A DNA stretch of 64,000 nt from Pseudotabrizicola sp. (GTDB lineage: Bacteria; Pseudomonadota; Alphaproteobacteria; Rhodobacterales; Rhodobacteraceae). The stretch covers positions 47,365 to 111,364 of the forward strand of contig NZ_JAUSNR010000007.1 of the NCBI RefSeq assembly GCF_030656345.1. Reading direction: 5' to 3'. A model generated the notes under the pieces. The model made no database searches. It was given only the letters and a program-made list of their open reading frames with translations, and had not been told where the DNA came from. The translations under genes were made by a program, and so were the position numbers. Positions 1 through 64,000 of the stretch are shown here, piece after piece (position 1 is the stretch's first letter; each line of letters opens with the position of its first letter).

Positions 1-2
1 CC

Positions 3-179
3 GTCTGGCTGTGGCAGGGGCAGTCCGGGGCTTTGACGGCGCAGCAGATCTGGACAACCTTTGGCGGTCTGGATGACGACGGGTCTTTGGTGCTGTCCTT
101 TGACGCCGCAAACACCATGATCACCCTTGTCGGCCTGTCGGGGATTGACGGGCTGGATCAGTCCATCGTCATCATCTGA
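3..179 (+). CDS. C-terminal end of a protein cut by the window edge; RTX/calcium-binding-like tail
   Basis: Open frame from the window edge reads ...GSLVLSFDAANTMITLVGLSGIDGLDQSIVII*, similar to tails of RTX-type secreted proteins. Confidence 0.35.
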   Translation, partial: VWLWQGQSGALTAQQIWTTFGGLDDDGSLVLSFDAANTMITLVGLSGIDGLDQSIVII

Positions 180-200
180 ACCGGCTTTGCGGCCTGCAGG

Positions 201-854
201 TCACTTCATCAGCGCGGCATGGGTGGCAAGGGCGGCTTTCACATCATCAAAATAGCTGAGCTGGCCATCGTGCAGCAGAATGGCCGCATCGCAGAACTTC
301 AGGATATCCGATGAGTTGTGGCTGACCAGCACCGCGCTGGAGGTTTTCATGCGTTCGGCAAACACCGCCGCACTTTTTTCCCGGAACCGCGCATCACCCA
401 CGGCGGTGACCTCATCCACCAGATAGGTATCAAAGGCGATACCCATCGACACCCCAAAGGCGAGGCGCGAATACATGCCCGAGGAATAGGTGCTCATCGG
501 CATGTGGAAATGTTTGCCCAACTCGGCAAAGTCTTCGACAAAGCTGGTCAGTGTTTCAGTATCAACGCCGTAAACCCGGGCAAGGAACTTGGTGTTCTGC
601 GCCCCGGTCAGGTCGCGGTGAAAGCTGCCCGCAAAGCCCACCGGCCAGGACACAGAGCCCTGCACCACCACCCGCCCCGTGGTCGGGGGCATCGTGCCCG
701 AGATGATTTTCAGCAGCGTCGACTTGCCCGCCCCGTTGCGCCCCAACAGCGCGAGCGACTTGCCGGTGGGCAGCACAAGGTTCAGGTTGTCCAGCACCTG
801 ATGCCACTCTCCCCTGACCCAGAAGCCTTTTGACAGGCCCTCAAACACCATCAT
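201..854 (-). CDS. Capsular polysaccharide export ABC transporter ATP-binding protein (KpsT/CtrD-like)
   Basis: Walker A GRNGAGKST, STYSSGMYSRLAFGVSM signature; next to KpsE-like and KpsM-like genes. Confidence 0.85.
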   Translation of the reverse strand: MMVFEGLSKGFWVRGEWHQVLDNLNLVLPTGKSLALLGRNGAGKSTLLKIISGTMPPTTGRVVVQGSVSWPVGFAGSFHRDLTGAQNTKFLARVYGVDTETLTSFVEDFAELGKHFHMPMSTYSSGMYSRLAFGVSMGIAFDTYLVDEVTAVGDARFREKSAAVFAERMKTSSAVLVSHNSSDILKFCDAAILLHDGQLSYFDDVKAALATHAALMK

Positions 855-888
855 GGCCGGGCACCATCCTGCCGTGCGCAGGCAGACA

Positions 889-2181
889 TCAGCCCCGGTC
901 CCGCAGGCTGTAATAGATCAGCGCAGCAGTTGCCCATGCCATCAGCAAAAAGCCCAGGATCATCGACAGCAGTATGAACCGGCGCGGAAACTCGGCATCC
1001 TGCGCCTTGGTGGGCGGGATATAGGCGGCCAGATACAGCGACTGGCGGTTGGCGTTCGACACGGCGGCCTGCCGTGCGGCAAGGGCTGCGGTGTAATTGC
1101 GCTGCGCAAATTCCAGATCGACGCTCAGCCCTTCGTATTGTGCAATCATTTCGGGGTAGGTGCTGTCAGACAGATCCGTGGTGGCACCGAAAAAGTTACG
1201 CTCCTGATCGATGCGGTCGCGGATCACGGTGATCCGGCGTTCCAGCTGTGCGCGGCGCGGATCATCGACGCGGGTTGACGGGTCCAGCAGATCAAGCTCG
1301 ACCAGCGCCTGCGCCAGTTGTTGCTGCAGGTTGGACACCACGCCGAGCCTGCCCTGAATATCGGCGATCGGATCGACGATCCGGGTCTGGGCGCGGAACA
1401 CGGTCAGCGCACCACGCGCCACCCGCAGGCTTTCGACCGCATCCGCCAGCTCCCGGTCGGCATTGGCCAGCGCCTCGCGCCGGGCGGTGTCGTTCAGCTG
1501 GTTGATCATGGTCTGGCTGGTTTCAAGAATGACCATGGCGATGTTTTGCGCGGTGTCAGGGTCCAGCGCCTGAACCGTCAGGTCGATCAGCCCCGACGAG
1601 GAATCATAAGACAGGCGCAGAACCCGTTTCCAGAAGCCGAACAGCTCTTCCGTCGTGGCATCTGGCCAGATCGAATAGACCGGATCATAGGGCCAGCCCT
1701 GCGCATAATGGGCGCGCAGATCGATGCGGGCATCGACCTGTTCCATCATGGTCTGGCTTTGCATGAATTCATGCAGCACCCCGGCGTTCACGCCTTGGCT
1801 CCCGCCGGTCAGAAACGACAACCCGCCCAGAATTGCACTGGCGGTGTTGCCGTCTTCCTGCCGGATGGTGAACCCCGCACGTGAGGCATACTGGTCATTG
1901 GCCAGCACAAACAGATAGAGCGCGCAGAGGATCACCGGCACCAGCACCATGGCCCCGAAAGACAGCATCAGCCCGTAGTGCCGCCGCTGCAATTTGGCGG
2001 GGCCGGCGACGGGCCGCATCTGCACAGCCGGTGCGGCGGGGATGGGGTTGGGGGCGGCGGGGGGCACCTGGACCGGGGGAACCACGGTCATGGGTCTTGG
2101 CGTGGGTCGGGGCGCATCAACCGATGCGTCTTGCGGTTTTGCCGGTTCGGTCAAGGCAGGCCCGTCCTGAATAATTTGCAC
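889..2181 (-). CDS. Capsule polysaccharide export inner-membrane protein (KpsE/CtrB/Wzz-like)
   Basis: N- and C-terminal TM segments flanking a coiled-coil periplasmic region; RRFILLSMILGFLLMAWATAALIYYSLRDR C-terminus. Confidence 0.8.
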   Translation of the reverse strand: MQIIQDGPALTEPAKPQDASVDAPRPTPRPMTVVPPVQVPPAAPNPIPAAPAVQMRPVAGPAKLQRRHYGLMLSFGAMVLVPVILCALYLFVLANDQYASRAGFTIRQEDGNTASAILGGLSFLTGGSQGVNAGVLHEFMQSQTMMEQVDARIDLRAHYAQGWPYDPVYSIWPDATTEELFGFWKRVLRLSYDSSSGLIDLTVQALDPDTAQNIAMVILETSQTMINQLNDTARREALANADRELADAVESLRVARGALTVFRAQTRIVDPIADIQGRLGVVSNLQQQLAQALVELDLLDPSTRVDDPRRAQLERRITVIRDRIDQERNFFGATTDLSDSTYPEMIAQYEGLSVDLEFAQRNYTAALAARQAAVSNANRQSLYLAAYIPPTKAQDAEFPRRFILLSMILGFLLMAWATAALIYYSLRDRG

Positions 2182-2286
2182 TCGTTACACAGATCCAGCA
2201 TACCTGAAGGCAGTTTCATCAGACAAGGACCATTTCCCTTGGCAGAGGCCGGCACACCGCAGCGGACAGAGGCACCGCTTTTGCCC

Positions 2287-3075
2287 ATGGACCGCCCAAG
2301 GCCGGGGCGGTCGTGGGCCACATTCCGCACGGTTTCCGCCCTGATGCTGCGCGAGATGTCCACCCGCTATGGCCGCTCGCCCGGGGGGTATTCCTGGGCC
2401 GTGCTGGAGCCGGTGGGGGCGATCATCGTGATGGCGGTCGGGTTCGGGCTGATGTTCAGCAGCCCGCCACTGGGGTCGGATTTCCTGTTGTTCTATGCCA
2501 CCGGCTACCTGCCGTTTTCGCTGTATCAGTCGATTGCCAACACCACCGCCCGGTCCCTGTCGTTTTCAAAACCGCTGCTGATGTACCCGGCGGTGACCTG
2601 GATGGACGCGCTGCTGGCCCGCTTTCTGCTGAACACGCTGACCGGGTTTCTGGTCACCATCATTATCTTTTGGGGTATTCTTGCGGTGTCGCAGACCACC
2701 ACCATCCTTGACCTGCCGACAATTGCTCTGGCGATGGGACTTTCGGCCCTGCTGGGGCTGGGGCTGGGCACGATGAACTGCTACCTTGGCACCCGGATCG
2801 AGGTCTGGGATATCGCCTGGTCAATCCTGAGCCGCCCGTTGTTCATCGTATCTGGGGTGTTCTTCATCTACGAAGGCGTACCGGCGGCGGCGCAAAAGGT
2901 GCTGTATTACCTGCCGTGGATGCATATCACCGGACTGGCCCGCGCCGGGTTTTACCCCACTTACCGACCGGAATATGTGTCAGTGCTTTATGTGTTGCTG
3001 TGGTGCATGCTGCCGCTGTGCTTTGGTCTGATGCTGCTGCGGCGCTATCACAAGGACCTGCTGAACCGGAACTGA
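2287..3075 (+). CDS. Capsule polysaccharide export ABC permease (KpsM-like)
   Basis: MDRPRPGRSWATFRTVSALMLREMSTRYGRSPGGYSWAVLEPVG...; multiple TM segments; internal ATG of the 1978-3075 ORF chosen. Confidence 0.8.
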   Translation: MDRPRPGRSWATFRTVSALMLREMSTRYGRSPGGYSWAVLEPVGAIIVMAVGFGLMFSSPPLGSDFLLFYATGYLPFSLYQSIANTTARSLSFSKPLLMYPAVTWMDALLARFLLNTLTGFLVTIIIFWGILAVSQTTTILDLPTIALAMGLSALLGLGLGTMNCYLGTRIEVWDIAWSILSRPLFIVSGVFFIYEGVPAAAQKVLYYLPWMHITGLARAGFYPTYRPEYVSVLYVLLWCMLPLCFGLMLLRRYHKDLLNRN

Positions 3076-3212
3076 GGGGGGCTGGGGCCAGATCAAAGGT
3101 TTGCGGCACGCCTGAACTGCCGTTTTCACAGAATGCGGGGCGCAGGCGGGTTGCAGACAACCCTGTGCCGGGCCGCGCAGGGCCTGACAAAACACGAAGA
3201 TGCAAGGACAAG

Positions 3213-3287
3213 TGGCAGCCCGTAGGGGAGTCGAACCCCTCTTCCCAGGTTGAAAACCTGGTGTCCTAACCGATAGACGAACGGGCC
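3213..3287 (-). tRNA. tRNA-Glu (anticodon TTC), CCA encoded
   Basis: Reverse complement GGCCCGTTCGTCTATCGGTTAGGACACCAGGTTTTCAACCTGGGAAGAGGGGTTCGACTCCCCTACGGGCTGCCA; anticodon loop TTTTCAA, TTCGACT T-loop. Confidence 0.95.
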
Positions 3288-3351
3288 ACGCTGTCGGTGG
3301 GGGGTGTGTAGTGGCACCGGCCCTGACTCGCAAGAGGAAAAACGCGGGGCG

Positions 3352-5100
3352 TCAGCCGGTCGCGGGGGCGGCGTCTTCGAGCCGCAGCTGCACCTTGGTC
3401 CGGCCGCCCCAGTGGTTCAGTTCCAGCCGTCCGGCCAGATGAAACCGGCGGTGGCCGGCCCCGTCCAGCGCGGGGCCGAGGGGCGTGTCATAGGCCCCGA
3501 AGGCCATCGCCTCGACCTGCGCGCCCATACCGTCAGACACTGCCAGTTTCAGGTGCTTGTCGCCGATCCGGCGCGGGGTGACCGCCACATCGGCAAAGGC
3601 GAAACGCGGGGCGGGGGCACCCTGGCCGAAGGGACCGGCAGCCTCGATCTGCTCGACAAAGGCGGGGGTGCAGGCCGATGGCATCAGCAGACTGTCGATC
3701 CGCAGGGCGCGCGGGCCTTCGGTGCCTGCGCCCTGACGGCCCAGCAGGTCGGACAGCCGCGCCATTGCTTCTTCCAGCCGGTCTTGGGCGACTGTCAGGC
3801 CAGCGGCCATCTTGTGCCCGCCGCCCTTGATCAGCAGCCCCTCTGCCGCCACGCGCTGCACCGCAGCCCCCAGATCTACACCCGCGACAGAGCGGCCCGA
3901 GCCCTTGCCCTCACCCCCCTCCAGTCCGATGACGATGGCGGGGCGGTTGAACGCCTCTTTCAGCCGGGCGGCCACGATGCCAACGACGCCGGGGTGCCAG
4001 CCCTCAGACGCGGCCCAGATCAGCGGGGCATCCAGACCCCGCGCCTCGGCCTGCGCCATCGCCTCTTCGCGGACGCGTTCGGTGATCTCGCGGCGCTCAG
4101 AGTTTAGCTGGTCCAGCCGGGCGGCCATTGCCGCCGCCGCGCGCGGGTCATCGCTGGCCAGCAGCCGCGCGCCCAGATCGGCCTGCCCGATCCGTCCACC
4201 CGCATTCACCCGCGGCCCCAGCACGAAGCCAAGCGCATAGGGCGTGGGGGCCTGATCCATGCGCGCCACATCGGCCAGCGCCACCAGCCCGGCCCGTTCG
4301 CGCCGCGCCATCACCTTCAGGCCCTGCCGCACCAGTGCCCGGTTCACCCCGATCAGCGGGGCCACATCGGCGACGGTGGCAAGCGCCACCAGATCCAGCA
4401 TCGCCATCAGATCGGGGCCTTGCACGCCATCTGTCCGCAGGCGGCGGTTCGCCTCGACCAGCATCAGGAACACCACGGACGCCGCACACAGATGCGCCAG
4501 ATCGCCGGACTCGTCCTGCCGGTTGGGGTTCACCACGGCCACGGCTGCGGGCAGGGTATCGGTGCCAAGGTGATGGTCCAGCACCACCACATCGCAGCCC
4601 GCCGCCGCAATTGGCTCATGCGAAAGCGTGCCGCAATCGACGCAGAGGATCAGCTCATGCGCCGCCCCCAGCGCCTGCATCGCGGGCACATTGGGGCCGT
4701 AGCCTTCGTCAATGCGGTCGGGGATATACAGCGTCGCCTCGCGCCCCATCGCGCGCAGCCAGATGATCAGCAGCGCCGCCGAGGCCCCGCCATCGACATC
4801 GTAATCGGCAAAGACCGCGATGCGCTGGCGCTGCTTCACCGCGTGCAGAAAGCGGTCGGTGGCGGGGGCCATGTCGCGCAGGGTCAGCGGGTCGGGCAGC
4901 AGGTCGCGCAGGGCAGGGGCCAGGAAGGCAGGGGCATCGCCGGGCGAGACCCCGCGCCGGACCAGCGTGTGGCACAGGGCCATCGGCAGGCGGGTCTGTT
5001 GCGCCATCGCTTCGGCCAGACGTTCTTCCTCGATCTCGGGGCCAGTCCAGCGGCGACCAAGGACAGAAGCATCGACGTTGAGGAATGCGCGCGGGTTCAT
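3352..5100 (-). CDS. recJ: Single-stranded-DNA-specific exonuclease RecJ
   Basis: ADYDVDGGASAALL (DHH), VDCGT, VLDHHLGTD, VNPNRQ, GGGHKMAAG motifs; start set at internal Met (MNPRAFLNV) because the upstream part of the ORF translates an intergenic repeat. Confidence 0.92.
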   Translation of the reverse strand: MNPRAFLNVDASVLGRRWTGPEIEEERLAEAMAQQTRLPMALCHTLVRRGVSPGDAPAFLAPALRDLLPDPLTLRDMAPATDRFLHAVKQRQRIAVFADYDVDGGASAALLIIWLRAMGREATLYIPDRIDEGYGPNVPAMQALGAAHELILCVDCGTLSHEPIAAAGCDVVVLDHHLGTDTLPAAVAVVNPNRQDESGDLAHLCAASVVFLMLVEANRRLRTDGVQGPDLMAMLDLVALATVADVAPLIGVNRALVRQGLKVMARRERAGLVALADVARMDQAPTPYALGFVLGPRVNAGGRIGQADLGARLLASDDPRAAAAMAARLDQLNSERREITERVREEAMAQAEARGLDAPLIWAASEGWHPGVVGIVAARLKEAFNRPAIVIGLEGGEGKGSGRSVAGVDLGAAVQRVAAEGLLIKGGGHKMAAGLTVAQDRLEEAMARLSDLLGRQGAGTEGPRALRIDSLLMPSACTPAFVEQIEAAGPFGQGAPAPRFAFADVAVTPRRIGDKHLKLAVSDGMGAQVEAMAFGAYDTPLGPALDGAGHRRFHLAGRLELNHWGGRTKVQLRLEDAAPATG

Positions 5101-5165
5101 GCGGGCGGTCTGCACCAAGCGGGACGGGGCTTCAACCGTAAAGGCTGCGTTTGCGGGGAGGGCGG

Positions 5166-5206
5166 CTGCCTCCGGCGGGAGTATTTGGCAAAGCTGCAAT
5201 GCAAAG
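5166..5206. repeat. Dispersed intergenic repeat, copy A
   Basis: GCCTCCGGCGGGAGTATTTGGCAAAGCTGCAATGCAAA. Confidence 0.75.
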
Positions 5207-5237
5207 GGGCGCAGGGTTGGCCTGCGCCCCGACGGGA

Positions 5238-6218
5238 TCAGCGGCGGATCGGGTTGCGGTAGGTCATGCGGCGAACCGAGCCGGTTTTTGACCGCATCAG
5301 AATGGTTTCAGTCGTCAGGTGGCCGGGCTCGCGCTTGATGCCGGCCAGCAGGCTGCCGTCGGTGACGCCGGTGGCGGCAAAGATCACGTCGCCGCGCACG
5401 AGGTCATCGCGGGTGTAGACGCGGTCGAAGTTTTCGATCCCTGCCTTGCGGGCGCGGGCGCGTTCATCGTCGTTGCGGAACAGAAGTTTGCCGAAGAACT
5501 GGCCGCCCATGCATTTCAGCGCCGCCGCCGCCAGCACGCCTTCGGGGGCACCGCCGGAGCCCATATACATGTCAATGCCGGTCAGGTCGGGCTCGGCGCA
5601 ATGCATCACGCCCGCCACGTCGCCGTCGGTGATCAGGCGGATCGCGGCGCCGGTGGAGCGGATTTCGGCGATCATTTCCTCGTGCCGGGGGCGTTCCAGC
5701 ACGCAGACGGTGATGTCATTGGTGGAGCAACCCTTGGCGGCGGCCAGCGCCGACACCCGCTCGGACGGGGTCATCGTCAGCGTGACGGTGCCGATGCGGT
5801 GGCCGGGGCCGATGGCGAGCTTTTCCATATAGACATCCGGCGCGTGCAGGAGCGAGCCGCGCGGGGCCATGGCGATGACGGTCAGGGCGTTGGGCATATC
5901 CTTGGCGGTCAGCGTGGTGCCTTCCAGCGGGTCGAGCGCAATGTCGACCGCCGGGCCATTGCCGGTGCCGACCTCTTCGCCGATGTAGAGCATCGGGGCC
6001 TCGTCGCGTTCACCCTCGCCGATCACGACCACGCCTTTGATGTCGAGCAGGTTCAGCTGGTCGCGCATGGCGTTGACCGCCGCCTGATCGGCGGCCTTTT
6101 CATCGCCGCGACCGATCAGCCCGGCGCTGGCCAGAGCCGCCGCCTCGGACACGCGGGCGAGGCCGAGGGACAGCAGGCGGTCCTGGAACTCGGCGACTTT
6201 GGGCGGGGCGACGGTCAT
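5238..6218 (-). CDS. glpX: Class II fructose-1,6-bisphosphatase (GlpX family)
   Basis: GRGDEKAADQAAVNAMR, VVIGEGERDEAPMLYIGE, DPLEGTT. Confidence 0.93.
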   Translation of the reverse strand: MTVAPPKVAEFQDRLLSLGLARVSEAAALASAGLIGRGDEKAADQAAVNAMRDQLNLLDIKGVVVIGEGERDEAPMLYIGEEVGTGNGPAVDIALDPLEGTTLTAKDMPNALTVIAMAPRGSLLHAPDVYMEKLAIGPGHRIGTVTLTMTPSERVSALAAAKGCSTNDITVCVLERPRHEEMIAEIRSTGAAIRLITDGDVAGVMHCAEPDLTGIDMYMGSGGAPEGVLAAAALKCMGGQFFGKLLFRNDDERARARKAGIENFDRVYTRDDLVRGDVIFAATGVTDGSLLAGIKREPGHLTTETILMRSKTGSVRRMTYRNPIRR

Positions 6219-6581
6219 GATCTGTCCTTTGATCTGGAAATGCTTGTGCGCCGGTTTAGCCTGCCCGGTTGCCGTGGGGCAAGTCTGATGGCGCTAACCG
6301 GGGCGGGAAATTGGTGGGGTGCCGGGGGTTTTGGCAGATATCGTGCAGGGGCGCTCACTGTGACGCAGCTTTTTGGTGTTCAATAAAAACAAGGGGTTGG
6401 TGTTTGTGTTTTCATGAAATTTTAAGGGTTGCGCGGCGGGAGGGGCAGGACCGGGGGGCCAGCCCCCCCGGCCCCCCGGGATATTTATGAACAGATGAAT
6501 GGGGGGGCGGAGCATCTGGGGCGGGCTGGCCGCGCCCTGACGGGGGCTGGGCTGATGGCGGACGGTCCAGCCCTGCCCCGG

Positions 6582-7892
6582 TCAGACCTCTTCGATGCGG
6601 ATGGCGACGGGGGCGCCGATCAGCACGCCGGTGTGGCCGAACTGGGCCAGTGCGAAGGCCACATCGGCGGGCTGCGCCTTGTGGGTCACGATCAGCACCG
6701 TCGCCTTGTTATCCGCCTCGTTCGGCTGGTTCAGCTGGCGCATCTGGTCGATGGAGATCCCCGCCTCTCCCAACGCGGTGGCGATCTTGGCCAATGCGCC
6801 GGGTTTGTCGAGCAAGGTCATGCGCAGGTAATAGGGGGCGGGTGTGGCCGATTTTGCGGCGACCGGCGTGGCGAGGGACGCCGCTGGGCGGCCAAAGGTC
6901 GACAGACGTGTGCCGCGCGCGATGTCGATGACATCGGCCATCACCGCGCTGGCGGTCGGGCCTTCGCCGGCACCGGCACCGCGCATCACGATCTGGCCGA
7001 CGCTGTCGCCTTCAAGCACCACCATATTTGTGCCGCCCTGCAACTGGCCCAGCGGGCTGTCGGCGGGGACAAGGCAGGGCGTCATGCGCTGTTCCAGACC
7101 GCGCCCTGTCATCTGCGCCACGCCCAGCAGCTTGATGTGATAGCCCATGTCATCGGCAAGGTTGATGTCTTCGATCGAGACATTGCCGATGCCTTCGAGT
7201 TCCACCTTGTCAAAGCTGACTTTGGTGCCAAAGGCGATGGCGGCCAGCAGCGACAGTTTGTGGCCCGCGTCGATGCCGCCGACATCGAGGTTGGGGTCTG
7301 CCTCCAAGTAGCCCAGCTGCCGCGCCTCTTCGAACACGGTTTCATACGGCAAGCCGGAGGCTTGCATCCGGGTCAGGATATAGTTGCAGGTGCCGTTCAT
7401 CACGCCCATGACACGGCGCATCTGGTTGCCGGCCAGACCTTCGGTCAGCACCTTGATGACCGGGATGCCGCCTGCGACCGCAGCCTCGAACCGGATCACC
7501 CGGCCCTGCGCCTCGGCGGCCACGGCAAGCGCGTGGCCGTGATGCGCCAGCAGGGCCTTGTTGGCGGTGACCACATCCTTGCCCGCCGCGATGGCGGCTT
7601 CGGTTGCCAGACGGGCCGGCCCTTCATGGCCGCCCATCACCTCGACAAACACGTCGATGTCATCGCGTTGTGCCAGCGCCAACGGGTCGGTTTCCCATGG
7701 ATAATTGGACAGGTCAGCATCGCGGTTCTTTTGCGGATCGCGGGCCGAGACGGCGGTGATCACCACCGGGCGGCCGGCGCGGGCAGAGATCAGATCGGCG
7801 TGGCCCTGCACGATTTTGACCACACCGATTCCGACGGTTCCCAGACCGGCAAGACCAATGCGCAGGGGGGCGGTCAGGGAGGGGGCGGTCAT
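6582..7892 (-). CDS. hom: Homoserine dehydrogenase
   Basis: GLAGLGTVGIGVVKIV Rossmann start, GIPVIKVLTEGLAGN, MNGTCNYILTRM, C-terminal ACT-like region. Confidence 0.94.
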   Translation of the reverse strand: MTAPSLTAPLRIGLAGLGTVGIGVVKIVQGHADLISARAGRPVVITAVSARDPQKNRDADLSNYPWETDPLALAQRDDIDVFVEVMGGHEGPARLATEAAIAAGKDVVTANKALLAHHGHALAVAAEAQGRVIRFEAAVAGGIPVIKVLTEGLAGNQMRRVMGVMNGTCNYILTRMQASGLPYETVFEEARQLGYLEADPNLDVGGIDAGHKLSLLAAIAFGTKVSFDKVELEGIGNVSIEDINLADDMGYHIKLLGVAQMTGRGLEQRMTPCLVPADSPLGQLQGGTNMVVLEGDSVGQIVMRGAGAGEGPTASAVMADVIDIARGTRLSTFGRPAASLATPVAAKSATPAPYYLRMTLLDKPGALAKIATALGEAGISIDQMRQLNQPNEADNKATVLIVTHKAQPADVAFALAQFGHTGVLIGAPVAIRIEEV

Positions 7893-7967
7893 GGGGGCAA
7901 CTCCGTATCAGCGTGTGCAGCGGTCTTAGCCTGCCTGCCGGGCCAAGGCAACGCGGCGCGGGTGTGG

Positions 7968-8249
7968 CTATTGGCTGCGCAGGGCGGCGGCGCGGGCGCG
8001 CAGGCGGGCGGCGCGGGCGTTGACAGGGTCGATGGCCCCGGCACCGCTGCCCACCGCATCGGCCTGCGCCAGAATGCCGCCCAGCGGCACCAGAACCGGG
8101 GGTGGGGCTGTGGTCTGGGTGTTGGTGCGGGCCGCGATATCGGGCAAGGGGGCGCAGGCCGTGACCGCAAGGCCGATCAGGCCCGCAAGCAGGGCGCGGG
8201 GGGTACGGCGGGGGCGCGGTTGGGCAAGCGGCATCATCGGGCAATCCAT
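7968..8249 (-). CDS. Small putative lipoprotein
   Basis: N-terminal hydrophobic segment with lipobox-like LAVTAC; length about 93 aa. Confidence 0.5.
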   Translation of the reverse strand: MDCPMMPLAQPRPRRTPRALLAGLIGLAVTACAPLPDIAARTNTQTTAPPPVLVPLGGILAQADAVGSGAGAIDPVNARAARLRARAAALRSQ

Positions 8250-8402
8250 GTCAGCCAGAGCGGCTGGGTTGCGCCGACCCTAGGCCGGTCCAGCGGGACG
8301 GGCAAGGGGGCGGGGTGGGGACGCGCGCCGGCGCAAGCCCCTATCGCTGCGGCAAGCGCTGCTTTATGGCTGCGGGTCAGAGTGCCAACCCCGGAGCCGC
8401 CG

Positions 8403-8891
8403 ATGCCTGACACAAGCGCTGAAATCCTGCCCGTGCTTGCCGAATTGCGCCCGTCGCCGCCGCGCCGGGTGGTGGGGGTGGTCCTTCTGGCGGTGCTGGG
8501 GGCGTCGCTGGTATATCTGGCGCTGACCTATCCGGCGGCGGCGATCGGCTGGACGGTGTTCCTGCTGGGCTTTGGCGCGGCCTGTCTGTGGCTGTCGGTG
8601 CGGATGTGGCAGTCGACCGGGCAGGGCCTGATGCTGACCCGCGCGGCGCTGAGCGATCACCACGGGGTGGTGCTGGCGCGGGTGGATCAGATCCGCGCCG
8701 TGCGCCGGGGGGTGTTTGCGTTCAAGCCGGCGGGGGGGTTTACGCTGTTGCTGGCAGAAGCGGCCCCGCGTGGCTGGGCACCGGGGCTGTGGTGGCGGCT
8801 GGGCCGGTCAGTGGGGGTGGGCGGCGTCACCCACCGGCACGAGGCGCGCTATATGGCCGAGGTGCTAAACGCGATGATCCGCAAGGAGTGA
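8403..8891 (+). CDS. Hypothetical two-TM membrane protein
   Basis: MPDTSAEILPVLAELRPSPPRRVVGVVLLAVLGASLVYLAL...; start placed inside the 6429-8891 ORF. Confidence 0.6.
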   Translation: MPDTSAEILPVLAELRPSPPRRVVGVVLLAVLGASLVYLALTYPAAAIGWTVFLLGFGAACLWLSVRMWQSTGQGLMLTRAALSDHHGVVLARVDQIRAVRRGVFAFKPAGGFTLLLAEAAPRGWAPGLWWRLGRSVGVGGVTHRHEARYMAEVLNAMIRKE

Positions 8892-8909
8892 GGGGGCTTT
8901 GCCTGCGGA

Positions 8910-9530
8910 TCAGCTGCAGGCGTAGCCGCGCAGGCAGATTTTCGACATGAAGCGCGGCCGGGTCACGACAACATGGTACATGCGGTCCAGATCGAGTGCC
9001 TGCATCGCCCAGTTGGTCAGGCTGAACATCGGTTCAAACTCGACCGTCGCCTCGACCACGATCAGCGCATCGCCATCATACATGATCGGAAGATGGCTTT
9101 GAATCGTCGACAGAGTGGCGGTGGTCAGCCGCGGGATGGTGGTGGTGCTGGAGCGCGACCACAGCACCCGGTAGCCGTTGGTATCGTCGAAAAAGATGCT
9201 GGTGACCCGGGTGTTGGTCGGCAGTGTGTCGCCCATCATGTATTGCATGGTGCCGAACATGCCGTTCACATACGCCTCTGGCACGCCTTGCAGATCCTGA
9301 TTGCGGGTCAACAGGTCAGACACCGAATAGGCGGCCTTTTGCGAGCGGTTGATCACATCAAAGGCATCCCAATAGGTGAAGGTGCCCAGGATGCAGAACA
9401 GGTACAGCGGCAGCATCATCAGCATTTCGACCGAGGCGACGCCGTGTTCGTCGCGGGCAAAACCGCGCATGCGCGAGCAGAGCCGGGCGCGAAGGCGGGT
9501 CAACGCTGCTGTTACAAGTGTGGGGCGCAT
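8910..9530 (-). CDS. TadE/TadF-like pilus assembly protein
   Basis: RDEHGVASVEMLMMLPLYLFCILGTFTYWDAF: TadE-type N-terminal segment. Confidence 0.75.
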   Translation of the reverse strand: MRPTLVTAALTRLRARLCSRMRGFARDEHGVASVEMLMMLPLYLFCILGTFTYWDAFDVINRSQKAAYSVSDLLTRNQDLQGVPEAYVNGMFGTMQYMMGDTLPTNTRVTSIFFDDTNGYRVLWSRSSTTTIPRLTTATLSTIQSHLPIMYDGDALIVVEATVEFEPMFSLTNWAMQALDLDRMYHVVVTRPRFMSKICLRGYACS

Positions 9531-9550
9531 CGTAGGTATCTCTCTGATCC

Positions 9551-10087
9551 TTAAGACGGTTCGTTGACGAAGCTGGAAATGGCGGCGATGCCGATGCCGC
9601 CGGTGCTGTCTTTTTTCAGCGTGCGGCCGAACATCGTGTTCGGCAGCAGCACCGGAATGATGATGCAGGCGCGCACCAGCATCAGTTCCTGCTGACGGCC
9701 GGGTGAGAAGGTGACGACGGGCTGGATATTCTCGTCGTTGTTGACGCAGGTGACCGGGGTCTGCGGCATTGCCCAGGTGGTGGTGTTGACTGGTTGCAGT
9801 TCGATCATCATCTGGTCTTCGCAGTTGCCGATCATGACAGTGCGGCTGCAGATCGCGGTCTTCAGCTTGTCGGCGGTCGGCTCGTCGACCAGTCCCAGCC
9901 GCAGCTCGCGGATCGACAGGTCCAGCGCGTGATCCAGCATGACCGATTTGATCGAGATGATCCCCAGCTCTGCCGCCCAGAAGAACAGGCCCAGATACAG
10001 CGGGAAGAACAGGGCGAATTCCACCGAGGCGAGGCCGCGTTCGTCCTTGCGGAACCGGCGGAAGTGGGTGCGGATGCGGCGGGTCAT
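9551..10087 (-). CDS. TadE-like pilus assembly protein
   Basis: MTRRIRTHFRRFRKDERGLASVEFALFFPLYLGLFFWAAELG. Confidence 0.75.
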   Translation of the reverse strand: MTRRIRTHFRRFRKDERGLASVEFALFFPLYLGLFFWAAELGIISIKSVMLDHALDLSIRELRLGLVDEPTADKLKTAICSRTVMIGNCEDQMMIELQPVNTTTWAMPQTPVTCVNNDENIQPVVTFSPGRQQELMLVRACIIIPVLLPNTMFGRTLKKDSTGGIGIAAISSFVNEPS

Positions 10088-11805
10088 TGGGTCAGTTTCA
10101 GCTGGCTGATGTTGGTGGCAATGGAGCGGAAGGCGGTGCTGATCTCCAGCCCGCTGGCGTTGAAGTAATGCGCGGGCGAGCTGGCACATTTCTCGATCTC
10201 GGCGCGGCCGTTGGACGGGGCCTCAAACGCAATGCCATAGATCATCACATTGCGCGCGCCGGCCAGAGTGCAGACCTGTTGCAGCTGGGTGTTCATGGTG
10301 CCGGTGGGGGTCTGGGTGCGCATGAGGTTCATCCGGGCCGCCTGTGTGCCGCCGATGGCCCGAACGTAAAGCTGCTGCGCGACCCAGGACATGCGCAAGT
10401 TGTTTTCACTGGATGACCACATGCTTTGCCACGTTTGTCTCGTGGATCCGCTGTAGGTGGTTGTTGTCGCACTATAGCAAGCGGAGCTGGACGGCGTGGA
10501 GCCGTTCCAGGGCCGGGAATGCCAGGCGTTCAGATGCGGCACGTAGAACGGGCGGCTGTTGCACAGCTTGGTAGATGTTGACGCGTCAACCTTGGTCGAA
10601 TGAAAGATCGAATACTGGTTGACCGAATTGGCGCGCCAGATCGGCGAGTCGCCGTGGCGGTAGTCTGCGGTCACCCGCTCTTCGGCGAAGTGTTCGCCAT
10701 CGGTCATCAGCACGATGATTTTCATCGCATCTTCTGCGGTGTAGTCAAACGGCCGGTCGCTGAAATACGACGGCGTGTGCCCGGCCGCCACCAGCCCGGT
10801 GTACAGCCCTCTGGCCGACGGGTCGAGCAGGGCCATGCCCCATTTCATCCCGGCGTTGATCGAGGTGGCACCGATGGCGGTCAGGTTCGATATATGGCTT
10901 TTCAGCTGGGTCTTGTTGTTGGTCGGCGCGCGGATCACGTTGACCTTTGAGGGCGGGCACCAGCGGTTGCCGGTGTCCACCACTGCGTTGCTGTGGGTGG
11001 GGGCGATGTAGCTGCCGGTGGTGGTGCTTGAATAGGTGTCGGCATGGGCGGTGACCGGCATCGGCGTGGTGCGCGACAGGGTCAGGCTGTTGTAGGTCGA
11101 GGCGGGCAGGTCAAAGCAATTGACGTCTTCGACCCCATGATCGTCTTCGGCGTTGAACAGGTCCTGCATATACTGCGGCAGGTTTACTTGACCGTTGTAC
11201 GGCACGATCCCGATCGAGACCCGGTTCTCGAAATCCTGATCAAGCACAGTGTCAATAAACTCACGCGCCGCCGATTTCAGGTTGGTCAGCTTGCTGCCGG
11301 CCATCGAGCCGGACACGTCAAGCACCAGCATGATTTCAATGTTGTTGATGCGCTGTTCGGCCTGCGATGCGCCTGCCGCGCTCAGCCCTTGGCCGTTGGT
11401 CAGGTCATAAAGGTTCATGAAAACCGGGTTTACGAGGGTTGCTGCCTCGGCCCGCACGGTCGAGCCGTTGAAGGTCCGCTCATACTGCACCATTTTCAGG
11501 TTGTCGCTCAGCCCGGCCTTGGCGAAATAATCGCGCACCACGTCTTCGGCCTCCAGCTCCTGCGTCAGCGAGGCGGCGGCCAGTGTGGCGCGGTCCAGCG
11601 TCTGTTGCTGCTTGGTGCGGACCGTTTCAAAATGGATGATATCCACCCCGATCCCGGCCAGCGTCAGCATCAGCGTCAGCATGACAACGGTGAAAGCGAT
11701 GATATGGCCGTCCTCGTTCCTGACGAAGCGGGTCACCTGGCGGCGCGAAAGTCTTTTGGCAGCACTCAACATTCTGTGGCCCATCTCAATGTCCCTGAAC
11801 GCCAT
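10084..11805 (-). CDS. TadG-like protein with von Willebrand factor A domain
   Basis: NEDGHIIAFTVVMLTLMLTLAGIGVDI N-terminus; MLVLDVSGSMAGSKL MIDAS motif. Confidence 0.8.
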   Translation of the reverse strand: MAFRDIEMGHRMLSAAKRLSRRQVTRFVRNEDGHIIAFTVVMLTLMLTLAGIGVDIIHFETVRTKQQQTLDRATLAAASLTQELEAEDVVRDYFAKAGLSDNLKMVQYERTFNGSTVRAEAATLVNPVFMNLYDLTNGQGLSAAGASQAEQRINNIEIMLVLDVSGSMAGSKLTNLKSAAREFIDTVLDQDFENRVSIGIVPYNGQVNLPQYMQDLFNAEDDHGVEDVNCFDLPASTYNSLTLSRTTPMPVTAHADTYSSTTTGSYIAPTHSNAVVDTGNRWCPPSKVNVIRAPTNNKTQLKSHISNLTAIGATSINAGMKWGMALLDPSARGLYTGLVAAGHTPSYFSDRPFDYTAEDAMKIIVLMTDGEHFAEERVTADYRHGDSPIWRANSVNQYSIFHSTKVDASTSTKLCNSRPFYVPHLNAWHSRPWNGSTPSSSACYSATTTTYSGSTRQTWQSMWSSSENNLRMSWVAQQLYVRAIGGTQAARMNLMRTQTPTGTMNTQLQQVCTLAGARNVMIYGIAFEAPSNGRAEIEKCASSPAHYFNASGLEISTAFRSIATNISQLKLTQ

Positions 11806-12140
11806 GTCTCCGCCCCCACGGGGACCTGGCTGGCATAATCTGGACATAGAAAGCCTATGCAGCGCGGCAAAATTGTGGCGCTGGCCCGCGACAGGGTGTT
11901 GCACCGGGGTCGCAGGAAACGATGGCGGGAAAAGTGGCGGAATTGTCGTCCGTATCGCAACACAAGGACCGCCAAAGCAGTCTGCCACAGCTTTGATTTC
12001 GCCGTCCAGCGCGATGTCAGAGCGATTCGATTCGCTTTTTCATCACTTCGCAGCGACGTTTTGCGGTGAACTGTTCACAAACAGCCGTTAGGTTGGGGCC
12101 GGGTGCGGGTATTCGCGCCCTGCCTGACAGGAGGAATGGC

Positions 12141-13571
12141 ATGACCAGAGATGGTGAACTCAGCTTTCGGGACTCGGTAGATCTGATGTTCAACCGCGCC
12201 GTGCGGCTGATGGATCTGAGCCCCGGGTTGGAACAGAAAATCCGGGTCTGCAATTCGACCTATACCGTGCGGTTCGGCGTGCGTCTGCGCGGCAAGATCG
12301 AGACGTTTACCGGCTATCGGTCAGTCCATTCCGAACATATGGAGCCGGTCAAGGGCGGCATCCGCTATGCCCTGTCGGTCAACCAGAACGAGGTTGAGGC
12401 GCTGGCCGCGCTGATGACCTACAAATGCGCGCTGGTGGAAACGCCGTTCGGCGGGTCCAAGGGCGGCCTTTGCATCGATCCGCGCGCGTGGGACGAGCAC
12501 GAGCTGGAACTGATCACCCGGCGTTTCGCCTATGAGCTGATCAAGCGCGACCTGATCCACCCGGCACAGAACGTGCCCGCGCCCGACATGGGCACGGGCG
12601 AGCGCGAAATGGCCTGGATCGCCGACCAGTACAAACGGATGAACACCACTGACATCAACGGCAATGCCTGCGTGACCGGCAAGCCGACCTATGCGGGCGG
12701 CATTCAGGGCCGGGTCGAGGCGACGGGGCGCGGCGTGCAATACGCGCTGCAGGAATTCTTCCGCCACCCCGAAGACAAGGCCAAGGCAGGCCTGACCGGC
12801 GGGCTGCAAGGCAAGCGTGTGATCGTGCAGGGGCTGGGCAATGTGGGCTATCACGCCGCCAAGTTCCTGTCGGAAGAAGACGGCTGCATCATCACCGCCA
12901 TCATCGAACGCGACGGCGCGCTGCAATGCGACACCGGGCTGAACGTCGAAGAGGTGCACCAGTGGATGGCCAAGCAGGGCACGATTCAGGGCTACCCCTC
13001 GGCCGCCTTTGTCGAAGACGGCACCTATCTGCTGGAAGCCGACTGTGACATCCTGATCCCCGCCGCGATGGAGGGGGTGATCCACAAGGACAATGCCGCC
13101 AATATCAAGGCCCCGCTGATCATCGAGGCCGCGAATGGCCCGGTGACCTTTGGCGCGGATGAGATTCTGCGGACCAAAGGCGTGGTGATCATTCCGGATA
13201 TGTATGCCAATGCCGGTGGTGTGACGGTGTCATATTTCGAATGGGTCAAGAACCTGTCGCACATCCGCTTTGGCCGGATGCAGCGCCGCGCCGAAGAGGC
13301 GCGGTCGCGCCTGCTGGTCGAAGAGCTGGAGCGGTTGTCGGCCGATCAGGATCTGGGCTGGACGCTGGCCCCGGGGTTCAAGGACAAGTTCCTGACCGGT
13401 TCGGACGAGCTTGCACTGGTACGCTCGGGTCTGGAAGACACGATGCGCACCGCCTATCAGGCGATGCGCAAGGTCTGGCACGAACGCGATGACGTCGATG
13501 ATCTGCGCACGGCGGCCTATATCGTGTCGATCAGCCGGGTGGCGACGGCGTACCGCTCCAAAGCCTTGTAG
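12141..13571 (+). CDS. gdhA: Glu/Leu/Phe/Val dehydrogenase (glutamate dehydrogenase)
   Basis: KGGIRYALSVNQNEVEALAALMTYKCALVETPFGGSKGG; VQGLGNVGYHAAKFLSEE. Confidence 0.92.
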   Translation: MTRDGELSFRDSVDLMFNRAVRLMDLSPGLEQKIRVCNSTYTVRFGVRLRGKIETFTGYRSVHSEHMEPVKGGIRYALSVNQNEVEALAALMTYKCALVETPFGGSKGGLCIDPRAWDEHELELITRRFAYELIKRDLIHPAQNVPAPDMGTGEREMAWIADQYKRMNTTDINGNACVTGKPTYAGGIQGRVEATGRGVQYALQEFFRHPEDKAKAGLTGGLQGKRVIVQGLGNVGYHAAKFLSEEDGCIITAIIERDGALQCDTGLNVEEVHQWMAKQGTIQGYPSAAFVEDGTYLLEADCDILIPAAMEGVIHKDNAANIKAPLIIEAANGPVTFGADEILRTKGVVIIPDMYANAGGVTVSYFEWVKNLSHIRFGRMQRRAEEARSRLLVEELERLSADQDLGWTLAPGFKDKFLTGSDELALVRSGLEDTMRTAYQAMRKVWHERDDVDDLRTAAYIVSISRVATAYRSKAL

Positions 13572-13580
13572 CCTGATATG

Positions 13581-13611
13581 GCCATCTGCGACAAAGCGTG
13601 TCGCAGATGGC
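13581..13611 (+). terminator. Stem-loop downstream of glutamate dehydrogenase
   Basis: Perfect 13-bp inverted repeat GCCATCTGCGACA-aagcg-TGTCGCAGATGGC, 9 nt after the stop codon; no strong T-tract. Confidence 0.65.
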
Positions 13612-13685
13612 ATTGGCTTTGGCGGCGAACCTTGATTATCTGGCGCAGACCCGGTTGACTGCCGCAGGTCAGGGAAAGGTCTGCC

Positions 13686-14936
13686 ATGCGCTATTCGGGT
13701 TTCAGGGTGATCGCTCAGGGTCTGGCTGGCAACACCGGGTGGAAACCGGCGTGGCGCGATCCGGCCCCCAAGGCCGAATATGATGCGCTGATCATCGGCG
13801 GCGGCGGGCATGGGCTGGCGACCGCCTATTATCTGGCAAAAAACCATGGGCTGACCAATATTGCGGTGCTGGAAAAGGGCTACCTGGGGTCCGGCAATAT
13901 CGGGCGCAATACCACGATTGTGCGGGCGAATTACTTTTTGCCCGGCAATTCGGAATTCTACAGCCATTCCCTGAAACTGTGGGAGGGGCTGGAGGCGGAC
14001 CTGAACTACAACGTGATGCACAGCCAGCGCGGGCTGATCAACCTGTTCCATTCCGACGGGCAGCGCGATGCCTTTGCCCGGCGTGGAAATGCGATGATCA
14101 ATCAGGGCGATGATGCGGTGCTCTTGGACCGCGAGGGCGTGCGCGAGCTGCTGCCCTATCTTGATTTCGACAACACCCGGTTCCCGATCTACGGCGGGCT
14201 GCTGCATCCGCGCGGCGGCACGGCCCGGCATGATGCGGTTGCCTGGGGCTATGCCCGCGCGGCGGACCGGCGCGGGGTGGATCTGATCCAGAATTGCGAA
14301 GTGACCGGGATTGATATCGCTGATGGCCGGGTCACGGGCGTGCAGACCACGCGCGGGGCGATCCGGGCGAAAAAGGTCGGTATGGTGGTCGCGGGCCGGT
14401 CGGGCCAGGTGGCGGCGATGGCGGGGATGCGGCTGCCGATTGAATCACACGTGCTGCAGGCTTTTGTCACCGAAGGGCTGAAGCCGGTGATCGACCATGT
14501 GATCAGCTTTGGCATGGGACATTTCTACATCAGCCAGTCCGACAAGGGCGGTCTGGTGTTCGGCGGCGATCTGGATTTCTACGCGTCCTATGCCGCGCGT
14601 GGCAACCTGCCGATGGTGGAACATGTGATGGAGGCCGGCATGACGCTGATGCCGATGATCGGCCGCGCCCGCGTGCTGCGGTCCTGGGGCGGGATCATGG
14701 ACATGACACCGGACGGATCACCCATCATCGACAAAACGCATGTCGACGGGTTGTTCATTGACGCCGGATGGAACTACGGCGGGTTCAAGGCGGTGCCGGC
14801 GAGCGGCTATTGCATGGCGCATCTGATGGCGACGGGGGAAAGCCATGCCGTTGCCGCGAAGTTCCGGCTGAACCGATTTGCAACGGGGCATCTTCTTGAC
14901 GAAGAAGGCACCGGCAGCCAGCACAATCTGCATTGA
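13686..14936 (+). CDS. soxB: Sarcosine oxidase subunit beta
   Basis: DALIIGGGGHGLATAYYLAKNHG FAD motif; conserved SoxB-like sequence; first gene of the B-D-A-G order. Confidence 0.93.
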   Translation: MRYSGFRVIAQGLAGNTGWKPAWRDPAPKAEYDALIIGGGGHGLATAYYLAKNHGLTNIAVLEKGYLGSGNIGRNTTIVRANYFLPGNSEFYSHSLKLWEGLEADLNYNVMHSQRGLINLFHSDGQRDAFARRGNAMINQGDDAVLLDREGVRELLPYLDFDNTRFPIYGGLLHPRGGTARHDAVAWGYARAADRRGVDLIQNCEVTGIDIADGRVTGVQTTRGAIRAKKVGMVVAGRSGQVAAMAGMRLPIESHVLQAFVTEGLKPVIDHVISFGMGHFYISQSDKGGLVFGGDLDFYASYAARGNLPMVEHVMEAGMTLMPMIGRARVLRSWGGIMDMTPDGSPIIDKTHVDGLFIDAGWNYGGFKAVPASGYCMAHLMATGESHAVAAKFRLNRFATGHLLDEEGTGSQHNLH

Positions 14937-14981
14937 GGGCGTGATGGGTCTGACCGCTTGTTCCCCTGCTCTGGCACCGGA

Positions 14982-15090
14982 TGCCTCCGGCGGGAGTATT
15001 TCAGAAAGGTGCAAATCGCACAGGGAGCTCTTTGCATTGCAGCTTTTAAAAATACTCCGGGGTGAGGCCGCAGGCCGGGGGGCATCGCCC
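14982..15090. repeat. Dispersed intergenic repeat, two converging copies (B1/B2)
   Basis: GCCTCCGGCGGGAGTATTTCAGAAAGGTGCAAA ... TTTGCATTGCAGCTTTTAAAAATACTCCGGGGTGAGGCCGCAGGCCGGGGGGC. Confidence 0.75.
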
Positions 15091-15125
15091 CTGACGACGC
15101 TGACCATAAAGAGAGGCTTTTCAAG

Positions 15126-15404
15126 ATGCGCCTGACCTGCCCGCTGTGCGGACCGCGTGACCGGCGGGAGTTCTATTATTATGGGGCGGCGGAGTATCTG
15201 AACCGGCCCGCCGCTGATGCTGCGCCGGAAGCCTGGGATGACCATCTGCACAACCGCGACAACCCTGCCGGGGTGACGCAGGATCTTTGGTATCATGAAC
15301 AGGGGTGCTGTTCCTGGCTGAAGGTCACCCGCAATACGGTGACGCATGAGATTCTGGCGGTGGAAAGTGTTGCCGGTGACAGCACCGCAGGGGGTGGGGC
15401 ATGA
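15126..15404 (+). CDS. soxD: Sarcosine oxidase subunit delta
   Basis: MRLTCPLCGPRDRREFYYYGAAEYLNRP Zn-binding small subunit; overlaps soxA start. Confidence 0.93.
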   Translation: MRLTCPLCGPRDRREFYYYGAAEYLNRPAADAAPEAWDDHLHNRDNPAGVTQDLWYHEQGCCSWLKVTRNTVTHEILAVESVAGDSTAGGGA

Positions 15405-18319
15405 GGATTGATGGCAAGGGCCGGATCGACCGGACGCGGCCCGTCACCTTCAGCTTCGACGGGCGCAGCTATGCCGGGTACAAGGGTGATACGCTGGCCT
15501 CGGCCCTGATGGCCAATGATGTGCGGGTGGTGGGGCGCAGTTTCAAGTATCACCGCCCGCGCGGGATTTTGACCGCCGGGTCGGAAGAACCCAACGCGCT
15601 GGTCGAGATTGTCGGCCCCGCCAACCAGACCCCGAACACGCGGGCGACCGTGCAGGAGCTGTTTGAGGGGCTGGTGGCGCGCAGCCAGAACCGTTGGCCA
15701 TCTTTGCGCTTTGACGCGCTGGAGGTGAATGATCTGGCCGCGCCTTTGCTGTCGGCGGGGTTCTATTACAAGACCTTCATGTGGCCGCGCCGGTTCTGGG
15801 AAGGTATTTATGAGCCGCTGATCCGCCGGGCGGCGGGCTTGGGCAGCCTGTCGGGGCACCATGATGAGGGCGTCTATGAAAAGGCCTGGGCGCATTGTGA
15901 TTTGCTGGTGATCGGGGCGGGGCCTGCGGGGCTGATGGCGGCGCTGACGGCCGCGCGCGCCGGGGCGGATGTTATCCTGGCTGACGAGTCATCCGAGCCG
16001 GGGGGGCGGTTGCTGGCGGATGACGGCGTGATCGGCGATCTGCCCGCCGCGGGCTGGGTGGCCGGGGTGCTGGCCGAACTGGCCAGCCTGCCCAATGTGC
16101 GGGTGATGACGCGCACCACGGTGACCGGGGCCTATGATGACGGCACTTACGGTGCGCTGGAGCGTGTGGGGCTGCACCGCCGCCCGCGCCCGAACCTGCC
16201 GCGCGAATGTTTCTGGCGGATCGTGGCCAAACGGTCAGTGCTGACGACGGGGGCTCTGGAGCGCGGGATTGCGTTTGAGGGCAATGACCGGCCGGGCGTG
16301 ATGCTGGCATCGAGCCTGCCCGCCTATCTGAACCGCTATGGCGTGGTGCCGGGGCAGCGGGTGACGCTGTTTGGCAATAATGACAGCCTGCGCGGCGTCG
16401 CCCGCAGCCTGATGGCGGCGGGGGTGACGGTGGCGGCGATCATCGATCCGCGCGAGGATGCGCCGGACGAGCCGGGAACCACGGTACACAAGGGCGCGCA
16501 GGTGACGCGCGCCCGGGGCCGGATGGGCCTGCGCGAGGTTGTGGTGCGTGTGGGGGAGCGTGAGATTACGGTTGAGACGGATTGTCTGGGGGTATCAGGC
16601 GGCTGGAACCCGACGCTGCACCTGACCTGCCATCTGAACGGGCGGCCACGCTGGTCGGAAGAGTTGGCAGCCTTTGTGCCGGTTGATGGCGCTGTGCCGG
16701 GGATGCTGGTGGCCGGGGCGGCGAATGGCAGCTTTTCCACCCATGGCTGTCTGGCGGCGGGGGCAGAGGCGGCGCGGGCTAGTCTTGAAGCGCTGGGCCG
16801 GTCGGTCGCGGCGGCGGATCTTCCGCAGGCCGAGGATGCGCCCTACCGCATTGCACCTTTGTGGGCGGTGCCGGGCAAGGGGCGTGCCTGGCTCGATTTT
16901 GCCAATGATGTGACGGTCAAGGATGTGGCCCTGTCGGCGCAGGAGGGGTTCCGCAGCGTTGAGCATATGAAGCGCTATACCACGCAAGGCATGGCACCGG
17001 ATCAGGGGAAAAACTCCAACGTGGCGGCGCTGGCGGTGCTGGCGGATGCCACCGGGCGCGGCATTGCCCAGACCGGGACCACAACCTTCCGCCCGCCCTT
17101 TGCGCCGGTGTCGATTGCCGCGCTGGGGGCCGGGGGGCGCGGCGCGGGGTTTGCGCCGCAGCGGTTCCTGACCAGCGATCAGGCCAGCCGCGACCGGGGC
17201 GCACCGATGGTGGAGGCGGGGCTGTGGTACCGGCCCGGTTATTTCCCCAAACCGGGGGAGACGACGTGGCGCGAGTCCTGTGACCGTGAGGTGCGCATGG
17301 TGCGGGCGTCGGTCGGGGTGACAGATGTCTCGACCTTGGGCAAGATCGACATTCAGGGGCCGGATGCCGGGCGGTTTCTGGATTTCGTCTATACCAACAC
17401 CCTGTCCTCCCTGCCGGTCGGCAAGGTGCGTTATGGGCTGATGCTGCGCGAGGATGGGCATGTGCTGGATGACGGCACCTGTGCGCGGCTGGGGGAAGAC
17501 CATTGGCTGATGACCACCACCACTGCCGCCGCCGGGCTGGTGATGCGGCATCTGGATTTTGTGAGCCAGGCGTTTTGCGCCGGGTGGCAGGTGCGCTTTG
17601 TGTCGGTGACGGAAAGCTGGGCACAGTTTGCCGTGGCCGGGCCGCTGGCGCGGGATATGGTGACATCCGCCCTTGGCCATGCGCCTGACCTGCCATTCAT
17701 GGGCTGCGCGCCGGTGGTGGTGCAAGGCGTGGCGGGGCGGTTGTTCCGCATCTCCTTCTCCGGCGAGGAGGGGTATGAGCTGGCCGTGCCCACCCGCTAT
17801 GGCGAGGCGCTGTTCCGAGACCTGACGGCGCGGGCCGAAACCATGGGTGGCGGGCTCTATGGGATGGAGGCGCTGAATGTGCTGCGGATCGAGAAAGGGT
17901 TCATCACCCATGCCGAGATCCATGGCCGCACCACCGCCTTTGACATCGGTATGGAAAAGATGATCAGCGGCAAGAAAGACTGTATCGGCAAGGCGTCGGC
18001 GGCGCGCCCCGGCATGACCGGGCCTCTGCGCGAGCAGATGGTGGGGCTGATGCCGCTGACCGATACCGTGCTGACGGCGGGGGCGCATCTGTTTGCCCAA
18101 GGCGCGGAGCTGACGCGCGAAGGCTCGGCGGGTTATGTCACATCCGTGGGCTATTCGCCGACCCAGCAAAGCCATCTGGCGCTGGGGTTCCTGAGGAATG
18201 GCCGCGCCCGCATGGGTGAAACGGTGCGGCTGGTCGACCGGCTGCGCGGGGTGGACGTGCTGTGCCGGGTGAGCGACCCGGTGTTTCATGATCCCAAGGG
18301 GGAGAAGCTGCGTGCCTGA
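15401..18319 (+). CDS. soxA: Sarcosine oxidase subunit alpha
   Basis: GYKGDTLASALMANDVRVVGRSFKYHRPRGI; LLVIGAGPAGLMAAL; C-terminal GcvT-like domain. Confidence 0.94.
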   Translation: MRIDGKGRIDRTRPVTFSFDGRSYAGYKGDTLASALMANDVRVVGRSFKYHRPRGILTAGSEEPNALVEIVGPANQTPNTRATVQELFEGLVARSQNRWPSLRFDALEVNDLAAPLLSAGFYYKTFMWPRRFWEGIYEPLIRRAAGLGSLSGHHDEGVYEKAWAHCDLLVIGAGPAGLMAALTAARAGADVILADESSEPGGRLLADDGVIGDLPAAGWVAGVLAELASLPNVRVMTRTTVTGAYDDGTYGALERVGLHRRPRPNLPRECFWRIVAKRSVLTTGALERGIAFEGNDRPGVMLASSLPAYLNRYGVVPGQRVTLFGNNDSLRGVARSLMAAGVTVAAIIDPREDAPDEPGTTVHKGAQVTRARGRMGLREVVVRVGEREITVETDCLGVSGGWNPTLHLTCHLNGRPRWSEELAAFVPVDGAVPGMLVAGAANGSFSTHGCLAAGAEAARASLEALGRSVAAADLPQAEDAPYRIAPLWAVPGKGRAWLDFANDVTVKDVALSAQEGFRSVEHMKRYTTQGMAPDQGKNSNVAALAVLADATGRGIAQTGTTTFRPPFAPVSIAALGAGGRGAGFAPQRFLTSDQASRDRGAPMVEAGLWYRPGYFPKPGETTWRESCDREVRMVRASVGVTDVSTLGKIDIQGPDAGRFLDFVYTNTLSSLPVGKVRYGLMLREDGHVLDDGTCARLGEDHWLMTTTTAAAGLVMRHLDFVSQAFCAGWQVRFVSVTESWAQFAVAGPLARDMVTSALGHAPDLPFMGCAPVVVQGVAGRLFRISFSGEEGYELAVPTRYGEALFRDLTARAETMGGGLYGMEALNVLRIEKGFITHAEIHGRTTAFDIGMEKMISGKKDCIGKASAARPGMTGPLREQMVGLMPLTDTVLTAGAHLFAQGAELTREGSAGYVTSVGYSPTQQSHLALGFLRNGRARMGETVRLVDRLRGVDVLCRVSDPVFHDPKGEKLRA

Positions 18320-18842
18320 CCTGATTGCCAAACCCGCGCTGGGCGCGGCCCCGGTGACCCATGCCGGCACCACGCTGGCAGAAGCAGCGATGCCGCAGAT
18401 GACGTCGATCGCGCCCTGGCCGGGGCACGCGGCGGCGGTAGGGCTGGCACTGGGGATGGCGTTTCCGGCCCCGAATTGCATGACCGAAGCCGGGCGCGCA
18501 AGGCTGGTCTGGGCCGGGCGCGACATGGCCTTTCTGATCGGTGAGGTGCCGCCCGATGGTCTGCCCGCAGCGGTGACGGATCAGGCTGACGGCTGGGCCG
18601 CGCTGCACCTGTCGGGCGTGCGGGCTGTGGAGGTGCTGGCGCGGCTGGTGCCGCTGGATCTGCGCGACATGCGGCGGGGGCAGGCGTTGCGCACCGCGCT
18701 CAACCACCTGCCGCTGCTCCTGATTGCCGAAGGGGAGGGGGCGTTTACGCTGCTGACCTTCCGCTCAATGGCGCGGACCGCATGGCATGAGGTTGAAGAT
18801 GCGATGGTGAAGGTTGCGGCAAGGGTGGCGCTGACCCCATAA
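18312..18842 (+). CDS. soxG: Sarcosine oxidase subunit gamma
   Basis: Overlaps the soxA end; PWPGHAAAVGLALGMAFPAPN...; probable GTG start. Confidence 0.85.
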   Translation: MPDLIAKPALGAAPVTHAGTTLAEAAMPQMTSIAPWPGHAAAVGLALGMAFPAPNCMTEAGRARLVWAGRDMAFLIGEVPPDGLPAAVTDQADGWAALHLSGVRAVEVLARLVPLDLRDMRRGQALRTALNHLPLLLIAEGEGAFTLLTFRSMARTAWHEVEDAMVKVAARVALTP

Positions 18843-18883
18843 ACTTTCGCGGTGGTAGGTGGCAGGAGCGCGCCGCGCTCTCT

Positions 18884-18951
18884 ATGCTTTGCAGCTTTCA
18901 CAAATACTCCCGGGGGTCCGGGGGCAGGCAGCCCCCGGGGGTGGCCGCAGG
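18884..18951. repeat. Dispersed intergenic repeat, copy C
   Basis: TGCTTTGCAGCTTTCACAAATACTCCCGGGGGTCCGGGGGCAGGCAGCCCCCGGGGG. Confidence 0.7.
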
Positions 18952-18953
18952 GC

Positions 18954-19382
18954 CTACCAGTGGCCGGTATTTTCCATGCTGACCCAGGGCTCTGCGTGGG
19001 CCAGCGCCTCACCCTTCTGCAGCAGTTCGACCGAGATGTTGTCGGGGCTGCGGACAAAGGCCATGCGGCCGTCGCGCGGCGGACGGTTGATCACCACGCC
19101 ATTGGCCTGCAAATGGGCGCAGGTGGCGTAGATGTCGTCCACCTCATAGGCCAGATGGCCGAAATGGCGGCTGTCCGAGGGCAGGCCATCATCGCCGTCC
19201 CAGTTATAGGTCAGCTCGACCGGGCATTCCGGCTGGCCGGGGGGGGCCATGAAGATCAGCGAGAACCGCCCGGTTTCGCTTTCATGACGGCGGGTTTCTT
19301 CCAGCCCGAGCAGGCGGTAAAACGCCATCGACGCCTCCAGATCCAGAACCCGGACCATGGTGTGCAGGTATTTCAAAGCCAT
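18954..19382 (-). CDS. gloA: Lactoylglutathione lyase (glyoxalase I)
   Basis: MALKYLHTMVRVLDLEASMAFYRLLGLEETRRHESETGRFSLIFMA; HLAYEVDDIYATCAHLQANGVVINRPPRDG. Confidence 0.92.
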   Translation of the reverse strand: MALKYLHTMVRVLDLEASMAFYRLLGLEETRRHESETGRFSLIFMAPPGQPECPVELTYNWDGDDGLPSDSRHFGHLAYEVDDIYATCAHLQANGVVINRPPRDGRMAFVRSPDNISVELLQKGEALAHAEPWVSMENTGHW

Positions 19383-19644
19383 CGCAATTTCTCCTTGTAC
19401 TTCCGCACCTATCTTAACGCGGTTGCCGGGAAAGGCGAGGGGCGCGGTGGCCGCTGTTCCTGTGCCGATACCCCAGCCCCCGCCTTTGCGTCGCCCCCGC
19501 CTTTGTATCAATGAATCCATGCCCCTGCAGGATGACCTGCAACAGAATGGACGCGCACCCTTGCGAGGGTTCCCCAACCTCTCGTATCCTGCGCGCCAAT
19601 ACGACCCACATCTTGTGAACGCCCGGATTCGAAAGGCCACCCCT

Positions 19645-20550
19645 ATGCCGCTGTCCCCTGATCAGATCGCTGAAATCGAAGCCGCGCGCAGCACCCCGCG
19701 CCAGACCCTGCGGGCGGTGTCCGACGGGATGGAGGCGCATCTCTACCGCGCGCATGAGGTGCTGGACCACGGCTTCATCCGGGTCATCGACTATATGGGC
19801 GATGACGCGGCCATCGTGCAGGCCGCACGCGTCAGCTATGGCGCGGGCACCAAGCATGTGTCGAATGACGAAGGGCTGATCCGTTACCTGATGCGGCACT
19901 GGCATTCGACCCCGTTCGAGATGTGCGAAATCAAGCTGCACGTCAAACTGCCGGTCTTTGTCGCCCGCCAGTGGATCAGGCACCGCACCGCCAACGTCAA
20001 CGAATACTCCGCGCGCTATTCGATTCTGGACCGCGAATTCTACATCCCCGCCCCCGACCAGCTGGCCGCGCAAAGCACGGTCAACAATCAGGGGCGCGGG
20101 GCTGTGCTGGAGGGCGAGGAGGCCGCCCGGGTGCTGGAGATCCTGAAACGCGACGCGGGGCAGGCGTTTGACAGCTACGAGTCGATGCTGAGTCAGGACG
20201 GCCAGCAGGGGCTGGCGCGCGAACTGGCGCGGATGAACCTGCCGATGAACACCTATACCCAATGGTATTGGAAAACCGACCTGCACAACCTGTTCCACTT
20301 CCTGCGCCTGCGCGCCGACGCCCATGCGCAATATGAAATCCGGGTGTTCGCCGACGCGATTGCGGCTTGTGTGAAGGACTGGGTGCCTTTGGCCTTCGCC
20401 GCGTTCGAAGATTACCGGATGGGCGGGGTGACGTTGAGTGCGAAGGCGGTGGAGGTGTTGAAGCGGCGGCTGGCGGGCGAAGTCGTGGGCCAGCCGGAGA
20501 GCGGGATGAGCAAGGGGGAATGGCGGGAGTTTGAGGGGGTTTGGGGGTGA
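19645..20550 (+). CDS. thyX: FAD-dependent thymidylate synthase
   Basis: RQWIRHRTANVNEYSARYS contains the RHR...S ThyX motif. Confidence 0.95.
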   Translation: MPLSPDQIAEIEAARSTPRQTLRAVSDGMEAHLYRAHEVLDHGFIRVIDYMGDDAAIVQAARVSYGAGTKHVSNDEGLIRYLMRHWHSTPFEMCEIKLHVKLPVFVARQWIRHRTANVNEYSARYSILDREFYIPAPDQLAAQSTVNNQGRGAVLEGEEAARVLEILKRDAGQAFDSYESMLSQDGQQGLARELARMNLPMNTYTQWYWKTDLHNLFHFLRLRADAHAQYEIRVFADAIAACVKDWVPLAFAAFEDYRMGGVTLSAKAVEVLKRRLAGEVVGQPESGMSKGEWREFEGVWG

Positions 20551-20639
20551 GTTGCGGCCCCGGCATCGCGGGGGCGAAAGCGATCAAGCGAAGCGTTTTC
20601 AGCGGCTCGCAATTCTGTGCGCCGTTGGTTGTAGGATAG

Positions 20640-21482
20640 GTGCAAATGAAGCTGGAGATCACACAGGTAAGTCTTTCAACTTCAGATTTGTACTATATCT
20701 GCCAGATGGTAGATCAGGTAACGAGTGATCCATTTGGCTGGCTGAGACATATTGAAGACTTCGCTGGAGATATGTCCTGCTCACGACTGTTAAACAGCTT
20801 CCCCAAATGGACTCCCTTGCATGAGTTCATCGAGTTTGTAGTTTTGAGTGTAGCGCATGAAGATGCTATTTTAACTGCCGATGATTTTCTTGTTTCTGAG
20901 GGAGATCCAATCGAAAAGGCGCGCCGAGGTAAAATTCCTTGGATCGATACGCTTCTTGCATCAAACGGCTTCCAGCACTCGTATCGCAAGTATGTTTCTT
21001 CAGGCGGGGAAGAGTCATTTCAAGACTACTTGGACGAGATGGGGCTTGCTGGCCCGCTCGACGAACTATTGTACGGCGTGTCTCGGCAAGTCTTCCATGT
21101 TCTGTTCCAGAATCGAAAGGTGCTGCGGAACTTTGGTGAAATGATGGTACATTACGTTGCTAGTACTGGCCTTTCCCTTTATCCTGATAGCTACACTGAG
21201 CGTGGAGCGCTTAAAAGAGCTCGGCCACCAGTTTGGGCGCGAAATGCAGTGTTTCATAGAGACAAAGGATGCTGTGTGGTTTGTGGAACTGATTTAACCA
21301 AATTGATTAATCAGCGAACTCAACTCCATTTTGATCACATCATTCCTCTTGTTTCAGGTGGAATGAATGACATAACCAACCTTCAATTGCTTTGCTCTTC
21401 GTGCAATTTGTCAAAGGGAGGCCGCAACCGGAACACAAGTTTTCGTGTGGATGAGTGGTATTCCATTGAGGACGAGGAGTAA
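20640..21482 (+). CDS. HNH endonuclease-domain protein with uncharacterised N-terminal domain
   Basis: C-terminal CCVVCGTDLTKLINQRTQLHFDHIIPLVSGGMNDITNLQLLCSSCNLSKG; markedly AT-richer than neighbours. Confidence 0.82.
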   Translation: MQMKLEITQVSLSTSDLYYICQMVDQVTSDPFGWLRHIEDFAGDMSCSRLLNSFPKWTPLHEFIEFVVLSVAHEDAILTADDFLVSEGDPIEKARRGKIPWIDTLLASNGFQHSYRKYVSSGGEESFQDYLDEMGLAGPLDELLYGVSRQVFHVLFQNRKVLRNFGEMMVHYVASTGLSLYPDSYTERGALKRARPPVWARNAVFHRDKGCCVVCGTDLTKLINQRTQLHFDHIIPLVSGGMNDITNLQLLCSSCNLSKGGRNRNTSFRVDEWYSIEDEE

Positions 21483-21540
21483 CGTGACGGCTTCACCCCA
21501 CCATCCTTCCCCACCTCGAGCACCATCCATCCGCCGCATC

Positions 21541-21558
21541 GGCGGGGTGAACCCCGCC
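21541..21558. repeat. GC-rich palindrome GGCGGGGTGAACCCCGCC
   Basis: Near-perfect palindrome in the intergenic region upstream of the ParA-like gene. Confidence 0.6.
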
Positions 21559-21646
21559 CTACGCATGGTGCAAATGGCGCGCCCAACCTCCCCCTATCCC
21601 CCTAACCCGAATCGCCCTATGCTGCAGCGCAGAAACGGGGGTCCCT

Positions 21647-22273
21647 ATGGGTCAGGTCATCACGGTTGCGCAGCAGAAGGGTGGGTCGGGCAAGACCACG
21701 CTTTCGGTCAATCTGGCGGTGGAGCTGGTGCGGCGGGGGGTGTCGGTGGCGTTGCTCGACACCGATCCGCAAGGCTCACTTGGCCGCTGGTTCATGGCGC
21801 GGCGCGACCGGCTGGGTGATCCGGGGATGGATCTGTCGACCGCTTCTGCCTGGGGCGTGGGCTATGAATGTGAAAAGCTGCGCAAAACCCATGACGTCGT
21901 GATCATCGACACGCCACCCAAGATCGACGCCGATCTGCGGCCCAGCTTGCGCGAGGCGTCACTCGTGCTGATCCCGGTCTCGGCCAGCCATGTCGATCTG
22001 TGGGCGACCGACGGGGTGCTTGATCTGGCCGCGCGCGAAAGCCGACCCGTCATGATCGTGCTAAACCGCTGCAAGGCGGGCACGCGGCTGGGGGAAGAGG
22101 TGGCCAATGCCGCCGGCGATCTGGCCGAGGTGGCAAGCGCGCGGCTGGGCCAGCGGGTCGGCTATGCCGAGACGATGGGCAACGGGCTGGCCGTGGCGGA
22201 GGTGGGCAAATCGCCCGCTGCGGGCGAGATTGCAGCGCTGGCCACGGAAGTGATGGCGCGGCTTCAGTCCTGA
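21647..22273 (+). CDS. ParA/MinD-family ATPase
   Basis: MGQVITVAQQKGGSGKTTLSVNLAVEL deviant Walker A; LDTDPQGSLGRW. Confidence 0.88.
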   Translation: MGQVITVAQQKGGSGKTTLSVNLAVELVRRGVSVALLDTDPQGSLGRWFMARRDRLGDPGMDLSTASAWGVGYECEKLRKTHDVVIIDTPPKIDADLRPSLREASLVLIPVSASHVDLWATDGVLDLAARESRPVMIVLNRCKAGTRLGEEVANAAGDLAEVASARLGQRVGYAETMGNGLAVAEVGKSPAAGEIAALATEVMARLQS

Positions 22274-22307
22274 AGCGTCTTGGCCTGAGGCGATTTGGCC
22301 TGAGCCT

Positions 22308-22553
22308 TCAGTCCTGAGGCGTTTCGCCCTGAGGTTTGCCGGGGTTCACCGGCGGCTGATCCGACGGCGCATCCGGCCCGCGCACGATCAGCACCCAGAA
22401 GGCAAAGGCACCCAGCGCGGCCGAGATCAGGCCCCAGCCGGTGCTGCCATTCACAAACTCCACCGCCGCCCAGACCACGGGGACCAGCGCGGACAGCCAG
22501 CGCACCAACGGTCTGGCAAAGAACGGGTGATTGGGGTCGAGGAACTTTTTCAT
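22308..22553 (-). CDS. Small membrane protein, hypothetical
   Basis: MKKFLDPNHPFFARPLVRWLSALVPVVWAAVEFVNGSTGWGLISAALGAFAFWVLIV, two TM segments. Confidence 0.65.
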   Translation of the reverse strand: MKKFLDPNHPFFARPLVRWLSALVPVVWAAVEFVNGSTGWGLISAALGAFAFWVLIVRGPDAPSDQPPVNPGKPQGETPQD

Positions 22554-22643
22554 GCGCGCCTTTCCGGTGTTGTGATGGAGGTAGCGATTAAGTCCGCGCA
22601 ATCCAACCCCTGAATGCCGTGAAATCTGCGCGAAGGTGCCGTT

Positions 22644-23246
22644 ATGTTGCCCAGATCAAAGCGTCAGGCTGGTGGCATGCGTGTGCCCTTTATCCTCTTC
22701 GTGCTCTCTTTTCTGGCAGCTCTGGCGGGGCTGTGGCTGACCGGCGCGTGGGATGCCCCGCCGGTGCTGCTGGCGCTGCTGTCGGCCTTTGCCGCGATGA
22801 TCCTGATGCTGCTGGCCAAGCCGGAAGCTGCGCCAAAGGTCCCGCCGCGCAGCATTGTCATCGACGGGTCCAACATCATGCACTGGAAGGATGACACCCC
22901 GCAGATGGCCACGCTGCGCGAGGTGGTGGGTTTGCTGAGCGATCAGGGGTATCAGCCCGGCGTGGTGTTCGATGCCAATGCCGGATACAAGCTGACGGGC
23001 CGCTATATGGACGACCGCCCGCTGGCGCGCGCGCTTGGCCTGCCCGCCGACCGGGTGCTGGTGGTGCCGAAGGGCGAGGCGGCGGACCCGGTGATCCTGA
23101 CCGTGGCGCGCGAGCTGGGGGCGTCGGTGCTGAGCAACGACCGCTTTCGCGACTGGGCCGCGGATTTTCCCGAAGTGGCGCAGCCGGGTTACGTGCGGCG
23201 CGGTGGCTATCGCGACGGGGTGCTGTGGATGGACACCGCGCGCTAA
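22644..23246 (+). CDS. Membrane-anchored NYN/Zc3h12a-like ribonuclease-domain protein
   Basis: Two TM segments followed by SIVIDGSNIMHW...VVFDANAGYK...VLSNDRFRDW, the NYN/Zc3h12a acidic pattern. Confidence 0.7.
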   Translation: MLPRSKRQAGGMRVPFILFVLSFLAALAGLWLTGAWDAPPVLLALLSAFAAMILMLLAKPEAAPKVPPRSIVIDGSNIMHWKDDTPQMATLREVVGLLSDQGYQPGVVFDANAGYKLTGRYMDDRPLARALGLPADRVLVVPKGEAADPVILTVARELGASVLSNDRFRDWAADFPEVAQPGYVRRGGYRDGVLWMDTAR

Positions 23247-23257
23247 CAAACGGCGCG

Positions 23258-25438
23258 CTAACGCTTGCGCCGTTTGACGCCGCCGCGCTGGCCGGGGCGG
23301 CCTGCGGTGGACCGGCCCGCCATTTTCTGCGCCTCATCCACCGCATCCTCGATCACCGATTGCCGGGCCATCGGGTCATCGTGGACCGCCAGCTCTACCG
23401 CTTCCAGCCGCTTGACCTCATCGCGCAGGCGGGCGGCCTCTTCAAACTCCAGGTTTTCGGCGGCCTTGCGCATCTGCAGGCGCAGGGCATCGAGGTGGGC
23501 GGCAAGGTTCTGGCCGACCATGGGCTTGCCGACCTTTGCGGTGACGCGGGCCATGTCGGTATCGCCCTGCCACAGGCCTTGCAGCACATCTTCAACGTTT
23601 TTCTTCACCGTCATCGGTGTGATGCCGTGTTCAAGGTTATAGGCGATCTGCTTGTCGCGGCGGCGGTTGGTTTCGCGCAAGGCCCGCTCCATGCTGCCGG
23701 TGACGCGGTCGGCATACATGATGACCCGGCCTTCGGAATTGCGCGCGGCACGCCCGATGGTTTGGATCAGCGAGGTTTCAGAGCGCAGGAAGCCTTCCTT
23801 ATCCGCGTCCAAGATCGCCACCAGCCCGCATTCGGGGATATCGAGACCCTCACGCAGCAGGTTGATGCCGACCAGCACATCGAACGCGCCAAGGCGCAGG
23901 TCGCGCAGGATCTCGATCCGTTCGATGGTGTCGATGTCGGAGTGCATATAGCGGATGCGGATGCCCTGTTCGTGGAAATACTCGGTCAGGTCTTCGGCCA
24001 TGCGTTTGGTCAACGTGGTGACCAGCACGCGCAGATCCTGAGCCGCCACTTTGCGGATTTCGTCCAGAAGGTCATCGACCTGCATCTCAACTGGGCGGAT
24101 CTCGACCATGGGGTCGACCAGCCCGGTGGGGCGGATCACCTGTTCGGTGAAGACGCCGCCGGCCTGCTCCATCTCCCACGCTGCCGGTGTGGCACTGACG
24201 AACACCGATTGCGGGCGCATCGCATCCCATTCCTCGAACTTCAATGGCCGGTTGTCCATGCAGGATGGCAGTCGGAAGCCGTGTTCGGCCAGCGTCATCT
24301 TGCGCCGGAAGTCGCCCTTGTACATGCCGCCGATCTGCGGGACGGAAACGTGGGATTCGTCGGCAAACACGATGGCATTGTCGGGAATGAATTCGAACAG
24401 GGTCGGTGGCGGTTCGCCGGGGGCACGGCCTGTCAGGTAGCGCGAATAATTCTCGATGCCGTTGCAGACGCCGGTGGCTTCCAGCATTTCCAGATCGAAA
24501 CTGGTGCGCTGTTCCAGCCGCTGCGCTTCCAGCAGCTTGCCCTCACTTACCAGCTGGTCCAGCCGCTGGCGCAGCTCCTTTTTGATGCCGATCACCGCCT
24601 GCTGCATCGTCGGGCGGGGGGTCACGTAATGGCTGTTGGCGTAGATACGGATCTGTTTGAAGCTGTCGGTTTTCGCCCCGGTCAGCGGATCGAATTCCAC
24701 AATCGCCTCAAGCTCTTCGCCAAAGAAGCTGAAGCGCCATGCACGGTCATCAAGGTGGGCGGGCCAGACCTCAAGGCTGTCGCCGCGCACCCGGAAGCTG
24801 CCGCGCTGAAACGCCTGATCATTGCGGCGGTATTGCTGGGCCACCAGTTCGGCCATCACCTTGCGCTGGTCGTAGGACTCGCCCACCAGCAGATCCTGCG
24901 TCATCGCCGAATAGGTCTCGACCGAGCCGATACCGTAGATGCACGACACCGAGGCGACGATGATCACATCATCGCGCTCCAACAGCGCCCGCGTGGCCGA
25001 GTGGCGCATGCGGTCGATCTGTTCGTTGATCTGGGATTCCTTCTCGATATAGGTGTCAGAGCGGGCGACATAGGCTTCGGGCTGGTAGTAATCGTAATAG
25101 CTGACGAAGTATTCCACGGCATTTTCGGGAAAGAACCCCTTGAATTCGCCGTATAATTGCGCCGCGAGGGTCTTGTTGGGGGCAAGGATAATTGCCGGTC
25201 GCTGGGTTTCTTCGATGATCTTGGCCATGGTAAAGGTCTTGCCAGTGCCGGTGGCCCCCAGCAGCACCTGATTATGCTCGCCCGCCCGCACGCCTGCGGA
25301 CAGTTCGGCAATCGCCGTCGGCTGGTCACCTGCAGGCTGAAACGGTGTGGACAGCACAAACCGCCGCCCGCCTTCCAGCTTTGGCCGGGTCAGCACCTCG
25401 GGGCGTTCGGTCAGGGCGTTGGCATTGTTGTGGGGCAT
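23258..25438 (-). CDS. uvrB: Excinuclease ABC subunit UvrB
   Basis: [52 protein letters not shown]-terminal UVR motif. Confidence 0.97.
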
Positions 25439-25777
25439 GGCAGCTTTCCGGTCGGGACGATTCCTTGGCAAGGCCCCAATGTATTCCGTTTTTGTTCCCA
25501 TAAAAGGGGGGTGGCACCGGAAGATTAACCCTCATTGCGGCAGGGTTAAGGTATGTGATTCAATTTTAGCGAAAACAAGCCGCAAGCTTGCATCTTTTGG
25601 TTGAAAGACGGGGGCGGCTTTGGCACAGTGATCCGGCAAGCAGCAAACTGAAGCTGTCGGTTGATCGCACCACACCCCACCCACACCCCGTGATCAGCCG
25701 ACAGCGGCTTGCTTGGCCCTTGCGCCCTGTGGTGCTTTTCCTGCATATATCCCCTGTCTGTACCGGAGGTTTTCCCT

Positions 25778-26089
25778 ATGCGCGCCCGCATCTATCAGCC
25801 CACCAAGACCGCGATGCAATCGGGCACCGCCAAGACCAAAGGCTGGGTGCTGGATTTCGCCCCCGCCTCGGCGCGGGAAGTTGATCCGCTGATGGGTTGG
25901 ACCTCATCAGGTGACACGCAGGCACAGGTGGTGCTGCACTTTGACACGCTGGACGCGGCCGAAGCCTATGCGCAGGCCAAGGGCATCAACTATGACGTGC
26001 AACTGCCCAAGGCGCGCAAACCCCTGATCCGGGCGCGGGGCTATGGCGAGAACTTTGCCACCGACCGCCGTGGGGTCTGGACTCACTGA
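25778..26089 (+). CDS. ETC complex I subunit (NDUFS4-like)
   Basis: [27 protein letters not shown]...[35 protein letters not shown]. Confidence 0.88.
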
Positions 26090-26358
26090 CGTTTGTTGTA
26101 AATCGGGACATAGTTGCTGCCGTTTGGGGTAAGGTTTTGCCGGTTACGGGCAAAGGTTTTTAAGTCGTTATTTTTGTTGGGGCTGGATTCGGAAGTCGCT
26201 CTCGCACTGCAGGTGCATTTGAACGAGTGGCCAAACAGGCGTGCAGCGTCCGAAAGTTAGATCTGGCTGGGCGCGGTCTGCCCCGAGAACGGGCGAAAGT
26301 CAGGTGAAATCCTTGAATTTGCCTGGGACCGTGCCTCAACAAGGCAGCCTGCTGGGAT

Positions 26359-26658
26359 ATGGCGCACACTGATACCCCGGTCATCAGTCGCAACGGGCTG
26401 AGATGGTGTGACCCGCCTCGGGAGTATGGCCCGCCGAAGACCCTCTACAATCGCTGGAAGCGTTGGGGCGACATGGGCGTTTTCGCACGGATGAAGGGGC
26501 TAGCCTCCGAAGGCGGCGAAGAGAAGGTCGTCATGATCGACGCGACGTACCCGACGCGACCGTTGATCGGGAAGGCCGGATCACGCCCCAAGAGTTACAC
26601 GTTCCGGGGGGCAAAGTGCCAAAAAATCAGACGCACGGATATGCCGGGCCACCCGTGA
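26359..26658 (+). pseudogene. IS5-family transposase remnant (truncated at both ends)
   Basis: SRNGLRWCDPPREYGPPKTLYNRWKRWGDMGVFARM...GLASEGGEEKVVMIDATY is IS5-type; catalytic region after the first Asp lost. Confidence 0.75.
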
Positions 26659-26819
26659 TCATCGCTCGGCGAAGGGCGGGCGGGCAGGATGACCGGACGC
26701 AATCACTGGCCCGATGTCGCAAACCCTGCACCCACAAGCAGGGAGGGGAGCATACACCCGCACACATTGAGCCGATGCTACGGGCCTGCGTTGGCGGCCT
26801 TGTCTCAGGGAGGAATAAC

Positions 26820-28082
26820 ATGAAGCGACATATTATCGGAACCGTTTCGGCTGCGGCGCTGCTGCTGCCGGGGGCGGCATTTGCGCAGGACACAATCAAG
26901 GTCGGCATTCTTGTGGCATTGGAGGGTGCCTTTGCCGAAGGGGGTGCGGACGCTGTGCGCAACGTCGAACTGGCGCTGCAGCAGGCGGGTGGCATGGCCG
27001 GGGGCAAGACGATTGAAACCGTGATTGCGCCCACCGACACCACGCCTGACACCGCCGTCCGTCAGGCCCGCCGGCTGATTGAGCAGGATGGGGTGGATAT
27101 CATCCTTGGCCCGCTGTCCGGATCGGAAGGCATCGCGATGCGCGACTATGCCAAGACCATTCCGGACAAGACGGTCATCAACGGCATCTCCGGCGCGCTG
27201 GAGACAACATGGGTTGACCCGGCACCGAACTTCTTCCGCTTCAATCTGGACGGGGCGCAATGGGGATCGGGCCTTGGGGCCTATGTGGTCAATGAAAAGG
27301 GCTGGAACCGGGTTGTGACGGTCGCGGCCGACTATTCGTTCGGCTACACCAACTTTCTCGGCTTTGCCGTCGACTTCTGCAAATCAGGCGGCGAAATTGT
27401 CGAAAAGTTTTGGGTACCGCTGGGCAGCAGCGACTTTGGCGGCGTGATCGCGGCCCTCCCGGATGATGTGGATGCCATCTATCTGGGGATGGGTGGCACG
27501 GATGCCATCAACTTCCTGAACCAGTTCGAACAGGCGGGTGCCGAGACCAATCTGATCGGCGGTTCGATCATGGCAGATGCCACGGTTCTGGGCTCGCGCG
27601 GGCGGGCAAAGGAGGCGCTGATCGGCACGCCGACTTCGGGTCCGCTGGCCAATGACAACCCCGATGAGGCGTGGCAGACCTATCTGCAGGCCTATCAGGA
27701 GGCCTTCCCTGAAAATGAGCGGCTCCCGACGCCTTCGCTGTTTGGCGTCGGCTACTACAATGCCACGCTGGCGATGATCGCGGGGCTGAACGCTGTGAAC
27801 GGCGATATGGGCGAGGGTCAGGCGGCACTGCACGAGGCCTTGTCGTCGCTGTCGCTCGACACACCGCTGGGCAATGTGACGCTGAACGAAAACCGTCAGG
27901 CGACCGGGTCGGTCTTTGTGACCGAGGTGGTCGAGGGGGCCGATGGCAATCTGACCAGCACGTTCAAGGCCCGCACCGATGGTGTGACCCAGACGCTGGG
28001 CATGACGGCGGAAGAATTCACCGCCATGGGCCTGCCGTCGCGCGACAATCCGGATTGCACCGCATTGGGCGGGAAAGGCTGA
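26820..28082 (+). CDS. Branched-chain amino acid-type ABC transporter substrate-binding protein
   Basis: Signal peptide MKRHIIGTVSAAALLLPGAAFAQ; periplasmic binding fold DTIKVGILVALEGAFAEGG...ARRLIEQDGVDIILGPLSGSEG. Confidence 0.88.
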   Translation: MKRHIIGTVSAAALLLPGAAFAQDTIKVGILVALEGAFAEGGADAVRNVELALQQAGGMAGGKTIETVIAPTDTTPDTAVRQARRLIEQDGVDIILGPLSGSEGIAMRDYAKTIPDKTVINGISGALETTWVDPAPNFFRFNLDGAQWGSGLGAYVVNEKGWNRVVTVAADYSFGYTNFLGFAVDFCKSGGEIVEKFWVPLGSSDFGGVIAALPDDVDAIYLGMGGTDAINFLNQFEQAGAETNLIGGSIMADATVLGSRGRAKEALIGTPTSGPLANDNPDEAWQTYLQAYQEAFPENERLPTPSLFGVGYYNATLAMIAGLNAVNGDMGEGQAALHEALSSLSLDTPLGNVTLNENRQATGSVFVTEVVEGADGNLTSTFKARTDGVTQTLGMTAEEFTAMGLPSRDNPDCTALGGKG

Positions 28083-28106
28083 TCTGCCGCTGCTGCGACG
28101 ACTTGT

Positions 28107-28130
28107 CCGGGCGACCTTCAGGCCGCCCGG
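28107..28130 (+). terminator. Stem-loop after the substrate-binding protein gene
   Basis: CCGGGCGACC-ttca-GGCCGCCCGG, 10-bp stem with one mismatch. Confidence 0.5.
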
Positions 28131-28181
28131 CCATTTCAGCAAGGCCGGTCGCAGAAAGCGGTTCCCAAAAGGCCGCGTCCC

Positions 28182-29270
28182 ATGTCCCTGATCACCTATC
28201 TCACGCGCATCCATTTTGCTGACCGCGTCCTGGAAGACGCGTTGTCAGAAGAATTGCGCATTCTTAAGGTCCACCGCCCTCTTGTGGTCACAGACGATTC
28301 GAGCGGGATCGAGGATGCTTATGACCGGCTGCAGGATGCCATGCCGCGCGGTTGCACGCCGAACCGGGTCGCCGTGACGGCGGCAACCGGGGCTGTCGCG
28401 CGGTCGCTTGCGTCAACGGTTCACGGTTTTGCCTGTGATGCGGTGCTGGCCCTTGGCGGCGCGGTGGCACTTGGTCTTGCCCGCCGCGTGGTGCAGGGTC
28501 TTCCGCACCGGCCGGGCGCGCCCGAATGGCCACTTATCACCATTCCGATGACGACCGAAACCGTGGGTCTCGGGCCGTTGCCGACCTCGCTGGCCGAGGC
28601 AGGGCCGCGTCTTGGGACCGGCAAGTCCCGGCGCGGTCCGGGCATGGTTCCGACCATGGTCCTTTGCGATCCGACGCTGACGCTGGGGGCCGGGCAAGAG
28701 GCAACGGCGGCGGCCGGCATGGATGCGCTGACCCATTGTATCGAGGCCTATCTGGGCGCGGGATGGAACCCGCCCGCCGATGGGATTGCGCTGGATGGTG
28801 TGCGCCGGGCGGCGGGGCATCTTGAGCGGGCTGTCAGCGATGGCAACGACCTGGGCGCGCGGCGTGAACTGCTGGCGACCGCCCTGAATGCCGGTCTGGT
28901 CACGCAAAAGGGGCTTGGCGCGGTACACGCACTGGCCTACGCTATCGAGGCAGAGACCGGATCGCCGTACCGGCACGGCTGGCTGCATGCGTCGATCCTG
29001 CCGCCGGTGCTCAAGTTCAACGCGCCCGCAGTCGGGGACCGCTACGATCTGGTGTTGCAGGCGATGGGTGCGCCGCCGGGGGCGTCTCTGTCCGATGCGC
29101 TGGCAGCGCTGGGGGCGCGGTTGTCGCTGCCGCTCTGCCTTGGCCCGATTGCCGCGGATGTCAGCCACCGTATTGCCCGCCGGGCCGAGGAAGACCCCGC
29201 CACACGCACCAATCCGCGCCACATCACGGCGGCAGATTATCAGCGGATGCTGGAAGGGGCTCAGCGATGA
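28182..29270 (+). CDS. Iron-containing alcohol dehydrogenase / maleylacetate reductase family
   Basis: ALGGAVALGLARRVV; IPMTTETVGLGPLPTSLA; AAAGMDALTHCIEAYLG; LGAVHALAYAIEAETGSPYRHGWLHA. Confidence 0.78.
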   Translation: MSLITYLTRIHFADRVLEDALSEELRILKVHRPLVVTDDSSGIEDAYDRLQDAMPRGCTPNRVAVTAATGAVARSLASTVHGFACDAVLALGGAVALGLARRVVQGLPHRPGAPEWPLITIPMTTETVGLGPLPTSLAEAGPRLGTGKSRRGPGMVPTMVLCDPTLTLGAGQEATAAAGMDALTHCIEAYLGAGWNPPADGIALDGVRRAAGHLERAVSDGNDLGARRELLATALNAGLVTQKGLGAVHALAYAIEAETGSPYRHGWLHASILPPVLKFNAPAVGDRYDLVLQAMGAPPGASLSDALAALGARLSLPLCLGPIAADVSHRIARRAEEDPATRTNPRHITAADYQRMLEGAQR

Positions 29271-29364
29271 AAGGGGGCATCGCACCGCAAACAGGGTTGT
29301 TTAACTGCGTCGTTACCCTAAGCTTTAACGCGGACTGCATCGCAAGATTGCGGGAGGGAGGAGA

Positions 29365-30204
29365 ATGAGTTCTGCACTCGCCGTGTTTCACGGGCCGTTC
29401 GGTCGTGTCTGCCTGTATGGTATGGACCGGTCGATGGTGCCTCATGCCCACCGCGAAGGGCATCTGATCTTTCATGTTCAGGGCCCCCCCAGCCAGGTGG
29501 TTGTCGAAGGGCGCACATTTCCGTTTTCGGCCGGGCAGGCGGTGGCGATCAGCCCCTGGCAGCCGCATTATTACCAGACGCTGGACCACAGCACGCCCAC
29601 GCTCGCGCTGGTGTGTTATATCCGCCCTGCATGGTTTCTGGAAGCCAGCCGCCGGTCGACAGCATCGCTGCGCTTTGGCCGTGTGGGGATAGAGGTGACC
29701 GATCCGCTGGCAAGGCTGGTCTATGCCAACGCCCATGCAATGCTGGATGCCGAACACGACGATCCGTTCATCGAAGAGCGTCTGTGTGCGCTGACCCAAG
29801 GGTGTTTCGACCAGTCCTGGCAATGGACCGAGCGCGGGGCGGGGTTCGTCGGGCAAGACCTGCCGATGCGCGATTTTCGTGTGCGCAAGGCCATGCGCCT
29901 GTTCCGCGACCAGCTTGGCGAGCCGTTCGACATGGACGCCGTGGCGCGCGAGGTTGGTCTGTCCCGTCCCCATTTCTTCAAACTGTTCCGCCTGCAGATC
30001 GGCGTGACGCCGAACGTCTATCTGAACGCGCTGCGGATGGAGCATGCCATCGAGCGGCTGTCGGCAGGGCAGGCTGCCGTGGCCGAGATCGGGTTCGACC
30101 TGGGGTTTTCCAGCCAGGCGAGTTTTTCGCGGTTCTTCATCGCCAATGGGGTGGTGGCACCCAGCGCCTACCGGCGCAGCGTGCAGGTCTCTGCCGCCCT
30201 GTAA
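29365..30204 (+). CDS. AraC-family transcriptional regulator
   Basis: C-terminal double HTH: MDAVAREVGLSRPHFFKLFRLQIGVTPNVYLNALRMEHAIERLSAGQAAVAEIGFDLGFSSQASFSRFF. Confidence 0.9.
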   Translation: MSSALAVFHGPFGRVCLYGMDRSMVPHAHREGHLIFHVQGPPSQVVVEGRTFPFSAGQAVAISPWQPHYYQTLDHSTPTLALVCYIRPAWFLEASRRSTASLRFGRVGIEVTDPLARLVYANAHAMLDAEHDDPFIEERLCALTQGCFDQSWQWTERGAGFVGQDLPMRDFRVRKAMRLFRDQLGEPFDMDAVAREVGLSRPHFFKLFRLQIGVTPNVYLNALRMEHAIERLSAGQAAVAEIGFDLGFSSQASFSRFFIANGVVAPSAYRRSVQVSAAL

Positions 30205-30354
30205 CGGGCTGATCTTTTCCCGACACAGGCGCATTTGCCGACCCCGGGGGCAAGGAACAGACTGTCGGGTATGCCCTTTCTTCGCCCCGCAGCCTAGCGT
30301 TTTACGGGGGAACGGCCATCCGCAGGATCGCCAAGAGGAGCAACAACGTCACCA

Positions 30355-31368
30355 ATGCACAGGTTTGCCACGCGCCATCCGGTCTGGGCCTTCGTCATCG
30401 CCATTGCGGCGGTGCTTGTGCTGTGGCTGATCTTCGCCCCCTGGCCTGCAGGTCTGGAACAGGTGATGGGCCGCAAGCGCGTCTTTCTGAATGCAGTGTT
30501 TGGCGGCATCACGCTTGGGGCCCTTTATTTTCTGGTGGCGTCCGGATTTACACTGATCTTCGGGCTGATGCGGAATGTGAACCTGGCGCATGGGTCGCTG
30601 TACCTGATCGGCGGCTATCTGGGATATGAGGTTTCCGATGCGACGGGGTCATGGCTGCTGGCCTTTCCGGTGGTGTTTGTCGTCGTCGCGGCGCTGGGCC
30701 TTGTTTTGCAACATCAGGTGTTTCGCCGGATGGAGGGACAGGATCTGCGCCAGACCATGGTGACCATCGGCCTGTCCATCGTTCTGGCCGATATCATGCT
30801 GTGGACCTGGGGCGGGCAGTCCTACACGGTGCTGGCCCCTGACTGGTTGTCGGGGCCGGTGGAACTGCCCATCATCAGCGGGATCGGGCAGGACGGGACC
30901 CCAGCCTACTTGCGTTATCCCAGCGTGCGCATCGCCATTCTGGTGGCGGCCATCCTGATCGGCCTTGCGATGTGGCTGGTTCTGAACCGCACACGGCTTG
31001 GCATGCTGATCCGCGCCGGCGTGGACGATCGCGAGATGCTGGCGGCGTCCGGGGTGCGGATTCAGGTGGTGTTTCTGGGCGTGTTTGCCTTCGGGGCCGG
31101 GCTGGCGGGCATCGCCGGGATCGTGGGCGGCACGTTTCAGTCTCTGTCGCCCGGTGAGGATACGCGGTTTTTGCTGGCCAGTCTGGTGGTGGTGATCGTA
31201 GGCGGCATGGGGTCCATTCCCGGCGCTGCCCTCGGTGCGGTGATCATCGGGCTGGCGGAACAACTGGGCCTTGTCTATGCGCCGACCTATTCGGTCGTCT
31301 CCACCTTCCTGATCATGGCGGTTGTGCTGGCCTTCCGCCCGCAGGGATTGCTGGGAGAGGGGCGCTGA
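30355..31368 (+). CDS. Branched-chain amino acid-type ABC permease (LivH-like)
   Basis: GGITLGALYFLVASGFTLIFGLMRNVNLAHGSLYLIGGYLGY. Confidence 0.9.
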   Translation: MHRFATRHPVWAFVIAIAAVLVLWLIFAPWPAGLEQVMGRKRVFLNAVFGGITLGALYFLVASGFTLIFGLMRNVNLAHGSLYLIGGYLGYEVSDATGSWLLAFPVVFVVVAALGLVLQHQVFRRMEGQDLRQTMVTIGLSIVLADIMLWTWGGQSYTVLAPDWLSGPVELPIISGIGQDGTPAYLRYPSVRIAILVAAILIGLAMWLVLNRTRLGMLIRAGVDDREMLAASGVRIQVVFLGVFAFGAGLAGIAGIVGGTFQSLSPGEDTRFLLASLVVVIVGGMGSIPGAALGAVIIGLAEQLGLVYAPTYSVVSTFLIMAVVLAFRPQGLLGEGR

Positions 31369-32414
31369 TGTCCGTGGTTGACCGCGATGCACCAGCCGTG
31401 CGGCTGTCTTTGATCGAGCGGGTGGACCCGGTGTGGTGGGTTATCGGGCTTGTGTTGCTGGCCATGCCCGCCTTTGCATCGAATTTCTTTCTGTTTCAGG
31501 TCTTTGGCTGGACCTTCATCCTTGGGATGATCGCGCTCAGTCTGATGTTCCTGGCGGGTTATGGCGGTATGGTCAGCCTGTTGCAGATGACGGTTGCGGC
31601 GCTGGCGGGCTATATGGTGGCGATCCTTGGCACCTCCGGGGTCGCGCTGAGCATCGGCTTGCCATGGTGGATCCATATCCCGGCGGCCATCCTCATCGCG
31701 GCGATCTTTGCCACGCTGATTGGCGCGCTGGCGGTGCGGACCGAAGGGATCTACACCATCATGATCACCCTCGCCATTGCCTCGGCCTTCTTTTACTTCA
31801 CCCGTCAGAACTACGGTGTGTTCAACGGCTATTCCGGCTTCAACCTGGTGGTCCCGCCGCGTCTGTTCGGGGTCGACTGGCGCCAGCCGGTGCCGTTCTA
31901 CTATCTGACGCTGGGCTGCGCGGTTCTGTCCTATGCCGCCGTTGTCTATGTGTCGCGCGCGCCGTTCGGGCTGGCGTTGCAGGGCGTGCGCGACAACCCG
32001 CGCCGGATGGCAGCCCTTGGGTTTTCCGTCACGGCGCACCGCATCGCGGCCTATACTTTTGCCAGTGTGATTGCCGCCATGGGGGGCATTCTGCTGGTCT
32101 GGCAAAATGCGCAGATCTCGCCGGGCACAGCAGGTCTGCCGGCGGTGTTCGACATTCTGGTGATTGCCGTGGTGGGCGGACTTAAGCGGCCCATTGGCCC
32201 CTTTATCGGTGCGCTCATCTACGTGCTGTTGCGCGTGTTCTCGCCCGATGTGCTGCTGGCCTTTGGGCTGTCGGGGGAACGCTTCAAGCTGATCATCGGG
32301 CTGGGCTTTCTGCTGATCGTGTTCTTCTCTCCTGATGGTGTGCTTGGCCTGTGGGAAAAATGGCGCGCCCGTCAGGCCCGGGGGTCAGATCCCTTGCGCG
32401 GAGGGCGGCCATGA
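31368..32414 (+). CDS. Branched-chain amino acid-type ABC permease (LivM-like)
   Basis: MFLAGYGGMVSLLQMTVAALAGYMVAIL; C-terminal VGGLKRPIGPFIGALIYVLL. Confidence 0.9.
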   Translation: MSVVDRDAPAVRLSLIERVDPVWWVIGLVLLAMPAFASNFFLFQVFGWTFILGMIALSLMFLAGYGGMVSLLQMTVAALAGYMVAILGTSGVALSIGLPWWIHIPAAILIAAIFATLIGALAVRTEGIYTIMITLAIASAFFYFTRQNYGVFNGYSGFNLVVPPRLFGVDWRQPVPFYYLTLGCAVLSYAAVVYVSRAPFGLALQGVRDNPRRMAALGFSVTAHRIAAYTFASVIAAMGGILLVWQNAQISPGTAGLPAVFDILVIAVVGGLKRPIGPFIGALIYVLLRVFSPDVLLAFGLSGERFKLIIGLGFLLIVFFSPDGVLGLWEKWRARQARGSDPLRGGRP

Positions 32415-33202
32415 CGATGCTTGATGCCGCTGCCGACCGGCTGGGGTCCGTCAGTTCCGGCAATGCGCTGGAGTTGCGCGGTGTGACCAAGATGTTCGGC
32501 GCACTGGCCGCGATTTCCGACATCACCCTGTCGGTCCGTCCGGGGGAACGGCGGGCCGTGCTGGGGTCGAACGGGGCGGGCAAGACCACGCTGTTCAATT
32601 GCGTGACCGGGGACTTTTTGCCGACATCCGGCACGATCCGGCTGTTTGGCGAGGATGTGACGGCCTTTCCCGCCCATGAACGCATCCGCCGTGGCCTGCG
32701 CCGGACCTACCAGATATCGCTGCTGTTCGGTGGGCTGACGGTGGCCGACAACGTCTACCTTGCCTGCCGGGGTGTCAGCCGCAGCCGGTTTTCCCTTGTG
32801 CGTCCGCGTCGGGGCGACCCTTTGCTGATCCGCGCGGCAGAACTGATCGAGGCGGTTCACATGACCGCCTCGCGCCATGCGATGGTGTCCGACCTGTCCT
32901 ACGGCCAGCAGCGCCAGCTTGAAATCGCGCTGGCGCTGGCGGGTGCCCCGCGCTTCATCCTGTTTGACGAACCGGCAGCGGGCCTGTCGCCGACCGAGCG
33001 GCAGGAGCTGGTGGCGATCCTCACCGGGCTGCCGCGCCACATCGGGTTCATCATCATCGAGCATGACATGGATGTGGCGCTGCGCGTGGCCGAAAACGTG
33101 ACGATGATGCACAACGGCCGCATTTTCAAAGAGGGCACCCCGGCCGAGATCGAGGGCGACCCCGAGGTTCAGGCGCTGTATCTCGGAGGTGGCCATGACT
33201 GA
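32411..33202 (+). CDS. ABC transporter ATP-binding protein (LivG-like)
   Basis: [60 protein letters not shown]. Confidence 0.9.
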
Positions 33203-35360
33203 GCGCAAGGGACCCGCCGCGCTGGAGGTGCGTGGTCTGAACGTCTATTATGGGGCCAGTCATGCCCTGCAGGGGGTGGACCTGCGGCTGTCGGGCGGCG
33301 TGCTGTCGGTCGTCGGGCGCAACGGCATGGGCAAGACCACGCTGTGCAAGGCGATCATGGGGTTGGTGCCGGTGTCTTCGGGCACGATCACCTTTGCGGG
33401 CCAGCCGCTGGTGGGCAAGGGATCTGCCGAGATTGCGAACATGGGCATTGGCTATGTGCCGCAGGGGCGCCGGCTGTGGCGGTCGCTGACCGTGGACGAA
33501 CATCTGCGCATGATGGCGGGCAGGCGGCCCGGCCCCTGGACCGTTGACCGGGTCTATGCAACCTTTCCGCGTCTGGCCGAGCGCAAGGGCAACGGCGGCG
33601 CGCAGCTTTCGGGGGGCGAGCAGCAGATGCTGGCAATTTCCCGCGCGCTTCTGGCCAACCCGCGCCTTCTGGTGATGGACGAGCCGACCGAGGGCCTTGC
33701 CCCGGTGATCGTGGCGCAGGTCGAAGAGATGCTGGTCCGTCTGGCCGAGGACGGCGACATGGACGTGCTGGTGATCGAACAGAACATCGGCGTCGCCTGC
33801 GGCGTGGCCGATACGGTCGCAATCATGGTCAACGGGCGGATCAACCGCATCGCCCCCGCCCGCGAACTGGCCGCCGACCGCGAATTGCAACAGCGCCTGC
33901 TGGGTGTGGGCCGCCACGGCGAGGAGGATGCGCCCGAGGCACAGGCCGCCGCGCCTCAGGCCACCGACGCGCCGAAGGCCGCGAAAATCTACATGGCCAA
34001 TCCAAAGCCGCCGACCCGCTGGTCGCAGCCCGTGCCGGTGCTGCAGCTGGAACAGATGGCGCGGCTGCAGACCACGGCCCCGGTGGCGCTGGCGCAGGCC
34101 GAAATCCGCCCGCTCAGCGCCACGGGCGAACAGGTGGTGATCGTGGCCGGAACGCTGGACACCAAGGGCGACGAGCTGCGCTATATCCGCGACCTGATCC
34201 GCGCGGGTGGGCTGGCCGTGCGGATGGTGGACCTGTCCACCACCGGCGGCCATTTTGGGGCCGAAATCCCCGCCCATCAGGTCGCGGCTTTCCACCCGCG
34301 CGGGGCTGCGGGCGTGTTTACCGGCGACCGTGGCACGTCGGTTGCCGGCATGACCGAGGCTTTCACGCGCTGGATGGCGCGGGCCTCCGGGGTGGCGGGC
34401 GTGATTTCCGCAGGCGGGTCTGGGGGCACCGCGATGGTGGCCCCGGCGCTGCGCGGACTGCCCGTGGGCGTGCCCAAGCTGATCGTCTCGACCGTGGCGA
34501 GCGGCGAGGTGTCAAAATACGTCGGCCCCAGCGATATCATGATGATGCATTCGGTGGCCGATGTGCAGGGCCTGAATGCCATTACCGAAGAGGTGCTGGG
34601 CAACGCGGCACAGGCCATGATCGGCATGGTGCAGGCCCGCCGTGCCGCGCGCCCGCGCGCGGCTGGCAAACCTGCGATCGGGCTGACCATGTTCGGTGTC
34701 ACCACGCCTTGCGTCCAGCAGATCACCACGGCGCTGCGCGACGAATACGATTGCCTCGTGTTCCACGCCACCGGCATCGGCGGGCAGGCGATGGAAAAGC
34801 TGGTGGATGGCGGCAAGGTTCAGGGCGTCATCGACGTGACCACGACCGAGGTCTGCGACATGATGTGGGGCGGCGTCTTTCCGGCTACCGAAGACCGCTT
34901 CGGCGCGGTCATCCGCCGCCGCATGCCATACGTGGGATCGGTCGGCGCGCTGGATATGGTGAATTTTGGCGCACCCGACACCGTGCCCGAAAAATACCGT
35001 GGGCGGCTGTTTTATGAACACAACCCGCAGGTCACGCTGATGCGGACCACGCCTGCCGAGAACACCGCGATGGGCCGATGGATCGCCGCGCGGCTGAACG
35101 AGATGGAGGGGCCGGTGCGGTTCTTCCTGCCCGAGGGCGGCGTCTCGGCGCTGGATGCGCCCGGCCAGCCGTTTCACGATCCCGCCGCCCGCGCCGCCCT
35201 TTACACCGCGATCGGGGAAACGCTGCGCCAGACCGCGACGCGCCAGCTGATCCGCCTGCCGCATCATATCAATGATCCAGCCTTTTCCCAGGCGCTTGTC
35301 GCTGCGTTCCGCAGCCTGCATGGGGCCCCGAAAACCCGCCGAAAGGATGCCCGCAAATGA
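33195..35360 (+). CDS. Fusion: LivF-like ABC ATPase + Tm-1-like ATP-binding (UPF0261) domain
   Basis: N-half: [25 protein letters not shown] and [34 protein letters not shown]-half: [26 protein letters not shown]...[41 protein letters not shown]; one open frame. Confidence 0.87.
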
Positions 35361-36184
35361 TCCGCCGCGACGATATCCTGCACAAGTTCCGTGGCATGAT
35401 CGCCGATGGCATTCCCATCGTGGGCGGCGGCGCGGGCACGGGCCTGTCGGCCAAATGCGAAGAGGCGGGCGGGATCGATCTGATCGTCATCTACAACTCG
35501 GGCCGCTACCGCATGGCGGGCCGGGGCTCGCTCGCAGGGCTGATGCCTTATGGCGACGCGAACGGCATCGTGGTCGAGATGGCCGCCGAGGTTTTGCCGG
35601 TGGTGAAGCACACCCCCGTTCTGGCCGGCGTCTGCGCCACCGACCCCTTCCGCCTGATGGATGTGTTTCTGGACGACCTCAAGCGGATCGGCTTTTCCGG
35701 TGTCCAGAACTTTCCCACCGTGGGGCTGATCGACGGCACCTTCCGCGCGAACCTTGAAGAAACCGGGATGAGCTATGCGCTGGAAGTGGAGATGATCGCC
35801 AAGGCCCGCGCCCGCGACATGCTGACCACGCCTTACGTGTTTGACGCGGCATCGGCGGCCGCCATGGCGGGGGCGGGGGCCGATATCATCGTGTGTCATC
35901 TGGGCCTGACCACCGGCGGCAGCATCGGGGCGGAAACCGCGCTGAAACTAAGCGATTGCCCGGCACTGGTTGATGACTGGGCCGCGGCGGCTCTGGCGGT
36001 GAACCCTGATGCCATCGTGCTGGTCCATGGCGGGCCGGTGGCGATGCCGGAGGATGCCGAATACGTCCTGAAAAATACAAAGCACTGCCACGGCTTCTAC
36101 GGAGCCTCTTCCATGGAGCGGCTGCCGACAGAGATGGCGCTGACCGAACAGACCAAGCGTTTCAAACAAATTCAAGGCCGATAG
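35357..36184 (+). CDS. Phosphoenolpyruvate-hydrolase-like TIM-barrel protein
   Basis: [53 protein letters not shown] overlaps the stop of the Tm-1-like gene. Confidence 0.82.
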
Positions 36185-36194
36185 GGAGCATGAC

Positions 36195-39134
36195 ATGACC
36201 GGGCAACTGATCGGACAACTGATCTTGTGGCTGATTGTGGCGATTGTCGCCATCGCAATCCTCTACTGGGTGATGCAATGGCTGTTTCGCAGGTCCACCA
36301 AGGAAGTCGCCTTTGTGCGCACCGGATTTCTGGGCGAAAAGGTGGTGATCGACGGCGGTGCCTTCGTCTGGCCGATCATTCACGATATCACGCCTGTGAA
36401 CATGAACGTGCTTCCGCTCAAGGTCAGCCGCACCAAAGGGGCCGCGCTGATCACCAAGGACCGGATGCGCGTGGATGTGGAGGCAGAATTCTACGTCCGC
36501 GTGCGGCCCACCCCGGCCTCGGTTGCCACTGCGGCCTCGACCCTTGGCCGCCGCACACTGGAACCCGAAACGCTGCATGCGCTGCTGTCGGGCAAGTTCG
36601 AAAGTGCGCTTCGTGCGGTTGCCGCCGAGATGGAAATGGGTGCCATGCACGAGACCCGCGCCACCTATGTGGCCCGCGTGCGTGAGGCGGCACAGGAAGA
36701 TCTGGAGAAGAACGGGCTTGAACTGGAATCCGTGGCCATTCTGGACATTGACCAGACCAGCCTGGAATTCTTCAACCCCTCCAACCGGTTCGATGCCGAA
36801 GGTCTGACCGTCCTGATCAAGGACATCGAGGCCCGCCGCAAGATCCGCAACGACATCGAACAGGATGCGATGATCCAGATCCGCACCCGCAACCTTGAGG
36901 CCGAAAAGCAGGCGCTGGAGATCGAGCGGGCATCCGAGGAAGCGCGCCTTGAGCAGGAACGCGATGTGGAATTCCGCCGCGCCCGGCAGCGCGCCGAACT
37001 GGCCCGTGAACGTGCCACCCGCGAGACCGAGGCGGAAGAGGCCCAGATCACCTCACGCGAGGTGATCGAGATGGCACGCATCGCCAATGAGCGCACCATT
37101 GCCGAGGCCCGGATCGCATCGGAGCTTGATATCCGGGGCCGCGAGATTGCACGGCAAAAGGCGGTCGATGCCGATGAGCTTGCCGCGCGCGAAGACATCG
37201 AACGCGCGCGGATTCTTCAGGAACGTGCTCTGAAAGAGGCGCGCATCACGAATGAACAGGAAACCAGCACACAGGAAATCGCCCGCGCCCGCGCGCTGGA
37301 GGCCGCAGAGATCGAGGCACGCGAGGCCACCGAACGCGCCCGTATCGCGCAGGAAAAGGCGCTGACAGAGGCGCGCATTGCCAAGGACCGGGAAACTCAG
37401 GCCCTTGAAATCGCGCGCCAGCAGGCCACCGCCCAGGCCGAGATCGAGGCGGCCGAGGCCACTGAGAAGCGCAACATGGCCAAGACCTTGCTGATCAATC
37501 AGACCCGCATCCGGGGCGAGGAAACCATCCGCAAGCAGGAGATTGACCGTCAGAAGTCGTTGGACGAGGCCGAAATCGCCGCCCATGAGGCGACTGAACG
37601 GCTGCGCATCGTACAGGCAGCGCAGGTGTCCGAGGCGCGCATCAGCGAGGACCAGCGCATCCGTGAGATGGAAATCAGCCGCCAGCAGGCTATCGAGGCG
37701 GCCGAGATCGCCGCCGGTCAGGCCGTCGATGCCGCACGCATCGCACGCGAAAAGGCGGTGGCCGCAGAACGCATCGCCGCAGACCTTGCGACCCGCAGCA
37801 CCGAGATTGCGCGCGACACCGCGCTGGATCAGGCGCGCGTGGCGTCAAGCCAGACCGTCGATCAGGCCCGCATTGTCACCGAACAGGCGCTGGACGAGGC
37901 GCGCGTCGCCGCCGAACAGGCGGTGGAGGCCGCCCGCATCGCCCAGAAACGCAGTCTGGAGGCTGAACGCATTACCGCCGAACAGGCGGTGCGCACCCAG
38001 GCCATCACCCGCGATAAGGCGCTGGAAGCGGCCGAGATTGCCCGCCGCGAGGCGGTGGAGCGCGCCCGTATTGCCGCCGATCTGGCGCTGGAACAGGACC
38101 GCATCAGCAGTCAGAAAACCCGCGAGGTCACCGATATCGACCGCAAGCGCGAGGTCGAGGCCGCCGAAGATGCACGCGTGGTCGATCTGGCCACGGCCAA
38201 ATCTGCCCGCGCCGCAGCCGAGGCCGAGGTCCGGCGCGCGCAACTGGCCGCGCAGGCCTCTGTAGAGACCGCTGAGGTGGAGCGCGACCGCGCCGTCGAG
38301 ACCGCCCGCGTGGAACGCCGCCAGTCTTTGGAGCAGTTGGAAATCGCCCGCGTGCAGGCCCTGCGCGAAGCCGAGATCGAGTCACAGGAAGATGTGGAAC
38401 GCACCCGGATCGCTTCGGAACGCGGCCTCGACGAGATCCGCATCGCCCATCAGACCGAACGCCGCCGTCTGGAGGTGGAGCGCGAGCGCAGTGTGGAAAC
38501 GGCCCAGATGGAAAAGGCCATTTCCCTTTACCAGAAGTCACTGGAGGAAAGTGCCGCCCGGGCCGAGGCCGACGTTGCCCGCGCTCTGGCAGCGCAGGCC
38601 GAGGAAAAGGTCAAGACCGTGCGCGAAACCGAAGTGGCCGAGCGCCGGAAATCCGTCGATGTGCTGATGGCCGAGAAAGCCGCAGCAGAGGCACGGCTGA
38701 TGGCCGAGGCGGCGCAGGTCCGCGCCGTGGTCGAGGCGGAAGCGGCCAAGCTGATCAACGAAGCCGAAAACATCCTGACCGACGAAGCGCGCCATTCGTT
38801 GTTCAAGCGCAAGATGCTGGAGCATGTCGAAGGGATCGTCGCCGCATCGGTGAAGCCGTTGGAGAAAATTCAGGACATCAGGATCATGCAGCTTGACGGC
38901 ATGGGCGGCGGCGGTGGCAGCGGTGGCAGCCCCACCGATGAGGTCATCAACTCTGCCCTGCGCTACCGGGTGCAGGCCCCGCTGATCGACAGCCTGTTGT
39001 CTGACATCGGGATCGAGGGCGGCACCCTTGCCAAACAGGGCGGCCTGATCCGCGAGGCTTCTGATCTGGGCCGCATCGCTGCTGAGGCGTCGAAGAAAAG
39101 GCCCGAGGAGAAAAAGCCCGAGGAGAAGAAATAG
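36195..39134 (+). CDS. Giant flotillin/SPFH-domain protein with 11-residue (hendecad) repeat coiled coil
   Basis: N-terminal TM + FVRTGFLGEKVVIDGGAFVWPIIHDITPVNMNVLPLKVSRTKGAALITKDRMRVDVEAEFYVRV (flotillin-type); long alpha-helical 11-aa repeat region. Confidence 0.87.
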   Translation: MTGQLIGQLILWLIVAIVAIAILYWVMQWLFRRSTKEVAFVRTGFLGEKVVIDGGAFVWPIIHDITPVNMNVLPLKVSRTKGAALITKDRMRVDVEAEFYVRVRPTPASVATAASTLGRRTLEPETLHALLSGKFESALRAVAAEMEMGAMHETRATYVARVREAAQEDLEKNGLELESVAILDIDQTSLEFFNPSNRFDAEGLTVLIKDIEARRKIRNDIEQDAMIQIRTRNLEAEKQALEIERASEEARLEQERDVEFRRARQRAELARERATRETEAEEAQITSREVIEMARIANERTIAEARIASELDIRGREIARQKAVDADELAAREDIERARILQERALKEARITNEQETSTQEIARARALEAAEIEAREATERARIAQEKALTEARIAKDRETQALEIARQQATAQAEIEAAEATEKRNMAKTLLINQTRIRGEETIRKQEIDRQKSLDEAEIAAHEATERLRIVQAAQVSEARISEDQRIREMEISRQQAIEAAEIAAGQAVDAARIAREKAVAAERIAADLATRSTEIARDTALDQARVASSQTVDQARIVTEQALDEARVAAEQAVEAARIAQKRSLEAERITAEQAVRTQAITRDKALEAAEIARREAVERARIAADLALEQDRISSQKTREVTDIDRKREVEAAEDARVVDLATAKSARAAAEAEVRRAQLAAQASVETAEVERDRAVETARVERRQSLEQLEIARVQALREAEIESQEDVERTRIASERGLDEIRIAHQTERRRLEVERERSVETAQMEKAISLYQKSLEESAARAEADVARALAAQAEEKVKTVRETEVAERRKSVDVLMAEKAAAEARLMAEAAQVRAVVEAEAAKLINEAENILTDEARHSLFKRKMLEHVEGIVAASVKPLEKIQDIRIMQLDGMGGGGGSGGSPTDEVINSALRYRVQAPLIDSLLSDIGIEGGTLAKQGGLIREASDLGRIAAEASKKRPEEKKPEEKK
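37077..38165 (+). repeat. Coding tandem repeat, 33-nt (11-aa) period, no indel across the run
   Basis: Units such as EIARARALEAA/EIEAREATERA/RIAQEKALTEA/RIAKDRETQAL; GAG at 37143 and GAT at 38133 start units exactly 30 x 33 nt apart. Confidence 0.85.
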
Positions 39135-39572
39135 ATGCCGCGCGTATATATCTCTTCGGTCATCGACGCGCCCGCGGCAAAGGTATGGGACAAGGTCCGC
39201 GATTTCAACGGATTGCCGCGCTGGCATCCCCGTATCCGCGACAGCCGGATCGAGAATGGCGAACCCGCAGACCGGGTGGGGTGCGTCCGCGACTTTCACC
39301 TGCAAAACGGTGACCGCATCCGCGAAAAGCTGCTGGGCCTGTCGGATTTCGATCTGTTCTGCACCTATGCGATCCTCGAATCCCCGATGCCCCTGACCGG
39401 CTATGTTGCGACCCTGCGGCTGACGCCGGTTACGGATGGCGACCGGACCTTTGCGGAATGGACGGCCGAGTTCGACTGCGAGGATGCGGTGGCCGAAGAT
39501 CTGGTGTCAGGCATCGGCACGAATGTCTTTCAGGCCGGTTTCGACGCGCTCAAGCGCCAGATGGCGGGTTGA
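39135..39572 (+). CDS. SRPBCC-family protein (polyketide cyclase/CoxG-like fold)
   Basis: SSVIDAPAAKVWDKVRDFNGLPRWHPRI...DRVGCVRDFHLQNGDRIREKLLGLSD. Confidence 0.82.
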   Translation: MPRVYISSVIDAPAAKVWDKVRDFNGLPRWHPRIRDSRIENGEPADRVGCVRDFHLQNGDRIREKLLGLSDFDLFCTYAILESPMPLTGYVATLRLTPVTDGDRTFAEWTAEFDCEDAVAEDLVSGIGTNVFQAGFDALKRQMAG

Positions 39573-39575
39573 GCG

Positions 39576-40022
39576 ATGGTAAAGGTGGTCAAAAGCACGG
39601 TCATGCAGGCCCCCGTCGAGGCGGTCTGGGATGTGATCCGCGATTTCAACGGTCATGACCGCTGGCATACCATCGTGGCGGAAAGCCATGTGGAAAAGGG
39701 CTGGCCCTCTGACCGGATCGGCTGCGTGCGCAATTTCCGCCTGACGGACGGGGCGAACCTGCGCGAGCAGCTCCTGACCCTGTCAGATGCAGACATGGCG
39801 TTCAGCTATTGCCTGCTCGACACGCCGGTGCCGCTTCTGAACTACGTCGCCCATGTGCGGCTGTCGCCCGTCACCGATGGCGACCGCACCTTCTGGCATT
39901 GGGAAAGCCGCTTCGACACGCCGCCGGGACGCGAGCGGGAATTGCACGACATGGTGGCAGAGCACGTCTATCAGGGCGGCTTTGATGCCGTCCGCGCCCA
40001 TATGGGGCTGGAGGGATCATGA
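39576..40022 (+). CDS. SRPBCC-family protein, paralogue of the preceding gene
   Basis: STVMQAPVEAVWDVIRDFNGHDRWHTIV...DRIGCVRNFRLTDGANLREQLLTLSD aligns along its length with the previous gene. Confidence 0.82.
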   Translation: MVKVVKSTVMQAPVEAVWDVIRDFNGHDRWHTIVAESHVEKGWPSDRIGCVRNFRLTDGANLREQLLTLSDADMAFSYCLLDTPVPLLNYVAHVRLSPVTDGDRTFWHWESRFDTPPGRERELHDMVAEHVYQGGFDAVRAHMGLEGS

Positions 40023-40819
40023 CGATACAGGTGGAAACCTATACCACGCTGGCCGAGGCGGCGCGCGCCATGGGGACGGATGCCACCTATCTTGGGGGCG
40101 GTACGCTGGTCATGCGCGACGTGAATGCCGGCGTGGCCCCGGCGCGGATCCTGCGGGTGACAGACCCGACCTTACAACAGATCCGCACGCAGGGGGACGG
40201 GGTATCCATCGGGGCCGGGGTGACGATGGCAGCGGTTCTCGCCGCGCGGGAACTGGACTGGCTGCACCCGGTCGCGCGGTCCGTGGGCGGGCCGCAGGTG
40301 CGCAACATGGCCACGGTGGGGGGCAATCTGTTTGCCGCCCATCCTTACGGCGATTTCACCGCGGCACTGCTGGCTTTGGGCGCGCGCGTTGTGGCGGTCG
40401 GGCAGGGCGCACGCCCGCTGGAAGACCTGCTGCGCGACCGTGGACGCGCCGCGCTGATCGCCAGCATCGAGGTGCCGCGCCCGCGCAACCCGGCTGACTT
40501 TGCCTTTGCCAAGGTCAGCCGGATCAAGCCCAAGGGCGTGTCGGTTCTGTCCATTGCCGTGCATCTGCCGCGTGAAGGCGGGCGGATACGGGGCGCGCGC
40601 GTGGCTTTCGGTGCCATGGGGCCGACGCCGCTGCGCGCGGCGGCGGTGGAGCGGGTGCTGGAAGGGCAGGCGCTGGACGCGGCCACGATCGCGCGAGCGG
40701 CGCAGGTGGCATCCGAGGGGCTGGACCCGCCGACCGATGCCATCGCCAGCGCATGGTATCGGCGCGAGGTGGCGGGGGTGCATCTGCGCCGCCTGCTGGA
40801 ACGGATGGGGGGCCGCTAG
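40019..40819 (+). CDS. Molybdenum hydroxylase FAD-binding subunit (CoxM/XdhB-like)
   Basis: ATYLGGGTLVMRDVNAG; VRNMATVGGNLFAAHPYGDFTAALLALGARVV. Confidence 0.9.
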   Translation: MTIQVETYTTLAEAARAMGTDATYLGGGTLVMRDVNAGVAPARILRVTDPTLQQIRTQGDGVSIGAGVTMAAVLAARELDWLHPVARSVGGPQVRNMATVGGNLFAAHPYGDFTAALLALGARVVAVGQGARPLEDLLRDRGRAALIASIEVPRPRNPADFAFAKVSRIKPKGVSVLSIAVHLPREGGRIRGARVAFGAMGPTPLRAAAVERVLEGQALDAATIARAAQVASEGLDPPTDAIASAWYRREVAGVHLRRLLERMGGR

Positions 40820-41293
40820 ATGGCGAAACGACCTGTGACATTCACCCTGAACGGACACGACCGCGCGGCCTTTGCCGATGACGGTCAGAACCTGCTGGAC
40901 TTTCTGCGCCGCAGTGTCGGCGACATGTCGCCAAAATATGGCTGCGGTCAGGGCACCTGCGGTGCCTGCACCGTCACCATCGACGGAGCCACGCATCTGG
41001 CCTGCCTGACGCTGGCCGAGGCGGTGCAGGGCTGCCGGGTCGAGACCGCCGCAGGGCTGGCCACACCCGCATTGCACCCGCTGCAAGAGGCGTTCATGGA
41101 ACATTTCGCGGCCCAGTGCGGCTATTGCACGCCCGGCATGCTGATTTCGGCCAAGGCGCTTCTGGACCGCAATCCTGCGCCCACGCGCGATGAGGTGATC
41201 GAGGCGATCAGCGGCAATATCTGCCGCTGCACCGGGTATGAGCCGATTATCTCGGCCATCCTGTCGGTGGCTGGCGGGAGGGTGCGGGCATGA
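40820..41293 (+). CDS. Molybdenum hydroxylase [2Fe-2S] subunit (CoxS/XdhC-type)
   Basis: KYGCGQGTCGACTVTIDG and QCGYCTPGMLISAKALL...ISGNICRCTGYEPI. Confidence 0.95.
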   Translation: MAKRPVTFTLNGHDRAAFADDGQNLLDFLRRSVGDMSPKYGCGQGTCGACTVTIDGATHLACLTLAEAVQGCRVETAAGLATPALHPLQEAFMEHFAAQCGYCTPGMLISAKALLDRNPAPTRDEVIEAISGNICRCTGYEPIISAILSVAGGRVRA

Positions 41294-42984
41294 CCGGCGG
41301 CAACGGGATCGAATTCCGCAAGGAGTTTTTCGCGGATGAGCGCGACGACAATCTGAATGAAGTGGGCAAGCCCACGCGCCGACAGGATATTCCCGGCCAT
41401 GTCACCGGCCGTTCGCCCTTTTATGACGACCACAGGTTCGACGGCCTGCTGCACATCCGCTGCGTGCGCTCGCCCCATCACCACGCCCGCATCCGCCGCA
41501 TCGATACCACTGACGCGGCCCGCATGCCCGGCGTGCGGCGGGTGCTGGTGGGCGCGGATGTGCCGCGCAACCTCAACACCCTGCTGTCGCTGCTGGATTT
41601 CGGCCTCGACGACGAACCGCTGCTGGCCGAAACCAAGGTGGCCTACAAGGGAGAGCCGGTGGCGGCGGTGATCGCCGAGACAGAGGCGCAGGCCCGCGCG
41701 GCGGTGGCACGGGTGCGGGTGGACTGGGAGGTTATGCCCCATGTCCTCGACGTCGAAGAGGCGATCAAGCCGGGGGCCCCCACGGTGTGTGAGGTCTATC
41801 CGACCAACAAGTTCATCTATCACGGCAAGTATGACCACCAGAAGCTGCGGTTCGGCGATGTGGAGGCGGCCTTCGCCCGCGCCGACCACATCGTCGAGGG
41901 GCGCTATCAGATGTCGCCCATCGAACAGGCCCCGATCGAGACCTGCGGTGCCATCGCCGCCCCCGAACAGAACGACCGCTATGTCTGCTATACCTCTACG
42001 CAGGCGCTGTTCTTCTCGCTGGGCACGGCGGCCAAGGTGCTGACCATGCCATCCTCGCGCCTGCATTTCATCGGCGGCACCGTGGGCGGCGGCTTTGGCG
42101 GCAAGGTGGACAGCATCCACGAACCCATCGCGATTCTGGGCGCCATGCTGACCGGGCGGCCCTGCAAGTTCATGTGGGACCGCGAGGAAGAGATGCAGGT
42201 GGGTGCCCCGCGTGGGGCCGAACGCTGGTATCTGAAAGATGCCGTCATGCGCGATGGCCGGATCATCGCGCGCAAGTTCACTGGCTATTTCGACAGCGGC
42301 GCCTATACCCGCCTGTCATCCTACGCGATCATCAAGGGCGTGGGGCACCTGCCGGGCCCCTATACGATCCCGAATGTGCATGCCGATGTCTACTGCGTCT
42401 ATACCAACCGGACGCCTGCGACAGCGATGCGCGGCTTTGGCATCACCGGTGTCGATTTCGCCATCGAAACCCATATGGACAAGGTGGCCGATGTGGTCGG
42501 GATGAACCCGGTCGATCTGCGCATCCTCAATGCGTATCGCGACGGCGACATGAAGGCGCATCGGCGTCTGGCCAAGAACACCGCGCTGATCGAATGCTGT
42601 CAGGTGGTGGCAGACAAGGCCGGCATCGCCCTTACCCCCGCGTCCCGCGCGGCCTCGTCGCTGAAAGACGGCGGGGGAGAGCGGGCCGCGCTGCCATCGC
42701 ATACCGTGACCGATCAGGCGGGCCGGGTTCAGGGGTTTGATACCGGCAGCTATGCCAGAAAGGGCGCGAAACCCGCACCCGAGGCGATGATGCCGCCAGC
42801 CTCCCCCCGCGTGCCCCCCACCCCCATCCCCTTCCCAACAGGGGGAGGGGAGGTGCCGCCGCCGCCGGTCGCCCCCACACCGGCCCCCAAACCGAGCCCC
42901 GCGCAGGCACCCGAAACCACGCCCGCACCCGCCCGCACCGGCGCGTTGCGCTTTTCGTCCCTTTCCGGTTTCAGGAGGCGCTGA
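41290..42984 (+). CDS. Molybdenum hydroxylase large subunit, N-terminal part (separate ORF), with Pro-rich tail
   Basis: DIPGHVTGRSPFYDDHRFDGLLHIRCVRSPHHHARI; GGTVGGGFGGKVD; ATAMRGFGITGVDFAIE; ends in a proline-rich tail. Confidence 0.88.
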   Translation: MTGGNGIEFRKEFFADERDDNLNEVGKPTRRQDIPGHVTGRSPFYDDHRFDGLLHIRCVRSPHHHARIRRIDTTDAARMPGVRRVLVGADVPRNLNTLLSLLDFGLDDEPLLAETKVAYKGEPVAAVIAETEAQARAAVARVRVDWEVMPHVLDVEEAIKPGAPTVCEVYPTNKFIYHGKYDHQKLRFGDVEAAFARADHIVEGRYQMSPIEQAPIETCGAIAAPEQNDRYVCYTSTQALFFSLGTAAKVLTMPSSRLHFIGGTVGGGFGGKVDSIHEPIAILGAMLTGRPCKFMWDREEEMQVGAPRGAERWYLKDAVMRDGRIIARKFTGYFDSGAYTRLSSYAIIKGVGHLPGPYTIPNVHADVYCVYTNRTPATAMRGFGITGVDFAIETHMDKVADVVGMNPVDLRILNAYRDGDMKAHRRLAKNTALIECCQVVADKAGIALTPASRAASSLKDGGGERAALPSHTVTDQAGRVQGFDTGSYARKGAKPAPEAMMPPASPRVPPTPIPFPTGGGEVPPPPVAPTPAPKPSPAQAPETTPAPARTGALRFSSLSGFRRR

Positions 42985-44012
42985 TGACCCTGCACCGTGG
43001 CCGCGGCTTTGCCGCCATCAACTATCCCATCGGCATGAACCTTGGCGGTGACCCGAGTCAGGCGCTGGTCCATTCCAACCCTGACGGCAAGTTCACCGTG
43101 GCCCTGTCGGCCATCGACCTGGGGCAAGGGATGAAATCGGTCACCCGCCAGATTGCGGCCGAAACCCTCGGGGTGCCGGTCGAGGATGTCTATGTCGACA
43201 CCGCCGACAGCGACACCGGCCCGCATGACATGGGGTCTTTCGCCAGCCGCGGCACGCACCGGATGGGCAATGCGGTGATCATGGCCGCACAGGAAGCCCG
43301 AGGCGTGATGCTGGAGGCCGCAGCGGAAGAGCTGGAGGTGGATGCGGCTGACCTTGTTACCGACGGGCGCGGCAACATCCATGTGAAGGGCGCGCCGTCG
43401 CGGTCCATCACCACCATGGCCGCGGCGCAGGCCGCCCAGTTCCGTCAGGGCCGCACCATTGCCGGGCGCGGCATTTTCCTCATCCCGCTGTCCGAGGTCG
43501 ATCCGGATACCGGCGAGATGACCCCGGTGTCGTGCTTCGCCCATGCGGCCCTGCTGGTCGAGATCGAGGTGGATGACGAGACGGGGGAAGTTTCGGTGCT
43601 CGACATGCAGTCGGCTTATGAGGTCGGCCGCGCCCTAAATCCGCGTCTGGTGGAACAGCAGTTGCGCGGCGGTGCCTGGATGGGGATGAGCCATGCGCTG
43701 TGGGAAACCACCGAACCGCATTATCCGTCGCGTGACCATGGGCCGATCGATTTCAACACCTATCTGATGCCCGGCCCCGGTGACCTGGCCCCGCACCACA
43801 TCTCGGTGCTCGAACGCCCCGCGCCCGATGGCCCCTATGGGGGCAAGGGCCCGGGCGAGATGTGCGCCAATCCGGTGCTGCCTGCGGTCGCCAACGCAGT
43901 CTATGACGCGGTGGGCGTGCGTATCGACGATCTGCCGATCACGCCCGAAAAAATCCTGCGCGGGTTGCAGGCCCTCGGCGGTGCCAAACCCCGCAACCGG
44001 CTGGGGCGGTAG
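42984..44012 (+). CDS. Molybdenum hydroxylase large subunit, C-terminal part (separate ORF)
   Basis: SAIDLGQGMKSVTRQIAAETLGVPVEDVYVDTADSDTGPHDMGSFASRGT; GGKGPGEMCANPVLPAVANAVYDAVGVRIDDLPITPEKIL; ATGA overlap with upstream ORF preceded by AGGAGG. Confidence 0.88.
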   Translation: MTLHRGRGFAAINYPIGMNLGGDPSQALVHSNPDGKFTVALSAIDLGQGMKSVTRQIAAETLGVPVEDVYVDTADSDTGPHDMGSFASRGTHRMGNAVIMAAQEARGVMLEAAAEELEVDAADLVTDGRGNIHVKGAPSRSITTMAAAQAAQFRQGRTIAGRGIFLIPLSEVDPDTGEMTPVSCFAHAALLVEIEVDDETGEVSVLDMQSAYEVGRALNPRLVEQQLRGGAWMGMSHALWETTEPHYPSRDHGPIDFNTYLMPGPGDLAPHHISVLERPAPDGPYGGKGPGEMCANPVLPAVANAVYDAVGVRIDDLPITPEKILRGLQALGGAKPRNRLGR

Positions 44013-44016
44013 GCGC

Positions 44017-44898
44017 ATGGTCATCCGCCCCTCCATCCTTGGCATCGACGGGCCGGCTCCGCTGGCGCAATCGCTGCGCGACGCGCAATACATCGCGGAC
44101 GAGGGGCTTTCGACCGCTGCCTATCTGGCGCTTGCCCTTGGCAAACCTTTGTTGCTTGAAGGGGCACCGGGGGTGGGCAAGACCGAAGCTGCCAAGGCGA
44201 TTGCTTCGGTGCTGGGCCGCGAACTGGTGCGGCTGCAATGCTATGAAGGGATCGATTCCGCCGCAGCCCTGTATGACTGGAACTTTCCCCGCCAGATGCT
44301 GGCAATCCGGCAGGCGGGCGACGGCTACATCAACCTTTATGCCGACGACTACCTTCTGGCGCGCCCGATGCTTCAGGCCCTGCAGGCCCCCCGCGACTGT
44401 GTCCTGCTGATCGACGAGATCGACCGCGCGGATCATGAGTTCGAGGCGTTCCTGCTCGAATTCCTGTCCGATTTCACCATATCGATCCCCGAACGCGGCA
44501 CCATCCGCGCGACGGAACCGCCCGTCGTGGTTCTGACCTCCAACCGCACGCGCGAGTTGCACGAGGCCCTGCGCCGCCGCTGTGTTTATCACTGGATCGG
44601 CTATCCCGATCCGTCGCTGGAGGCGCAGATCGTGATGATGCGCGCCTCGACTGTCGCGCAGGATACGGCGCACAGGGTCGTCGCCGCCGTCAACCGCCTG
44701 CGCGCCGAACCGCTGGCCAAGCCGCCCGGCGTGGCCGAAACCGTTGAATGGGCCGAAGCCGCCACGCTGTTGCAGAAACAGGGGGCACCATGGCCCCGGG
44801 CCTTTGCCCGCGCCATCGGCGTGGTTCTGAAGGATCAGGATGATCTGACCTATATCGCTCCCCGCCTCGACGCGCTGTTGCAGGGGACGGCGGCATGA
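44017..44898 (+). CDS. MoxR-family AAA ATPase (CoxD-like)
   Basis: LLEGAPGVGKTEAAKAIASVLG Walker A; LLIDEIDRADHEFEAFLLEFLSD Walker B. Confidence 0.87.
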   Translation: MVIRPSILGIDGPAPLAQSLRDAQYIADEGLSTAAYLALALGKPLLLEGAPGVGKTEAAKAIASVLGRELVRLQCYEGIDSAAALYDWNFPRQMLAIRQAGDGYINLYADDYLLARPMLQALQAPRDCVLLIDEIDRADHEFEAFLLEFLSDFTISIPERGTIRATEPPVVVLTSNRTRELHEALRRRCVYHWIGYPDPSLEAQIVMMRASTVAQDTAHRVVAAVNRLRAEPLAKPPGVAETVEWAEAATLLQKQGAPWPRAFARAIGVVLKDQDDLTYIAPRLDALLQGTAA

Positions 44899-44909
44899 TC
44901 CAACCGATC

Positions 44910-44972
44910 TGCATTTTCAGTCCCGCAAATATCCTCGGGGGGAGGCCGCAGGCCGGGGGGCAGACAACCCCC
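44910..44972. repeat. Dispersed intergenic repeat, copy D (degenerate)
   Basis: GCATTTTCAGTCCCGCAAATATCCTCGGGGGGAGGCCGCAGGCCGGGGGGC between CoxD- and CoxE-like genes. Confidence 0.6.
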
Positions 44973-45001
44973 CTGCACGGGTTGCCACGGGGAGGGCGGC
45001 C

Positions 45002-46111
45002 ATGACGCGCGCCATGCCACTTCCACGCGCTCTTGCCCCCTTTCTCACCTTCGCACAGGTGCTGCGCGGCCATGGCTTTCTGGCCGCGCCAGACCAGACC
45101 CGGACCTTCATTGCCGCCACCGGCCTGCTTGGCCCCGCATCCCTGCGCGACATCCGCCGCGCAGCACACGCGACCTTCGGCCCGCCCCCCGAACGCCACG
45201 CGGAATTCGATGCGCTGTTTGACAAGGTCTTTCTTGGCATGGCTTTTGCCGCCCCCGCGCCGGGCGAGGCCGAAGATCTGCCGACCGCCTATGATGCGGG
45301 CGATGCGGCGCTTTTGCCCGAACCTGAAGACGAAGATCCATCGGGTGCCGAGGCGACGGCCCTTGAACGCCTGACCGCGCGGGCGTTCGCTGAGGATGCG
45401 GATGGCCTGCGCGCCTTTGCCCGCGCGGTGCCACGCGCTTTGCCACGCCGCCGGGCCCGCCGCTTGACCCCGGGCAGGGGCCGTGCCCCTGATCCGTCGC
45501 GCACCTTTCGCGCCATGCTGCGTCATGACGGCGAAATCACCCGCCTGCCACGCCGGACCCGTCAGACCCGGCAGCGGCGCGTGTTGCTGCTGATCGACGT
45601 GTCAGGCTCGATGAAAGCGGGCACCGAAGGCGCGATGCGGCTGAGTCACGCTCTGGTGCAGGCGGGGGAACGGGTGGAGGTCTTTACCCTTGGCACCCGG
45701 TTGACCCGCGTCAGCCGTGCCCTGCGCCACCGCAACCGCGATCAGGCGCTGATACGGGCGGCGGGGCTGGTGGCCGACTGGGACGGCGGCACGCGGCTGG
45801 GTGAGGCGCTGCAGGTCTTCCTCGCCGTGCCACGCTTTGCCGGCTTTGCGCGGGGTGCCTTGGTGGTCGTGCTGTCCGACGGGCTGGAACGCGGCGGGCC
45901 GGAGGCGCTGGTGCAGGCCATGGACCGGATGCGCGGCCTTGCCTGGTCGGTGCTGTGGTTGTCACCGCTGGCCGCCGATCCGGCCTACCGGGTTGAGACC
46001 GGGGCGATGCGGGCGATTGCGCCGATGATCGACCGGCTGGGCAACGGGGCCACCCCGCAGGCCATCGCGGCCGAGATCCTGACTTTCGCAAAGGGAGCAC
46101 GCGCGGCATGA
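45002..46111 (+). CDS. VWA-domain protein (CoxE-like)
   Basis: VLLLIDVSGSMKAGTEGAMRLSHALVQAGERVEVFTLGTRLTRVSRAL. Confidence 0.87.
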   Translation: MTRAMPLPRALAPFLTFAQVLRGHGFLAAPDQTRTFIAATGLLGPASLRDIRRAAHATFGPPPERHAEFDALFDKVFLGMAFAAPAPGEAEDLPTAYDAGDAALLPEPEDEDPSGAEATALERLTARAFAEDADGLRAFARAVPRALPRRRARRLTPGRGRAPDPSRTFRAMLRHDGEITRLPRRTRQTRQRRVLLLIDVSGSMKAGTEGAMRLSHALVQAGERVEVFTLGTRLTRVSRALRHRNRDQALIRAAGLVADWDGGTRLGEALQVFLAVPRFAGFARGALVVVLSDGLERGGPEALVQAMDRMRGLAWSVLWLSPLAADPAYRVETGAMRAIAPMIDRLGNGATPQAIAAEILTFAKGARAA

Positions 46112-46992
46112 GGGTGATCGACGCACATTTCCACGTCTGGCGGCAGGCCGATCTGCCCTGGCTGTCAGGCCCGATGCAGCCGCGTATCTTCGGCCCCTAT
46201 GAGCCGATCCGGCGCGACTATCCGATGACTGAATATCTGGCCGATGCCGTGCCGCAGGGCGTGGAGCGGGCGGTCTATGTGCAGGCCAACTGGCCTGTTG
46301 AAAGGGCTTTGGACGAAGTGGCCTGGCTGGAGGGGCTGGCGCAGGACACCGGCTGGCCGCACGGCATCGTGGCCTTTGCCGACATGACGGTGGCCGATGC
46401 CCGCCCGGCGCTGGACCGCCTGATGCGCTTTCCCCGCCTGCGCGGCATTCGCCAGCAACTGCATTATCACGATAACCCGCTCTATCGCTTTGCCTCGGGG
46501 CCGGACCTTTGCGAGGATAGGGCAGTACAGAAAAACATTGCAACCTTAGGCGGTTACGGCCTGACCTTCGACCTTCAGGTCTTTCCTGCGCAGATGGCCG
46601 GGGCAGCGCGTCTGGCGCAGGCTTGTCCTGCGACGACATTCGTCCTGCAACACGCCGGAATGCTGGAGGATACCACCGATGCCGGACGCGCCGCATGGCG
46701 CGAGGCGATGGCCACGCTGGCCGCCTGCCCGAATGTGGTGGCAAAGCTGTCCGGCTTCGGCACCTTCATCCACCGCAACGATCCGGCCCATATCGGCTGG
46801 CTGATCTCGGAAACCATTGGCCTGTTCGGCGCTGACCGCTGCCTCTGGGGGTCGAACTTCCCCATCGAAAAGCTCTGGACCGGCTATGCCGCGCTGCTGT
46901 CTGCGCACCGCGCGGGGGCTGCTGCCTTCACCCAGTCCGAACAGGACGCGATCTTCTGGAACACCGCAGCCCGGGTCTACCGGCTGACCTGA
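46108..46992 (+). CDS. Amidohydrolase-fold hydrolase (L-fuconolactonase/L-rhamnonolactonase-like family)
   Basis: MRVIDAHFHVWRQADLPWL; LRGIRQQLHYHDNPLYRF; WGSNFPIEKLW. Confidence 0.82.
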   Translation: MRVIDAHFHVWRQADLPWLSGPMQPRIFGPYEPIRRDYPMTEYLADAVPQGVERAVYVQANWPVERALDEVAWLEGLAQDTGWPHGIVAFADMTVADARPALDRLMRFPRLRGIRQQLHYHDNPLYRFASGPDLCEDRAVQKNIATLGGYGLTFDLQVFPAQMAGAARLAQACPATTFVLQHAGMLEDTTDAGRAAWREAMATLAACPNVVAKLSGFGTFIHRNDPAHIGWLISETIGLFGADRCLWGSNFPIEKLWTGYAALLSAHRAGAAAFTQSEQDAIFWNTAARVYRLT

Positions 46993-47011
46993 CACTCAAG
47001 GGAGAACCATC

Positions 47012-47863
47012 ATGGCGCTAGAAATCCGCATCCTCGACTTTGGCGATATCGAGCTGGAATCGTCCTTTCTGGTGCTTGGCCGCGATTGCGGGCGGGTGCG
47101 GCGGGTGCCGGTTTACGGGTTTCTGATCCTTGGCGGACAGTATCCCATCGTCGTCGATACCGGCTACCGCGACAATGCGATCATGGAAACGCTGGGGATG
47201 CGCGGCCTGCAGTTTCACGAGAACATGGTCGAACGGCAACTGGCCAAACACGGCGTCAAGGTGGGTGATGTGCGCTACATCCTGCACACCCATCTGCATA
47301 TCGACCATGCCGGCAAGGATGACTGCTTTCCGATGAACACCACCGTGGTGATCAACCGGCGCGAGCTGGAATATTCTGTATCGGGCCTGATGCACCCGCA
47401 ATATCCCAAGCCCGACATCATCCACCTGATCGAACGCCTGCACCATCCGGGTGCCCTGCGGCTGGAGGATCTGGAAATTTCGGGGCCGGTCGAGCTGATG
47501 CCCGGCGTCGTGCTGGAGGCGGCTGGCGCGCATACCGAAGGGTCGATGAACGTGCATGTGCAGACCGCCGAAGGGCTGGCCACGATCTGCGGCGACGTGA
47601 TCTATGACTTCAATGACCAGGTGATCGAGCCCCTGCGCAGCTTTGGCCCCGAGGAATATCAGGTGACGGGCAATCACAGCGGGTCCAAGCGCGCCGAAAA
47701 AGGGCAGGTGCGCAAGCTGATGTATTCTGGCGCAAAATTCATCCTGCCGGTGCATGACAAGCCCGCAAAGGTCGAGGGCGGGCGCGTCGTGGGGCGGCTC
47801 GACATGGTGGTGCCCGGTCCGGTCAGCCAGTCGGTGCCGCGGCGCGACTGGTTCCCGGCCTGA
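47012..47863 (+). CDS. MBL-fold hydrolase (N-acyl homoserine lactonase family)
   Basis: HTHLHIDHAGKDD zinc motif; GAHTEGSMNVHV; FGPEEYQVTGNHSGSKRAEK. Confidence 0.83.
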   Translation: MALEIRILDFGDIELESSFLVLGRDCGRVRRVPVYGFLILGGQYPIVVDTGYRDNAIMETLGMRGLQFHENMVERQLAKHGVKVGDVRYILHTHLHIDHAGKDDCFPMNTTVVINRRELEYSVSGLMHPQYPKPDIIHLIERLHHPGALRLEDLEISGPVELMPGVVLEAAGAHTEGSMNVHVQTAEGLATICGDVIYDFNDQVIEPLRSFGPEEYQVTGNHSGSKRAEKGQVRKLMYSGAKFILPVHDKPAKVEGGRVVGRLDMVVPGPVSQSVPRRDWFPA

Positions 47864-47873
47864 GGGGGCGGCC

Positions 47874-49427
47874 ATGGCCCATGCAGCCCATGATCCCGCC
47901 TTCCGCCGCCTGATTGACGAACACGCCCCCGTCCGGCAGGCGGGCAGCGGATTCACCTTTACTGAAGGCCCTGTCTGGCATCCGGTGGACCAGTATCTGC
48001 TGTTTTCCGACATGCCGGCCGATGTGCGCCGCCGGCTGGACCGTGCCGGGGTGCGCGAGGTGATGCGCCCGTCGCACAAGGGCAATGGCATGACCTATGA
48101 TGCCGACCTCAACCTGATCGTCTGCGAACATGCGACCAGTTCCGTCGCGCGCTTTCGCCCTGATGGCACGCGCGAGGTACTTTGCAGCCATTTCGAGGGG
48201 CGCGAGCTGAACTCTCCCAACGATCTTTGCGTGAAATCCGATGGCTCGATCTGGTTCACCGACCCGTGGTACGGGCGGATGCCGCATTTCGGGGTAGAGC
48301 GTCCGCGTCAGCTTGGCTGGCAGGGTGTGTTTCGTCTGCCCCCCGGGCACCGCCCCGGCGATGAACCGCAGCTTGTGGTGGATCGGTATACCTTCACACA
48401 GCCGAACGGGCTGTGCTTCTGCCCGGATGAATCGAAGCTCTATGTGAACGACACCGAACAGGCCAGCATCCGTGTCTACCGCGTGCAGCAGGACGGCACC
48501 TTGGCCGATGGCCGCATCTTTGCCAGCGGCATCCGCGACAGCCTTTTGCCGGGCGTGCCGGATGGCATGAAATGCGATGCCGAGGGCAATGTCTGGGTGA
48601 CCGCGCCGGGGGGGCTCTGGGTCTATGCGCCGGACGGGCGGCATCTGGGGCGCGTGTCCCTCCCCGAACTGCCCGCCAACCTGCACTGGGGCGGGCCGGA
48701 CTGGCGCACGCTTTATGTCTGCGCATCCACCAGCGTCTACACGGTCGATGTGAAGGTGGGCCCGCGCGCCGAGCCGTTCATGAAGGCCAAGGCGATGGCG
48801 AAAGCGGCACCTGCGGACGAGGGACTGCGGCTGGACCCGGCGCGCTGTGCGCTGATCATTCAGGACATGCAGAACGATGTCGTGATGGAGGGCGGGGCCT
48901 TTGCCGCATCGGGCAGCCCGGCACATTGCCGCGAACAGGGGGCCATTGGCAACGCCGGGCGGCTGGCGGAACGCGCGCGGGCGCTGGGGATGCCGGTGAT
49001 TCATGTCTGGTTCGTGCGCCGCGCCGACGGGGCCGACATGACCCTGAACGCGCCGCTGTTCGAAGGTGCGGTCGACGCGAATGCGCTGATCGAGGGCACA
49101 TGGGGCGCAGAGCCCGTGCCGGGGCTGGAGGCGAAGCCCGGCGATTACATCGTCACGAAAAACCGCATGAGCGCCTGGGAGGGCACACGGCTGGAGACGA
49201 TTCTGAAAGCCACCGGGCGCGACATCCTTATCGAGACCGGGGCCTGGACCAACATGAGCATCGAACACACAGCACGGACCGGGGCCGACAAGGGATTTGT
49301 CATGGTCATCCCCGAAGACGGATGCAGCACGATGAACGCCGACTGGCATCGCGCCAGCATCGACTACGCGCTGCAGAACGTGGCGCTGGTGACAACGACG
49401 GCAGAGGTAATCTCGGCGCTGGGCTAG
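47874..49427 (+). CDS. Fusion: SMP-30/gluconolactonase domain + isochorismatase-like cysteine hydrolase domain
   Basis: N-half: FTFTEGPVWHPVDQYLLFSDMP, NSPNDLCVKSDGSIWFTDPWYG, QPNGLCFCPDESKLYVNDT; C-half: ALIIQDMQNDVVMEGGAF, VTKNRMSAWEGTRLETILKATGRDILIETGAWTNMSIEHTARTG. Confidence 0.87.
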   Translation: MAHAAHDPAFRRLIDEHAPVRQAGSGFTFTEGPVWHPVDQYLLFSDMPADVRRRLDRAGVREVMRPSHKGNGMTYDADLNLIVCEHATSSVARFRPDGTREVLCSHFEGRELNSPNDLCVKSDGSIWFTDPWYGRMPHFGVERPRQLGWQGVFRLPPGHRPGDEPQLVVDRYTFTQPNGLCFCPDESKLYVNDTEQASIRVYRVQQDGTLADGRIFASGIRDSLLPGVPDGMKCDAEGNVWVTAPGGLWVYAPDGRHLGRVSLPELPANLHWGGPDWRTLYVCASTSVYTVDVKVGPRAEPFMKAKAMAKAAPADEGLRLDPARCALIIQDMQNDVVMEGGAFAASGSPAHCREQGAIGNAGRLAERARALGMPVIHVWFVRRADGADMTLNAPLFEGAVDANALIEGTWGAEPVPGLEAKPGDYIVTKNRMSAWEGTRLETILKATGRDILIETGAWTNMSIEHTARTGADKGFVMVIPEDGCSTMNADWHRASIDYALQNVALVTTTAEVISALG

Positions 49428-49479
49428 GGGCGGGGTCATCAGCGGCGGAAGGTGGTAGCAGATGTCAGGGGCAGGATAC

Positions 49480-50226
49480 ATGAACACATATGATCTGGCC
49501 GGTCAGGTGGCCGTAGTGACCGGCGGCGCACAGGGCATCGGCCTTGCGGTGGCGCGCAGGTTGCATGCGTCGGGCGCGCATGTCTGTCTGTGGGACATGG
49601 ACGCGGACCTTGCCGCCGCCAGTGCCGCAGCGCTGGGCGGGCGGGCCGAAGGCGCGGGCCTTGATGTGACCGATGCCTCGGCCACGCAGGCGCTGGCCGA
49701 TGCCACCTTTGCGCGGCTGGGCCGCCTGGATGTGCTGGTGAATTCAGCCGGGATCGCGGGGTCTAACGGGCCGCTTGAGGCTTATCCGGTCGAAGAATTC
49801 CACCGCATCATCGAGGTGAACCTGCATGGCACATTTCACGCCTGCAGGGCAGTCCTGCCCCATATGCAGGCGCGCGGCTATGGCCGCATTGTCAACATCG
49901 CCTCGGTCGCCGGGAAGGAGGGCAACCCGAACGCGGCCCCCTATTCCGCGTCTAAGGCAGCGGTGATCGCGCTGACCAAAGCGATGGGCAAGGAAAACGC
50001 AGGCACCGACATCGCGGTCAACTGCGTGACCCCGGCAGCGGCCCGCACCCGGATTTTTGATCAGATGAGCCAGTCGCATATTGACTTCATGCTGTCCAAA
50101 ATCCCCCGCGCCCGGTTTCTGGAGGTGGACGAGGCCGCAGCCATGATCGTCTGGATGTGCACGAAAGAAAACTCCTTCACCACCGCAGGCGTGTTCGATC
50201 TTTCAGGCGGTCGCGCAACCTATTGA
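49480..50226 (+). CDS. SDR-family oxidoreductase
   Basis: VAVVTGGAQGIGLAVARRL; NSAGIAG; YSASKAAVIALTKAMGKE. Confidence 0.9.
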   Translation: MNTYDLAGQVAVVTGGAQGIGLAVARRLHASGAHVCLWDMDADLAAASAAALGGRAEGAGLDVTDASATQALADATFARLGRLDVLVNSAGIAGSNGPLEAYPVEEFHRIIEVNLHGTFHACRAVLPHMQARGYGRIVNIASVAGKEGNPNAAPYSASKAAVIALTKAMGKENAGTDIAVNCVTPAAARTRIFDQMSQSHIDFMLSKIPRARFLEVDEAAAMIVWMCTKENSFTTAGVFDLSGGRATY

Positions 50227-50527
50227 CGCGTCCGGTGGCGCTGTCAGAGGAAAATTCGGCACGGCACGGCGGAGCGCGTTGCCTGATGACCCACGCGCAC
50301 TGTTCAGGTACTTCAGGAGGCGCCCTGAGACCGTCCGTCTGGCGGCATTGCTCCATCCGGTGCCCGCTGTCGAAGCGCAACGACGAGGATTTCCTGCACG
50401 AGCGGGGTTCTGCGGTAGAGGGGTTTGCAAGCTGAACGCCGTCGACCCTTGCGCCTTTGCAGGAGCGGTTGGCGGATCTGGGTTTGGGGGATGTCGGCAG
50501 CGCTTGCGATGAAGGCCATTTCCCGCC

Positions 50528-51544
50528 TCAGCCCGTCGATTGGCGGAGCAGCAGGTCTGGTGAGATGGCCAGTCTGGCCGGTGTGCATTGTCTCCCATCC
50601 AGCACGTCGAGGATCAGCGCTGCGGTGCGGGTGCCGATTTCGCGCGGGAAGGGGTTGATGGTGGTCAGGGCCGGAACCGCGATGCCGGCGATCTCGTAAT
50701 CGCCGAAGCCTGCGATCCAGACGCGGCCCGGCACCTCGACCCCACGCCTCTGGCATTCGGTCAGTGCGCCAAAGGCCGACAGGTCGGACACACAGATCAC
50801 CGCCTGCGTGTCGGGCAGGGTTTCCAGCAGGCGGGCCATGGCATCGGCCCCTTCGCGCATCGAAATGGGCGGGGGTCCGGCTGCGATCAGGCGGGTGGCG
50901 TCCAGGCCCTGCGCCTGCATGGCGGCGACAAATCCGGCGCGGCGGTCGGCGCCGCGCGTATCCCGCGTGGCATCGCCGCCGATAAAGCCAATCCGCGTCA
51001 GGCCCCTGGCCACAAAATGATCGACCATGCCCTGCACCGCCCGGGCGTTGGAAAAGCCGACCACATGGCCGATCGGATCATCGGGCAGATCCCAGATCTC
51101 GACCACCGGGATGTCCGCATTTTCCAGCAACCGCCGGGCGCGCGGCGTATGGCGGCCCCCGGTCACGACAACCGCCTCGGGCCGGCGGCGCAGCAACTGG
51201 CCGATCAGGTGTTCCTCTTCTGCCATGTCGTAATCGGTGTAGCCCAGCAGAACCTGCAACCCGCGCGGTTTCAGCCCGTCTGACAGGCCCCGGACCGTTT
51301 CGGCAAAGTTGGCGTTGTTGATCGACGGGATGGTGACGGCGATAAAATCCGTGCGCTGTGACCGCAGGTTTGATGCCGTGCTGTCAAAGACATAGCCCAG
51401 ATCATCCGCAGCCTTCAGGATCGCGCGGCGCGTGGCCGCGCTGACCGGACGGTCGGTCCTGAAGGCGCGGCTGACCGTCATGGGAGAGACCCCCGCAAGG
51501 CGGGCAACATCTGCCATGGTCGTGGTTCTGCGCGGCGGGATCAC
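50528..51544 (-). CDS. LacI-family transcriptional regulator (GntR-type gluconate regulator candidate)
   Basis: TTTMADVARLAGVSPMTVSRAFRTDRPVSAATRRAILKAADDLGYV; adjacent to gluconokinase operon. Confidence 0.9.
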   Translation of the reverse strand: MIPPRRTTTMADVARLAGVSPMTVSRAFRTDRPVSAATRRAILKAADDLGYVFDSTASNLRSQRTDFIAVTIPSINNANFAETVRGLSDGLKPRGLQVLLGYTDYDMAEEEHLIGQLLRRRPEAVVVTGGRHTPRARRLLENADIPVVEIWDLPDDPIGHVVGFSNARAVQGMVDHFVARGLTRIGFIGGDATRDTRGADRRAGFVAAMQAQGLDATRLIAAGPPPISMREGADAMARLLETLPDTQAVICVSDLSAFGALTECQRRGVEVPGRVWIAGFGDYEIAGIAVPALTTINPFPREIGTRTAALILDVLDGRQCTPARLAISPDLLLRQSTG

Positions 51545-51574
51545 GGCGCAGCGGTGGTGCCGTGGCAGGGATGG

Positions 51575-51910
51575 CTAGACCAGATCATGATCATGCGCTG
51601 TGGTGATGTGGTGGTGGATGCGCCCGGTGAAAAAGCGCGCGAGCACAGCCTCGGTCGCGGCCTTGCCCTCGGCCCGGACGGGGCTGGCAAGGGCCGCGTC
51701 AACAGCGGCAAGGTCGGGGTAGCTGATGGCAAGGATCAGCGGATACTCCGGCGCGCCCTCATCCCGGCTTTCGGCAAAGGTCACCCGCACGGCAAGCGCG
51801 CCGGGAAACGCCTTCCACTTCGGCAGCACCTCGGTCAGGATCGCCTGGCGGAAGGCTTCGGTCTGGCCGTCGTGGATGCGGCCCTCAAACAGGGCATAGC
51901 GGGTGATCAT
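51575..51910 (-). CDS. Small hypothetical protein (ferredoxin-like/EthD-type fold candidate)
   Basis: MITRYALFEGRIHDGQTEAFRQAILTEVLPKWKAFPGALAVRVTF; start overlaps the upstream gene. Confidence 0.6.
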   Translation of the reverse strand: MITRYALFEGRIHDGQTEAFRQAILTEVLPKWKAFPGALAVRVTFAESRDEGAPEYPLILAISYPDLAAVDAALASPVRAEGKAATEAVLARFFTGRIHHHITTAHDHDLV

Positions 51911-52794
51911 TCGAACATCTCCTTTTGCGGTCCTTTGAAAAATTCCATCAGCGCCGCCTGATCTTCGCCGCCCAGACCAGCGGCGGTCAGCATGCGGTGA
52001 ATCTCGGCACACAGGGCGGTCAGCGGCATCGGCGTATGGGTCAGCCGGGCCAAGTCGGCGGCGCCGTTCAGATCCTTGACCATGTTGTCGATGCGGCCGG
52101 TGCGGCGGTAGTCGCGCGCGGCAAAGCGGGGCATGTATTCCTGCAAGATGGCAGAATCGGCGCGGCCGCCTTTGAGCGCCTTGGGGATCATACCGGCATC
52201 GACCCCGGCGGCTTCGGCCAGGGCCGTCGCCTCGGCAACCGCCAGAAATCCAAGACCGCACAGCACCTGATTGATCAGCTTGGTGGTCTGGCCCGCGCCG
52301 GGCCCGCCCATCCGGGTCTGGTTTGACGCAACCCGTGACAGGATCGCCTGTGCGGCGGCCACATCCTCGGGCGCGCCGCCCTGCATCAGGGTCAGCTCGC
52401 CGGTTGCAGCCTTCGGGATGCCGCCGGACAGCGGGCTGTCAACCCAGGCCAGACCCTTTGCGGCGGCGTCAGTGGCAAGCGCCTTGGTCGCTTCGGGATC
52501 GATCGAGGACATGTCGATGATCAGCGTGCCGGGTGCTGCGCCATCCGCAACCCCGCCCGGGCCGAACACCGCCGCCCGCACGATATGGGGTGCATTCAGC
52601 GACAGGATGACGGCCCGCGCGCCGCGTGCGGCGTCGGCGGCGGATGTGGCAGCCGTCGCCCCCGCCTCGATCAACGCGGCCAGCTTTGCGGGATCAAGGT
52701 CGAACACGGCAAGCCGGGTTCCGGTGGCGACCAGACGGGCACCAATCGCGCCCCCCATGGCACCTGCGCCGATCAGCGCGATGGTATCGGTCAT
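51907..52794 (-). CDS. NAD(P)-dependent oxidoreductase (3-hydroxyisobutyrate/tartronate semialdehyde reductase-like)
   Basis: ALIGAGAMGGAIGARLVATG; DSPLSGGIPKAATGELTLMQGG; TKLINQVLCGLGFLAVAEA. Confidence 0.87.
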   Translation of the reverse strand: MTDTIALIGAGAMGGAIGARLVATGTRLAVFDLDPAKLAALIEAGATAATSAADAARGARAVILSLNAPHIVRAAVFGPGGVADGAAPGTLIIDMSSIDPEATKALATDAAAKGLAWVDSPLSGGIPKAATGELTLMQGGAPEDVAAAQAILSRVASNQTRMGGPGAGQTTKLINQVLCGLGFLAVAEATALAEAAGVDAGMIPKALKGGRADSAILQEYMPRFAARDYRRTGRIDNMVKDLNGAADLARLTHTPMPLTALCAEIHRMLTAAGLGGEDQAALMEFFKGPQKEMFE

Positions 52795-53288
52795 AAGCGG
52801 GGTCCTTTCAAATATGTGGCAATGGTGTCGATCAGCGCGGGCAGGGGCTGGTCGATGGCAACGGTCTGCGCCTCCTCCGGGCCCGGGGGTTCAAGCGCGG
52901 CAAACTGGCTGTCGAGCAGGCTGGCCGGCATATAATGGCCCGTGCGCGCCGCCATGCGTGCGGCAATCAGATCGCGGCTGCCGGACAGGTGGATAAACTG
53001 CACCGACCCGCCCGCGCCTGCGCGCAGCCGGTCGCGATAGCTGTGGCGCAGGGCTGAACATCCGACAATCACCGGCGCTTCCTGCGCCAGCACGGCCGCA
53101 ACCCGGTCCAGCCATGGCCAGCGGTCTTCATCGGTCAGCTGTATCCCTGCGCGCATCTTGTCGACATTCTGTGCCGGATGCAGATCGTCGCCATCGCGGT
53201 AGGCGATGCCAAGCCGCGCCGACAGACCGTCGCCCACCGAAGATTTGCCGCAGCCCGCAACCCCCATGATCACCACCCGCAAGGTCAT
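52791..53288 (-). CDS. gntK: Gluconokinase
   Basis: IMGVAGCGKSSVGDGLSARLGIAYRDGDDLHPAQNVDKMRAGIQLTDEDRWPWLDRV; CSALRHSYRDRLR. Confidence 0.93.
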   Translation of the reverse strand: MTLRVVIMGVAGCGKSSVGDGLSARLGIAYRDGDDLHPAQNVDKMRAGIQLTDEDRWPWLDRVAAVLAQEAPVIVGCSALRHSYRDRLRAGAGGSVQFIHLSGSRDLIAARMAARTGHYMPASLLDSQFAALEPPGPEEAQTVAIDQPLPALIDTIATYLKGPRL

Positions 53289-54040
53289 AGCGAGGCTGTG
53301 ATGCCGCCGTCGACGTAAAGGATATGGCCGTTGACGAAACTGGCGGCATCCGAGGCGAGGAAGATGCAGGCACCCTGCAATTCCTCAACCTTGCCCCAGC
53401 GCCCGGCAGGGGTGCGCTTTTCCAGCCATGTGGTGAAGGCGCGGTCGGCGATCAGCGCCGCGTTCAGCGGTGTGTCAAAATACCCCGGCGCGATGGCGTT
53501 GCAATTCAGCCCGTGTTTCGCCCAGTCGGTCGCCATGCCCTTGGTCAGATTGCCGACAGCACCTTTGGTGGCGGTATAGGGCGCGATGCCGGGCCGGGCG
53601 AGGGCAGTCTGCACGCTGGCGATGTTGATGATCCGGCCACGCCCGCGTGCGATCATGTGGCGCGCAACCGCTTGTCCGACATGGAAGACGCTGGCGATAT
53701 TGGTCTGCAACAGCCGCTCGAACGCATCGGCGGGAAACTCCTCCAGCGGGGCACGGTGCTGCATCCCGGCGTTGTTCACCAGAATGTCGATGGGCTTGCC
53801 CGAGGCCTCGAACCCATCAACCGCGGCGCGCACGGCGCTGTGGTCGGTGGCGTCGAACGCCAGCACCTCTGCCCCCGGGATGCGCGCAGCCGCCTCGGCG
53901 AGTTTGGCCGCATCCCGCCCGTTCAGCACCACCTGCGCCCCCGCCGCGACCAGCCCCTGCGCCAGAGCAAAGCCGATGCCCTGCGACGACCCGGTGATCA
54001 GCGCCCGCCGCCCGGTCAGATCAAAAAGCTGGTGTCCCAA
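53285..54040 (-). CDS. SDR-family gluconate 5-dehydrogenase-like oxidoreductase
   Basis: FDLTGRRALITGSSQGIGFALAQGL; NNAGMQHRAPLEEF; YTATKGAVGNLTKGMATDWAKHGLNCNAIAPGYFDTPLNAAL; adjacent to gntK. Confidence 0.85.
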   Translation of the reverse strand: MGHQLFDLTGRRALITGSSQGIGFALAQGLVAAGAQVVLNGRDAAKLAEAAARIPGAEVLAFDATDHSAVRAAVDGFEASGKPIDILVNNAGMQHRAPLEEFPADAFERLLQTNIASVFHVGQAVARHMIARGRGRIINIASVQTALARPGIAPYTATKGAVGNLTKGMATDWAKHGLNCNAIAPGYFDTPLNAALIADRAFTTWLEKRTPAGRWGKVEELQGACIFLASDAASFVNGHILYVDGGITASL

Positions 54041-54082
54041 GGTTTGCGTCCTTTCAGGTTGCTGGCAACAGATGTCGCTCTG

Positions 54083-54110
54083 CAGCCTATGTTATCGATA
54101 ACATAGGCTG
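54083..54110. promoter_or_regulatory. Perfect 28-bp palindrome upstream of the gluconate operon, candidate LacI/GntR operator
   Basis: CAGCCTATGTTATC|GATAACATAGGCTG; core resembles the ATGTTA-N4-TAACAT arrangement of gluconate-repressor operators; 43 nt before the first gene. Confidence 0.8.
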
Positions 54111-54312
54111 TCAAGCCGCGACCGTAAAGCGCGTGGCAACACCGGGGTCTGGCAGAGAGCGGGCCGGGGGCAGGGGCTGACCGTGCCGCATGACACCAGT
54201 GTAACGTCGCGTCAGACGGCCCCGGTTGCCCGATCCACGTCGCCATTCCGCCTTATTTCTTCCCAAACCGACTGTTAGTTGAGCGGCATGTAACCTGTTT
54301 ATCCGTTTGGAG

Positions 54313-54924
54313 ATGATGATGTTGAAGACCTTTGCAGCACCGCTTGCTGTGGCTCTGTCGCTGATGGCGGGCATTGCCCCGGCCGCGACAGTGCTTGAAA
54401 GCGACGTGGGTGATTTTTCCAATGCCTGGAAGACCCCGACGGCCATCGCTGCCGGGGTCACATCGGTGTCCGGCACGTGGTCCGGTTCCAATGATCATGA
54501 CATTCTGAGCTTCGGCTTTCTGCCCACCGGAAAGCAGATCCTGACTTTGGTGTTCGAGGCCATGCCCGGCTTTGGCTACAGCTATTCTGCCGGTGGGCAG
54601 GTCCTGTTCAGCACCTCGGCCTTTCGCTGGGCGTGGGACGGCATCTACGCAGCGGGCGGCGGTGTGAGTTTCAACTACAACAACGCCGGAACCCCGATCG
54701 TGCGGACAATCGAGCTGGGCGATGACTTTGCCGGCCAGCTGTGGCTGGGGCTGTATGGCACAAATAACAACCCGCTGAGCTACACCATCTCGTCCACCGC
54801 CTGGGCCCCAGCTCCTGATCTTTCCCCCGCCGCTGTGCCGGTTCCTGCCAGCCTTGGCCTGATGCTGACCGCTTTGGGCGGGCTTGGGGCGCTGGCCCTG
54901 CGCCGCCGCCGCACCGCTGCCTGA
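54313..54924 (+). CDS. Secreted protein with VPLPA-CTERM/PEP-CTERM-type sorting signal
   Basis: Signal peptide MLKTFAAPLAVALSLMAGIAPAA; C-terminus AAVPVPASLGLMLTALGGLGALALRRRRTAA. Confidence 0.85.
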   Translation: MMMLKTFAAPLAVALSLMAGIAPAATVLESDVGDFSNAWKTPTAIAAGVTSVSGTWSGSNDHDILSFGFLPTGKQILTLVFEAMPGFGYSYSAGGQVLFSTSAFRWAWDGIYAAGGGVSFNYNNAGTPIVRTIELGDDFAGQLWLGLYGTNNNPLSYTISSTAWAPAPDLSPAAVPVPASLGLMLTALGGLGALALRRRRTAA

Positions 54925-54955
54925 GATCAGCGGACCCTTTGCGTCAAAGCACTTG

Positions 54956-54987
54956 AAGCGGCACCGGACCATCCGGTGCCGCTTTTT
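54956..54987 (+). terminator. Rho-independent terminator
   Basis: Perfect 13-bp stem AAGCGGCACCGGA-cca-TCCGGTGCCGCTT followed by TTTC. Confidence 0.9.
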
Positions 54988-55195
54988 CATCTTGCGCCGC
55001 CCTTGCGTTCCACGGCCTCCGCCCTTGCCGGATAGTGCAATTGGTCTGATTTGCCGGTTGCGGCCAGCCACTCCGCCTCTGCCATGTCGCTTTCGCGTGT
55101 CGTCAGGGACGGATCGGCAAAGGCGGCAAAGATTGGCCCGGCCAATCCGTCACAGGCTTCGGGGATCAGGTCCGTCAGCGGAATGTCTGTGCCCT
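54987..55195 (-). pseudogene. 5'-truncated oxidoreductase fragment (SDR-like C-terminus)
   Basis: Minus-strand frame GTDIPLTDLIPEACDGLAGPIFAAFADPSLTTRESDMAEAEWLAATGKSDQLHYPARAEAVERKGGAR* with in-frame TAG just upstream. Confidence 0.35.
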
Positions 55196-55503
55196 AGCCA
55201 AGCCCAGCATTTCAACGTGTGATGGCAGCATGTGAAGCAGGGAACCTGCAGACCTGTTCCAGCAATGGAAGAAAGTCTGCACGCCTCCATGCCACCGCCT
55301 CAGGTTTTTCAAACGCCATGCCCGGATCCTGCACCCGTCAGGAACCAGAACCGCAGCCTCCGCACTGTCTGTAACCCGACCTTTGGGGGCGATGTTGACG
55401 GCATAGGCAGGCGAGGTGCATCCGCAGCCAGTGCCAAGCGTTTTCACGTGGTGGGCCTGGATGATGGGCATATAAGAAAATGCCCAAAACAATCAGAGGG
55501 GAG

Positions 55504-55517
55504 TGGCGGAGAGGGTG
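55504..55517 (-). other. Candidate att site: 14-nt tRNA-Ser 3'-end fragment
   Basis: TGGCGGAGAGGGTG; reverse complement CACCCTCTCCGCCA looks like a serine tRNA acceptor/CCA end; no tRNA body follows; 160 nt before the integrase. Confidence 0.5.
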
Positions 55518-55677
55518 CCCGCCATTGATAGAATGCTTCCCGTTGCATCCCGTAGTGGAATGTGGTCGGCAACTCTATGATTCAACGTTAGTTACCTCAG
55601 AACTTGGATTTATCCCATTGCAACTCATTGCACCCTGTCGTTTACTCTTTGATGGGTAGTAGGTGGGGTGTGCAGGA

Positions 55678-56982
55678 ATGCCAAAGATTGCCGAGGAACT
55701 GGGGCCGCTGGATGTTAAGCGGCTGACTCATGCCGGGGGCAAGGGTAATGCGTTGGTCGCGGTTGGTGGTGTTGCTGGCCTTTACCTGCAGCTGACCCCC
55801 AAGAACGGCAAGACGTGGATTTTGCGCATGAGGATTGGTGACCGTCGCCGCGATATCGGCTTGGGCGGTTTTCCTACCGTGACCCTTGCCCTTGCCCGTG
55901 AGAAGGCACGCACAGCACGCGCCAAGGTGGAAGCTGGCATAGATCCCGTAGAGGAACGCAAGGCCGCCCGCGCTACGTTGGTGGCAGAGCGCAAGCGGGG
56001 CATGCTGTTTTCCGATGCTGTAGACAAGGCGCTGGGCGCAAAGCTGGATGCCTTCAAGAACGAAAAGCACCGCAAGCAATGGCGTGCCACCCTTGATGCC
56101 TACGCTTTGCCCGAACTTGGGCAGATGGCGGTGCAGGACATTGGGGTGCAGGACGTCCTGCGAGTTCTGCAACCGATCTGGCAAACCAAGACAGAAACCG
56201 CATCCCGCCTTCGCGGGCGGATTGAAGCTGTTCTGTCATGGGCCACAGTTTCGGGCCACCGTTCTGGCGACAACCCGGCGCGATGGGGTGGCAATCTGAA
56301 AGAGCTGTTGCCTGCCGCATCGGCGGTGGCGGTCACGGGCAATCATCCTGCCTTGGCGCTGGGCGATGCCGCCGCGTGGTTTGCCGACCTTCGCACCCGT
56401 GAAGGGTTTGGCGCGCGGGCTGTAGAGTTTGCCGCTCTGACTGCCGCCCGATCCGGCGAGGTGCGCGGCGCGGTTTGGGATGAAATCGACCTGGAGGCCG
56501 CAATCTGGACTATCCCCGCCGCCCGGATGAAAATGAAGCGCGAACACCGCGTGCCTCTGACCCCTGTAGCCGCGGCCTTGCTGGAAGCCCTGCCGCGCCT
56601 TGACGGCACAGCACTGGTATTCCCTGCCGCCAAGGGTGGCCAGTTGTCAGACATGACCCTTTCGGCGACCATGCGGCGCATCCATGAAGCCGCCAAGGAA
56701 GGGGCAGGGGGCGGGGATGACACAGGGTACCTCGACCCGCGCAACAAGCGCCCAGCCGTGCCGCATGGCCTGCGCTCGACGTTCCGCGACTGGGCGGCAG
56801 AGAAGACGCAATATCCCGGCGACATGGCCGAGGTGGCATTGGCGCACCGCATATCTAGCGCAGTGGAAGCCGCCTATCGGCGTGGCGACATGGTGGAAAA
56901 GCGGCGGCGCATGATGGCGGACTGGGCAGATTTTCTGACCGGGCGCGCGGTGGGCGGCAATGTTGTGAGGATTGGCGCATGA
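55678..56982 (+). CDS. Tyrosine recombinase/integrase (P4-type, DUF4102-like N-terminus)
   Basis: GLYLQLTPKNGKTWILRMRIGDRRRDIGLGGFPTVTLALAREKA; catalytic TAARSGEVRGAVWDEID, HGLRSTFRDWAAEKT, ALAHRISSAVEAAYRRGD. Confidence 0.94.
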   Translation: MPKIAEELGPLDVKRLTHAGGKGNALVAVGGVAGLYLQLTPKNGKTWILRMRIGDRRRDIGLGGFPTVTLALAREKARTARAKVEAGIDPVEERKAARATLVAERKRGMLFSDAVDKALGAKLDAFKNEKHRKQWRATLDAYALPELGQMAVQDIGVQDVLRVLQPIWQTKTETASRLRGRIEAVLSWATVSGHRSGDNPARWGGNLKELLPAASAVAVTGNHPALALGDAAAWFADLRTREGFGARAVEFAALTAARSGEVRGAVWDEIDLEAAIWTIPAARMKMKREHRVPLTPVAAALLEALPRLDGTALVFPAAKGGQLSDMTLSATMRRIHEAAKEGAGGGDDTGYLDPRNKRPAVPHGLRSTFRDWAAEKTQYPGDMAEVALAHRISSAVEAAYRRGDMVEKRRRMMADWADFLTGRAVGGNVVRIGA

Positions 56983-57434
56983 CCAAGAAAAGCAGCGTCG
57001 TTGAGGCTCTTGTGAACCAACAAATTGCCGCCGAAACTGCCGGGCTTGAGCGGCTTCTGCGGCATTTCAGGCTGATGGATAAACTGGCCGCTATTATCAT
57101 GCCTTTGGGCATACCCTTCGACCTGAAAAACAGCTTTGTTGCGGCGCATGCGTGGTATTTGATCGGCCCAGAACTGGCGTCTGATCACCCTGTTTATTTG
57201 GGCAGAGGTAGAGGCAGGCCCAAGCGTGTGGCCAGCAAGCATGTTGTGAGGCATGCATTTGTCGAACAAGTTCGACTGGAGATTCAAAAGGCAGGATTTT
57301 CCATTACGGACGTTGAAATCATCGAGCTGGCGCAGGAGCATAAAAGCCCACTGTTTGCTCATAGCACGGTCAGGGGCCTGAAAAACTCGGTCACAAAGGG
57401 ACGAAATATTTTGAGAAAGCCGTCCGAGGAATAA
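56979..57434 (+). CDS. Hypothetical protein
   Basis: ATG overlaps integrase stop; 151-aa ORF. Confidence 0.55.
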   Translation: MTKKSSVVEALVNQQIAAETAGLERLLRHFRLMDKLAAIIMPLGIPFDLKNSFVAAHAWYLIGPELASDHPVYLGRGRGRPKRVASKHVVRHAFVEQVRLEIQKAGFSITDVEIIELAQEHKSPLFAHSTVRGLKNSVTKGRNILRKPSEE

Positions 57435-57553
57435 AGCCATTTATCTTTTGCATTCTGCTTTCTGTCACCTTTTATTCGGATGAATTTAGGGTGACTGCAT
57501 TTTGCACTCACTTAGTCCAAGTTGCATCCCATGAAGTCACGCTGACATGAGGG

Positions 57554-57775
57554 ATGCAGACAATGCCCAAGCACATTCAAGCACATACCGACCGGCCCGC
57601 CTATGTGGCTGACATAGCTCTTGCCGCGCATTTTGGCGTAAACCGTGCGACTATCTGGGGATGGGTGAACCGCAATGGCTTTCCGGCCCCGGTGAAGCTG
57701 TCACCCCAAATGACACGTTGGAAATGGTCCGAGGTGGAAGCGTGGGAAGCCACGCAAGCACAGGTCGCCGCATAA
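57554..57775 (+). CDS. AlpA-family/excisionase-like small HTH regulator
   Basis: VADIALAAHFGVNRATIWGWVNRNGFPAPVKLSPQMTRWKWSEVEAWEATQ. Confidence 0.82.
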   Translation: MQTMPKHIQAHTDRPAYVADIALAAHFGVNRATIWGWVNRNGFPAPVKLSPQMTRWKWSEVEAWEATQAQVAA

Positions 57776-57878
57776 GAAAACCGCCACCCGAGGGCGGCGG
57801 CGTATTCGAGATGCGGTATGAGGATACCCCATACGATACCACCACTTGCCCGAGGCATCAACAGCCGAGGCAGATACA

Positions 57879-58193
57879 ATGAAAATCAATTGGGCGCTTA
57901 CCGCCTTCGATATCACAAAAACCGATGGCCAGACCTTCCGGGCACTGGTGAAAGGTCGCGACCTCTGGGCGCTGCAGAACCTGATTGCAGCGGGGGCAAA
58001 TGGCTGCACACCAATAGATCACCCCGGCCCCAGATGGTCTGCATACGTCAAGAATTTGCGCGATGCTGGCTTTGAAATCGACACCATCACCGAGACCCAC
58101 AAAGGCGAATTCCCCGGCCATCATGCCCGCTATGTGCTGCGCTCGAGCGTTAAATGCGCTTTCGACTCCATGCAGATGGAGGGTGCAGCATGA
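57879..58193 (+). CDS. Small hypothetical protein, possible winged-helix domain
   Basis: ALVKGRDLWALQNLIAAGANGCTPIDHPGPRWSAYVKNLRDAGFEIDTITETHKGEFPGHHARYVL. Confidence 0.6.
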   Translation: MKINWALTAFDITKTDGQTFRALVKGRDLWALQNLIAAGANGCTPIDHPGPRWSAYVKNLRDAGFEIDTITETHKGEFPGHHARYVLRSSVKCAFDSMQMEGAA

Positions 58194-58516
58194 GCAATGT
58201 CGAAAAAATACCGACCGCCCCAACATCTTATTACACCGTGGAAAAGACCGGGAATTGCTGGTTCACGGTATTAGTAACCCCGACTGGCGATAAATCCATC
58301 AGGACCAAGATTTGCAAGTTTTCCAGCCATGAGGCAGCAATTGCGCGGACGAAGGAACTTGCCGCCGCACCGCAGCGCCCTGTCAAACTCCCCGGCGCAC
58401 GCAGCGCGACCCATATTCAAAAGATGTATCTGCGCCGCCTGCATGGATTGAACGATAGCCAAGCGCAAACCGTCGCCTCTCTGATCTGGGGAGGCATGAT
58501 TTGGCCGACACCGTAA
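58190..58516 (+). CDS. Hypothetical protein
   Basis: ATGA overlap with the previous ORF; 108 aa. Confidence 0.5.
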   Translation: MSNVEKIPTAPTSYYTVEKTGNCWFTVLVTPTGDKSIRTKICKFSSHEAAIARTKELAAAPQRPVKLPGARSATHIQKMYLRRLHGLNDSQAQTVASLIWGGMIWPTP

Positions 58517-58728
58517 ACAACGTCATCGCATTGCTTCCCAGAACGCTGCCGGGCGGTTTTCGGGTGGAGTATTCCCCCGAGGTATCCGAACTAGGCGGGC
58601 TGCAGGTTATCATTTGGAAGGATGCCGCACGCAATGAAGGCTTTTGCTTCAGCGCGCCGACGCCCTTTGACGCTTATCGGATCCTGACCAAAATTGCGGA
58701 GCAATCCAAGAGGCGCGCGCATGGGTGA
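58501..58728 (+). CDS. Hypothetical protein
   Basis: MADTVNNVIALLPRTLPGGFRVEYSPEVSELGGLQVIIWKDAARNEGF; overlaps both neighbours. Confidence 0.45.
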   Translation: MADTVNNVIALLPRTLPGGFRVEYSPEVSELGGLQVIIWKDAARNEGFCFSAPTPFDAYRILTKIAEQSKRRAHG

Positions 58729-60907
58729 AGCCTTCCCGATCCGACAAGAGGCCGCGCTATCACAGATGCCCGCTCAAAACGCGGCAAGCTGGGCGCGGGC
58801 TGGCTTCCCGGTGTTTCCTTGTGGGCCGAGCAAGCAACCCTTGACGCCGCACGGGTTCAAGGATGCGACCGCCGATCTGGGCGAAGTCGCAGCATTCTGG
58901 CAGGCGCACCCCAAGGCGCTCGTGGGCATCCCCACCGGGGGGGCAAGCGGGTTATTCGTGGTGGACCTCGACACCGACCGCGACACCGGCGAGGCCATAG
59001 GGGAGGCTTCCTTTGGCGCGCTGGGCCTGTCCTACTTGATCGGCAGCGTTCCGACCGTCGCAACCCCAAGCGGGGGGCGGCATCTGTATTTCCGTGCCTG
59101 CGGGGTTGGAAGCACCACCGGCAAACTAGGCCGGAAAATCGACACGCGGGGCGATGGTGGATACATCATTGCGCCCGGCTCTGTAACGCCGCTGGGGGCC
59201 TATCGGCTCTTGAACGGCTCAATCACCCCTGACGCCCTGACAAGCGTTCCTGCGGCCATTCTGGAACCCCTGCGGGGCAAGCCTTCAGACACCGCTGCAA
59301 CGCTGTTTCAGGTCGCCACAGAAGGCCACTATTCTTTTGTTGGCGACCGTCACAAGGCCGACCAGACCGAGGTGCAGGAAATCCTCTCCTACATCCCGCC
59401 AGACTGCGGGTATGACGAATGGTGCGGGGTGCTGATGGGCCTGCATGACCATTTCAGCGGATCGACTGCGGGCCTCGACCTTGCCGATGGATGGAGTGCG
59501 CAGGGGTCAAAGTATCAGCCTGGCGAACCCGCTGCAAAGTGGAACAGTTTCAAGGCTGGCGGCGGCAAGGGGTGGGGCAGCGTCTGCGAGTTGGCCCGGC
59601 AGAACGGGGCCGATCTGGCAGATATTGCTCGCCGCCACAGAGGGCGGCAGACAACGCCAATGTTTAGCGCGGCAGCGGGCCGAGGCGGCGGCATCGAGGC
59701 TGCGCCGAAGGCCGCTAGGTCAAAGCGACAAGACCGCGTGAAGTGGTGCGCCGATGTCGCCTGCACCATTTTGGAGGAAAGCCCCGACTGGGCGGAGGTG
59801 CTAGCGCATGATGAATTTACCGGGCTGGATATGCTCTTGAAGCCTATCCCCGGAACGACTGTGCCGCGCTCGACCTTTGCCGCCCGCCCCCTGACTGACA
59901 ACGATATCACGGCGGCGGTGCGTTGGTTTAACCGCAACGGCTTTCCCGATGCCACGAAGAACGGCACTGCGGACGCCCTTTTTCTGGTAGCGGGGCAAAA
60001 CATCATTTCCCCGGTGCGCCATTTCCTTGAGGGGCTGGCGTGGGATGGTGTTCACAGGGCGGGGGATTGGCTTACCCGGTATTGTGGCGCGGAACCTGCT
60101 GACCTGACCGCAAAGGTGGGCAAGGCTTGGCTGGTGGCGGCGGTGGCGCGGGCCTTGAGGCCCGGTTGCAAGGCCGATTGCGCATTAGTGCTGGAAGGCA
60201 GACAGGGGGCCGGAAAGTCATCCATCCTGCGCGCCTTGGCCGGGGATGACTGGTTTAGCGATAGCCTGCGCGACATGCACGGCAAGGATGCCAGCGCTGC
60301 GCTGCGAGGCAAATGGATTATCGAATTGCCGGAACTGTCGGCAATGCGCCGATCCGACACCGAAGCCGTCAAAGCATTCCTGAGCCGCACCGAAGAACGC
60401 TACCGCCCCGCCTATGGCCGCACAGAGGTTATCGAACCCCGGCGGTGCATCTTTGCCGGAACCACCAACCGCAATGATTACCTGACCGATGACACAGGGG
60501 GGCGGCGGTTCTGGCCGGTTGTGGTGGGTGCGGTGGATCTGGATGGCCTGACCCGCGACCGGGAACAACTCTGGGCCGAAGCTGTGGCGTTGTATCAGGC
60601 CGGGGAACGCTGGTGGCTCGACCGTGCAGACGAAGGCACAGCAGCGGCAGTGGTGGCGACACGGGCGGCGGATGACCCTTGGGCGGCTGATGTGCTGCGC
60701 GTAGTCGATGGCCTGTCAGAGGTAAGCACCCGCGATGTGTTTCAGCTTTTGGAAATCCCGTTGGATCGACGCAACAAGGCCGACGCCATGCGGATTACCG
60801 GCATCATCACCCGCGCGGGCTGGGCACGTTCTGGCAAGTTTACGAGCGGGCCGAGCCGTGACCTGTCGCGGTTCCTGCCACCGGGGGGGGCGGCAAGCCA
60901 TGTATGA
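58721..60907 (+). CDS. Bifunctional prim-pol primase / VapE-type superfamily 3 helicase-like protein
   Basis: N: FVVDLDTDRDTGEAI, VATPSGGRHLYFRA, GGYIIAPGS; C: VLEGRQGAGKSSILRALAGDDWFSDSLRDMHGKDASAALRGKWIIELPELSAMRRSDTEAVKAFLSR, FAGTTNRNDYLTDDTGGRRFWPV. Confidence 0.92.
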   Translation: MGEAFPIRQEAALSQMPAQNAASWARAGFPVFPCGPSKQPLTPHGFKDATADLGEVAAFWQAHPKALVGIPTGGASGLFVVDLDTDRDTGEAIGEASFGALGLSYLIGSVPTVATPSGGRHLYFRACGVGSTTGKLGRKIDTRGDGGYIIAPGSVTPLGAYRLLNGSITPDALTSVPAAILEPLRGKPSDTAATLFQVATEGHYSFVGDRHKADQTEVQEILSYIPPDCGYDEWCGVLMGLHDHFSGSTAGLDLADGWSAQGSKYQPGEPAAKWNSFKAGGGKGWGSVCELARQNGADLADIARRHRGRQTTPMFSAAAGRGGGIEAAPKAARSKRQDRVKWCADVACTILEESPDWAEVLAHDEFTGLDMLLKPIPGTTVPRSTFAARPLTDNDITAAVRWFNRNGFPDATKNGTADALFLVAGQNIISPVRHFLEGLAWDGVHRAGDWLTRYCGAEPADLTAKVGKAWLVAAVARALRPGCKADCALVLEGRQGAGKSSILRALAGDDWFSDSLRDMHGKDASAALRGKWIIELPELSAMRRSDTEAVKAFLSRTEERYRPAYGRTEVIEPRRCIFAGTTNRNDYLTDDTGGRRFWPVVVGAVDLDGLTRDREQLWAEAVALYQAGERWWLDRADEGTAAAVVATRAADDPWAADVLRVVDGLSEVSTRDVFQLLEIPLDRRNKADAMRITGIITRAGWARSGKFTSGPSRDLSRFLPPGGAASHV

Positions 60908-60909
60908 GA

Positions 60910-61142
60910 GCGGAACCTTGTGCGGAACCTCATGCGGAACCTGCCCTGAAAAACCCTGTAAAAACAGACATACCCCGCAAATGCGGAACCTCGCGGAACC
61001 TTTTCCCACACATTTCACCAGAACATCTAACCAACTGAAAATAATGAGGTAATCGGGTATATGTCTGTTCCGCAGGTTCCGCACTTAAGGGGGTTTGGTG
61101 GTTCTGGACGAAATGTATGGAAAAAGGTTCCGCAGGTTCCGC
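60910..61142. repeat. Iteron-like array: five GCGGAACCT (forward) and four inverted (A/C)GGTTCCGC-type units around an AT-rich core
   Basis: Forward units at 60910, 60922, 60934, 60983, 60993; inverted units at 61065 (CTGTTCCGC), 61074, 61125, 61134; long inverted repeat 60983-61024 / 61101-61142. Confidence 0.85.
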
Positions 61143-61184
61143 ACTCCCAGACGCAGGCACGTTCAAAACAGAAGGAAAGCGACC

Positions 61185-62876
61185 ATGACGACCGAAGAAA
61201 AGCGACAGGATCTCATAAGACAACAGCAGGCGGCAATTGCTCGCGCGGAGAGACGCATCGCCACACAACAGACGCAAGGCGGCGGCGGGGGCATTGACTA
61301 CGATGCTCTTGCGGAGAAAGCGCTGGCTGCGCGTAAAGCCCAGCCCGCAGGTACAGCGGTTAACCCGTTTGCGGAGTTTGCGCCTAAGCCCAACCCGTTT
61401 GCAAAGTTCGCACCCGAGAGTCCCATCTCCGGTCAGAGCATGAATCCGGAACAGATAGCCGCGCGCGCCCGCGCGCGCCGTAGGCTCGCTGAGCAACAAG
61501 CACAGGCGCAGGCACTGGAAGGCCCAAGCGTCTCCAGTGTGGCGGGAAACTTTGGAGCGGGAACGCAAACTGGCATCGCGCAAATGGCTGGCTTCCCAGT
61601 CGATGCCGTCACCGGCGCAATCAATGGCGTGGGCGAGATGACAGGCATGTGGGGGCCGATTGAAAGCCCATTGGGCGGTTCCGCCAGCATAGACGCTGCG
61701 CTACAGCCCTTTCGGGCGAACATCCCTGAACCACAGAACACCACAGAGCGCATGGCACGGCGCGTAGGAGAGGAAGTAGGGGCGTCGGTTGTCGCTGCGC
61801 CCGTGGCAATGGGCAGCGCCGCTGTACGGGCTGCTCCGGGCTTGTTCGCGGGCACTGAGGCGGCGTCTGCCATCGGTTCGGGCGCGGGAGCGGCAATTGC
61901 CAATGAGATTGCGCCTGGCAGCACGACTGCGGAAATCGTCGGGCTCCTTGCTGGTGGCGTTCCTGCGGGCTATGCGGCGGGCCGCGCGCTGGGTGCCAAC
62001 GGATCAGATGCTGTGGTGCGCGGTGGGATTGAAGACCAACGTATGATGGCAGCGGACGCATATGCGCCCGTGCGGGCAGACACTCGGGTTCTGCCTCAAG
62101 ATTCAGTTGATAACTTTGCGCTGGGCATTTCAAACCGGATGAGTGCGGAACGGATCAACTCCCGCCTGCAGCCGTCATCGTCTGCGGTTCTTGATGCAAT
62201 TGTGGCTGATACTGCAAACCCCATGCGGATTGAGGATATTGAAAACCTGCGTCGCCTGACTGAGAGCAGTATTCCTGGCACCGCTGCGCCAGCGGATCGT
62301 CGCCTTGCTGGCATCATGAAAAGCGAAATCACCGACTACCTGAACAACTTGAACGATCCGATAGCCGATAGCTTGCGAGAAGGCCGGGACGCGCATCGCC
62401 GCGCAACAGCGGCGCAATCCATTGATGACGCTTCCACAAAAGCGGTGCGGCGCGCTGCCAGCACAGGAAGTGGCGGAAATGAAATCAACGCCATGCGGCA
62501 AAATCTGCGCAGCATTCTGGACAACCCGCGCAAAGCTCGATCCTTCAAGCCGGAAGAACTGGCCTTGATGGAGCAAGTCGTTCGCGGAACAGGCGGGCAA
62601 AATGCCCTGCGCAGCCTTTCGCGCCTCGCCCCGACCAGTGGCGGGCTTTCGGCCATGCTTGGCGTCGGGGGCGTGATGGCAAGCCCTGCCGTGGCGCTAC
62701 CAATCATGGCCATAACTGAACTGGCAAAGGCTGGGGGGGAGCGGTCAACACGCAGGGTTGTTGACGCGCTTATGCAGAGCATAGCCCCTGACCGAGTGCT
62801 GAAAACCGGCGAGACAGGTATAAACTCGGTTGTCAGAGCCTTGCTGGCAGGCCGCGCTATTGCTGGGGGCGAGTGA
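61185..62876 (+). CDS. Hypothetical Ala/Gly-rich protein, possible phage internal/ejection protein
   Basis: Coiled N-terminus, NPFAEFAPKPNPFAKFAPES repeat, hydrophobic Gly/Ala helices, long helical C-terminus. Confidence 0.55.
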   Translation: MTTEEKRQDLIRQQQAAIARAERRIATQQTQGGGGGIDYDALAEKALAARKAQPAGTAVNPFAEFAPKPNPFAKFAPESPISGQSMNPEQIAARARARRRLAEQQAQAQALEGPSVSSVAGNFGAGTQTGIAQMAGFPVDAVTGAINGVGEMTGMWGPIESPLGGSASIDAALQPFRANIPEPQNTTERMARRVGEEVGASVVAAPVAMGSAAVRAAPGLFAGTEAASAIGSGAGAAIANEIAPGSTTAEIVGLLAGGVPAGYAAGRALGANGSDAVVRGGIEDQRMMAADAYAPVRADTRVLPQDSVDNFALGISNRMSAERINSRLQPSSSAVLDAIVADTANPMRIEDIENLRRLTESSIPGTAAPADRRLAGIMKSEITDYLNNLNDPIADSLREGRDAHRRATAAQSIDDASTKAVRRAASTGSGGNEINAMRQNLRSILDNPRKARSFKPEELALMEQVVRGTGGQNALRSLSRLAPTSGGLSAMLGVGGVMASPAVALPIMAITELAKAGGERSTRRVVDALMQSIAPDRVLKTGETGINSVVRALLAGRAIAGGE

Positions 62877-62877
62877 C

Positions 62878-63576
62878 ATGGCATTGCCGAAGAAAAGTCC
62901 CCAACGAGAAAAGAAACTCGCGCCTTTTACCCCATCCCCAACACTTATGGGCGGGGCAGACATCAAGCCCGAACAAGATGAAGCCGTTTTTGATGGGTTG
63001 ACCGAGGCCGAAAGAGAAAAGGTCAAACAAACGCTTGCGAAAGCTCGCGCACGAACCAATGGCCCGCCAATGGGTCTGAAGATGGAAGATGGCGTTCTAA
63101 ACGTCTTGCACAGGGCATCACACAACGAAGCCGCGACGGGTTTATTGTTGATGGCCGATCTGGGGACAGCAGACCCCCATTTTCACGCCGGCGTCACAGG
63201 ACAGGTTGCGACTCTGGGCTCACATGGCAAAAAGCTGGACGAAGTTAACAGCAACTTTGTCTTGTCGGTCGTCAGAGCAGTTGAACCGCGCGACGAGTTG
63301 GAAGCCATGCTCGCTGTCCAAATGGGTGCTATCCATGCAGCCACAATGATGATGGCGCGAAAGTTCAACCATGTTGACACCATCCCCCAGCAAGACGCGG
63401 CAGAACGGGCCTTGAACAAGCTGGCGCGCACCTATGCCATGCAGATGGAAGCCCTGAAACGATACCGCACTGGGGGGCAGCAAAAGGTGACGGTGGAGCA
63501 TGTGACGGTTAACGCGGGCGGGCAGGCGATTGTCGGGGCTGTCGCGCATGGGGTGGGGGGGCAGCATGAAAAGTGA
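62878..63576 (+). CDS. Phage/satellite-associated hypothetical protein
   Basis: QQKVTVEHVTVNAGGQAIVGAV C-terminal motif, paired with the following HGG-type protein. Confidence 0.65.
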   Translation: MALPKKSPQREKKLAPFTPSPTLMGGADIKPEQDEAVFDGLTEAEREKVKQTLAKARARTNGPPMGLKMEDGVLNVLHRASHNEAATGLLLMADLGTADPHFHAGVTGQVATLGSHGKKLDEVNSNFVLSVVRAVEPRDELEAMLAVQMGAIHAATMMMARKFNHVDTIPQQDAAERALNKLARTYAMQMEALKRYRTGGQQKVTVEHVTVNAGGQAIVGAVAHGVGGQHEK

Positions 63577-63838
63577 CGATAACCCCATGCACCCCGCACA
63601 AAGGCTGATGGATGCGCCCAGATGCTGTGCGAGGTCGAAGCGCAGCGGGGAACCATGTAAGGCCCCAGCGGTCAAAGGCTGGGATGTGTGCCGGATGCAT
63701 GGCGCGGGTGGCGGTGCGCCTGCAGGCGAGGGCCACGGCATGTGGCGGCACGGTGGACGAACTAAGCAGAGCGACGATATCCGGTTGATAACACAAACTG
63801 CGGGGCGCTGGGCAAAGTGGCTGGGGCAGATGGCTTAG
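63566..63838 (+). CDS. Small phage-associated protein with Cys/His-Gly motif
   Basis: CCARSKRSGEPCKAPAVKGWDVCRMHGAGGGAPAGEGHGMWRHGGRT; overlaps upstream ORF. Confidence 0.65.
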   Translation: MKSDDNPMHPAQRLMDAPRCCARSKRSGEPCKAPAVKGWDVCRMHGAGGGAPAGEGHGMWRHGGRTKQSDDIRLITQTAGRWAKWLGQMA

Positions 63839-64000
63839 CGGCCAAGGGGTGTCGTTCTAACCGACATTCCCCAAGTGGCCTGCCGCTTGACTTCAAGATC
63901 GCCTGATTTTGCTCGCTGGGCAAGCGTTCTTCGCCCCGAGCGGTGTCTGTCGTCGCGCAAACGGCCGAAGTCGGGTGGATCAAGCCTCGAACCCGCAGCA

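Follow-up and report, generated by a model that had tools for sequence, protein, structure and literature searches.

The window, a stretch of 64,000 nucleotides from a contig of Pseudotabrizicola sp., carries genes for an integrase, an AlpA protein, and a PrimPol-VapE protein, followed by an array of short repeats (iterons), and these stand in the order of a PICI (int, AlpA-type regulator, pri-rep, ori). The neighbourhood differs from that of PICIs in having no recognised PICI repressor layout: of the scanned proteins encoded between the two genes int and VapE, none was recognisable as a repressor. A 115-aa winged-helix protein (HTH_91, E = 9e-36) encoded at 57846-58190, between AlpA and the PrimPol-VapE gene, may be a regulator or may read the array in place of the initiator. 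The end of the VapE frame at 60907 agrees with the earlier note on this DNA, and the array lies directly 3' of its stop codon: the first unit begins 3 nt past the stop, and the array stops short of the next start codon at 61185, which is preceded by a ribosome-binding site (AGAAGGAAAG). The gene that starts there (61185-62876) encodes a 563-aa protein matching phrog_21712 as well as proteins from phages of Sulfitobacter, Octadecabacter, and Ochrobactrum; the labels of the phage matches conflict ('major head protein' in some, HNH endonuclease in others). The features considered below are:

58721 to 60907, plus strand: predicted initiator, with an AEP-type PrimPol, PriCT_2, a VapE helicase, and a C-terminal winged helix (from Pfam, the AF2 model, and PDB matches)
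60909 to 60942, plus strand: left outer iteron set, three GCGGAACCT units at 12-nt spacing
60965 to 60976, plus strand: arm of the short inverted repeat, CAGACATACCCC, with its partner at 61056-61067
60982 to 61001, plus strand: left inner iteron set, two units at 10-nt spacing, with the same unit and place in the related locus L047
61002 to 61024, plus strand: iteron-adjacent block TTTCCCACACATTTCACCAGAAC, with an inverted copy at 61101-61124; a TTTCCCAC-type block after the inner units is also found in the related loci L047 and L048
61021 to 61065, no strand assigned: AT-rich core (64% AT), candidate melting site
61065 to 61082, minus strand: right inner iteron set, one degenerate (7/9) and one exact unit at 9-nt spacing
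61125 to 61143, minus strand: right outer iteron set, two exact units at 9-nt spacing

Eight exact copies of GCGGAACCT are packed into 233 nt, five of them forward (60910, 60922, 60934, 60983, and 60993) and three inverted (reading AGGTTCCGC, at 61074, 61125, and 61134), together with one further degenerate copy. All but one of the nine units listed in the earlier note are therefore exact, the exception being that at 61065 (CTGTTCCGC), which matches at seven of nine positions. Both inverted repeats described there were recovered: the 42-nt one, pairing 60983-61024 with 61101-61142 (3 mismatches and two 1-nt indels), is composed of an iteron pair and the adjoining block TTTCCCACACATTTCACCAGAAC, and the shorter one pairs CAGACATACC (60965) with GGTATATGTCTG (61056) across a 2-nt insertion. 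The centre, likewise said to be AT-rich, has 64% AT in the core as against 36% in the window, a level met by 0.2% of 45-nt windows, and it is flanked by the five forward and the three (plus one degenerate) inverted units, the arrangement sought in an origin of the SaPI/PICI Pri-Rep type. Such an array is far beyond chance: 8 copies of a 9-mer per 250 nt, counted on either strand, compare with a maximum of 2-4 in 100 dinucleotide shuffles of the 64 kb and of 3 in the window once the array is removed. It is also unique in the assembly, since the paired pattern GCGGAACC-N1-6-GCGGAACC has no second site in its 4.7 Mb.

Because the large inverted repeat folds in RNA, the region might instead terminate transcription, or act as an RNA attenuator, in the interval from VapE to the 61185 gene. 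Its predicted fold is indeed stable (about -92 to -103 kcal/mol over 243 nt), as follows from the inverted repeats it contains. However, the terminator scan gave no terminator-like site on the plus strand, the Rfam scan of the region returned no match, no T-run stands behind the arms of the long inverted repeat, and the repeats 60965/61056 and 60983/61101 cross each other and so cannot make one hairpin. Two comparative observations argue in the same direction, namely that the downstream genes differ in L047, which keeps the array, and that homologous arrays are unrelated in sequence and equal in geometry. A role in RNA is accordingly very unlikely. A promoter scan of the region produced nothing usable.

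The protein encoded upstream of the array contains the Pfam domains PrimPol (PF09250), PriCT_2 (PF08707), and VapE (PF05272), and its sole strong PDB match by sequence is 7PDS ('Similar to D. nodosus vapE'). Residues 372-728 were modelled with AF2 from 59 sequences at a mean pLDDT of 92 (a model from the single sequence, with pLDDT 32, was discarded), and the best fold match of this modelled helicase half is again 7PDS ('PriRep1 with dsDNA', E about 1e-21), followed by the NrS-1 polymerase (1e-8). As the best match by both sequence and fold, 7PDS identifies the protein as a homolog of the SaPI PriRep helicase. Its last ~75 residues are predicted with high confidence to form a winged helix with the succession helix-helix-helix-strand-strand (in model numbering, helices 284-291, 299-305, and 315-327 and strands 331-335 and 345-348).

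The earlier note had likened the locus to P4 alpha-type and PICI primase-helicases with their origins. P4 too is a satellite replicon with a primase-helicase, P4 alpha being the less suitable model and the SaPI/PICI Pri-Rep origin the right match; PICI and P4 initiators are reported to share only distant homology (PMC6092414). As in the PICI and SaPI Pri-Rep origins of EcCICFT073, SaPIbov1, and SaPI5, the array is placed directly 3' of the primase-helicase gene. The rep-ori segment of EcCICFT073 replicates, deletion of the ori reduced replication, and the oris of E. coli PICIs 'always' have two iteron sets around an AT-rich region (PMC6092414). In our positive control on EcCICFT073, CTACC-type units were found at ~+13/+22 and +91 to +113 and inverted ones at +144/+155 and +223/+232 after the primase stop, and the units of the window's array occupy matching positions. 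The differences from PICI and SaPI origins concern the sequence of the unit and the host, which is alphaproteobacterium-like and neither E. coli nor S. aureus. Another related system is Cch2 of SCCmec, a self-loading helicase that uses its C-terminal domain to bind direct repeats lying downstream of the cch2 gene (PMC7581432), although this putative ori has three 5-nt iterons and Cch2 belongs to another helicase subfamily, with a separate A-family polymerase as primase.

The array forms part of an integrated element. A 93-nt direct repeat with 99% identity is present at 55425-55517 of the window and on contig C4 (C4:1344-1436; locus L161), where it overlaps the 3' end of a tRNA-Ser(CGA) gene (C4:1423-1512), so that the 3' end of this tRNA gene was most likely the integration site, with the integrase probably lying just inside the element. 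The duplicated stretch includes ~75 nt of the tRNA 3' flank and is longer than a usual att core. An IS3-family transposase pair (L161, 130-1318) adjoins the distal att copy and, together with the end of the contig at window position 64000, is the probable reason why the assembly is broken at the element's right end. This end is missing from the contig, and a prophage and a satellite are both possible as the type of element. Elements of such kind carry cos/pac or resolution sites, which would make a packaging or recombination site another reading of the array. It is extremely improbable, given that the array keeps a strict position relative to the initiator gene, whether in phages, in elements, or in plasmids, and that the integration site is located elsewhere, at 55425-55517.

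The earlier note had made its proposal depend on conservation of the units beside homologous primases, and such conservation was found: the nearest relative shares the unit, and arrays of this architecture follow VapE genes elsewhere. This relative, L047, comes from another genus of the same family and shares with the window the integrase (73% identity), AlpA (40%), and VapE (66% over helicase and C-terminus). In its array, GCGGAACC stands at +83 and +93 and, in inverted form, at +238; partial units occupy +35 and +248, and the TTTCCCAC block is present as well. None of the genes that follow the array in the window was found in L047, which carries instead a ResIII protein and an N6/N4 methylase; the array thus moves as part of a module with integrase, AlpA, and initiator, independently of the gene behind it. 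These two L047 proteins (1035 aa and 965 aa, respectively, the latter a DNA methylase; 2166-10003, minus strand) resemble a restriction-modification cargo on a related integrative element. In a second relative, L048 (65% identity), the units are TGCACCACCT, the geometry is equal, and a phage capsid gene lies downstream. Two iterons accompanied by the TTTCCCAC block occur in 2 of 397 genomes of the family, the window's and that of L047, in both cases beside the initiator. No universal second motif was found across loci, the TTTCCCAC block being common mainly to the window, L047, and L048.

A scan of genome contigs with the single protein yielded only two distant loci. We gathered a wider set of VapE loci by protein search alone, disregarding repeats, which left 65 after clustering at 80% identity. 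At least four copies of one 8-mer within -30 to +600 of the VapE stop were present in 54% of these 65 loci, compared with 3.0% of 3,352 control windows drawn from these loci; the figure was 3.1% behind other long ORFs and 0.2% in shuffles. Loci that fail this exact 8-mer test (about 46%) may have degenerate units, an ori elsewhere, or none. When 300-nt bins from -3000 to +3000 of the stop were compared, 43% of the loci had such copies in the bin 0 to 300, 6% in 300 to 600, and 0-2% in any other bin. Geometry was analysed in the 30 loci with most copies (at least 5, plus L047), in 29 of which the core gap could be scored. Sets facing in opposite directions were present in 26 of the 29, the median core gap was 103 nt, and the mode of the unit spacing was 9 nt; the core was AT-richer than the gene in all 29, a comparison made with coding sequence, so that part of this AT-richness is simply intergenic. 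Almost every locus has a unit word of its own, and the geometry is what the loci have in common: inward-facing sets with ~9 nt spacing that enclose an AT-richer core of roughly 100 nt. Close to the right inner units, a TATATG/CATATA box seemed recurrent and was dropped after it showed no enrichment over shuffled cores. A literature search combining VapE and iterons retrieved no paper.

The VapE genes with an array on their 3' side belong to prophages, to elements, and to small plasmids. In the 4.3-kb plasmid pGO128 of Gluconobacter oxydans, which has five annotated genes, VapE is the only recognisable replication gene and, as in the window, is followed by an array (within 2-247 nt), made of a different unit. 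Unlike those of the window, the pGO128 units all have one orientation (in the exact-match count), and its VapE is short (a 417-aa frame), with no room for a PrimPol part. Three plasmids of 12-26 kb, L062 (pKNA06), L064, and L065, also have an 8-mer array after the VapE gene; some of them bear phage-like genes (transglycosylase, DUF2213) and are possibly phage-plasmids.

Across loci, similarity of the units did not correlate with that of the C-terminal domain (Mantel p = 0.26) and only weakly tracked that of the ATPase (Mantel p = 0.04). The words change faster than the C-terminal domain. Three loci, L070, L071, and L075, have C-terminal domains 59-68% identical and ATPases 81-85% identical, and three different iteron words. 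Since covariation does not prove that the winged helix reads the unit, the array might, with low probability, be recognised by a different protein and would then be an operator, partition, or copy-control site bound, for instance, by AlpA or the 57846-58190 winged-helix protein; the element does encode such DNA-binding proteins besides its primase-helicase. Against this, arrays lie 3' of VapE at loci with different neighbours, the short VapE genes of plasmids have them too, and known homologs bind their own iterons through the C-terminal domain (PMC7581432). An operator or partition site would moreover leave the strict link with the initiator gene unexplained, and we regard this alternative as quite unlikely.

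We conclude that 60909-61143 is very probably the replication origin of the element, as the earlier note had proposed, a reading supported by the conserved architecture, the PriRep1-like initiator, and the equal layout of an experimentally tested PICI ori. It would belong to the SaPI/PICI-type class of origins, a kind already known. By analogy with SaPI/PICI homologs, the C-terminal winged helix of the PrimPol-VapE protein would bind the GCGGAACCT units, giving rise to two oppositely facing initiator assemblies, one on each inward-facing iteron set. The AT-rich core between the two assemblies would be melted by the helicase rings, which would then load on the strands thus opened, and priming by the fused primase would start bidirectional copying of the element after its excision.

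The results go beyond the probable location of the origin of one integrated element: VapE genes of prophages, integrative elements, and small plasmids are repeatedly followed by the architecture that has been proven in satellites of staphylococci and E. coli, and this family-wide rule, together with the variety of units, is the more interesting result. The virulence-derived name 'VapE' is misleading for many of these proteins, which the adjacent iteron array marks as replication initiators, and the array provides each of them with a predicted and testable binding site. Pairs or groups of similar initiators with different units (the window and L048; L070, L071, and L075) make specificity directly testable. 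Whether the VapE family at large uses a self-contained replicon module, with an iteron origin in its 3' flank, a fixed geometry, and a very fast turnover of words, seems to us evenly balanced; if true, the family would offer a natural data set on the iteron-recognition code of phages, satellites, and small plasmids and on their origin incompatibility groups.
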